Positions 1-37,503 of a DNA stretch of 37,503 bases are shown here, one piece after another. The translations under genes were made by a program, and so were the position numbers. The notes below the pieces were generated by a model. That model saw nothing but the letters and a program-made list of their open reading frames with translations. It searched no databases and had not been told where the DNA came from. Source of the stretch: Nesterenkonia sp. PF2B19 (GTDB lineage Bacteria; Actinomycetota; Actinomycetes; Actinomycetales; Micrococcaceae); contig NZ_MDSS02000035.1 of assembly GCF_001758425.2 (NCBI RefSeq), positions 1 through 37,503 on the forward strand, in the 5' to 3' direction. The stretch's first letter is position 1, and every line of letters starts with the position of its first letter.

Positions 1-1
1 C

Positions 2-64
2 GTCGCGGCTGCCCGCGCGGCCGTCGCCGGTCCAGCCACGGCCCCAGAGGAGGAGGACGCATGA
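2..64 (+). CDS. C-terminal end of an upstream gene (partial), possibly cydD
   Basis: An open frame enters from the left edge and stops at TGA 62-64. It encodes about 20 residues rich in Ala/Pro, ending in EEEDA. Its stop overlaps the ATG of the next gene (ATGA, 61-64), the usual arrangement of translationally coupled genes. In actinobacteria a CydC-type exporter normally follows cydD, so this tail is probably CydD. The fragment itself carries no diagnostic motif, so that identity rests on the neighbour only. Confidence 0.5.
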   Translation, partial: VAAARAAVAGPATAPEEEDA

Positions 65-1831
65 GCAGCCACCGCCCGACGCCGCACGGACACACGAGGA
101 CCACACCCCCGGGGACCACGCCGGAGAGCCCGGCGCCCCTGCCAGACCCCTGCTGGTGCTGCTGCGCCTGCTGCGGCCGATGGTCCTGCCGATGCTCTGG
201 ACCGGCCTGGTCTCCTGGGCGGGATGGCTGGCGCTCATGGCGATCACCGTGATGGGGGCCTGGGGTGTGGGGCATGCCGTGGTGCTCGGGGAGCTGCCGC
301 CGTCGGGGTTCTGGTGGGGACTGGGCGCGGCGGTGGTGGTCCGAGTGCTGCTGACCTGGCACGAGATGGATGTGTCCCATGCCCTGGCCTACCGGGTGCT
401 GGACCTGCTGCGGATGCACCTGTTCGACTCCTATGCCGCCCGTGTGGTGGAGGGCCGACAGGCCCATTCCGGGGACGCCGCCTCCACGGCGCTGACCGAC
501 CTGGAGAAGCTGGAGTTCTTCTACGCCCACACCATCGCCCAGATGGCCTCGGCCGTGCTGACCTTCGGGGCAGGTGCTGCGGCGCTGTGGCTGCTGGACG
601 CCGCCATGGGCGCGGCGGTGCTGGCGCTCGGGGCGGTGCTGATGGCCAGCAGCCTGTTCCTGCGACGCCGTATGACCCGGGCTGGCCAGGCGCAGCAGGA
701 GGAGACGAATCGACTCTCGCGGTTCCTCACCGATGTCCTCGGCAACGCCCGGGACGTGCTGAGCTTCTCGCTGGCCGGGAGGATCGTCGAGGAGTCCGCG
801 CGACGCACCGCACGGATCAGCCGCCAGGAGCGCCGCGCGGCGCTGCTGGAGAGCCTCGCCTCCGGCGTCCGGGACCTGCTCACGGTCACCGCGCTGCTGC
901 TGGTGCTCAGCTGGGGCTGCGCCGCGCGGCCGTGCCGGAGTCAGCGGTCGCCCCGGAGATGGTGGCCGCGGCGGTCACCCTGGCGATGATGAGCCTGGCC
1001 CCGCTGATCGGTGCCGCCGACACGCTGGGCAAGCTGCATCCGCTGCAGGCCTCCGCCGCGCGGGTGGCCGCGCAGCTCGACGACGCCGGGCCGGCTGGTC
1101 CCGACACGACCGCCTCCAGCACGACGCCGCGGGGGCACGACCACGACGACGCCGCACTGCATACCCCTGGTCCCACCCTCGCTGCTCCGGCCCCCTGGGG
1201 CGTGCGGGTCAGCGGGCTGAGACACCGCCACCCCGGCCGTGGGGAGCTGCGCTACCCCGAGATCACCGTCCGACCCGGTGAGCATGTGGCCATCACCGGG
1301 CCCTCCGGCGTCGGGAAGACCACGCTGATCAATCTGGTGGCGGGGCTGTGGCGCCCCAGTGCAGGCGAGGCGGTGCTGTTCGGCGCCGACGACCCCGAGT
1401 CGGGCCGGAGCCCTGAGAAGATTCCCGAGGAGGAGCTCCGCGCACGGGTGGCGGTGGTGGACCAGGAGTCGAGGCTCTTCCGCGGCACCGTGGCGCAGAA
1501 CCTGCGTCTGGGGGCGCCGGAGGGGGCACTGACGAAAGCCGACCTCCACCACGCCTTGGCCGCCGTCGAAGCCGATGAGTGGATCAGCCTGGACGATGAG
1601 CTCGGCGAGACCGGACTGCGACTCTCCGGCGGCCAGCGCGCCAGGCTCTGCCTGGCCCGCGCCCTGGCCCGGCGCCCCGCGCTGCTCATCCTCGACGAGG
1701 TCACCGCCAGCCTCGATGCCGAGTCGGAGGCCGACATCACCGCCCTGATCCGCTCCCTGGACTGCACCGTGCTGACGGTCTCGCATCGAGCCAGCACGGT
1801 GGCGAGCTCGGATCGGATCATCGCTTTGTGA
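61..1831 (+). CDS. cydC: CydC-type thiol-reductant ABC exporter subunit (two apparent frameshifts)
   Basis: Fused membrane/ATPase ABC half-transporter. CydDC exports cysteine/glutathione-type thiols and is needed for cytochrome bd assembly. The start at ATG 61 has AGGAGGAGG just upstream and overlaps the preceding stop. The membrane part reads from about 150 to 915 in one frame. The ATPase follows in another frame, with Walker A GPSGVGKT (1298-1321), Q-loop VVDQESRLF, signature LSGGQRARL, Walker B ALLILDEVTASLD and H-loop VSHR. The frame changes near 141-151 (after a CCCC run) and again near 912-925, each equivalent to one missing base. The total of about 590 residues is normal for CydC once the breaks are bridged. 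The CydC assignment over other exporters comes from this architecture and an apparent partner upstream. The substrate is inferred. Confidence 0.75.
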
Positions 1832-1866
1832 GCGCCGTCGATCGGGGACCCGGCACGCCCCGGCGC
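1832..1866. terminator. Possible bidirectional terminator hairpin
   Basis: The 37-bp gap between two convergent genes can fold: GCGCC (1832-1836) can pair with GGCGC (1862-1866), or CGGGG (1843-1847) with CCCCG (1858-1862). There is no T tract, as is common for high-GC actinobacteria. This is a weak call made from position and complementarity. Confidence 0.3.
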
Positions 1867-1868
1867 AC

Positions 1869-2895
1869 TCAGCCCCCGTACAGCCCCTCGGCCACCCGCT
1901 CGACGGCGTCGATGTTCTGCAGCGAGCCGGGGAACAGGTGGTGGTTCGGCACCGGGATCAGCCGATCCTCCTGGACCGCCTGGACCTCCGGGTGGTTCTG
2001 CGCGAAATACTCCCGGGTGGCCTCTTCATGTGCCGCGTCCTCCACGCCGAAGGTGATCGCCTCCGGGTCCCGGGAAGCCAGCTCCTCCGCGCTGATCTGG
2101 GCGAAGACGAAGGAGTCGAACTGGTCCTCATCTGGGGAGAAGACGTTCTCCCCGCCGGCCTGGGCGATGATGTCGTACTCCACACCGCCGCCCACCACGG
2201 AGAGCGTGTCTCCTTCGACGTAGACCTGCGCCACGGTCAGCGGCTCGGCGCCCTCACTCAGCTCGGCGGCGTCCTCCAGGCGCTCCCGGCCGTCCTCGAT
2301 GAGTTCCTCCGCAGCCTCCTCGGCGGCGAAGATCTCTCCCAGGTTCTCGATGTCGGTGAACAGGTCCTCCACTGTGCCCTCCGAGCGGCGCTCGAAGCAG
2401 CCGCCGGTGGCGATGTAGGACGCCGCCCCGGCCTCGTCGAGCTGCTCGATGCTGGCGAAGCCCTGATCCGCACTGAACTCATAGCTGGTGGGGGCGTAGA
2501 CGAAGTCCGGCTCCACCTGCAGCAGCACCTCCCGCGACGGCGGCAGGTCATCGCTGAGCTCCTCCGCCGCCCCCAGCTGCGCGCTGACGTCCTCGGGCAG
2601 CTCCGAGGAGGAGGTCTGCGCCACACCGACCACCTGGTCCCCCAGCCCCAGCCGCACCAGCAGCTCCGTCTGCGCCGGACTCATCCCGACCGCCCGCTGC
2701 GGCGCGGCCTCGAACTCCAGCTCCTGCCCGCAGTTCTCCAGGGCGACGTCGACGGCGGCCGTGCCTCCGTCGTCAGCGCCGGCGGCATCGTCGGAGGCGT
2801 CCTGCACCCCGGTCGCAGGCGGTCAGCAGCAGGATCGCGCCCGCGATCGCGGCGAGGCTGAGGCGCCGGGGGCGGGCGGTCGTCGTCATCTGCAT
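1869..2895 (-). CDS. Metal-chelate (siderophore/cobalamin-type) ABC transporter substrate-binding lipoprotein
   Basis: Periplasmic-binding-protein-2 (FecB/BtuF) family. It would catch a siderophore, haem or corrinoid outside the cell and deliver it to the permease encoded upstream. From ATG 2895 (AAAGGA five bases before) the frame gives a basic start, a hydrophobic stretch and the lipobox LLLTAC. The mature protein then continues in a different frame from about 2807, next to a CCCC run (2807-2810), as NCGQELEFEAAPQRAVG followed by a helix typical of the family (TELLVRLGLGDQVVGV). Bridging the shift gives about 340 residues, a normal length. It is last in a three-gene operon with the ATPase and permease. 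The ligand cannot be read from the sequence; the Fur-type box upstream of the operon favours a metal complex. Confidence 0.75.
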
Positions 2896-2960
2896 GGATG
2901 TCCTTTCGATCAGGGGTGGTCGGGCCGTGCTGCGAGGTCGCATCACGGCCGTGTCAGGGC

Positions 2961-3773
2961 TCAGGCCTCGAGGCGCTCGAAGGCCAGGCGCGTCTGTTCC
3001 CGGCCGGGGAGGCGCATGGTGGTGGCGTGCACCCCGAAGGCGGTGCGCACCTGCGCCGCGGTCAGCACCTGCTCCACCGGCCCGTGATCCACCAGCCGTC
3101 CGGAGGAGAGCACGGCGGCGTGGTCGCAGTAGGCCAGTGCCAGGTTGAGGTCATGCACGGCGACGATCGCCGTCCGTCCCAGCTCCCGGACGATGTGCAG
3201 CAGCTCCATCTGGAAGGCGATGTCGAGGTGATTGGTGGGTTCGTCCAGCAGCAGCGTTCCGGCTCCCTGGGCAAGCGCCCGGGCCAGCAGCACCCGCTGC
3301 TTCTCCCCGCCGGAGAGCTCCGCGAAGCCGCGGTCCGCCAGGTGCCCCGCGCGGGCGGTCTCCAGGCTGCGCACGACGACGTCCAGGTCGGCATCGGTGT
3401 CCGGGCTGAAGCCGGAATGGTGCACGGAGCGCGCCATCAGGACGATGTCCAGCACGGACTGGCCCATCCCGGCGCTGTCCACCACGGTCTGGGCCTCCTG
3501 CGCCATGACGGCGACCCGCCGGGCCACCTGCCGCCGCGGCAGCTGCCACAGGTCCTCGCCGTCGAGGCTCACGGCGCCGGCGTCGGGGCGGATGAGCCGG
3601 TAGGCGGTCTTCAGCAGGGTGGACTTCCCCGAGCCGTTGGGGCCCACCAGGGCGGTGACCTGGCCCGCCGGCGCGGTGAAGCTGACGTCGTCGACCAGCC
3701 TGCGACCGGCGCGCTCCACGGTGACGCCGTCGAAGCGGAGCCCCTCCCCCGGACCATGCTGCCGGGGGTTCAC
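2961..3773 (-). CDS. FecE-type ABC transporter ATPase
   Basis: Cytoplasmic ATPase of the metal-chelate importer. Motifs run in order: Walker A GPNGSGKST, Q-loop VMAQEAQ, signature LSGGEKQRVLLARAL, Walker B TLLLDEPTNHLD and H-loop VAVHDLN. The LDEPTNHLD sequence and the short length of about 270 residues are typical of the FecE/FhuC/BtuD group. I chose GTG 3773 because it overlaps the permease stop (GTGA, 3770-3773). An upstream in-frame start would add a low-complexity leader inside the permease gene. The binding-protein gene follows 65 bases downstream. Intact. Confidence 0.87.
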   Translation of the reverse strand: MNPRQHGPGEGLRFDGVTVERAGRRLVDDVSFTAPAGQVTALVGPNGSGKSTLLKTAYRLIRPDAGAVSLDGEDLWQLPRRQVARRVAVMAQEAQTVVDSAGMGQSVLDIVLMARSVHHSGFSPDTDADLDVVVRSLETARAGHLADRGFAELSGGEKQRVLLARALAQGAGTLLLDEPTNHLDIAFQMELLHIVRELGRTAIVAVHDLNLALAYCDHAAVLSSGRLVDHGPVEQVLTAAQVRTAFGVHATTMRLPGREQTRLAFERLEA

Positions 3774-5041
3774 GCGTCCACCACCTGACGGCGGCGCAGC
3801 AGGCCGGCCAGACCCCCACGAGTGCGGCCGGGGCGCAGCAGCCACAGGAAGAACGGGGCCCCGACGGCGGCGGTGAAGATCCCGATGGGCACCTCCGTGG
3901 GTGCGGCGGCGGTGCGGGCGCCAGATCCGCGGCCGCCAGGAACAGAGCGCCTCCGAGGACTGCGACCGGCAGCATCAACCGGTGGTCCGAGCCCACCAGC
4001 AGCCGGGCGGTGTGCGGGATGATCAGCCGACGAAGCCGATGCCGCCGCAGACCGCCACCACCGAGGCGGTGAGCAGGGCGGCCAACGCCAGGGAACCGAG
4101 TCGCAGGGCATGGACGTTGACGCCCAGAGCTGTGGCGGTCTCATCCCCGGCCATCAGCGCGTTCAGACCCCGGGCGTTGAGCGCGGCGAAGACCAGCACT
4201 CCCACCAGCACGATCGTCGGCAGCACCAGCTGGCCGAAGGAGGCCGCCGAGAGGCTGCCCAGCAGGAAGAACATCACGGAGAAGACCTGGTGGGCGTCGC
4301 CGGTCAGGGTCAGGAAGCTGGTGACCGCGCTGAGCAGCGAGCCCAGCGCCACCCCGGCGAGGATGAGCCGGGTGGGGACCACCACGCCGTCCTGCCGGGC
4401 GCAGAGGAACACGGCGCCGGTGGCCGCCAGAGCACCCACGAAGGCGGCCAGGGAGATCGACAGCCCGCCCAGAGCCGCCGAGCCGAAGGAGATGACGGCG
4501 ACCGCACCCAGGCCCGCCCCGGAGGAGACTCCGAGCAGGTAGGGCTCGGCCAGCGGATTGCGCACCACCGCCTGCATGAGGCACCTGCCAGCGCGAGGCC
4601 GGCGCCGCCGATCAGGGCCAGCAGGACTCGGGGGAGCCGGAAGTGCCAGACCGCCTGATCCTCCAAGCCGGTGTAGGTGCCGTCACTCATCCACGGCATG
4701 CCGGGGATCAGATGCCCGAGGATCAGGCGCCCGGCATCACTCATGCTCAGGCTGATGGGCCCGGTGGAGACCGAGAGCAGCACGATGGCGACGATGCCGC
4801 CCAGCAGCAGGGCCACGATCAGGCGCTGGAAGCGCAGCACCCAGCGGCGAGTGGCGGCCACCCGCCGGCCGGTGCTGCTGAGTGCGTGGTTCTCCACGTA
4901 CTCCCCCGTGGCGGCCGCCGGGGCGACGGCGAGGGCGGCCTCGACGGAGGGAGCCTCGGCGGAGGGGGCGGGGCCGGCGTCGGCGGAGGGCACGGGGCCC
5001 CGGCGCAGATCGGCGGAGAGCATGGGAGGACGCTGGGTCAC
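3770..5041 (-). CDS. FecCD-family ABC permease (three apparent frameshifts)
   Basis: Multi-pass inner-membrane permease of the siderophore/haem/cobalamin family. It opens with a cytoplasmic Ala/Pro-rich leader of about 60 residues, then the first membrane segment (about 4760-4820). The family signature RNPLAEPYLLGVSSGAGLG follows (about 4500-4570), then a string of hydrophobic helices and a C-terminus at 3770. The conserved reading changes frame near 4578, 4022 and 3925. At 4022 the text GGCTGATCATC needs one extra C to give the expected G-L-I-I-P-H-T-A-R. The total of about 423 codons fits a FecCD permease with an N-terminal extension. The GTG start at 5041 coincides with the predicted transcription start. 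First gene of the operon. Confidence 0.75.
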
Positions 5042-5047
5042 TCCACC

Positions 5048-5075
5048 ATAGTACGCTGTTGCGAATTATTCTCAA
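5048..5075 (-). promoter_or_regulatory. Promoter of the metal-chelate importer operon, probably leaderless
   Basis: On the minus strand, TTGAGA (5075-5070), a 16-bp spacer and TACTAT (5053-5048) form a good sigma-70-like promoter. The seventh base after the -10 is the G of the GTG start at 5041, so the mRNA would begin at the start codon. No properly spaced RBS is present; GGTGGA abuts the GTG. Leaderless mRNAs are common in actinobacteria. The start site itself is inferred. Confidence 0.6.
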
Positions 5076-5077
5076 CA
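5057..5077. promoter_or_regulatory. Fur/Zur-type operator (21-bp inverted repeat)
   Basis: Two 10-bp half sites, TGTTGCGAAT (5057-5066) and ATTCTCAACA (5068-5077), flank one central T and match at 9 of 10 positions. Inside lies a 7-1-7 dyad close to TGAGAATnATTCTCA, the pattern of the Fur family (Fur consensus TGATAATnATTATCA). It does not resemble the DtxR/IdeR consensus. It covers the -35 element and most of the spacer, an ideal place for metal-dependent repression. Whether Fe, Zn or Mn is sensed is not visible. Confidence 0.65.
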
Positions 5078-5117
5078 CTGCCGAGCCGGGCGCGGACATC
5101 GAGCGAGACGCAGAACC

Positions 5118-6599
5118 TCAGTTCAGGAACGGGATGAGCACCGAGACCGTCAGCAGCACCAGGGCCCCGCCGATCCGCGAGCTCACCTGCAGGAAGGGCA
5201 TGAGCTCGAGCCGGTTGGCCGCGGAGACGACGGCGACGTCCCCGGTGCCTCCCATGTCCGTCATGCCCATGCCGATCGCCACCGAGGTCTCGGCGAAGTA
5301 CATCTTCACCAACCAGCCGAGCGTGCCCGCTACGAGGATCGCGACGACGACGGCGAGCGCCACCAGCACCGGATAGCGCCAGTCGGAGAGCAGCGCGCCC
5401 AGCTCGTCGAACTCGAAGTAGGTGATGGAGATGCCCACCAGCAGCGCCGGGGTCAGCGTGGAGGAGACGAAGGCGAACCACGTGGAGACCGCATCCTCGA
5501 ACGCCTCAGGCACCAGGCCGAAGATCTTGATCAGCGCCGCCAGCAGGATCGTCCAGGCATAGGCATGGATGCCCGGGACGAACTCGGCCACCAATGTGCC
5601 CAGCAGGAAGAGCGTGCAGGCCATGGTCAGGCCCACCAGGAGCACCGGGAAGGCCCCCATAGTCGCCTTCGGCTTGGTCGTGAACTGGTCCGTCCGGCCC
5701 TGCACGCGGACGATCTGCCCGTTGCCGTTGAAGCCGAGGAAGAACTGCTGGCCCTTATAGGTGATGCCGTTGAAGATGCCGGCGCAGAGGATGGTCAGCA
5801 CGTTGGCGATGATCACCGCTGGGATCAGCTGTGCCACGTAGGAGCCGGCGTCGCCGCCCATCTGGTCCGCATAGATCCCGGACATCGGGACCACTCCGGC
5901 CCCGACGCCTCCACCGATGATCGGCGCGGCGATGAACAGCACGGACTCCCGCAGGCCGAAGCCCAGGGCCGTGCCGACCAGCCCGATCACGGTGAACACC
6001 GCGATGATCGTACCCAGCAGCGGCACCGCGATGCGCGCACCGGCCTTGAGCAGCAGCGCCCGCGGCATCCCCAGGATCGAGCCGGCGATGAGGCTGGCGA
6101 TGTAGAGATCGATGAACCCGATCTGACCGCCGTCGGTGAAGACCTCCATGGTCTCGGCGAAGGAGGTCGGGAACAGGCCCAGATGCAGCAGCACCGCCGG
6201 GGTCAGGATGCACAGCACCGTGGGCAGCCCGTAGTTGCGCAGCACCGGCACGCGGCCGCCGATCCAGTTCAGCAGCGCCCCGATGAGGATGACCACCGCG
6301 AAGCCGCCGAGCATCGTCGGCGGCAGCGCCCCCAGAGCGGCACAGGCGGCCACGACGGCGAAGAGCACGGCGAACCACCCGATGGGCAGCCCCATGATGC
6401 GAGTCCAGCTCTCCGGACGGGCGAACTCGGCGGCAAGCCGGTCCGCGGCGGTGCTCGCGGCCGCACCGGCGGTCCCACTCGCGGCGGTCTCGGCCGACTC
6501 GCGGCGCTGGTCGTCGGCACCTCCGACCTGAGCTTCATCGGAGGTCAGCGGTGTCGACTGCGGCGTCGACGGCCGTGTCGACTGCGGCGTCTGGTCCAT
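5118..6599 (-). CDS. 2-hydroxycarboxylate transporter family (citrate/malate:cation symporter)
   Basis: Secondary transporter of the 2HCT family (CitS, CitP, MleP, MaeN), which takes up citrate, malate or related 2-hydroxy acids. An N-terminal hydrophilic leader of about 80 residues, rich in Thr/Ser/Ala/Pro, precedes roughly ten hydrophobic segments. Two GGxG re-entrant-loop signatures are visible: one in PIIGGGVGAGVVPMS in the first half, the other in DMGGTGDVAVVSAANR in the second half. This is the two-domain inverted repeat expected of the family. ATG 6599 is preceded by GGGGAGA five bases away; 493 residues. The substrate is not resolved from sequence. The nearest gene upstream on the same strand is a GntR regulator. 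Intact. Confidence 0.88.
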   Translation of the reverse strand: MDQTPQSTRPSTPQSTPLTSDEAQVGGADDQRRESAETAASGTAGAAASTAADRLAAEFARPESWTRIMGLPIGWFAVLFAVVAACAALGALPPTMLGGFAVVILIGALLNWIGGRVPVLRNYGLPTVLCILTPAVLLHLGLFPTSFAETMEVFTDGGQIGFIDLYIASLIAGSILGMPRALLLKAGARIAVPLLGTIIAVFTVIGLVGTALGFGLRESVLFIAAPIIGGGVGAGVVPMSGIYADQMGGDAGSYVAQLIPAVIIANVLTILCAGIFNGITYKGQQFFLGFNGNGQIVRVQGRTDQFTTKPKATMGAFPVLLVGLTMACTLFLLGTLVAEFVPGIHAYAWTILLAALIKIFGLVPEAFEDAVSTWFAFVSSTLTPALLVGISITYFEFDELGALLSDWRYPVLVALAVVVAILVAGTLGWLVKMYFAETSVAIGMGMTDMGGTGDVAVVSAANRLELMPFLQVSSRIGGALVLLTVSVLIPFLN

Positions 6600-6690
6600 G
6601 GATGTCTCCCCATCGTCATGAGCGCTCCCGCAGCCCGGCCCCACGGATGGATGGCCGTGCTCGCGCGCTCCTGTCATGCATCTCACACAC

Positions 6691-6706
6691 TGTGACGGCC
6701 ATGACA
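6691..6706. promoter_or_regulatory. Candidate operator upstream of the 2HCT transporter gene
   Basis: A 16-bp dyad reads TGTnAnGGCCnTnACA on both strands and overlaps the -10 element and predicted start of the promoter at 6704-6732. A second small dyad, TCACA-CAC-TGTGA (6683-6695), overlaps it. The FCD/GntR protein encoded next door is the natural candidate to bind here; this is inference from position. Confidence 0.4.
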
Positions 6707-6732
6707 CTAGTCTGCACTTTATAAAATATCAA
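6704..6732 (-). promoter_or_regulatory. Candidate promoter of the 2HCT transporter gene
   Basis: TTGATA (6732-6727), a 17-bp AT-rich spacer and TAGTGT (6709-6704) sit in the only strongly AT-rich patch of a 358-bp intergenic region (6600-6957). They would give a 5' leader of about 100 bases before ATG 6599. The rest of the region holds a nested palindrome (6787-6861) and no convincing gene. Confidence 0.5.
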
Positions 6733-6786
6733 CACAGTGCGCGGAATCACCCTCAGAACGGGCATCCGGAGGCTCGATGCGCATCC

Positions 6787-6861
6787 AGGAGTCACTTTCC
6801 CCTGCACCTCATGGGGCTGACGCGCGTCACCTGGAGGGAGATGTGCCGGAAAGTGACTCCT
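6787..6861. repeat. 75-bp nested palindrome (14-bp arms around a central 12-bp palindrome)
   Basis: AGGAGTCACTTTCC (6787-6800) and its exact reverse complement (6848-6861) flank a perfect 12-bp palindrome, TGACGCGCGTCA (6818-6829). Both structures share almost the same centre, 6824 and 6823.5. A GCAC/GTGC pair lies between arm and core, so the RNA could fold into one long interrupted hairpin. It lies between the regulator stop (6958) and the transporter promoter. It may be a terminator for the regulator, a pair of protein-binding sites, or a small mobile palindrome; the sequence does not decide. Confidence 0.6.
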
Positions 6862-6957
6862 CAATGAGAGGACGTCACGTGAGGAGGAACAGGAGGGACC
6901 CACGGGAGAGCGCCACGGGAAGGAGCCCATGACACGGGCGGCCCCCGACCCCGGCGC

Positions 6958-7656
6958 TCAGTCCGCGTCGAGGTTCTTCAGGGCGGCCGCGCGGCCGTGA
7001 TCGATGTGCAGGCGCATCGTCTCTGCGGCGTCGTCGAGCCGTCCCTCCGCCATCGCCTCCACGATGCGGTGATGCTCCTGGGAGGACTGGCTCACCCGGG
7101 ACTGGGAGCCGTAGAGCCCCAACGAGGGGTAGGGCATGCCGGCCCAGAGCTGATCGATGAACCCCAGCAGCAGGGAGTCTCCGCTGAGCCGGTAGATGGC
7201 CAGGTGCAGATCCTCGTTGTTCTCCACCACCTCCAGCGGGGTGGTGGCCTCGTCGCAGGCGAGGACGAGTTCCCGCAGCCGGTCGATGTCGGCCGGCGTC
7301 GCCCGCTCTCCCGCCAGACGGACGGCCATCGGCTCCAAGACGCCCCGCAGCCGGTACACCTGCTCGATGCGTGCCGGCGTCAGTTCGGCGATGGAGGTCC
7401 CTCGGTGGGGGTCGTGGACCACGAACCCCTCGGACTCGAGCCGGCTCAGCGCTTCCCGCACCGGCGTCAGGCTCATCCCCAGATGCTCGGAGAGCCGCTT
7501 GAGGGTGACCCGCTCCCCAGGCTCCAGGTCACCGACCCGGATGCTCTTGCGCAACGAGGCATAGGCCGCGGCCGCCTTGCTGACCGGCCGCACCGAGCCT
7601 GATCCGACTCCCAGGCCGGACCCGGAGCCGGGCGACCGCGTCTCCGACGACGCCAC
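6958..7656 (-). CDS. GntR-family transcriptional regulator, FCD (FadR-type) domain
   Basis: 232 residues. The winged helix-turn-helix spans about residues 28-90, with the recognition region LKRLSEHLGMSLTPVREAL. The all-helical FCD effector domain spans about 97-225. FCD proteins often bind a metal and an organic acid; the usual ligand positions are filled by D149, H151, H195/H196 and H217/H220. The N-terminal 25 residues are a Gly/Ser-rich tail. GTG 7656 follows a GGTGAGG-type RBS. It lies immediately upstream of, and in the same direction as, the 2-hydroxycarboxylate transporter, so sensing a hydroxy- or dicarboxylate and controlling that transporter is the simplest role. Intact. Confidence 0.85.
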   Translation of the reverse strand: MASSETRSPGSGSGLGVGSGSVRPVSKAAAAYASLRKSIRVGDLEPGERVTLKRLSEHLGMSLTPVREALSRLESEGFVVHDPHRGTSIAELTPARIEQVYRLRGVLEPMAVRLAGERATPADIDRLRELVLACDEATTPLEVVENNEDLHLAIYRLSGDSLLLGFIDQLWAGMPYPSLGLYGSQSRVSQSSQEHHRIVEAMAEGRLDDAAETMRLHIDHGRAAALKNLDAD

Positions 7657-7689
7657 AGCTCACCTCACCCGTTCGACAGCAGAATGCGC

Positions 7690-7739
7690 ATCACGCCGCA
7701 GCCGGCAGCCGCCCGGAGGGACCCGTGGTGCGGCGTGAT
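7690..7739 (-). terminator. Hairpin downstream of hpt
   Basis: ATCACGCCGCA (7690-7700) is exactly complementary to TGCGGCGTGAT (7729-7739), giving an 11-bp stem with a 28-base loop, about 40 bases after the hpt stop. There is no T tract. It could end the hpt transcript or, as a DNA dyad, act upstream of the GntR gene start at 7656. Confidence 0.45.
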
Positions 7740-7781
7740 CCGCCTGCCAGTCTACGGGCTCGCAGCCCCAGGCTCAGCGCG

Positions 7782-8333
7782 TCACTGATAGACGTGCGGG
7801 GCCAGGATGCCCACGCAGTCCAGGTTGCGGTACTTCTCTGCGAAGTCCAGGCCGTAGCCGACCACGAACTTGTTGGGAATGTCCATGCCCACGTACTTGA
7901 CGTCGATGTCCACCTTCACAGCCTCCGGCTTGCGCAGCAGGGTGCAGATCTCCACCGAGGCCGGCCCGCGGGACTCCAGGTTGGACTTCAGCCAGGACAG
8001 GGTGAGTCCGGAGTCGATGATGTCCTCGGCGATGAGCACATGACGGCCCATCAGGTCGGCATCGAGGTCCTTGAGGATGCGGACGACACCGGAGGACTTG
8101 GTGCCGGACCCGTAGGAGGACACCGCCATCCAGTCCATGGTGACGTGGCTGGTCAGGGCGCGCGACAGGTCGGCCATGACCATGCACGCCCCCTTCAGCA
8201 CACCCACGAGCAAGATGTCCTTGCCCTCGTAGTCCCGATCGATCTGCGCGGCGAGCTCCTTGACGCGCGCGTCGATCTCTTCCTTGGTGTAGAGGACCTC
8301 GGTCAGGTCTGCAGTGACGTCCTGGGCGTCCAT
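7782..8333 (-). CDS. hpt: Hypoxanthine phosphoribosyltransferase
   Basis: Purine salvage enzyme that makes IMP (and GMP) from hypoxanthine/guanine and PRPP in the cytoplasm. The PRPP-binding motif VLIAEDIIDSGLTL is at residues about 99-112, with the acidic pair E103-D104 and D107. The flexible-loop segment SSYGSGTKSSG (72-82) and the KFVVGYGLDFAEKYRNL base-binding region near the C-terminus are also present. I start at ATG 8333 (MDAQDV), giving 183 residues as usual; a longer in-frame reading adds only Arg/Pro-rich noise. It lies 85 bases after tilS, the standard tilS-hpt pair. The ftsH gene that commonly follows is absent here; a GntR gene follows instead. Confidence 0.93.
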   Translation of the reverse strand: MDAQDVTADLTEVLYTKEEIDARVKELAAQIDRDYEGKDILLVGVLKGACMVMADLSRALTSHVTMDWMAVSSYGSGTKSSGVVRILKDLDADLMGRHVLIAEDIIDSGLTLSWLKSNLESRGPASVEICTLLRKPEAVKVDIDVKYVGMDIPNKFVVGYGLDFAEKYRNLDCVGILAPHVYQ

Positions 8334-8418
8334 GAGTGCTGATGCGCTCCTCAGTCTGGGCAGGTGCCGGGCGATGCGCCCGGACGGCAGTAGGCTTCTC
8401 CGGCGCAGTGCCGGGCCC

Positions 8419-9436
8419 TCAGGACTCCGGCGCGGCGGCACCCCGAGGAACGAGGACCAGTTTTCCATAGTCGGGCGAATCGTGCGTGCCCCGGTGGGCC
8501 GCGACGTGCCCCTCCAGCTGGATGGGCCCCGCCGACCCCTGCCGGGCCAGCAGGGACTCCACCGCCCTCAGCCTCTCGAAGGACGGCGCCGCCCCGCCGG
8601 CGGCCACCACGGCCAGCGCGATCACTCGCCGCCGCAGCGCCGCAGGGGCTTCCGCCAGCCGGTCCAGCGGCAGGCGCAGCCGGCCCACGTCGTCGGGGTC
8701 CTCCATCAGCTGGGAGAAGAGATCCTGGGCCTGGGCGTCCAGCAGGTCGGCGTCCTCGGCCGCGATCTGCGCCGTGCGTGCCAGGGCCTGGCGCACCCCG
8801 GGCGTCAGCCGTTCCTCCAGCAGCGGGAGGATCTCGGTGCGCACCCGGGAGCGCAGCAGCTGGGGGTCGCTGTTCGCGGGGTCCTGCCACGGGGTCAGCG
8901 AGGCCCACCGGCAGATCGCCTCGGTGTCCTCCCGACCGAGCCCCAGCAGGGGACGCCGAAAGGGGCCGCGCACCGCGGGCATGCCCGCCAACGATCGGGT
9001 GCCCGAGCCGCGGGCCAGCCCCAGCAGCACCTGCTCGGCCTGATCGTCACGGGTGTGCGCCAGCAACACCCGTGACGCGCCGGTCTGGGCCATCGCCCGG
9101 GAGAAGGCCTCGTAGCGGGCCCTCCGGGCGGCGGCTCCGGGCCCTGCGGAGAGTCCGGGTCGACGTCGACGTCAGCTCAGCACGGGCTCCAGGCCCAGCC
9201 CGCGCAGCTGGTCCACTGCGGCGGCGGTGACCGCCGCGCTGTCCGGGTGCAGCCGGTGGTCCACGACGTTCTGCGCCCACGGTCGCGTCCCCGCGACGGT
9301 GGGGGTGCGCTGCGGCCACCGCGAGCGCCAACGAGTCGGCCCCGCCGGAGCAGGCGACCAGGTTCGGCCGGTCGGGGTCCAGCATCTCTGCGACGGCGCG
9401 GCGGGCCGCACCGACCACCGGGGGCAGCGCGGCCAT
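8419..9436 (-). CDS. tilS: tRNA(Ile)-lysidine synthetase (three apparent frameshifts)
   Basis: TilS adds lysine to C34 of the AUA-reading isoleucine tRNA and is normally essential. ATG 9436 lies two bases from the stop of the metalloprotease gene. The PP-loop ATPase motif SGGADS is clear near the start (NLVACSGGADSLALAVAAA). The reading then jumps frame near 9270 (to VVDHRLHPDSAAVTAAA), near 9175 (to VDVDPDSPQGP) and near 9138 (to RRARYEAF). The last part runs intact to 8419 with LLAHTRDDQAEQVLLGLARG and RSRVRTEILPLLEE. Joined, it is about 335 residues, a normal actinobacterial TilS. Because the gene is essential and every piece is well conserved, the breaks are more likely sequence errors than decay. 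Confidence 0.82.
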
Positions 9437-9437
9437 C

Positions 9438-10650
9438 TCAGCCCTCGGAGTCGGCGTCGAATCCCATGCGGGTGATCCAACGGTCGGGGTCGTGCAGCTC
9501 CTCCTCCGTGGGCAGGTGCTCGGCGCTGGTCCAGATCTGATTGAACCGGGCCATGCCGACAGCCTCCACCACGTGGCCGACGAAGCGCTGCCCGTCGGTG
9601 TACTGGCGGGCCTTCACGTCCAGCTGCAGCAGCCGACGCACCCAGCGCTCCAGGACGCTGCGGTGCTTGCCGCGCTCCTGGAACCGCCGACGGATGGTCT
9701 TCACCGAGGGCACGATGGAGGAGTCGACGGCGTCCATGACGTGGTTGGCGTGGCCTTCGAGCAGGCTCATCACGGCGGTGATCTGCGAGTACGCCTCGCG
9801 GGCCTCCTCGCTGCCGATGAGTTCGATGAGTCGGTTGCGCTGCGGTCCGGGGCCCTCGTCGTCGGAGTCCCCGTCAGCACCCGCACCGTCGTGTCCCGCA
9901 CCGTCATCCTGCGTCCCGGCCGCGGCACGGCCGCGCTGCAGCTCCTCCTTCAGGTGGCGCAGCGCCTCGGCCAGCCGCTCGCCCATCGAGTCCGCCGCCC
10001 CCAGGGTGGAGCTGGAGAGCGTCCCGATCAGCCCGAGCAGATGCTCCGGCAGCCAGGGCGCGGCGGCGAACTGCACCCGGTGGGTCTGCTCGTGCAGGCA
10101 CACCCACAGACGGAAGTCCTCGGGCTCCAGGTGCAGCTCCTGCCGGATCATCACCACATTGGGGGCCACCAGCATGAGCCGGCCGCCGTCGGGGGCGAAG
10201 GGGTCGAACTGGCCCAGCACATTGGCGGAGAGGAAGCCCAGCACTGCCCCCAGCTCAGAGCCGGCCACACCGGAGCCGAGGACCTGGCTGGTGCTGCCGG
10301 GACGCAGCATCTCCGGCTTCGCCGCCACCGCCTCCTCCAGAGCGGGCGTGAGCAGTCGCCGGAACGAGGCGGCGTTGGCCTTGGCCCAGGTGGCGCGGTC
10401 CACGATGAACGTGTCCGAGTTGCCCGCTTCGGAGCCGGCGCCCAGGCCGGCCGCCGCCTCCAGCTCGGTGATCCGGTGGACGTGCTCCACGCTCTCCCAT
10501 GCCGCTCGGCGCAGCGCGGCGCACCTCGGCTGCCGCCTCACGGGCGCCCAGCCGCGGCCCAGGGGGCACCAGCCGTGCGGCGGACCGTTCGGCGACGTCC
10601 CAGGCGATGAGCAGGTCGGCGGGAGAGGACTCAGCGGCAGTGTGCTCCAT
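9438..10650 (-). CDS. Zinc-dependent metalloprotease, DUF2342/TIGR03624 family (one apparent frameshift)
   Basis: Actinobacterial family with an HExxH-type site: CLHEQTHRVQF is seen mid-protein, followed by GHANHVMDAV. Its precise substrate is unknown; members are conserved beside tilS and hpt, as here. The N-terminus at ATG 10650 has the family's opening IAWDVAERSAARLVPPGPRL. The reading then shifts near 10511-10522 into the frame that carries the rest (LRRAAWESVEHVHRITELE onward). A Gly/Asp-rich insert (about 9855-9910) separates two helical parts. The total of about 403 residues is usual. The downstream tilS ATG begins two bases after this stop, so the two are co-expressed. Confidence 0.8.
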
Positions 10651-10737
10651 GGATCCATCACACCACAGGTGGCTGGGCGTCGGCGGTGCCGCAGCTGCTC
10701 CCCGCGCCCGACGACGGCGCGCCGCCTGGGGCAGGCG

Positions 10738-10753
10738 ACGACGACGTCGTCGT
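10738..10753. repeat. Perfect 16-bp palindrome in the ppa/metalloprotease spacer
   Basis: ACGACGACGTCGTCGT is its own reverse complement. It lies in the 163-bp gap (10651-10813) between the ppa stop and the metalloprotease start, both on the minus strand. It may act as a terminator stem or a binding site. Nothing else is recognisable in this gap; in relatives a dacB gene can sit here, but no dacB-like coding is seen. Confidence 0.4.
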
Positions 10754-10813
10754 GTGGACCGCCTCGGGAGGGCGGCGGATCAGCTCGGCTGAGCCGGGGT
10801 CAGTGCGCCGGGG

Positions 10814-11299
10814 TCACTTGCCGTAGCGCTCGATGGACCGCTGCAGCTCCGCCTCGGCGGCCTCGCGGCCCTCCCAGCCCTCGATCTTGACCCACTTGCC
10901 GGGCTCGAGGTCCTTGTAGCGGGTGAAGAAGTGCTCGATCTCCTCCTTGAGGAACTCGCCGAGGTCCTCCAGCTCCTGGATGTGGTCGAAGCGCTTGTCG
11001 TCGGGGACGCAGACCAGCTTGGCGTCGCCGCCGCCGTCGTCGGTCATGTTCAGCACCCCGATCGGGCGGGCCTCCACGACCACGCCGGGGATCAGGTCGA
11101 CGCCGGGGATGTAGACCAGGGCGTCCAGCGGGTCGCCGTCCTCACCGAGGGTGTCGTCGAAGTAGCCGTAGTGGGTCGGGTACTGCATCGGGGTGAACAG
11201 CACGCGGTCGAGGCGGAGACGGTGGGTCTCGTGGTCGATCTCGTACTTCACCCGGGAGCCGGCGGGGATCTCGATGGTCACATCGCGGGTCAGCGACAC
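10814..11299 (-). CDS. ppa: Inorganic pyrophosphatase (family I)
   Basis: Cytoplasmic Mg2+-dependent enzyme that hydrolyses pyrophosphate and pulls biosynthetic reactions forward; essential in most bacteria. GTG 11299 is preceded by AAGGAGG six bases away and opens with [21 protein letters not shown], so the longer in-frame reading is not needed. Active-site features are present: [20 protein letters not shown] with the D-x-D-P-x-D core, VCVPDDKRF, and a C-terminal [20 protein letters not shown]. 161 residues, typical of actinobacteria. Intact, in contrast to its neighbours. Confidence 0.96.
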
Positions 11300-11438
11300 A
11301 GGGGGCCTCCTTGGGAAAGACGTGGATTGCTCGAAGCCAGCGTACACAGATCACCGGGGCGGGGTGCGCGCACGACGACGCCGGCACCTGCAGCCCTCGC
11401 GCCGCCCGGCCGAAACGCACCCTCTCACCAGGATGGGG

Positions 11439-11582
11439 TCAGGAACTGATGATCAGGGAGACGGCGAGCACCACAGCCAGGATCACGCCGCCGAGCAGGA
11501 TCGTCTTCGGGTCGGCGAACATGGGGCGTCCGCCGTTGCCTCCCATGTCCGGCAGGCGGCGGTCTCGGTTTCGGTCGTCCAT
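11439..11582 (-). CDS. 47-residue single-pass membrane protein, unknown function
   Basis: A very charged N-terminal half (MDDRNRDRRLPDMGG...) precedes one hydrophobic helix (about residues 28-45, ILLGGVILAVVLAVSLI) that runs almost to the C-terminus, predicting a tail-anchored-like topology. ATG 11582 has GGAG nine bases upstream. A longer open frame exists upstream but lacks protein-like composition. It lies alone between the ppa leader and the Asp-box protein gene on the same strand. I do not recognise the family. Confidence 0.6.
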   Translation of the reverse strand: MDDRNRDRRLPDMGGNGGRPMFADPKTILLGGVILAVVLAVSLIISS

Positions 11583-11652
11583 CACACGAGACTCCGCTTT
11601 CCCCTCGACGTCGCTCAGGTCTCCTATGACCCTATCCCGTGAGACGCTCGGC

Positions 11653-12615
11653 TCACTCGGCGTGGACGGTCTCGAAGCTCTCTCCGCCGTCGGTGCTGTG
11701 CAGCACGGCCCCCTCGACGGCCACCCACAGCTCATCCGCGTCCACGCCATGGACCGCCTCCGGGTAGCCCTCCGGCAGCTCCGCGGACCCTGGAACCTCG
11801 TCCCAGGTGGCGCCGTCGTCGTCGCTGCGGTGCAGCCCCGCGGCCGGGTCCAGGGCATAGAGGGTGCCGTCGGCGGCCCAGTCGGCGATCAGCAGCAGCG
11901 GAGCATCCTCCAGGGCCGTGACGCTCTGCCCGCCGTCGGTGCTGAGCATCGGCCCATCCGGGGTCGTGACCAGCAGGGTGTCCGGGTCGCGGGGGTCCAC
12001 GGCGACGCCGGCCATCGCGGGAACGTCCGGGGACTCCCAAGTCTCGCCGCCGTCGTCGCTGACCATCAGCTGGCCGCCGCTGGTGGAGTCCACCCCGTAG
12101 ACGCGCTCCCCCACGGCGTCGAGCCCATGGAAGTCCGCCTCCCCGCCGAGGGAGACCTCCTCCCAGGTGGCGCCGCCGTCGGTGGATTCGATGAGCCCCA
12201 GGTTCGACGGCGCGTCCTGCCCCTGGCCCGGATGGCCGGAGGCCAGCAGCCGATCCTCGTCCACCACGGTGAAGCCCATGAAGTCCTGGACCTCGGAGAC
12301 CCGCTCCGGGGCGGCGTCACCCATCCGGAAGAGCCCATAGTGGGTGGCGATCAGCAGCGCACCGTCTGACGGGTCGACCCCCAGGCCGTGGATGTGCTCC
12401 ATCCGGGCCTCTGACGCCTCGTCGGCATCGGCGTCGTGCCCGGCCATGTCGCCGCCGGGGGCGCCGCCCTCGGGAGCGTCGTCTTCGGGAGCATCATCGC
12501 CGCCACCCAGCACCGAGATCAGCACGACGGCGAGGATCAGAGCGATCAGGATCCCCGCTCCAGCCCATCGCAGGGCGCGGGCGGAAGATCGTGCGGGCTG
12601 AAGCTGCGCGGGCAT
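11653..12615 (-). CDS. Membrane-anchored BNR/Asp-box repeat protein (F510_1955-like glycosylhydrolase)
   Basis: 320 residues. An N-terminal membrane anchor (about residues 16-37) is followed by a Gly/Asp/Glu-rich linker and a predicted beta-propeller outside the cell. At least five Asp-box-like repeats are visible: STDGGATWEE, SDDGGETWES, STDGGQSV, SDDDGATWDE and STDGGESFE. Such S-x-D-x-G-x-T-W boxes occur in sialidases and many non-enzymatic propellers. The family is annotated as a glycosylhydrolase, but no catalytic residues can be named here. ATG 12615 has GAGGA upstream. It is divergent from a GNAT gene, with a 17-bp dyad between them. Confidence 0.7.
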   Translation of the reverse strand: MPAQLQPARSSARALRWAGAGILIALILAVVLISVLGGGDDAPEDDAPEGGAPGGDMAGHDADADEASEARMEHIHGLGVDPSDGALLIATHYGLFRMGDAAPERVSEVQDFMGFTVVDEDRLLASGHPGQGQDAPSNLGLIESTDGGATWEEVSLGGEADFHGLDAVGERVYGVDSTSGGQLMVSDDGGETWESPDVPAMAGVAVDPRDPDTLLVTTPDGPMLSTDGGQSVTALEDAPLLLIADWAADGTLYALDPAAGLHRSDDDGATWDEVPGSAELPEGYPEAVHGVDADELWVAVEGAVLHSTDGGESFETVHAE

Positions 12616-12656
12616 GGGTCCTCATTCGATGGGGTGCGACGACAACGGCATGGAAT

Positions 12657-12673
12657 TTCTACGCAGTGTAGTA
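12657..12673. promoter_or_regulatory. Candidate operator between divergent genes
   Basis: TTCTAC and GTAGTA (12657-12662 and 12668-12673) form a 5-of-6 inverted repeat with a 5-bp spacer. The TwCTAC-n5-GTAGwA pattern is reminiscent of sites used by BlaI/CopY-type repressors. No such regulator is encoded in the window. It sits 42 bases before the Asp-box gene and about 25 before the GNAT gene. Confidence 0.35.
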
Positions 12674-12699
12674 GATGTGATGCGCGCTACGCTGGAGTG

Positions 12700-13257
12700 G
12701 TGACACCCCCGGACCTGCCGACACTGCTGAGCACGCGACTGCGACTGCGCGCCGTGACGGAGGACGACGCCGCATTCGTCCAGGACCTGTACGCCCGCCC
12801 GGAGGTGACCGAGTTCATCGGCACCACCGACTGGGTGGAGACCACCCAGGAGCAGGCCCTGGCCCGCATCCACCGGTACCGGGCCGCAGCCGGACGAGCG
12901 GCAGGGATCTGGCTGGTCGAGACGGTGGAAGGCCGACGGCCGCTCGGGTTCGCCCTGCTCAAGCCCATCCCCTGGTCCGTCCGCCTGGCCGACACCCGCG
13001 CCCAGGCAGGCCTCGCCCAGGACACCGAGATCGGCTGGCACCTGCACCCCGACGCCTGGGGCCACGGCTACGCCACCGAGGCGGCGCGCGCCCTGCTGGC
13101 CCACGCCCGGCGCCACGGGCTCACGGAGGTGGTCGCGGTGACCCATCCGCGAAATCTGGCCTCACAGCGGGTCGCCGCACGGATCGGGATGGTCCACCAG
13201 GGCACCACCGACCGCTACTACGACACCACCTGCGAGCTGTTCACGCTCACGCTCTGA
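12700..13257 (+). CDS. GNAT-family N-acetyltransferase (RimJ/RimL-like)
   Basis: 185 residues. It opens with the RimJ-type pattern LLSTRLRLRAVTEDDAAFVQDLY and continues to IGWHLHPDAWGHGYATEAARALL. There the W-G-x-G-Y-A-T-E-A motif forms the acetyl-CoA pyrophosphate loop, followed by VTHPRNLASQRVAARIGM, the classic C-terminal motif of ribosomal-protein-type acetyltransferases. The substrate is unknown. Start is GTG 12700 or the adjacent GTG 12697; there is no clear RBS and TACGCT (12687-12692) just upstream could be a -10 element, so the message may be leaderless. Intact. Confidence 0.85.
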   Translation: MTPPDLPTLLSTRLRLRAVTEDDAAFVQDLYARPEVTEFIGTTDWVETTQEQALARIHRYRAAAGRAAGIWLVETVEGRRPLGFALLKPIPWSVRLADTRAQAGLAQDTEIGWHLHPDAWGHGYATEAARALLAHARRHGLTEVVAVTHPRNLASQRVAARIGMVHQGTTDRYYDTTCELFTLTL

Positions 13258-13453
13258 GCCCTCACGCTCTAAGTCCTCACGCGCGGCGCCGTATGTGCCG
13301 CCGAATGGGTCCCAGATATCCACAACTCGGCTCGATCGACTCGAGTTTCCACAACGTCCGACCAACTCGGCCAGGGCGGAGAGCCCGGAGCCCCGTCCGG
13401 AGCCCCGCCTGAAGCCTCGGCCGCATCACCCACTAGGTATCACGAGCCCGGCA

Positions 13454-14820
13454 TCACGAGTCCGGCATCACCAGCTCCGCGACCAGCTGCCGAGCCAGCG
13501 TCTTCCCAGCGCCGCGGACCCGCGGCAGCAGGACCCGACGCGGCACGCCGGACTCCGGGAACGCCCCGTTGATGCGCAGCTCAGCGCCCACCCGCTGGAT
13601 GTCCACCCGGCCGATCATCCTCCCGCCGGAGAGCACGCCCATCACATAGTGCCCGTACACCCGCTTCGCCCGCGGGACATAGGCCTCGAAGAGGTAGTCG
13701 AAGCCGAACACCCGGCGCGCCCGGCCACGGTCACGCAGCAGCGGGTCGAAGGGGCCGATGAGCCGCGCCTCCCGCGGTACGCCCCACTGCTGACGGGCCC
13801 CGCCCACGCCGTCACCTACTCGACGGCGGTGTGCGCGGCATGCGCGGCCGGTCCAGGCAGCACGCCCTGGGCCGTGGGGTCGGGCAGCTCACCGTCGAGA
13901 AGCTCCGGCAGGCAGTACGCCTCGTGCCGGGCATCCCACCCCTCGACCTCCTCGACCTCCAGGGGTACGAGCCCAGCGAGCGCGATGCCAGCCGCAGCGT
14001 CCTCGGCGGTGAGGTGGTAGTGGTGGGCGAAGTCCGCCCGGGTCATCACCGCCAGGTTGGCTGCGGCACGGCGGGCCAGGGCGGCACGCAGCTCGTCATC
14101 GGGCAGCTCCGCGGCCTCCCGCACCTGGGCGGGCAGAGCCCGCTGGGGGAGGTCGAACAGCCGGGTGGTGCCGTCCCGGGCGGTGATCACCAGCTCCCCG
14201 GTGCGGACCATCAGCTCGGCGACGACCTTGACCTGCGTCCAGTTCCAACCGGTGGTCCGCTCACCGTCGCCCACCTGCGACTCGATGGCGCCGATCTGCA
14301 CGCCGCGCCCCGCCTCGGAGACGACCTGGCGGATCTGCTCCACCATCGCGACCGGCATCTCCCGACGATGCCCGGCGGCCTGACGCTCTCTCCGCAGCCG
14401 CAGCAACGGCCAGTCCTCGATCGGAAAGACGCAGGCCACCTTGGTGAAGGACTCGAAGGCGGCCACACGTCCCTGTGGCCACAGGGAGCCGTCGACGTCG
14501 TCGGCCCGGTGCGTGCGGGGCAGACGGGTCAGGCAGGTGAGCCGCTGGGCGGTGGAGACCCGCATCAGTGGGTCGAGTTGGATCAGGCCGATGTCCCGCA
14601 GCACGTCGGCGGCATCGGTGGCGAAGCCGCTGTCCCGCAGGCCGGCGTCGGCGCCGTCGACGGGAGGGATCCGCTGCGCGGCCACGACGGCGCGACGCAC
14701 CCAGTCCCGGGAGACGCTGACCGGGCGGGCCGACGTCGCCGGTGCGCGCACGGGCCGCGGGGCGGGAGAGGTCCGGACGGACGAGTCACTGGATGTCTGC
14801 ACATCCTCATCCTGCCGCAT
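13454..14820 (-). CDS. YcaQ-family (HTH_42 winged-helix) DNA glycosylase-like protein (one apparent frameshift)
   Basis: The family includes E. coli YcaQ and Streptomyces AlkZ/AZL glycosylases that remove bulky or crosslinked bases. Family segments are seen in order: DVLRDIGLIQLDPLMRVSTA, SLWPQGRVAAFESFTKVACV, and after the frame break RLIGPFDPLLRDRGR, RRVFGFDYLFEAYVP and KRVYGHYVMGVL. The first frame stops at 13816 and the family sequence resumes in another frame from about 13807, so the break lies around 13805-13835. The joined length of about 455 residues exceeds typical YcaQ by a Ser/Pro-rich N-terminal leader, and the start (ATG 14820) is uncertain. Its DNA-repair role is known for the family only. 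Downstream, 13258-13453 holds nothing recognisable. Confidence 0.72.
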
Positions 14821-14840
14821 CCCTCTGCCACATCCGCCAC

Positions 14841-14904
14841 AGATCGTCCCTCTGTGAGAGATCGTCTCGACATAGAGCGGCGATCTCTCATGGAGAGACG
14901 ATCT
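14841..14904. repeat. 64-bp palindromic intergenic element, copy 1
   Basis: Arms starting AGATCGTC (14841) and ending GACGATCT (14904) match as an inverted repeat at 21 of the first 24 positions, with a core of about 16 bases. Each arm also contains the inverted pair CTC...GAGAGATCG. The reverse complement is about 84% identical (54 of 64) to the element at 33747-33810, with the first 26 bases identical. It lies 36 bases beyond the stop of the minus-strand GNAT gene and before the YcaQ-family start. Confidence 0.85.
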
Positions 14905-14939
14905 TCTGCGCACGGCGCGCCCGATCCTCTGCGCACGGC
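14900..14939. repeat. Tandem 17-bp direct repeat next to the palindromic element
   Basis: GATCTTCTGCGCACGGC (14900-14916) recurs as GATCCTCTGCGCACGGC (14923-14939), 16 of 17 identical with a 23-bp period, ending just beside the GNAT stop codon. It overlaps the end of the 64-bp palindrome and may be a by-product of its insertion or slippage. Confidence 0.6.
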
Positions 14940-15698
14940 TCAGCCGTCGAAGAACGCCCGCAGCCGGTCCGACCCCTGGACCTGGACCTCCCAGTCCGGG
15001 CGCACCAGATCGGCGGCCGGCAGCCGGTAGTCGTCATGCCACTGCGCCTGCTCCGCGTGGGCGTCCGGCACGCGGCTGCGTCCCACCACCTGGTAGCCGA
15101 GCCCGAGCGACACCCGCCGCGAGCGCTCGTTCCACTCATAGGCCCCGGAGGCCGCGTACTCGGCCCCGAAGTGGTCGAACGCCCAGAGCAGCATGCCGGC
15201 GCGCATCTCCCGGCCGTAGCCGTTCCCCTGCGCATCGGCGCGCAGCCAGCTGCCGGACGTGACGGTCCGCAGCACCGGCCAGTGCTCAGCGCCGCAGTCC
15301 TGCATGCCGATCAGCCGCTCCCCGTCACGCACGACGCCGGCGGCACCGTCAGCGGCAGGGGCGCCGTCAGCGCCGTCGTCAGCGGCGGCCTCGGGCTTGA
15401 GGAACACGCCCAGCATCAGCAGCCAGGACGTCGGCCCGATCTTCTCCCGACTGGACCACAGCCAGGGCAGCGACGCACGCACCAGCTCCTCGGGCGACTT
15501 CTCGTTCCAGGCATGCGCGAAGGGGTTCCGTTCGGTCCGCGTCACACCGGAGGTCGCGGCGGCCACGTAGTCCGGGAAGTCGGTCTCCCGGATCACGCGC
15601 AGGGCGAGCCGCGGGGTGTCGATGCGGAGCCCGAACGGGGGCCAGATCTCCTCCAGGGACTGGGCGGAGTCATCGGAGCGGATGCTGAAGCGAGACAT
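14940..15698 (-). CDS. GNAT-family N-acetyltransferase
   Basis: 252 residues from ATG 15698 (MSRFSIRS). The acetyl-CoA loop is visible as RADAQGNGYGREMRAGML (Q-x-x-G-x-G/A type), followed by AYEWNERSRRVSLGLGYQ, the usual C-terminal half of RimJ/RimL-type acetyltransferases. An Ala/Asp/Gly-rich stretch of about 25 residues in the middle (near 15320-15390) is an unusual low-complexity insert between strands. The start region carries a run of eight C bases on the plus strand (15699-15706), so the exact start is uncertain. It follows the P450 gene by about 40 bases on the same strand. The substrate is unknown. Confidence 0.8.
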   Translation of the reverse strand: MSRFSIRSDDSAQSLEEIWPPFGLRIDTPRLALRVIRETDFPDYVAAATSGVTRTERNPFAHAWNEKSPEELVRASLPWLWSSREKIGPTSWLLMLGVFLKPEAAADDGADGAPAADGAAGVVRDGERLIGMQDCGAEHWPVLRTVTSGSWLRADAQGNGYGREMRAGMLLWAFDHFGAEYAASGAYEWNERSRRVSLGLGYQVVGRSRVPDAHAEQAQWHDDYRLPAADLVRPDWEVQVQGSDRLRAFFDG

Positions 15699-15740
15699 CC
15701 CCCCCCATCCTGCCTCACCGCTCAGCCTCACCGTCCAGCA

Positions 15741-17222
15741 TCACCGCTCAGAGAGCCGGAACCTCAGCCGATAGGGGTCCAGCAGGGACGGCATCTCCTT
15801 CTCCCGCCCCAGGCTGTGCGAGAGCAGGTCCACTTCGCGGCTCTCCAGCACCCGGGCCAGCAGGCTGGAGGTCACCAGCAGCACCAGCTGCCGCCCCGGA
15901 CAGATGCCCGTCCCCAGGCTGAACGGCATCAGCGGCCAGGCCTCCCCGTCGGCGTCCCGCTGCGGGTCTCCCTGCGCGTCCCGACGCAGCCCCTCCTCCC
16001 AGACCTCCGGGGCGAAGCGGTGGGCGAAGTCCAGGTTCCGCTCGTCACGGTGGAAGTAGGGCGCGAAGATCAGCACCGAGACGCCGGCGGGCATGATCCC
16101 GTGCTCGAACTCCACCTCCATGGTGGTCTCGCGCAGGATCAGCGGGGTGGTGGGCCACAGGCGCAGAGCCTCCAGCACCGTGGCGCGGAGCAGCTCCAGT
16201 CGGGCCACTCCCCCGCCGGATTCGTCCTCGGCCTGCAGGCGCACGCTGCGCAGCCGCGCCGGATGCGAGGCCAGCAGCGCCAGCGCCCGGAACGTGGCCA
16301 TGCCGGCGGGGTCGAAGGCGAAGAGCCACTGCGGCACCTGGTGCTCCGGTCGGCCGCCGTCGGCATCCAGGGCCCCGTCCGCGTCCTGCTCCTGGGCCTG
16401 CGCCATGACGGCGGCCAGGCTGCCGGGCTCGGCACGGTCCAACGCGTCGCGGATCCGGTCCAGGAAGTCTTCCCGAGCCTCGTCGTCCACCGGACGCAGG
16501 AAGGCGAGGTTCCCGCGCTCACGCAGCTCGTCCAGCAGCGTGGTCAGCTCCTCGTCGTCGCGGGCGAAGTCACCGAGCACCAGCCGCCGCACGATCCGGA
16601 ACCACGCGCTGCTGAACCGCTCCCAGTCGAGGGCGCCGCCGTCGTCGTCGGCCTCGGCGAGCATCTGGTCGGCCTCTTGGTGGACCACAGGAAGGAAGGA
16701 CTCCGCCATCCGATGCACCGGATGCTCCGGTTCGAGGACCGCTTCGTTGAGCCGACGCCGCACCGCCCGGTCCCCGCCGTGGGAGATCAGTGAGACCCCC
16801 GGCTGGAAGTGCTGCAAGGCATGGCGCTTGAGGGTCTCCGCGGCGGCGAACGGCTCCGGGGTGCGGTCCAGGATCCGGTGCACATGCTCCGGGTCCAGCA
16901 CCAGCGCCAGCGGCCGGCCGGGCAGCGGCACCAGCAGAGGTCCTCGGCCGTACTTCTCCGCCAGCGCCTGCACCCGGCGCACCGCACGGCCCTCCAGGTC
17001 GAGCCGTTCGACGGCGGCCACGACGCCGGGCCGTCGCGTGATCGGCCCCTTCGCCGCCATGGGGGTGAGCACCTCGGCGAGGATCTGCAGCGTCTCGGCC
17101 GGCGTCGCGCGCGGCAGCGGGTTCTGCACCGAGCTGGGGGTCGGCGGGGTCCCGATGGTTCGAGGCCCCGGGGTATGAGCCTCGGACGACCGCTTCTCGG
17201 GGACAGGGGGATGCTGGGTCAT
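15741..17222 (-). CDS. Cytochrome P450
   Basis: 493 residues, soluble, with no N-terminal membrane anchor. The haem-binding loop PFSLGTGICPGRQLVLL contains the thiolate Cys441, the K-helix E-x-x-R is seen as EALRLWP, and the later region FAPYFHRDERNLDFAHRFAPEVW is normal for P450s. The I-helix reads FDPAGMATFRAL and lacks the usual acid-alcohol pair (D/E-T) that delivers protons to bound oxygen, so it may use peroxide, another proton path, or be specialised. ATG 17222 is preceded by AGAGG; an in-frame GTG at 17231 overlaps that RBS. No ferredoxin or reductase gene lies nearby. It is divergent from cstA. The substrate is unknown. Confidence 0.9.
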   Translation of the reverse strand: MTQHPPVPEKRSSEAHTPGPRTIGTPPTPSSVQNPLPRATPAETLQILAEVLTPMAAKGPITRRPGVVAAVERLDLEGRAVRRVQALAEKYGRGPLLVPLPGRPLALVLDPEHVHRILDRTPEPFAAAETLKRHALQHFQPGVSLISHGGDRAVRRRLNEAVLEPEHPVHRMAESFLPVVHQEADQMLAEADDDGGALDWERFSSAWFRIVRRLVLGDFARDDEELTTLLDELRERGNLAFLRPVDDEAREDFLDRIRDALDRAEPGSLAAVMAQAQEQDADGALDADGGRPEHQVPQWLFAFDPAGMATFRALALLASHPARLRSVRLQAEDESGGGVARLELLRATVLEALRLWPTTPLILRETTMEVEFEHGIMPAGVSVLIFAPYFHRDERNLDFAHRFAPEVWEEGLRRDAQGDPQRDADGEAWPLMPFSLGTGICPGRQLVLLVTSSLLARVLESREVDLLSHSLGREKEMPSLLDPYRLRFRLSER

Positions 17223-17487
17223 GTCAGGCACCTCTCACAGGGGTGTCTCGGGGTCGGTCTCCGGCATGCGGCGCCGCGCTCCAGGCGTTCGGCGCCTCCT
17301 CGCCCCGGCGGGGCCGGGGCGGCGTCCCTCCTCCTCAGCCAGGGTAGATCGAGTCAGCGCCTCAGGACAGGCCCTGCGGCCTGAGGTCACCGTGACGGGG
17401 GTCTCACGCGAGTAGCATGTCAGGCATCACTGGCATCGTGTCCCGGGGGCTCAGTGTGGAGCCTGCCCGAGAGAGAGTAGGGAGATC

Positions 17488-19206
17488 ATGGACGGGCCCA
17501 ATGCACTCATCCTGGCCGTCATCGGTGTGACGATGATGCTGGCCGGGTACTTCCTGTACTCCAGGTTCCTGGCCAAGAAGGTCTACAAGCTCAATGCGGA
17601 GTTCAAGACGCCGTCGCATGAGTTCCGCGACGGCGTGGACTTCCTCCCCACCAACAGGTATGTCCTGTGGGGCCACCACTTCACCTCCGTGGCCGGAGCG
17701 GCACCCATCGTGGGTCCGGCGGTCGCGGTGATCTGGGGCTGGCTGCCCGCCTTCCTGTGGGTGACCATCGGCACCGTGTTCATCGCCGGCATGCACGACT
17801 TCGGCGCCCTGTGGGCCTCGGCCCGCAACAAGGGCCGCTCCATGGGGGCGCTGTCCGGCACCTACATCGGCAACCGGGGGCGCAACCTGTTCCTGGTGGT
17901 CATCTTCCTGCTGCTGCTGATGGTCATCGCCGCGTTCGCCGTGGTGATCTCCGGCCTGCTGGTCTCCCAGCCCACGGCAGTGATCCCCACCTGGGGCGCG
18001 CTCATCGTCGCCCTGCTGGTGGGGCAGGCGATCTACCGGCTGCGCTGGAACCTCGTGGCGATCAGCTCGGTGGGCGTCGTCGCGCTCTACGGGCTGATCC
18101 TCGTCGGGGACCGCTACCCGGTGGAGCTGCCCGAACAGTTCATGGGCCTGGCCCCGGAGGGCCAGTGGATCGTGCTGCTGTTCGTCTACGCGGCCATCGC
18201 CTCGCTGCTGCCCGTGTGGGTGCTGCTGCAGCCGCGGGACTTCATCAACGGCATCCAGCTGTTCATCGGCCTGGGCATCATCTACGGCGCCGTGCTGCTG
18301 GCCACCCCCACGGTGGTCGCCCCGGCCTACAACCAGCATGTCCCTGAGGGGACGCCGGGCATCGTGCCGCTGCTGTTCGTCACCATCGCCTGCGGGGCGA
18401 TCTCCGGGTTCCATGGGATCGTCTCCTCCGGCACCAGCGCCAAGCAGCTGGACCGCGAGACCGACGCCCGGTTCGTGGGCTACTTCGGCGCGGTCGGCGA
18501 GGGTCTGCTGGCCCTGGGGGCGATCATCGCCACCACGGCGGGCTTCCAGACCATCGCTCAGTGGGAGGAGGTCTACGAGTCCTTCGGCGCCGGCGGCGTT
18601 CCCGCCTTCGTGGAGGGTGGGGCCTCCATCATCAACTCCGGACTGGGCCTGCCGGCCGGTCTGTCCGCCACCATCCTGGCCACGATGACGGTGCTCTTCG
18701 CCGCCACCACCTTGGACACCGGGGTGCGCCTGAAGCGATTCGTGGTGCAGGAGATCGGGCAGATCGCCGGAGTGCGGATCGGCACGGGCCCGGCGACGGC
18801 GATCGTCATCGTCATCTGCGCGGCGCTGACGTTCTCCCAGGGCGCGGACGGCGCGGGCGGCCTGACCATCTGGCCGCTGTTCGGCACCACCAACCAGCTG
18901 CTCGCCGGCCTGACGCTGACCATCCTGACCGTGATCCTGATCCGGAAGGGCCGCCCGTTCCTGCCGGTGCTGGTCCCGGCGGTCTTCGTGCTGGCCATGA
19001 CGATCTACGCGGCGCTGGTGCAGCTGTTCGACCTCTTCGCCGACGGCGAGTGGCTGCTGTTCACCCTGGACGTGGTGATCATCGTGGCGGCCCTGTGGGT
19101 GCTGGTCGAGGCCGTCATCGCCATGGGGCAGGCACGCCGCGGGGAGAGGGAGCCGGAGGACGACGTCGCTCTCACCCCCGAGCAGCGGCTGCCGCTGGAC
19201 CGGTGA
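17488..19206 (+). CDS. cstA: CstA-family pyruvate/peptide transporter
   Basis: Multi-pass membrane protein of the carbon starvation CstA family. Characterised members in E. coli (CstA, BtsT) import pyruvate; peptide uptake was proposed earlier. 572 residues with many hydrophobic segments and the conserved stretches RYVLWGHHFTSVAGAAPIVG (about residues 57-76), GTVFIAGMHDFGALWAS, GFHGIVSSGTSAKQL, DTGVRLKRFVVQEI and FGTTNQLLAGLTL. ATG 17488 is preceded by GGGAG. TAGCAT (17413-17418) upstream may be a -10, but no good -35 matches it. The stop overlaps the start of the next gene (GTGA), so transport and the following two proteins look coupled. Intact. Confidence 0.93.
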   Translation: MDGPNALILAVIGVTMMLAGYFLYSRFLAKKVYKLNAEFKTPSHEFRDGVDFLPTNRYVLWGHHFTSVAGAAPIVGPAVAVIWGWLPAFLWVTIGTVFIAGMHDFGALWASARNKGRSMGALSGTYIGNRGRNLFLVVIFLLLLMVIAAFAVVISGLLVSQPTAVIPTWGALIVALLVGQAIYRLRWNLVAISSVGVVALYGLILVGDRYPVELPEQFMGLAPEGQWIVLLFVYAAIASLLPVWVLLQPRDFINGIQLFIGLGIIYGAVLLATPTVVAPAYNQHVPEGTPGIVPLLFVTIACGAISGFHGIVSSGTSAKQLDRETDARFVGYFGAVGEGLLALGAIIATTAGFQTIAQWEEVYESFGAGGVPAFVEGGASIINSGLGLPAGLSATILATMTVLFAATTLDTGVRLKRFVVQEIGQIAGVRIGTGPATAIVIVICAALTFSQGADGAGGLTIWPLFGTTNQLLAGLTLTILTVILIRKGRPFLPVLVPAVFVLAMTIYAALVQLFDLFADGEWLLFTLDVVIIVAALWVLVEAVIAMGQARRGEREPEDDVALTPEQRLPLDR

Positions 19207-19481
19207 CGCTCCTGGCGGGGCTGCGGGCCCGGCTGCGCGGGGTCGAAGCGGGGCTGCGGGAGTTCTACGTGGCCCCGTACCGGCGCACGTTCGCGCGCGC
19301 CCAGCGCGACGAGGAGGACCTGTTCATGATGCTGGTACTCTCCGAGGCGCTGGGCGTGCCCAACCCTGCCTCCGGCACCACGTTGGAGCTGCTGCCGGAG
19401 ATGCTGGACCGGATGCACCAGTGGCATCTGCGGATGGGGATGGACCGCTCCCCGTTCGAGGAGCAGCTGGCCTGCTGCTGA
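19203..19481 (+). CDS. Small Cys-Cys-ending protein (cory-CC-star-like)
   Basis: 92 residues, soluble and helix-rich. It opens with an amphipathic LLAGLRARLRGVEAGLREFY, then APYRRTFARAQRDEEDLFMMLVLSEALGVPNP and a tail EEQLACC-stop. Ending in two cysteines directly before the stop fits the actinobacterial family I know as cory-CC-star proteins, often found beside ArsA-type ATPases, as here. Function is not established. The terminal dithiol could bind a metal or metalloid or be modified; this is inference. GTG 19203 overlaps the cstA stop (GTGA, 19203-19206), so it is made with CstA. Confidence 0.75.
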   Translation: MTLLAGLRARLRGVEAGLREFYVAPYRRTFARAQRDEEDLFMMLVLSEALGVPNPASGTTLELLPEMLDRMHQWHLRMGMDRSPFEEQLACC

Positions 19482-19504
19482 TCGGACCGCGGCTCGCCCT
19501 GCAC

Positions 19505-19546
19505 CCCTGACCGCACAGCCCTGACCACACAGCCCTGACCACTGGA
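19505..19546 (+). repeat. Three tandem 14-bp repeats before the ArsA-type gene
   Basis: CCCTGACCGCACAG, CCCTGACCACACAG and CCCTGACCACTGGA (19505-19546) lie end to end between two genes of an operon. The last unit runs into the RBS GGAAGGA of the next gene, so copy number changes would alter the spacing between the genes. Confidence 0.7.
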
Positions 19547-19558
19547 AGGACGCCTCGG

Positions 19559-20593
19559 ATGCTGCTCGACCTCGCCCGGGATCGCCGCGTGCTGTTCATC
19601 GGCGGCAAGGGCGGGGTCGGGAAGACGGCGGTGGCCTCCACGACGGCGCTGCACAGGGCCCAGCACAGCGCCCCGCAGGGTGCAGCGCGACAGGGCACCC
19701 AGCAGGGCGCCCGTGTCCTGGTGGTCTCCACGGACCCGGCGCATAATCTCGGACACCTGTGGGAGCGGGAGGTCGGCGATGAGGTCGTCACGCTCTGGGA
19801 GGACTGCGGCGCCCCTCCGGAAGTCCGTCCGGCTCGCCTGGACGGCGTGGAGATCGACCCGGAGGCCACCACGGCCGCGCATCTGGCCGACGTGGGAGAG
19901 ACGCTGCGGAGCATGATGCCGGCGCATCTGCACGGAGAGGTGGACAAGCATCTGCGGCTCGCCGCCCGCTCTCCGGGCACCCATGAGGCCGCCATCCTGG
20001 AGCGGATCGCGGCCCTGCTGCAGGATCACGGCGAGGACCACGACCTCATCGTCTTCGACACCGCGCCCTCCGGCCACACCGCCCGGCTGATGGCTCTGCC
20101 GGAGATCATGACCGCCTGGACCGAGGGGCTGCTGGATCGGCGCACCAGGGCTGAGCGGTTCGGCGCCGCGGTGCGCGCCCTGGACGGCGACGACGCCCCG
20201 GACGGGTCCTCGGCCGCGGCGCGCGACCGCCGGATCCGTCAGGTGCTCACCCGCCGTCGGAACCGCTTCGAGGCGATGCGGCAGGTCCTGTCCGACGCCT
20301 CCCGGTGCAGCTTCGTGATCGTGCTGACCGCCGAGCGGCTGCCGGTGCTGGAGTCCGTGGAGCTGCACGCCCAGCTGACCGAGACCGGGGTCGACGTCGG
20401 GGGCTTCGTGGTGAATCGGCTCGCGCCCCGTGACGCCGGCGACTTCCTGGCCGCACGTCGGGACCAGGAGCAGCGGCACCTCGACGAGCTGGGACGTCGG
20501 GTGCCCGGCGCCGTCGTCGACACCCTGCCGCTGCTGCGCGGCGACCTGGTCGGCGTCGCGGCCCTGGAGCGCCTCGGTGAGCACCTGCGCTGA
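19559..20593 (+). CDS. ArsA/Get3-family ATPase
   Basis: 344 residues, a single ATPase unit of the deviant Walker (SIMIBI) class. The P-loop GGKGGVGKT is at 15-23, switch [10 protein letters not shown] at 57-65 and switch [12 protein letters not shown] at 167-176. ArsA energises arsenite export and Get3 inserts tail-anchored proteins. Here neither the ArsA metal-binding cysteine triad nor the Get3 C-x-x-C is evident; only two scattered cysteines are seen. No arsB or arsR is nearby, so an arsenite pump is unlikely. An insert of about 16 residues ([16 protein letters not shown]) follows the first helix. ATG 19559 has RBS GGAAGGA. It ends the cstA operon; a partner role with the CC-tailed protein is inferred. 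Confidence 0.85.
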
Positions 20594-20596
20594 CGC

Positions 20597-20654
20597 CCCA
20601 CGGCACCCCCGTTCCACCTCGCCCGCCCCACCACATCGGCTCCGGTGCCGTGGG
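20597..20654. terminator. Hairpin between convergent genes
   Basis: CCCACGGCACC (20597-20607) is exactly complementary to GGTGCCGTGGG (20644-20654), an 11-bp GC-rich stem with a 36-base loop. It begins four bases after the ArsA-type stop and lies 65 bases from the end of the oppositely oriented HAD gene. It suits a bidirectional terminator, although no T tract is present. Confidence 0.55.
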
Positions 20655-20718
20655 CGGAATACGGGCACTCACGCGAGGTTCAGCGACAAGATCTCCGAGC
20701 TCGACGCAGCACGGAGGA

Positions 20719-21597
20719 TCAGTCCTCCAGGATGCTGGTGAGCACGTCCACCAGGCCGTCCTCGTCCACATGGCCGGTGACCTCGTCCGCGACGGCCTTG
20801 ACCTCCTCGGGGGCCTGGCCCATCGCCACCCCGCGGGCGGCCCAGGCGAGCATCTCGATGTCATTGCGGCCGTCCCCGCAGGCCACCGTGGCCTCCAGAG
20901 GTGCGTCGAGCTTGCCGCGCAGCCATTCCAGCGAAGAGGCCTTGGTGACGCCGGCGGCGGCGATGTCCAACCAGGCGGACCAGCCCACCGAATAGGTCAC
21001 ACCCTGCAGCCCGATCCCCTCCACCGCGGCGGCGAACTCGTCGGCGGTGGAGTCGTCGGAGTTGACCACCAGGCGCACCGCCTCGGCCCGGCGCATCTGC
21101 CGCAGGCTGGTGCCCTGGGCCTGCAGGCCGAAGGACATGTCCTGGAACCGCTCGGTGGACAGGAACGTGCCCTCCGAGGTCTCGATGGCGTACTTCGCAT
21201 TGGGCAGCCGCTCCTGCAGAGCGTCCAGGGCGGGTGCGGGGTCGAAGATCCGGCGGTCGATGACCTCGTAGCCCTCGGACTGTTCCAGATCGATCCTGAC
21301 CGTCACGCCCCCGTTGCTGCACACCGCATAGCCGTGCGTGACGCCGAGCATCTCGACGATCGGCAGCGTGGCCGGCAGCGACCTCCCGGTGGACACCACC
21401 ACGGTGTGGCCGTCGGCGACGACGGCGCGTCCCGCCTGCCGAACGGCCTCGGACATGTGACCATCATGATTGACCAATGTGCCGTCGACGTCGAGGCAGA
21501 CCATCGCCCGGCCCTGCTGGTGGACGAACGTCCCACCCAGGCCCGCCGCGGGGATGGAGAAGTCGGTGGTGTCATCGGTTCGGATGCTTGAGTTCAT
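20719..21597 (-). CDS. HAD-superfamily (Cof-type) sugar phosphatase
   Basis: 292 residues. HAD motif I is DVDGTLVNHDG with the Asp nucleophile pair, motif II STGR, motif III a Lys in GVTKASSLEWL, and motif IV GDGRNDIEML. The large cap domain between motifs II and III makes this a Cof/YbiV-type (class IIB) phosphatase, which acts on small phosphorylated metabolites such as sugar phosphates. ATG 21597 (MNSSIRTDD) is preferred; an upstream ATG at 21645 would add 16 polar residues. Neither has a strong RBS. It is divergent from an aldose epimerase gene, suggesting a link to sugar metabolism. Intact. Confidence 0.88.
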   Translation of the reverse strand: MNSSIRTDDTTDFSIPAAGLGGTFVHQQGRAMVCLDVDGTLVNHDGHMSEAVRQAGRAVVADGHTVVVSTGRSLPATLPIVEMLGVTHGYAVCSNGGVTVRIDLEQSEGYEVIDRRIFDPAPALDALQERLPNAKYAIETSEGTFLSTERFQDMSFGLQAQGTSLRQMRRAEAVRLVVNSDDSTADEFAAAVEGIGLQGVTYSVGWSAWLDIAAAGVTKASSLEWLRGKLDAPLEATVACGDGRNDIEMLAWAARGVAMGQAPEEVKAVADEVTGHVDEDGLVDVLTSILED

Positions 21598-21719
21598 ATC
21601 GCTGCCTGTAATGTCTCGAGTGTGGTCCGTCTCCTGGTGTGGCATGGTTCAGCTCACAGGGGAATGGTCCATTATGCCGGATCGTGCCAGGACAGGCAGA
21701 ATGACGGATGAACGGAAGA

Positions 21720-21739
21720 GGGACGTCGCACGACGTTCC
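21720..21739. promoter_or_regulatory. Candidate operator upstream of the aldose epimerase gene
   Basis: A 20-bp dyad is made of GGGACGTCG and CGACGTTCC around CA; 8 of 9 positions pair. It sits about 50 bases before the epimerase start and about 120 before the HAD start, in the 189-bp divergent region. The CG-rich symmetric form recalls LacI-type operators, but no such regulator is in the window. Confidence 0.4.
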
Positions 21740-21786
21740 GCCGCGGATGGCCGGGCCAGCACCGGCTGGGGACCACGGGAGGACAC

Positions 21787-22716
21787 ATGGACGAGTCGCT
21801 GAGCAGCGTGACGATCACCGGCGGCGGGTACGCCGCGGAGATCGGCCTGCGGGGTGGGCAGCTGCTGAGCCTGCGCCACGAGCAGGACGAGATCGTGGTG
21901 CCGGCAGCGCAGGCTGAGGGCTCCTTCGCCGGAGCGGTGCTGGCTCCGTGGCCGAACCGGGTCTCGGGTGCCACCTACGTCCATGACGAGTCCCTCTACG
22001 AGCTGCCCGTCACCGAGGAGGAGACCGGCGCGGCGCTGCACGGCCTCCTGCTGGACGCCCCCTTCGAGGTGGTCAAGCAGGAGGAGTCCGGCGTTGAGCT
22101 GCGCACCGTCCTGGAGGCCAGCGAAGGCTACCCGTTCACGCTGGAGTTCGTGCTGTTCTACCGTGTGTCCTCCGACGTCGGCCTCGCCGCCACCCTGATG
22201 GCCCGCCAGCCGGTGGCCCCGGGTGGGGACGACGACGCCGACTCCTTCGAGGCCGCGAACGCCGCGCCCGCGCTCTACGGAGCCGGCTTCCACCCCTATC
22301 TGCGGGCAGGATCCGCCCCGCTGGACGAGTGCCGGCTGAAGCTGCCCGCCCACACGGTGGTCTCCCTCGACCGCGCGGGCAAGGTCGGCTCCCGGGAGAC
22401 CGTCTCAGGTGACCTGGACCTCACCGGCGGACCGCTGCTGGTGGGCCGCTCCATCGACCACGCCTACACGGGCTTCCCGGAGGAGGGATGGACCGCGGAG
22501 CTGGTGCACGGGCCCACGGGCTTCGTGGTCCGGATGATCGCTGACACCCCCTGGGCGCAGATCTACACCGGGGAGCGGATGGACCGAGCCGGCGTCGCCG
22601 TGGAGCCCATGACCTGCCCGCCGGATGCGTTCAACTCCGGCGAGGACGTCGTGTATCTGGCGCCGGGCCAGTGGCACCGGGTGGGCTACAGCATCGAGGT
22701 CATGCACCGCGACTGA
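21787..22716 (+). CDS. Aldose 1-epimerase family protein
   Basis: 309 residues, a beta-sandwich epimerase that interconverts alpha and beta anomers of aldoses such as glucose, galactose or xylose. Family motifs are APWPNRVSGATY near the substrate pocket, ALHGLLLDAPFEV (His), GFHPYLRAG (His-Pro) and EPMTCPPDAFNSG with the catalytic Glu near the C-terminus. This set matches the GalM-like subgroup typical of actinobacteria. ATG 21787 has GGAGGA three bases upstream. Its position next to the xylose genes makes xylose or xylo-oligosaccharide mutarotation plausible. The gene is intact; the ROK gene converges on it. Confidence 0.87.
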   Translation: MDESLSSVTITGGGYAAEIGLRGGQLLSLRHEQDEIVVPAAQAEGSFAGAVLAPWPNRVSGATYVHDESLYELPVTEEETGAALHGLLLDAPFEVVKQEESGVELRTVLEASEGYPFTLEFVLFYRVSSDVGLAATLMARQPVAPGGDDDADSFEAANAAPALYGAGFHPYLRAGSAPLDECRLKLPAHTVVSLDRAGKVGSRETVSGDLDLTGGPLLVGRSIDHAYTGFPEEGWTAELVHGPTGFVVRMIADTPWAQIYTGERMDRAGVAVEPMTCPPDAFNSGEDVVYLAPGQWHRVGYSIEVMHRD

Positions 22717-22785
22717 GCCGCCGGACCCCGACGACGGAGCCCCTGCCGCTCGGCGCACCAGTCCACTCCAGGGCGCGGCTGGCCC

Positions 22786-24276
22786 TCAGGTGGCCTGGGG
22801 CACCCAGCGGAGCGGCTCGTCCACCACGCGCGCAGCGCACGCAGCGCCCCGCCGGTGGTGGCCGGTGAGAGGCGGATGGAGGTCTCCCGCACCCGGAACC
22901 GGCTCCATCGGGCGGCGAGCACGCGCTGGCGCAGCTCCTGCTCGATGCGCGGCCGCAGCAGGTCAGCCAGCGGCCCGAACTCTCCGCCGAGGACGATGTC
23001 GTCCACGTCCAGCAGGTTCACGGCCCCGGAGAGCGCGACGCCGAGCGCCCAGCCGGCACGGTCGATGGCCTGGCGGGCCCGTTCGCCGGGCTCGTCCTCC
23101 CATTCGGTGAGCGCCACGAGCGTCTCGGCATCGGCATCAGGCTCCAGGCCCGCCGCCTCCAGCAGCGCGCGCTTGCCGGCGAACACCTCCAGACAGCCGG
23201 AGGACCCGCAGCCGCACTGCGCCGCCGGGCTCGACGGCGACGTGGCCGATCTCCCCGGCCCAGCCGCGGGGGCCGGCGTCGACGATCCCGTCGATGACCA
23301 CGGCGGCGCCGATGCCCATCTGAGCGGAGACGTAGAAGAAGGTCTGCTCCTCCTGCTCGCGGGCGCTGAACTCCTGAGCCACGGCCAGCGCGGCGAGCTT
23401 GGCCTCGTTGGCGATCACGAAGAAGTCTCCGAACTCGGCGAGCCGGGGGCTGCCCTCAGGCAGCTGGGACAGCCGCTCCGGGCCGCCCAGGGACCGGCAC
23501 ATCAGGCGGGGGACGTCGACGTCGCGCCACCCGAGGTTCGGCGCCAGCATCAGGTGGTCCTCCTCGGCGGTCACCAGGCCGGGCAGCGCCATGACGGTGC
23601 CCACCACACGGGCACCGGCCTCGGCGGCCTGCCGGGCCACACGCAGCGCCATCTCGCCGATCTGCGGGATGACCTCCTGAGGGTCGGAGGCGGAGAAGTC
23701 GCCTTCGATGAGCTCCTCCGCCAACGCGGTGCCGGTGAGGTCCAGGACGCGGGCGGCCATGAAGTCCACGTTGATCTCCACGCCCAGGCCGGCGAGGGTG
23801 CCGCGCGCCGGGTGCAGCGGGACGGCGGGGCGCCCGCGGGTGCCCCCGACGATCGGCGAGCCCTCGCGCACGATGCCCGCGGCGAGCAGGTCGTCCACCA
23901 GGCGGGAGACCGTGGAGCGGGTCATGCCGGTGCGGATGGACAGGTCGGCGCGCGACGGCGGCTCCGCGGCGGAGAAGATCTCCTCGGTGATGAGCAGCAG
24001 GTTGGACTCGCGCAGGGTCTCCTGGCGAGCTCCGGGGCGCTGCGCACGGTGATGAGGGGGTCTCTCGCGACGGCCGGAGCCGGCGTCGAGATCCTCCTGA
24101 GGAGCGCCGTTGCCGGTGAGGCCGCGGCTGATGCCGCGCCGTCCCAGGCGGGCGACAGGGCCAGGGCCGAAGCCGCCCAGGCGGCCGGTGGGGCCCGCGC
24201 CCGAGACGTGGCCGGGCCCTGGGGGCGGGGTGGGGCTGCGTGTCGGATCCGTCACGGACTTGATCTTAGCCTCCAT
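22786..24276 (-). CDS. ROK-family transcriptional regulator, XylR-like (two apparent frameshifts)
   Basis: An N-terminal winged helix (ETLRESNLLLITEEIFSAAEPPSRADL then TGMTRSTVSRLVDDLLAAGIV) is followed by a sugar-kinase-like ROK domain. The ROK zinc motif C-G-C-G-x-x-G-C-L-E is present but in a second frame. The first frame runs to about 23222 (GEIGHVAVEPGGA) and resumes as QCGCGSSGCLEVFAGK, as if two C bases were lost. A further shift near 22825 leads to VVDEPLRWVPQAT and the stop at 22786. The first 85 residues are Pro/Gly/Arg-rich and unlike a ROK start, so the true start may be later or another indel hidden there. Divergent from xylA, so the likely xylose-responsive repressor. Confidence 0.75.
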
Positions 24277-24299
24277 AGGATTTATGTTTTATCTAGATA
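24260..24299. promoter_or_regulatory. xylA promoter with overlapping palindromic operator
   Basis: On the plus strand TTGATC (24260-24265), 17 bp and TATGTT (24283-24288) form a plausible promoter. The expected start lies in the perfect palindrome TATCTAGATA (24290-24299), which extends as a partial 30-bp dyad matching 8 of 12 positions on each side. On the minus strand TTGTGA, 16 bp and TATCTA (24299-24294) could serve the ROK gene. This is the only AT-rich patch here. One repressor dimer could block both genes; the ROK protein is the candidate. Confidence 0.55.
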
Positions 24300-24373
24300 C
24301 AAAATGAGTGCCGGGTCACAAGTCTGCACCCACCCTACGTGCTCACCCACTCCCTTTCCCTCAGGAGGACCCC

Positions 24374-25549
24374 ATGACCACCCCTCAGGACCACAAATTC
24401 TCCTTCGGCCTCTGGACCGTGGGCTGGACCGCCCAGGACCAGTTCGGCTCCGCCTCCCGCCCGGCCTTCGAGCCGTGGGAGTACCTGCCGAAGCTCAAGG
24501 AGGCCGGCGCCTCCGGCGTCACCTTCCATGACGACGACGTCGCCCCCTTCGGCACCGACGAGGCCGAGCGGGAGAAGTGGTTCACCCGCTTCAAGGACGT
24601 CGCCGACGAGGTGGGCCTGAAGGTCGAGATGGTCACCACCAACACCTTCGGCCACCCGGTGTTCAAGGACGGCGGCCTGACCTCCAACGACCGCTCCATC
24701 CGCCGCTTCGGCCTGCGCAAGCTGCTGCGCAACGTGGACCGGGCCGCCGAGTTCGGCGCCGAGACCTTCGTCATGTGGGGCGGCCGCGAGGGCTCCGAGT
24801 ATGACAACGCCAAGGACCTCCACGCCGCGCACGCGCGCTACGCCGAGGGCATCGACACCATCGCCGCCTACATCAAGGAGAAGGGCTACGACCTGCGCAT
24901 CGCGCTGGAGCCCAAGCCCAACGAGCCCCGCGGCGACATCTTCCTTCCCACCATCGGCCACGCCCTGGGCCTGATCGCCCAGCTGGACAACGGCGACATC
25001 GTCGGCCTGAACCCGGAGACCGGCCACGAGCAGATGGCCGGGCTGAACTTCACCCACGGCATCGCCCAGGCGCTGTGGGCCGGCAAGCTGTTCCACATCG
25101 ACCTCAACGGCCAGCGCTCCATCAAGTACGACCAGGACCTGGTCTTCGGCCACGGCGACCTCATCAGCGCCTTCTTCACCGTGGACCTGCTGGTCAACGG
25201 CTTCCCCAACGGCGGGCCGCGCTACGACGGCTGGCTGCACTTCGACTACAAGCCTTCCCGCACCGACTACGTGGACGGCATCTGGGACTCCGCGAAGGCC
25301 AACGTCGAGATGGTCACCCTGCTCGCCGAGAAGGCGAAGGCCTACCGCGAGGACCCGGAGGTCCAGGAGGCCTTCCGGACCGCCGGCGTCTTCGAGCTGG
25401 GCGAGTCCACCCTGGCCGAGGGCGAGACGGTGGCCGACCTGCTGGCCGACCGGTCCACCTATGAGGACTTCGACCCGGAGGCCGCCGCGCAGCGGAACTT
25501 CGGCTTCGTGAAGCTCAACCAGCTGGCGCTGCGTCACCTCATCGGCTGA
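24374..25549 (+). CDS. xylA: Xylose isomerase
   Basis: Converts D-xylose to D-xylulose (also glucose to fructose in vitro) with two divalent metals, in the cytoplasm. 391 residues of the short actinobacterial class I type. All key residues are visible: H52 and D55 (FHDDD), E179 and K181 ([12 protein letters not shown]), E215 and H218 (NPETGHEQ), D243 (HIDLNGQ), D253 and D255 (KYDQDLVFG) and D291 (HFDYKP). ATG 24374 is preceded by AGGAGG five bases away. Divergent from the ROK regulator and followed, after a long hairpin, by xylB. Intact. Confidence 0.97.
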
Positions 25550-25585
25550 CGCACCGCCCGCGTCACCCGCCTCCCGGCGGCGAGC

Positions 25586-25651
25586 ATGAGTCCGGAGGAT
25601 CCGCCCGGCGTCGCGCAGCAGCCCGACGCCAGGTGGGTCCTCCGGACTCAT
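25586..25651 (+). terminator. Long hairpin between xylA and xylB
   Basis: ATGAGTCCGGAGGA (25586-25599) pairs perfectly with 25638-25651. The stem continues with two wobble pairs and one mismatch to GGCGTCG/CGACGCC (25607-25613 with 25624-25630), leaving a 10-base loop: a nearly continuous stem of about 28 bp. It starts 36 bases after the xylA stop. It may terminate or attenuate xylA transcription, since xylB has its own promoter downstream, or protect the xylA mRNA. Its size exceeds a normal terminator and resembles a REP-like palindrome. Confidence 0.65.
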
Positions 25652-25658
25652 CTGTCCG

Positions 25659-25687
25659 GTGACCTGACTCACCAGCCTCACTACACT
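25659..25687 (+). promoter_or_regulatory. Candidate promoter of xylB
   Basis: GTGACC (25659-25664), a 17-bp spacer and TACACT (25682-25687) match the sigma-70 pattern at 4 of 6 positions each. They lie directly after the hairpin and about 40 bases before the xylB RBS GAAGGAG. This suggests that xylB can be expressed apart from xylA. Confidence 0.45.
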
Positions 25688-25733
25688 GGCCCCGACGCCA
25701 TTCCGCCCCCATCACCTGACGAAGGAGACCCCG

Positions 25734-27178
25734 GTGCCCACTCTCGTGGCCGGAATCGATTCCTCGACCCAGTCCTGCAAGGTCATCATCCGCGACGCCG
25801 AGACCGGCGCCGAAGTCCGCAGCGGCTCCGCCAAGCACCCGGAGGGCACCGAAGTGGCCCCCTCCGCCTGGTGGGAGGCGCTGCTGGAGGCGCTCGAGCA
25901 GGCCGGCGGGCTCGCCGTCGACGCCGCCGCCGCGGTGGGCGGCCAGCAGCACGGCCTGGTGGCCCTCGACGCCGACGGGCAGGTCATCCGAGACGCGCTG
26001 CTGTGGAACGACACCCGCAGCGCCGATGCCGCAGCGACCCTGATCGAGGAGCTCGGCGGAGGGACCGACGGCGCCGCCGCCTGGACGGCGGCCACCGGCT
26101 CGGTGCCTGTGGCGTCGCTGACGGTGACCAAGCTGCGCTGGCTGGCCGACGCGGAGCCCGAGACGCCCGGCGCGTGGCCGCCGTCGCCCTCCCCCACGAC
26201 TGGCTGACCTGGCGGCTCTCCGGCTCCTCCGACATCCGCGACCTGACCACCGACCGCTCCGACGCCTCCGGCACCGGGTACTACGACCCGGCGGCCGGCC
26301 AGTACCGCTATGACCTGCTGGCCCGCGCCCTGCGGATCTCCGAGGATCAGGCCCGCAGCATCGTGCTGCCGCGGGTGGTGACGGCGAATGAGCAGGCCGC
26401 CACGGGCGACGCCTCCCGGGGATGGGGCCACCTGGTGCTCGGCCCGGGCGCCGGGGACAACGCCGCCGCCGCCCTGGGACTGGGCATGCGGCCCGGGGAC
26501 GTGGCGATCAGCATCGGCACCTCCGGGGTGGTCTCCGCGATCTCGCCGGGGCCCATCCAGGACCCCACCGGGATGGTCACCGGCTTCGCCGACGCCACCG
26601 GCCAGTTCCTGCCCTTGGCGGTCACCCTCAACGGCTCCCGCGTGCTGGACGGCGCGGCCCGGATGCTGGGCGTGGACCACGCCGGGCTGGCCGAGCTGGC
26701 GCTGGCCGCGGAGCCGGGCGCGAACGGGCTGACCCTGATCCCGTACCTGGAGGGTGAGCGGACCCCGAACCTGCCCCGGGCCACCGGCTCGTTCATCGGG
26801 CTGTCCCTGGCCTCGATGAACCCGCAGGACGTGGCCCGCGCCGCCGTGGAGGGCCTGCTGTGCGGGCTGGCGGACGGACTGGAGGCCATGACGGCCCTGG
26901 GCGTCCCGGTGGAGTCGGTGAAGCTGATCGGCGGGGCTGCCCGTTCGGCGGCCGTGCAGCAGATCGCTCCGGCGGTGCTGGGCCGGCAGGTGCAGGTGCC
27001 CGAGCCCGGCGAGTATGTGGCCGACGGCGCGGCCCGCCAGGCCGCCTGGGTGCTCTCCGGGGCCCAGGAGCCGCCGTCGTGGACCACCTCGGCGGTCCAC
27101 ACCTTCACCGCGGAGCCGACCCCCCAGGTGCGCGAGGCCTACGCCTCGCGGCAGGGGCTCATCGCCCAGCGGGACTGA
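25734..27178 (+). CDS. xylB: Xylulokinase (one apparent frameshift)
   Basis: Phosphorylates D-xylulose to xylulose 5-phosphate, feeding the pentose phosphate pathway. FGGY-family features: the N-terminal phosphate loop [10 protein letters not shown] (residues about 6-15), [32 protein letters not shown], and GTSGVVSAI with [12 protein letters not shown] in the C-terminal domain. The start is GTG 25734 after GAAGGAGACCCC. The first frame runs to about 26165 and the conserved sequence continues one frame back as [12 protein letters not shown], equal to one missing base in the GC-rich text at 26160-26172. The joined length of about 481 residues is normal. Converges on dps. Confidence 0.9.
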
Positions 27179-27198
27179 AGCCCGCCCCCGGAGGGCCG

Positions 27199-27230
27199 GC
27201 AAGGCTCAGGACCCGCAAGGCTCAGGAACC
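27199..27230. repeat. 16-bp tandem duplication over the dps stop codon
   Basis: GCAAGGCTCAGGACCC (27199-27214) and GCAAGGCTCAGGAACC (27215-27230) are 15 of 16 identical and adjacent. The second copy contains the dps stop (27222-27224). It is a recent-looking slippage duplication in the gap between xylB and dps. Confidence 0.6.
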
Positions 27231-27722
27231 GGCGCGCTCCAGGTGGGAACGGATGAACCACTGGAACAGCTCCAGCTCCTTGACCTGGCCGATGAGCATG
27301 TCCTCGGTGATGGGGTCGACCTGCCCGGCCTTGGCGAGGACGTCACGGTGGTCCTCGATGACCCCGGTGTAGACGGTGTCCAGCTCCGCCAGGTGGGCCA
27401 TGGAGTCGGCTTTGCCGAGCGGGTAGTCCTCCCAGTGGCGGCGGGCCACGAGCTCACCGGTGCGGCCGCTGGGACTGCCGCCCAGGGTCGCGATGCGCTC
27501 GGCGGTCTCGTCCACGAAGCCACGGACGACGTCGACCTGGGGGTCGAGCATCTCGTGGACGGCGATGAAGTGCGGCCCGGTCACGTTCCAGTGGACATGC
27601 TTGAGGGCCAGCTGCAGATCGTTCAGAGCGTGGAGCCGGACCTGGAGCAGGCCGGCGATCTCATGTCCGTTCTCGCGGGCCAGACCCGGCACGGTGTAGT
27701 CGGAGTACTGGTCTTCTGCCAT
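27222..27722 (-). CDS. dps: Dps-family ferritin-like DNA/iron protection protein
   Basis: 166 residues forming the four-helix Dps subunit; twelve assemble into a shell that oxidises Fe2+ with peroxide and stores iron. Ferroxidase ligands sit at H44, H56, D60, D71 and E75, exactly the spacing of characterised Dps (12, 4, 11, 4), in HVHWNVTGPHFIAVHEML and GFVDETAERI. The short N-terminal tail (about 12 residues, acidic) lacks the Lys-rich DNA-binding extension. ATG 27722 follows AAAGGAG. It lies between xylB and the GH3 gene, but there is no reason to think it belongs to sugar metabolism. Intact. Confidence 0.93.
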   Translation of the reverse strand: MAEDQYSDYTVPGLARENGHEIAGLLQVRLHALNDLQLALKHVHWNVTGPHFIAVHEMLDPQVDVVRGFVDETAERIATLGGSPSGRTGELVARRHWEDYPLGKADSMAHLAELDTVYTGVIEDHRDVLAKAGQVDPITEDMLIGQVKELELFQWFIRSHLERAGS

Positions 27723-27755
27723 CGGGAACTCCTTTCGCGGCGGGCACGGGTGCCC

Positions 27756-27767
27756 GCAGTCGACTGC
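27756..27767. promoter_or_regulatory. Candidate operator in the dps leader
   Basis: A perfect 12-bp palindrome, GCAGTCGACTGC, lies 33 bases upstream of the dps start. Next to it is the dyad GGGCAC-n2-GTGCCC (27742-27755). TAGGAT upstream on the minus strand may be the -10. No regulator can be assigned. Confidence 0.35.
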
Positions 27768-27848
27768 TCGTGCCCGCATCCTAAGCCCGACGCGGGGCCA
27801 CGGTCATCCGATGGGGTTCCGCAGACGCTATGACGCGAGGCGGCCCGG

Positions 27849-30241
27849 TCAGCTCACGAGGGCCGGGGTTGTCAGCACCCGTCCCTCGCCGACCTCGCGG
27901 ATCTCACCGGTCAGCCGCACGGAGGCCTCCAGGGGCAGATCCCCGGCGGAGGGTCCGGACCACAGGTCGATGCGTCCCGGCTCCACGATCCGGCGCAGCT
28001 GCACACCGGTGAAGGAGAACCTGTCGGCATGGAGGGTGAAGGTCACCTCGCGGGTCTCCCCGGGCTGCAGGGCGGCCCGCGCATAGCCGACCAGCTGCCG
28101 GACCGGGCGGGCCACCTGGGCCACCGGGTCGCCCACGTAGAGCTGCACGACCTCATCCACCGGACGCTCCCCGGTGTTGGCGACGGTGACGGTGGCCTCC
28201 ACCGTGCCGTCGACGGCGATCTCCTCCGCGGACAGGCGCAGGTCCCGGTACTCCACAGTGGAGTAGCTCAGCCCGTGGCCGAAGGGATACAGCGGTGTCG
28301 GGTCCAGGTTGGACACCCCCTGCTGTTCTGGCCCAGCGGGGCGGCGATGTAGCCCGCCGGCTGGCCGCCCGGATGCGCGGGCACGCCGATCGGCAGTCGC
28401 CCGCTGGGCTCCACTGAGCCGGTGAGCAGCCCGGCCAGGGCGGGGGCGCCCTCCTCACCGGGGAAGAAGGCCTGCACGATCGCCGAGCACCGCTGGGCCA
28501 GGCCGCCCAGCGCGTAGGGGCGTCCGGAGACCACCACCAGCACCACAGGAGTCCCGGAGGCCTCAGCGGCGTCCAGCACGGCCTCCACCAGCTCGTGCTG
28601 GGCGCCGGGCAGCCGCAGGTCCTCCACATCGCAGCCCTCACCCGAGGTGCCCGCGCCGAACATGCCGGCGATGTCGCCCACCGTCACCACGGCCAGGTCG
28701 GACTCCGCCGCGGCCCGTGCGGCCGCGGCGATGCCGGAGGTGTCATGCTCCACGATCGGGGCGCCGGCGGCATAGGTGATCTCGGCGCCGTCGTAGGCCT
28801 CGCGCAGCGCGGCGAGGATCGTGGGCATCGGCACGCCGATCCCCTGGTGCGGGAAGGTCCCGGCGGGGTACTTGGCCAGCACATGGTTGGGGAACGAGTA
28901 GCAGCCCATCATGGTGCGCGGCTCGTCCGCGGAAGGCCCGACGACGGCGATCCGCCTGCCGGCCAGGGACTGCGGCTGAGCCGGCAGGACGCCGTCGTTG
29001 GCCAGCAGCACCAGCGAACGCTCGGCGACCTTCCGCGCCAGGGCACGGTTCGCCGGGGAGTCCAGGTCGATGCTCTCGTCCACGGCAGGCTCATAGGCCT
29101 CACCCTCGGCGGCGTCGAGCAGGCCGAGCTCGATCTTCTGGCGCAGCACCCGGCGCACGGAGCGGTCGAGGACGGCCTCGTCGAGCTTCCCGTCGCGCAC
29201 CTGCTGGGCCAGAGTGCGGTAGCCGCCGGTGTGCGGCAGCTCCACGTCGAGCCCGGCGCTCACGGCCAGGCGCGCCGCCTCCGCCTGGTCTTCGGCCACA
29301 CGGTGCATCTTCTCGAGGAAGGCCACGGACCAGTAGTCGGCGACCACGGTGCCCTCGAAGCCCCACCGATCGCGCAGCACCTCGGTGAGCAGCCGCGTGG
29401 AGGCGGCGGGGGCCTCTCCGTCGATGTCGGCGTAGGAGTTCATCACCGAACCGACCTGCCCCTCACGGACCGCCATCTCGAAGGGCACCAGAATCAGGTC
29501 CTCCAGCTCACGAGGGCCCAGATGCACCGGGGCGTGGTTCCGCGCCGCCCGGGAGGCGGCGTAACCGGCGAAGTGCTTCAGCGTGGCGATGATCCCTGCC
29601 CGCTGCAGCCCCTTCACATAGGCGGTGCCCAGGGTCCCGATCACATACGGGTCCTCGCCGATGGTCTCCTCCACCCGGCCCCATCGGGCGTCCCGGACGA
29701 CGTCGAGCACCGGCGAGAGCCCCTGGTGGACGCCGACGGCGGCCATGTCCCGCCCGATGGCGGCGGCCATCTCCTCGATGAGCTCGGGGTCGAAGGTCGC
29801 GCCCCAGGCCAGAGAGGTCGGGTAGACGGTCGCCTGGTAGGCGGTGAAACCGGTGAGGCATTCCTCATGGGCGATCGCGGGGATGCCGAAACGGTTGGCG
29901 GCCACCACGGCGGCCTGCCGTTCGCGCAGGTCCTTCGCCCCCTCGGGGACGGTCAGCGCCACGGTGCCGTAGGTGCGGGTCAGGTGGCCCTCGCCGTCGA
30001 CGATCTCCTGCGCGAAGGGCAGCTTCCCGGCGGACATGGCGTCCTCCATGGGGGCGACCTCCCCCTGGGCCTCCTCGTCCTCGCGCATCTCCCAGTGGGA
30101 GCCCAGCTGGGAGACCTTCTCCTCCAGGGTCATCTGCGCCAGCAGCGCCTCGACCCGCTCGGCGACCGGCAGCGAGGCGTCGTTCCACGGGCCGGTGATC
30201 CGGTCCACGGCAGGGGCGTTCTGGGTGGTCACGTCGCTCAT
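27849..30241 (-). CDS. bxlA: Glycoside hydrolase family 3 beta-glycosidase, BxlA-like (one apparent frameshift)
   Basis: A cytoplasmic GH3 enzyme with no signal peptide, about 797 residues. The TIM-barrel domain carries RVEETIGEDPYVIG, KHFAGYAASR and the nucleophile Asp302 in VVADYWSV. The second alpha/beta sandwich domain has GEGCDVEDLRLPGAQ, which supplies acidic residues, and the C-terminus is a fibronectin-III-like domain. The reading breaks at 28316-28320, a run of five C (five G in the gene); one more G restores GVSNLDPTPLYPFGHGLSYS. ATG 30241 follows GAAGGAG. The order binding protein, two permeases, GH3 is that of Streptomyces bxlEFGA, so an intracellular beta-xylosidase is likely; beta-glucosidase is the alternative. 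Confidence 0.85.
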
Positions 30242-30290
30242 GGGAGCTCCTTCGGGAAGATCGTCGGGGTCGAGGGCGCGGGAGGTCAGA

Positions 30291-31205
30291 TCACTTGCCG
30301 AAGCCGGCGGTCAGGCCGGCGACGATGTACCGGCGACCCAGGATGTAGGCCACCAGCAGCGGCACCGCCGAGAGCACGACGGCGGCCAGAGTGGCGGGCA
30401 CGTCGATGGCGAACTGGCCCTGGTACTCCCACAGGGACAGCGGCAGCACGCGCACGTCACGTGACTGGGTGAGGATCAGCGGGAACAGGAACCCGTTCCA
30501 CACCTGCAGCGCCTGGTAGATGCCCACGGTCATCAGCGCGGGGATCGACATCGGCACCACCAGGTTCCACAGGATCTTCCACTCCCCGGCGCCGTCCATC
30601 CGCATGGACTCGAACAGCTCCGCCGGGATGTCCCGGACGAAGTTGACGATGATCAGCACGCTCAGCGGGATCGCGAAGGCGATCTGCGGCAGGATCAGCG
30701 CCCACAGGGTGTCATACAGACCCAGCTGCCGGATCAGGTAGTACACCGGGATGATCGTGGCCTGCACCGGGATCGCGATGCCCAGCAGGATCACGCTGAA
30801 CAGCCGCTGCCCGCCGGCGCTGACCGAGCGCACGATGTAGTAGGAGGCCATCAGCGAGACGGCCAGCACCACGGCGACGGTGGCCAGGGTGACGATCACC
30901 GAGTTGAGGAAGAAGTGGAAGAAGTCGTTCTCGATGACCCGGACGAAGTTGCCCAGCGTCGGCTCCGTCGACGGCACCAGCGGGTTCGACTGTGCCAGGT
31001 CAGAACGGTCACGGAATGCCGTGATGACGATGAAGTAGATCGGCAGGATGATCACGGCCAGCCAGAGCCAGCCGGAGATCCCCGCCAGCACGTTGGGACG
31101 CTCGGTGGGCTTGCGCGCTTTGCGGCGGTTCGGCGTCGGGCGCCCTGCGGGGGTGACGACCTTCTCGGCGGCGCGTTCGGGGGTCTTCACGGTCTCGGTG
31201 CTCAT
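30291..31205 (-). CDS. Sugar ABC transporter permease, MalG-like (BxlG position)
   Basis: Inner-membrane subunit of a CUT1 carbohydrate importer, 304 residues with about six membrane helices after a basic N-terminal tail of about 40 residues. The EAA loop that docks the ATPase is visible as ELFESMRMDGAGEWKILWNLVVPMSIPAL. ATG 31205 overlaps the stop of the preceding permease (ATGA, 31202-31205). No ATPase gene is in the cluster, so a shared MsiK/MalK-type ATPase encoded elsewhere is expected, as in Streptomyces. Intact. Confidence 0.92.
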   Translation of the reverse strand: MSTETVKTPERAAEKVVTPAGRPTPNRRKARKPTERPNVLAGISGWLWLAVIILPIYFIVITAFRDRSDLAQSNPLVPSTEPTLGNFVRVIENDFFHFFLNSVIVTLATVAVVLAVSLMASYYIVRSVSAGGQRLFSVILLGIAIPVQATIIPVYYLIRQLGLYDTLWALILPQIAFAIPLSVLIIVNFVRDIPAELFESMRMDGAGEWKILWNLVVPMSIPALMTVGIYQALQVWNGFLFPLILTQSRDVRVLPLSLWEYQGQFAIDVPATLAAVVLSAVPLLVAYILGRRYIVAGLTAGFGK

Positions 31206-32122
31206 CCCATACCTGCCTTGTCACTCTCCATACGGCTGGATCCGGAGATCTTGTTCAGCGCCAGGGAGAGGGTCAGTCCGACGGCGACCAGGATCACGGC
31301 GATCACCGAGGCGCCGCCCATGTCGAAGTTGCGGAAGCCGGTGATGTACATGTCCAGCGGCAGGATCCTGGTGGCGCTGCCGGGGCCGCCCTGGGTCAGC
31401 ACGAACACCAGGTCGAAGTAGGTCAGCGAGCCCACCAGCATCAGCGTGGAGGAGGTGATCGCGGTGTAGCGCAGCTGGGGCAGCGTGATGGAGAAGAACT
31501 GCCGCACCCGCCCGGCGCCGTCGATGGTGGCCGCCTCGTACAGGGAGGCGGGGATCTGACGGACGCCGGCCTGGTAGAGCAGCGAGTGGAAGGGGACGAA
31601 GCACCATCCCACCACGAAGATCACCACGTAGAGGGCGATGTCCGGGTTCCCGAGCCATTGAGCCGGCAGCCAGTCGAAGGGCAGGGCCGTACTGATCCCG
31701 TAGTTCGGGCTGAACAGCGCCTGGAACGTCAGGCCGACCGCCACCGAGGAGAACAGCAGCGGCAGGAAGAACAGCACCGACAGGAAGGCTCGGTACTTCT
31801 GCGCGCCGGCCATGAAGACACCCAGCAGCAGCGCGACCGGTGCCTGGAAGATGAACGAGACGGTCACGAAGACGAAGGTCAGCCACAGAGCGTTGTGCGT
31901 GTGGTCGCGCTCCAGGATCCGGAACCAATTGTCCAGTCCGACGAAGCTGGGAGAACCGAGGCCGTCCCAGCTCATGAAGGACAGGACCACCACGCCGGCC
32001 AGCGGGATGAGGGCGAAGACGCCGAAGAACAGGACCGCGGGCAGCGCCATGAGGAACGAAGGTCCCTTCTGGCGCCGCCCGGTGGTCCCGCCACGGCGGA
32101 CGGGGGAAGCGGTCTGAGTCAT
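31202..32122 (-). CDS. Sugar ABC transporter permease, MalF-like (BxlF position)
   Basis: 306 residues with about six membrane helices and the docking loop SLYEAATIDGAGRVRQFFSITLPQLR. It is the partner of the downstream MalG-like permease, and the two form the channel for the solute delivered by the lipoprotein encoded just upstream. ATG 32122 lies 13 bases after the stop of the lipoprotein gene. The RBS is weak, consistent with coupled translation. Intact. Confidence 0.92.
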   Translation of the reverse strand: MTQTASPVRRGGTTGRRQKGPSFLMALPAVLFFGVFALIPLAGVVVLSFMSWDGLGSPSFVGLDNWFRILERDHTHNALWLTFVFVTVSFIFQAPVALLLGVFMAGAQKYRAFLSVLFFLPLLFSSVAVGLTFQALFSPNYGISTALPFDWLPAQWLGNPDIALYVVIFVVGWCFVPFHSLLYQAGVRQIPASLYEAATIDGAGRVRQFFSITLPQLRYTAITSSTLMLVGSLTYFDLVFVLTQGGPGSATRILPLDMYITGFRNFDMGGASVIAVILVAVGLTLSLALNKISGSSRMESDKAGMG

Positions 32123-32135
32123 GATGCTGGTGGGC

Positions 32136-33429
32136 TCAGTCCTGGTAGGCGTTCATGTTCTCGGCGAACTCTTCCGGGGTGATGGTCCCCAGGAGGATGT
32201 TCTCTAGGTTCTCCATCAGCGGCTGGGCCACTTCAGGCGCCACCGCCTGGTCCCAGGAGAGCTGGAAGTGGTTCGCCCCGGCGACGATCTCGTCGGCGAA
32301 CTGCAGGAAGTCGGCGTCCTCGGTCTCGGCGATGACGTCGTCGATGTCGTTCAGCGGGGGCAGACCGCCGCCTTCGACCATGGTCTGGACGGTGTCCTCG
32401 TTGTAAAGGTGCTCGGTGATGTAGTCCAGGGCGACCTGCTGCTCCTCCTCGGAGGCGTCGGCGGAGACCGACCAGAAGTTGGCCGGGTTGCCCACGATGT
32501 TGCTGGGGTCCCCAGCGCCGTCCTCCAGGACGGGGAACTCGGCGAAGCCGAAGTTCCCGGACTCCGCGAAGTCGGGGAAGTCCGAGTGCACGGTCGCATA
32601 GACCACGAGCCTGCAGCAGCATGGCGGCCTCGCCGTCGGCGAGCAGGCGCGCGTCCTCGTTCTGGCCGGCGTCGACTCCGGTGAAGGTGTCGGCGTCGAA
32701 GCCGCCCTCAGTGGCCAGCTCCTGGATGGTCTCCAGCGCGAACAGGATGGACTCGTCGCTCCAGGCCTCCGCCTCGCCGTCGACCACGGCCTGGAAGACC
32801 TCCTCGCCGCCGTGGCGGTCGGTGAGGTACTGCAGCCACATCAGCGCCGGCCAGACGGAGCCGCCGGCCAGCGAGAACGGGGTGACGTCGTGCTCGTTGA
32901 AGACCTCGATGGCCTCCTCGACCTCGGACCAGGTCTGCGGGACCTCGAGTCCGACCTCGTCGAAGAGCTCCTGGTTGTAGTACATGACCACCGGCTGGAC
33001 GTCGTTCATCGGCACCGCATACTGGGCGCCGTCGACCTCGCCGTTCTGCCAGACGGACTCGTGCACGCGGGACTCGAGCTCGCCGACCTGCTCGGTGAGG
33101 TCCACCACGCGGTCCTGGGCGACGTACTCGTTCAGCGCGCCCCCGGTCCAGGACATGATCAGCGTGGGTGCCTCGCCGGAGCCGACCACGGTGCGGATGC
33201 GTTCCTTGTAGGCGTCGTTCTCGAACTCCTCCACGGAGATCTGTTCGCCGTCCTCGGCCTGCTCGTTCCAGCGGTCGAAGTCCTCGGCGATCGTGGGCCA
33301 GCCGCCGCCGGTGAGGATCCAGGCGTCGGCGCCGTCTCCGCCGCTCCCTCCGCCGCAGGCGGAGAGGGCGAGCAGAGAGGTGGCCGCGACGCCTGCGGTG
33401 GCGATGCGGAGCGGTGTTCTGCGGCTCAT
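32136..33429 (-). CDS. Sugar-binding lipoprotein of the xyloside ABC importer (one apparent frameshift)
   Basis: CUT1-type extracellular solute-binding protein, first gene of the importer operon (BxlE position). It has a signal peptide with basic start MSRRTPLR, a hydrophobic core and lipobox LALSAC, then a Gly/Ser linker. Family segments include APTLIMSWTGGALNEYV, YAVPMNDVQPVVMYYNQELFDEVGLEVPQTWSE and, after the break, NPANFWSVSADASEEEQQVALDYI. The frame changes near 32607-32615 (DGEAAMLLQ then VVYATVHSDF). About 430 residues, a normal size. ATG 33429 follows AAAGGA. The ligand is inferred to be a xylose-containing oligosaccharide from the neighbours. Confidence 0.87.
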
Positions 33430-33585
33430 GAGGGGTCCTTTCCCTTCGGTGCGAGGTGGTGGACGCCGGCGCCTCCGAGCACTCCGACGACGGTGCGGTC
33501 GGCGGTGTGCTCGGCGCGGCGGCGGGAGCGTCGTCGCCGGTGCCGCGACGGATGCCCCGGGGGGTGCCACCGGAGTGTGATCCAT

Positions 33586-33610
33586 ATTTCGTCTTTCCGC
33601 AAGACTAAAT
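33586..33610. promoter_or_regulatory. Operator of the xyloside importer operon (25-bp palindrome)
   Basis: ATTTCGTCTT (33586-33595) and AAGACTAAAT (33601-33610) are complementary at 9 of 10 positions around TCCGC. The palindrome covers the -10 element and predicted start of the promoter at 33602-33630, the classic position for a repressor. The ROK protein is one candidate, but this sequence differs from the xylA-side palindrome, so another sugar repressor may act here. Confidence 0.6.
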
Positions 33611-33630
33611 ACCGCGCACGAGGGTGTCAA
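33602..33630 (-). promoter_or_regulatory. Promoter of the xyloside importer/GH3 operon
   Basis: TTGACA (33630-33625, perfect consensus), a 17-bp spacer and TAGTCT (33607-33602). The start would fall near 33595, leaving a leader of about 165 bases before ATG 33429. The 386-bp spacer 33430-33815 holds only this promoter, its operator and the 64-bp palindromic element; the leader itself shows no clear gene or riboswitch. Confidence 0.65.
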
Positions 33631-33746
33631 GCGCCACAGGTCACAGGCGGACACGGGGGGCGGCGTCGAGGGTGATGTGCACAGCGACAGGGATGGTCAC
33701 GCTCTCACAGAGTGCACGGGAGGCTCGGGCGCCCGCACAGCACGGA

Positions 33747-33810
33747 AGATCGTCTCTCCATGAGAGATCGCCCCTCAATACAGGGACGATCTCTCACCGG
33801 GAGACGATTT
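33747..33810. repeat. 64-bp palindromic intergenic element, copy 2
   Basis: Same length and about 84% identical to the reverse complement of 14841-14904. It begins AGATCGTCTCTCCATGAGAG and contains four copies, alternating in direction, of a GAGA-GATC core (AGATCGTCTC, GAGAGATCG, GACGATCTCTC, GAGACGAT). It lies 6 bases beyond the stop of the minus-strand methyltransferase gene. It can fold into a long hairpin and may act as a terminator, a REP-like element or a protein-binding site. Confidence 0.85.
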
Positions 33811-33815
33811 CTTGC

Positions 33816-34610
33816 TCAGGCGCACGCCCTCAGGCTCTCCCACCGCGGCAGCCACACACCTACCCCGCGGCGATACTCCTCGAACTCCGCCCCGAACCGG
33901 GCTGCGAGATCCTCCTCCTCGAGCGGTCGGACCAGGGTGTTCCAGATCAGCGAGCCGGCCACCGCATAGAGGACCACCAGCCAGGAGCCGACCAGCAGGC
34001 TCGCCCCGAGAAGGACCACAGCACCCACCACGACGACGGCGCCCGGCAGCTCGATCCCCACACCCCACCGGCGCTCGCACCACAGGATGACCCCGGGCAG
34101 CAGCACCAGGAACAGCAACCAGAAGACGGCCAGCTGAGCGAACGTCTGCCCCACCAGCCGGCCGCGGCTCGAAGCCCGGGCGGCCCGGAAACGGAAAGGC
34201 CCGCGCAGCAGCATCTCAGCGGGAAGCCGACCGAGGTGCAGCACCACCCCGGCTCCCAGCGAGCCGCCGGCGGCCGCGAACATGATCAGCGCACCCCAGC
34301 CCGCCTGACCGGTGATCGAGGCATACCCGACCATCGCGGCGGTCACCAGCACCGTCCAGGGGACAGCCACCCAGATCAGCGGCCGCAGTCCGGCGGCCAC
34401 CAGCGCTGAGGCGATCACGAACAGCGGCACGTCCAGGATCCCGACGATCACGGGGTCCAGTCCACCGAGCGTGGACCCACGCACCCCCGGGACGGTGAAG
34501 ACACCCGCCCACCAGAGCGCTCCGCCGAGGGCTTGGAGCGCGAAGTACAGCCGCCCCCACCGCACGGCGACGACGTCGTCGGCGAGGATCCGGGGCAACG
34601 CTGGCGGCAT
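33816..34610 (-). CDS. Isoprenylcysteine/phospholipid methyltransferase-like membrane protein
   Basis: 264 residues with about six hydrophobic segments. The C-terminal pattern LIWNTLVRPLEEEDLAARFGAEFEEYRRGVGVWLPRW matches the ICMT/PEMT-type S-adenosylmethionine-binding end (V-R-x-x-E-E-x-x-L-x-x-R-F-G-x-x-F-x-x-Y). The substrate in bacteria is generally unknown; lipids or small molecules are possible. ATG 34610 is separated by four bases from the stop of the gene upstream, with no clear RBS, so it is likely the last gene of the operon. A 64-bp palindrome follows its stop. Intact. Confidence 0.7.
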   Translation of the reverse strand: MPPALPRILADDVVAVRWGRLYFALQALGGALWWAGVFTVPGVRGSTLGGLDPVIVGILDVPLFVIASALVAAGLRPLIWVAVPWTVLVTAAMVGYASITGQAGWGALIMFAAAGGSLGAGVVLHLGRLPAEMLLRGPFRFRAARASSRGRLVGQTFAQLAVFWLLFLVLLPGVILWCERRWGVGIELPGAVVVVGAVVLLGASLLVGSWLVVLYAVAGSLIWNTLVRPLEEEDLAARFGAEFEEYRRGVGVWLPRWESLRACA

Positions 34611-34614
34611 GGGC

Positions 34615-35379
34615 TCAGCCTACCGAGCCGCCCCACCAGGACTCCCCGCACAGCACCTGCCACCCGCGACGCACCCGACCCGCGCGGGCGTCCGTCAGAA
34701 TGCCGTCGACGTCGCGGGGTATGCGCCGTCCGCTGGCGCGGTGACCACCTGGAGTGGTCCAGGCGACCCAACGACGGCGACCCCCTCCGCCGCTGACATG
34801 CACCGCCCCGCCGACCACCGTGAGGATCTCCTGATCGACGGCCGCCAGCAGATCTGCGGAGCCGGAGTCGCAGGCGTCGCAGCCGCGGTCCGGCTCCCAG
34901 CCCAGAAGCACCGGTTCAGAGCCTCCTCGGGCGTCGCCCATCCCGACGGCGACGACGGTCTCCCCCACGCCCTCCAGCGCGCCGGTGACCAGGACCAGCG
35001 GCTGGGCGTCCGAGCGCCGGGGCACGATGAGACGCACCTGCGGCTGCTCCGGCCGGAAAGTCCAGGACGCCGGCACCGCGGTCAGCACTGCCGTCGGAAC
35101 GGTGGCCGGCGCTGTGGTTGGCGCTATGGTCGGCACGGCGTCGCCGAGACCCAGACGCTCCAGCGCACGCTCCCAGGCCCGGGCTCGTGCGCCCACGATC
35201 CTGTACCTCTCTGGCTCGCTGACCCGGGAATACGCGTCCTCGGGCGGCTCCGAGCCTCCGCCGGGCAGGAGGCGCTGCGGATACTGGTCGTCCCAGGAGA
35301 TCTCACTCAGCGGGTCGGCTCGGTATTCCGCCTCGACGGCGGCCCGGACGTCGTCGCGGGTGAGGCCGGGGCCGCTCAC
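34615..35379 (-). CDS. Conserved actinobacterial protein of unknown function (possibly DUF6226)
   Basis: 254 residues, soluble. Features seen are an N-terminal LTRDDVRAAVEAEYRADPLSEISW, a helical segment AYSRVSEPERYRIVGARARAWERALERLGL, an Ala/Thr/Pro-rich stretch (PTIAPTTAPATVPTAVLT), a sandwich-like middle and a short cysteine motif RGCDACDSGSADLL, then IPRDVDGILTDARAG. The C-x-x-C motif recalls the DUF6226 group, a tentative match from memory. GTG 35379 overlaps the stop of the preceding gene (GTGA, 35376-35379). No function can be given. Confidence 0.7.
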   Translation of the reverse strand: MSGPGLTRDDVRAAVEAEYRADPLSEISWDDQYPQRLLPGGGSEPPEDAYSRVSEPERYRIVGARARAWERALERLGLGDAVPTIAPTTAPATVPTAVLTAVPASWTFRPEQPQVRLIVPRRSDAQPLVLVTGALEGVGETVVAVGMGDARGGSEPVLLGWEPDRGCDACDSGSADLLAAVDQEILTVVGGAVHVSGGGGRRRWVAWTTPGGHRASGRRIPRDVDGILTDARAGRVRRGWQVLCGESWWGGSVG

Positions 35380-35622
35380 GCGGCGAACCGCCGATTCCGC
35401 ACCTGGCGGTTGTGGCGCCTAGAGATCAGCAGGACGGAGCAGAGCATGACGATGAACAGCGCCGGAATCACCAGCGAATCCGTGGCGGAGGCGAGGCTGC
35501 TGACGCCCAGGACCAGCAGAGCGGCGCCCAGCGCGGTCAGCACCGCCACCCACGGCGGCGTGGTGGAGGGATAGCCGAACCACGGCAGACGCTCGTCAGG
35601 GTTGGCACGCGCCAGGCCGCAT
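35376..35622 (-). CDS. Small two-helix membrane protein (start region frameshifted)
   Basis: The well-conserved-looking body begins ANPDERLPWFGYPSTTPPW. Two membrane helices follow (WVAVLTALGAALLVLGVSSL and SLVIPALFIVMLCSVLLIS), then a basic tail ending RRFAA. No start codon lies in this frame just upstream; the only sensible one, ATG 35622, is in another frame and would need a shift near 35605-35620. The next in-frame GTG (35549) would cut into the first helix. It overlaps the disturbed end of the SMP-30 gene and the start of the next gene. Function unknown. Confidence 0.55.
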
Positions 35623-36540
35623 CGCGGACGGTGACCCGCTGGTGGTACAGCCCCGTGGTGGCGGTGATGTAGAGGTCGAGCCCGTCCGGGCCGCCGAAGC
35701 ACAGGTTCGACACCACCTCCGGCACCGGCAGGTGCCCCAGATGCTCGCCGGACGGCGAGTACAGGTGCACCCCGTCCCCGGCGGAGCTCCAGATGCGCCC
35801 GTCCACGTCCACCCGGATGCCGTCCGGCACGCCCTCGGCGATCTCGAACAGCGTCCAGCCCTCCCCGCAGCGCACCGCCCGACCGGTCCGGGCGGCCTCT
35901 CCATCACGGATCACCGGGTAGGCGCGCACATGGTGCGGGTTCCCCTCTCCCGGCTTCCGGGCGGCGAGGGTGTCGCTGACGTAGAGCACCGACTCGTCGG
36001 GGGAGAGCGCCAACCCGTTGGGGTCTCCCATCTCCGTGACCATCGGCTGGGCCTCCCCGGTGTGCGGGTCCACGCGGAACACGTAGCAGCCGCCGTACTC
36101 CATCTCCCCAGGGTGACCCTCCTCCGGGTTGACGATGCCGTACGGCGGATCGGTGAACCAGACCGCCCCGTCGGAGGCCACAACGACGTCGTTGGGCGAG
36201 TTGAACCGCCCGCCGGCCCAGCGCTCCACCACCGGAGTGACCCCCGGACCCTGCTGCCCCGAGGCCTCCACCTCCACCCGGCGGAGCCGTGGGAGCACTG
36301 CACCACCGCGCCGTCGGGGCGCAGGGTCCGCCCGTTGGTGAACTCGACCTCGTCACGATGCACGGAGGCCTTCCCCGTGGCGGGGTCGTACTGCAGGATG
36401 CGGTTCCCGGGGATGTCAGACCAGCGCACGACGCCGGCGTCCGGCACCCAGCAGGGCCCCTCCGTCCACGTGGCGCCGTCGGCGACCTTGCGCAGCGTGG
36501 ATCCGGGCTCGAGCAGTTCATCCAGCGTCATGGAGCTCAT
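35537..36540 (-). CDS. SMP-30/gluconolactonase family protein (one or two apparent frameshifts)
   Basis: Six-bladed propeller lactonase family; members hydrolyse sugar lactones with one divalent metal. Metal and catalytic positions are visible: WTEGPCW (Glu), RFNSPNDVVVASDG (Asn) and ALSPDESVLYVSDT (Asp). ATG 36540 overlaps the stop of the TPI-family gene (ATGA). The frame changes near 36283-36291 between VVQCSHG and LRRVEVEAS. The family sequence ends around GLYHQRVTVR (about 35625); the remaining 28 codons to 35537 look like read-through in the wrong frame, so the true stop is probably near 35620 and lost by a second indel. About 305 residues when corrected. Confidence 0.78.
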
Positions 36541-37343
36541 CCGTCCAGCCTGCCACGATGGGCCCGCCCATGGGAGGCCCCGATCTCCAGCAGCTCCAGG
36601 TACCCGTCCAACCCCCAGGCCGAGCGGCCGACGAACAGTCCGTCCACCCCGGGGATCCCCAGCAGCTCAGCCGCATTGTCCTGGTTCACCGAGCCGCCGT
36701 AGAGCACCGCCTCCACCTGGGCGCCATAGGCACGGTCCAGGGCGGCGAAGGGTGCGGAGAGCTCCTGCACCGTGGCGGGCCTGCCGTGCTCGCCGATGGC
36801 CCAGATGGGCTCATAAGCCACCAGCACCCGCGCCAGCTGGGCGGAGTCCAGTCCGGCGAGCGCCCCGCGCACCTGGGCGAGGATGAACTCCTCGGCGTCA
36901 CCGACGTCCCGGACCGCAGCGGGCTCGCCGACGCACAGCAGGGGCCGCAGCCCGTGGCGCAGCGCGGCGCGGACCTTCAGCGCGGTGGTCTCCACCGTCT
37001 CGCCGAAGTGCTCGCGCCGCTCGGAGTGTCCGATCTCGATCAGCCGGGCCCCGGCGTCGGCGGCCTGCGGCACGGAGATCTCACCGGTCCAGGCGCCGGC
37101 GTCCTCCCAGTGGGCATTCTGGGCACCCAGCAGCACCTGGGCCTGGACGTGCTGCAGCTGCCGGTCCACCTCGGCCAGCGCGGTGTGCGGCGGGATGACG
37201 AATGCCTGCACAGCGTCGGTCAGCTCCGGGCGGGCCTGGACAGTCTCGGCGAGTCCGGCCGTGTAATGGCGCGCCTCGGCGAGGGTCTTGGTCATCTTCC
37301 AGCTGGTGCCGATCCAGCACGACGACGTCGCGGCCAGTCCCAT
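36537..37343 (-). CDS. Triosephosphate-isomerase family protein, probably a tetrulose-phosphate isomerase (LerI/EryH-like)
   Basis: 268 residues, TIM barrel. Catalytic residues are K16 (GTSWKMTKT), H106 (IEIGHSERREHFGE) and E178 (VAYEPIWAIG), with phosphate-binding YGGSVNQDNAAELL and GLFVGRSAWGLDGY. The start motif GTSWKM replaces the usual GNWKMN of glycolytic TPI. To my knowledge this is seen in the paralogues that isomerise L-erythrulose 1-phosphate. It sits directly behind a DhaL-type kinase domain (stop and start share one base, TGATG) and before an SMP-30 lactonase, also unlike glycolytic tpiA, which normally follows gap-pgk. Substrate inferred. Intact. Confidence 0.85.
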   Translation of the reverse strand: MGLAATSSCWIGTSWKMTKTLAEARHYTAGLAETVQARPELTDAVQAFVIPPHTALAEVDRQLQHVQAQVLLGAQNAHWEDAGAWTGEISVPQAADAGARLIEIGHSERREHFGETVETTALKVRAALRHGLRPLLCVGEPAAVRDVGDAEEFILAQVRGALAGLDSAQLARVLVAYEPIWAIGEHGRPATVQELSAPFAALDRAYGAQVEAVLYGGSVNQDNAAELLGIPGVDGLFVGRSAWGLDGYLELLEIGASHGRAHRGRLDG

Positions 37344-37503
37344 CAGCGGGCCTCGAGCCAGGAGGCGACGTCGGCGGCGAGCATGCCGAAGGAGACCGCC
37401 CCGGGGTCAGGGGTGCCGCGGGACTTCTCGCCCAGCACCCGGGAGCGGCCGAGCCGGGCGGTGAGCTCTGCGGTGGCCTCCGCGGCCTGCTGGGCGGTGC
37501 GAG
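37343..37503 (-). CDS. C-terminal end of a DhaL-type (dihydroxyacetone/erythrulose) kinase domain, partial
   Basis: Runs in from the right edge and stops at TGA 37345-37343. The 52 visible residues include TAELTARLGRSRVLGEKSRGTPDPGAVSFGML, the typical end of the ATP-binding DhaL domain (R-x-x-x-x-G-E-K/R-S-x-G-x-x-D-P-G-A). It could be a free DhaL or the end of a fused DhaK-DhaL kinase; the rest is outside the window. Its coupling to the TPI-family isomerase suggests phosphorylation of a ketose such as erythrulose or dihydroxyacetone. Confidence 0.8.
   Translation of the reverse strand, partial: RTAQQAAEATAELTARLGRSRVLGEKSRGTPDPGAVSFGMLAADVASWLEAR

Follow-up and report, generated by a model that had tools for sequence, protein, structure and literature searches.

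CstA-family carriers import pyruvate or peptides once carbon is exhausted. In Escherichia coli both CstA and BtsT take up pyruvate, and uptake falls to 20% of wild type without the small protein YbdD, to 13% without cstA and to 25% without both (PMC5847655, in excerpt). YbdD, which is needed for uptake by CstA in E. coli, and YjiX (PF04328, DUF466; KCU-star, NF033934) end in CC, which the selenoprotein form replaces by CU (PMC13188914, Table 1). E. coli has the gene order btsT-yjiX-yjiA with YjiX ending in CC, an order also found on Rahnella and E. coli plasmids, and no arsA lies beside E. coli cstA or btsT. YjiA is a GTPase of COG0523, a group whose members have a CXCC motif of putative metal-binding function (PMC2770081, in excerpt), and in Salmonella btsT, yjiX and yjiA are lowered jointly in mutants of yehU and yehT (PMC3875573, in excerpt).

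CstA-CstX-ArsA operons were described from genomes by Castillo & Saier (2010; PMC2963123, drawn on here in part), who listed 26 CstA-ArsA associations, 24 of them with CstX, reported co-evolution of the CstA, CstX and ArsA trees (section 3.2), portrayed CstX with one transmembrane segment and proposed that ArsA energises CstA. The limited literature searched contained no functional test of CstA-CstX-ArsA and no measurement on metal, redox state or binding.

The three-gene unit of the window

The window, which is the whole stretch analysed (37,503 nucleotides of Nesterenkonia sp. PF2B19), contains on its forward strand cstA (17488-19206; 572 aa; PF02554, E 6.4e-134), the gene of a cory-CC-star protein, hereafter CC-star (19203-19481; 92 aa from GTG; NF041419, 118.9 bits, cut-off 80), and a single-domain ArsA/Get3-type ATPase gene (19559-20593; 344 aa; TIGR00345, E 2.6e-58; PF02374, E 1.2e-50), and these are confirmed as one three-gene unit. 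The GTG start of CC-star at 19203 lies within the cstA stop (GTGA), an overlap of 4 nt, its reading frame closes with TGC TGC TGA (19473-19481), and a forward-strand spacer of 77 nt (19482-19558), in which 14 nt are repeated in tandem (2.7 copies, 19505-19542), leads from its stop to the ATG of the ATPase. Coordinates, overlap, length of the CC protein and distance to the ATPase are all as a sequence-only reading of this DNA had given them. The unit is bordered 5' by a divergent P450 gene (15741-17231, reverse strand) and 3' by a convergent HAD gene (20719-21645, reverse strand) and therefore holds no arsB, arsR or arsD; gene calls and profile searches of the window found none of them in the unit, as had been claimed for arsB and arsR. 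Promoter and terminator scans of the unit gave no match, and such scans say little for a genome of this kind.

The cassette fits the operon definition of Castillo & Saier, having in common with their operons CstA, a protein of about 90 aa, a single-domain ArsA of about 330 aa and the lack of arsR, and CC-star is, by gene context and size, probably their CstX (PMC2963123, in part). Paralogous CstX and ArsA pairs appear in that work and likewise here in genome G034. The portion of that paper drawn on here does not mention a CC tail, HxxH or a thioredoxin-like gene for the CstX operons. The present analysis adds the invariant HxxH and CC, a branch in which they are jointly missing, the joint absence of CC-star and ATPase, and a fourth gene.

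CstA of the window scores 448.1 bits against PF02554 (gathering cut-off 27) and 222.5 bits against the E. coli pyruvate symporter model NF011590, below the equivalog cut-off of 1188. In a quick tree of 29 rows, which contains long branches, it clusters with the CstAs that accompany CC-star (SH-aLRT 97). Judged by sequence, it is of the short subtype paired with CC-star and not of the long E. coli-like subtype paired with YbdD. Sequence searches found no PDB relative of either CstA or CC-star.

The CC-star protein is a member of the NCBIfam family cory-CC-star (NF041419), which is named without a stated function; its residues 14-92 align to positions 3-80 of the 80 in the model, with a score above the curated cut-off, and no paper in the literature searched used the name. 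Six columns are strictly invariant in 58 of 58 proteins (G51, H72, H75, G79, C91 and C92). Among them are both His of His72-Gln-Trp-His75 (HxxH; 19416-19427, forward strand) and the terminal dithiol Cys91-Cys92 right before the TGA stop (19473-19478, forward strand), for which the count of 58 out of 58 rows has to be read together with the motif filter applied. From the second His to CC there are 12-15 residues, a variable stretch which thus fits a mobile arm. The predicted structure, with a long helix, is weak (pLDDT 75, pTM 0.39, last two blocks 61 and 55), so that a meeting of H72, H75, C91 and C92 cannot be read from the model. Membership in NF041419, the published association, the invariant His pair and the fourth gene in relatives all go beyond the sequence-only reading.

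Like YbdD/YjiX, CC-star is a small CstA-adjacent protein that ends in CC; YbdD/YjiX, however, pairs with the other CstA subtype, and where it has an NTPase partner this is the GTPase YjiA. The idea that CC-star might be a divergent YbdD was rejected (hhalign probability 1.4%, with only the two tail CC columns aligned), and the window protein has no Pfam match, PF04328 included. As the two lack detectable homology, the parallel with YbdD is one of analogy. In sampled Actinomycetota, YbdD ends in Cys-Pro in 10 of 26 cases and the vicinal dithiol is therefore not essential there; a crude look flagged no GTPase downstream of these 26.

The ATPase scores 197.9 bits against TIGR00345 (ArsA/GET3/TRC40; subfamily cut-off 135), its motifs are intact, and it has family membership, P-loop and switch motifs in common with the ArsA/Get3/TRC40 ATPases, from which it differs in its one domain, the lack of a conserved Cys and the absence of arsenical genes from its unit. 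Against TIGR04291, the arsenical pump-driving ArsA, it reaches 110.3 bits, far from the equivalog cut-off of 650; an ArsA of an arsenic operon is ruled out by model cut-offs, gene context and Cys pattern. The P-loop GGKGGVGKT (19601-19627, forward strand) was read in the sequence, and since relatives were chosen by their P-loop its conservation is no independent evidence. STDPAH is found in 55 of 55 cassette ATPases, including its Asp59 (19733-19735, forward strand; Asp in every row), which we take to correspond to Asp57, the catalytic residue of yeast Get3, and DTAPSGHT (20057-20080, forward strand), presumably switch II, recurs as DTAPxGHT in at least 90% of them. No Cys is conserved in these 55 rows, the commonest Cys columns being position 157 of the window protein (21/55; His in the window) and C250 (10/55). 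The earlier remark that the ATPase has no clear metal-binding cysteines is thereby borne out, and any metal or metalloid site would therefore have to come in trans; the accompanying idea that the terminal dithiol could supply it gains support, as the CC protein offers HxxH and CC.

The cassette in other genomes

Neighbourhoods of CC-tailed homologues were surveyed at 58 distinct CC-star loci from Actinomycetota, Pseudomonadota and Bacillota. CstA lies directly upstream of CC-star in 57 of them, the ATPase downstream in 57 and both in 56, an association which is far beyond chance and which upholds the trio as read in the window. The ATPase of locus L078, of which much is masked or truncated, was scored on its P-loop only. 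As to the exceptions, the contig of L020 begins 540 nt before the CC match, and L075, from a metagenome-assembled genome, has unrelated sequence at the expected ATPase position. In place of the spacer, 17 of the 58 loci have a candidate ATPase start codon within the CC codons or the stop, annotated as such in Paracoccus and Pseudochrobactrum. None of the surveyed partners was found in 19 of 67 CstA-bearing genomes; the table of CstA types across genomes was compiled by hand from separate searches. The CstA of a Halococcus plasmid has no annotated neighbours of the CC-star or ATPase kind. In Haloferax volcanii the CC-star profile gave a signal below cut-off.

Four proteins from two genomes are homologues of CC-star without the CC (hhalign probability 90.8%, E 1.2e-6). 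Neither the His pair nor the Cys pair is present in them, although they too are placed between CstA and ArsA-type ATPases, and this joint absence is seen in one branch only. One of the four is above a hydropathy of 1.6 and one is at 1.6. ArsA1 of this branch has Asn where the cassette ATPases have the Asp of STDPAH, and the single usable CstA falls outside the CC-star group in the quick tree, on a long branch of unsure placement. In the first ATPase tree, comprising 55 cassette, three CC-less and three of six outside ATPases (the other three were filtered out), a node with support 0.63 joins the 55 and the three.

Three further genomes (G173, G215 and G231) have a CstA nested in the CC-star CstA group together with the fourth gene; they gave no CC-star match and no cassette-type ATPase within ~3 kb downstream. 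In a BLAST comparison that covered five of the six outside ATPases, the top ArsA-like proteins in G173 and G231 proved to belong to another group, with 49-71% identity to it and 23-25% to the best cassette match. The top one in G215 (116 bits) is at most 31.5% identical to a cassette ATPase.

At 26 of the 58 loci the fourth gene is placed between cstA and the CC-star gene; it is missing in 32 and was not found in the window genome. Its product, an unnamed protein, has a vicinal Cys pair and is predicted to be thioredoxin-like. A sequence-family scan of three such proteins gave a sub-threshold thioredoxin-like signal for one (E 0.16 and 0.11), CdsD_C for another (E 0.11) and nothing for the third, so that no known family, ArsD included, was recognised by sequence. 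With a model of pLDDT 85 and pTM 0.78, in which the CC loop is below 60, the top Foldseek match was calsequestrin, and three ArsD entries were among the ten best (E 0.32-0.47; TM 0.48-0.54 by target length). The metallochaperone ArsD is thioredoxin-like with a vicinal CC in the loop after strand 1. The fourth-gene protein would have the same layout, but differs from ArsD in having neither a Foldseek match at E 0.001 nor a family match by sequence. Plasmid searches gave no match to the thioredoxin-like protein or to the CC-less protein. On a Cytobacillus spongiae plasmid the fourth gene has an in-frame TGA (L124, 4597) aligned to the first Cys of CCGR, and selA, selB and selD lie on the same plasmid; selenocysteine is likely at this position. 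A 9-bp hairpin is located 3' of the TGA, with a z of -1.5 only, and no tRNA-Sec was found in 20 kb around selA or in L124.

Possible roles of CC-star and the ATPase

What, then, would an ArsA-type ATPase do beside CstA? The sequence-only reading had called the pair functionally undescribed, whereas the association and an energising proposal were printed in 2010 (PMC2963123, in part); of that interpretation the conserved trio, the absence of ars genes and the lack of a conserved ATPase Cys stand, and the claim of novelty does not. Our own proposal, to which we give slightly less than an even chance, is that CC-star serves CstA as its dedicated, soluble accessory subunit, and that the ATPase of the cassette, of the SIMIBI class, in turn services CC-star. 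We favour it because of the conserved gene order, the invariant residues, the joint absences, the intact ATPase motifs and the btsT-yjiX-yjiA parallel. CC-star would be mostly helical, and its HxxH would form one His2Cys2 site with the C-terminal Cys-Cys arm, which may bind a soft metal or act as a regulated dithiol. A dimer of the ATPase would spend ATP to load CC-star, to strip it or to hand it to CstA. Uptake would in turn depend on CC-star, which would permit or gate it in the manner of YbdD with E. coli CstA. We infer here the metal or thiol chemistry, the direct contacts, the dimer and the direction of ATP use; by family analogy the substrate would be pyruvate.

The conserved linkage of the trio, the reported co-evolution of its trees and the intact ATPase motifs could also be taken to mean that ArsA energises CstA, as proposed by Castillo & Saier (2010; PMC2963123, in part), with ATP hydrolysis making a primary pump of it and CC-star (CstX) as the linker, comparable to ArsA/ArsB. 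This appears unlikely to us, given that pyruvate uptake in E. coli proceeds through CstA and BtsT (PMC5847655, in excerpt), neither of which has an adjacent arsA, that the cassette ATPase is absent from three genomes whose CstA belongs to the same group, and that the ATPase is single-domain and without the ArsA cysteines (PMC2963123, in part). A Get3-like targeting function, in which the ATPase is the chaperone that brings CC-star (or CstA) to the membrane and the CC tail serves in recognition or quality control, would agree with the long helix predicted in CC-star and with the solved relatives of the ATPase, among them Get3 structures and the single-domain archaeal 3zq6 (E 3.9e-40). However, none of the 58 CC-star proteins reaches the transmembrane threshold of 1.6 in a simple hydropathy measure. 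This speaks against a client of the classical tail-anchored type and leaves CC-star as a tail-anchored membrane protein unsupported. Moreover, yeast Get3 has a CxxC at the dimer interface, and the CEFC of 3zq6 aligns to Cys-free residues of the window ATPase. While a chaperone role of the ATPase for the CC protein or CstA, as suggested before, is possible, targeting of this kind seems improbable.

The terminal dithiol might also be a metal-free thiol/disulfide sensor which gates uptake, with the thioredoxin-like Cys-Cys protein as its reductant. The position of that protein's gene between cstA and CC-star in almost half of the loci and, on one plasmid, the likely replacement of its first Cys by selenocysteine point in this direction; yet such a switch leaves the two invariant His and the ATPase unexplained, its reductant would be missing from the majority of loci and from the window genome, and we hold it to be quite unlikely.

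If the servicing of a His2Cys2 subunit is correct, ArsA-type ATPases would also service a transporter subunit, beyond arsenic efflux and tail-anchored proteins. It is a more doubtful extension that the CstA module was built at least twice from a cytosolic subunit with a Cys-Cys or Cys-Sec arm and a charging SIMIBI NTPase, as YbdD/YjiX with YjiA and as a His2Cys2 CC-star with the ArsA-type ATPase, the latter supplied in many species from a new carrier, a thioredoxin-like protein with Cys-Cys or Sec-Cys. Were this so, the state of metals or thiols, and not carbon supply alone, would switch a CstA transporter. The cassette provides a second, independent system beside CstA/YbdD of E. coli, with sharper clues in HxxH and CC, the ATPase and, in relatives, the thioredoxin-like helper, and thereby makes it open to direct testing whether the accessory subunit acts through metal, through redox chemistry or by energising.

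A known operon kind and its gene order

The three genes of the cassette lie on one strand: cstA (17488-19206; PF02554), the CC-star gene (19203-19481), whose product scores 118.9 bits with the cory-CC-star model NF041419 (cut-off 80), and a gene for an ATPase of 344 residues (19559-20593; PF02374 and TIGR00345, the TRC40/GET3/ArsA family). The CC-star gene starts with GTG, overlaps the cstA stop by 4 nt, encodes 92 residues and ends in TGC TGC TGA. A spacer of 77 nt separates it from the ATPase gene, about half of it occupied by 2.7 copies of a 14-nt tandem repeat (19505-19542). The unit is preceded by a P450 gene and followed by a HAD phosphatase gene, both on the opposite strand. Coordinates and family models agree with the three-gene cassette of the sequence-only reading, which also rightly noted the absence of arsB and arsR, as the unit contains no ars gene.

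Its claim that such a pair is functionally undescribed does not stand. Castillo and Saier (2010) counted 26 cases in bacteria and archaea where CstA is associated with ArsA; 24 of these include CstX, a protein of about 90 residues. They proposed that CstA is energised by ArsA and that CstX may be the linker (PMC2963123). CC-star is very probably this CstX. A literature search for CstX together with CstA yielded no paper beyond that one, and the name cory-CC-star was not found in the literature searched. Its account of these operons, as far as consulted, makes no mention of a CC tail or of a thioredoxin-like gene.

To survey the neighbourhood, CC-star matches were drawn from four sources. Of 246 actinomycete genomes, 20 gave a match, 17 of them above the cut-off; in the window's family 36 of 197 genomes did so, and the best 20 of these 36 were fetched. 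A scan of named genomes added 23 loci (from Rubrobacter, Nitrococcus, Salinisphaera, Endozoicomonas and others), and plasmids gave six records, three of which were fetched (Pseudochrobactrum, Paracoccus and Cytobacillus). A filter requiring HxxH and a terminal CC kept 64 of the 69 fetched matches, including the window's own; the five dropped (L024-L028) all score below the family cut-off and belong to the two genomes that carry the CC-less branch (see below), and no match above the cut-off was removed. In the resulting 58 non-duplicate loci CstA lies directly upstream in 57, the ATPase downstream in 57 (one, L078, counted from its P-loop only) and both in 56, so that the three genes are indeed neighbours in relatives. 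The exceptions are a locus cut by the contig start (L020) and one from a metagenome-assembled genome, which lacks the ATPase (L075). At 17 of the 58 loci a possible ATPase start codon lies inside the CC codons or the stop, and in Paracoccus and Pseudochrobactrum this is the annotated form.

The CC-star protein and its ATPase

Six residues of CC-star are strictly invariant in the 58 rows (G51, H72, H75, G79, C91 and C92), although the invariance of HxxH and CC has to be read with caution because the filter itself demanded them; P55 is found in 57. The stretch from the second His to the CC is variable and 12-15 residues long. Hydropathy indicates a transmembrane helix (1.6 or more) in none of the 58 proteins. 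An AlphaFold2 model of the window protein from a 21-row alignment has helices at 3-49 and 57-77, the latter bearing the His residues, and its tail is loose, but its confidence is too low (pLDDT 75, pTM 0.39) for the geometry of the four residues to be judged.

The CC-less branch, present in two of the 246 genomes, is homologous to CC-star (hhalign probability 90.8%, E 1.2e-6). Both genomes encode CstA and a pair of small proteins. In G034 the small proteins are in tandem and are accompanied by two ATPases, the genes being spread over two contigs that are not joined; in G037 two ATPase frames go with them. Neither the CC nor either His occurs in any of the four small proteins, and this joint absence suggests that the two His and two Cys act as one site, though it may go back to a single evolutionary event.

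Among 55 complete cassette ATPases, chosen by their P-loop and aligned, STDPAH is present in all and DTAPxGHT in at least 90%. No Cys is conserved, which bears out the earlier observation that the ATPase lacks clear metal-binding cysteines and agrees with the report that single-domain homologues do not conserve the cysteines of ArsA (PMC2963123). The closest solved structures by sequence are 3zq6 (E 3.9e-40) and E. coli ArsA 1f48 (E 2.2e-38). Residues 35-47 of the window ATPase (19661-19699) form a 13-residue insertion absent in at least 90% of the 55. In G034 (L097, L098) the Asp of STDPAH is Asn in one ATPase, which has also lost GHT, and DTAP reads DLVP in the other; by these motif changes the pair may form an asymmetric heterodimer.

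A fourth gene in 26 loci, one with a likely selenocysteine codon

In 26 of the 58 loci (L065, L072 and L083, for example) a fourth gene of about 135 residues lies between cstA and CC-star; it was not found in the window genome. Its profile was built from 20 sequences selected by the motif CCGR, which is present in 24 of the 26, L124 having TGA-CGG and L020 being unreadable there at the contig start; DPRN is present in all 26. A Pfam and NCBIfam scan of three of the proteins found no family. The model is thioredoxin-like (pLDDT 85, pTM 0.78), with a poorly predicted CC loop. None of its 131 Foldseek matches reaches E 0.001; calsequestrin comes top, the MTH895 thioredoxin next, and three ArsD entries are among the first ten.

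Three genomes (G173, G215 and G231) combine CstA with the fourth gene (its motif reading CCGR, CCGG and CCGT, respectively) and have neither a CC-star match nor a cassette-type ATPase nearby. Comparing the best ArsA-like match per genome, those of G173 and G231 fall in a separate group that also occurs in three cassette-bearing genomes (G009, G207, G060), and that of G215 (116 bits) is at most 31.5% identical to any cassette ATPase. From this paired absence CC-star and the cassette ATPase seem to be gained or lost together.

On the Cytobacillus spongiae plasmid NZ_CP089998.1 the annotated start of the fourth gene is an internal ATG. A longer frame (L124, 4549-4920), with a ribosome-binding-like sequence ahead of its start, has a single in-frame TGA (4597) before its stop, aligned with the first Cys of CCGR. 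Since selA, selB and selD are also encoded on the plasmid, the product is likely a selenoprotein that was annotated too short. The hairpin after the TGA is unremarkable (z -1.5), the 20 kb around selA showed no tRNA-Sec, and the fourth-gene matches of the 246 actinomycete genomes contain no internal stop. Group II introns with reverse transcriptases flank the selD-selA region on both sides (L152). Table 1 of PMC13188914 has the YbdD family as the selenoprotein KCU-star, motif CU, and contains no thioredoxin-like selenoprotein with motif UC; in a Xanthomonas record the small protein encoded next after CstA is annotated as 'CstA-like transporter-associated (seleno)protein'.

CstA types and the possible role of CC-star

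E. coli K-12 has the gene orders btsT-yjiX-yjiA and cstA-ybdD, and both small proteins, YjiX and YbdD, end in CC. The SIMIBI class of P-loop NTPases includes the ArsA/Get3 ATPases as well as G3E GTPases such as YjiA. The order including yjiA recurs on Rahnella and E. coli plasmids; Xanthomonas and Paraburkholderia plasmids carry CstA and a small protein with no annotated yjiA adjoining, in gene tables that are incomplete. As reported, cstA1, the next small gene and yjiA drop together in Salmonella yehU and yehT mutants (PMC3875573), and pyruvate uptake via CstA in E. coli requires YbdD (PMC5847655). Because no homology between CC-star and YbdD was detected, the likeness is one of layout only.

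A partner table assembled by hand for the 246 genomes has CstA in 67, YbdD in 26, a CC-star match in 20 (including the two CC-less) and the fourth gene in 14. A long, E. coli-like CstA accompanies YbdD in all 26 genomes (it scores over 800 bits in 25 and is fragmented in G013), and a short CstA is present in all 20 CC-star genomes, those of G124 and G194 being fragmentary. In G162 the two systems coexist at different places. Three genomes combine a short CstA with the fourth gene only. CstA has no listed partner in 19 of the 67, 15 with a further CstA class (examples are L093-L096 and L100-L103) and four with the long type (G093, G143 and, partial, G135 and G155). YbdD ends in RCC in 16 of 26 and in RCP in 10; the Cys-Pro endings all come from one family-level group, f18 (L044, L049-L051, L053, L055, L056, L060-L062). 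In a quick maximum-likelihood tree built from 58 CstA rows all 26 CC-star CstAs and three with the fourth gene only form one group (SH-aLRT 97), with the YbdD-linked CstAs outside it. One CC-less CstA was too fragmented for use and the other falls outside, on a long branch.

What role might CC-star play beside CstA? We prefer a model in which it would be a partner subunit of CstA, its HxxH and CC would form a single site, and the ATPase would service CC-star; we infer the chemistry of the site, which proteins touch and what CstA transports. Linkage, residue invariance, joint absences and intact ATPase motifs, all read from sequence, are consistent with it. The rivals are the already published idea that ATP drives the energisation of CstA, a Get3-like targeting function, and a redox switch that works without metal. 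The cassette of the window is a further member of an already known operon kind. What the analysis adds, all of it read from sequence, is the signature of four residues, the absence of CC-star and cassette ATPase as a pair, and the fourth gene with the form of it that likely contains selenocysteine.
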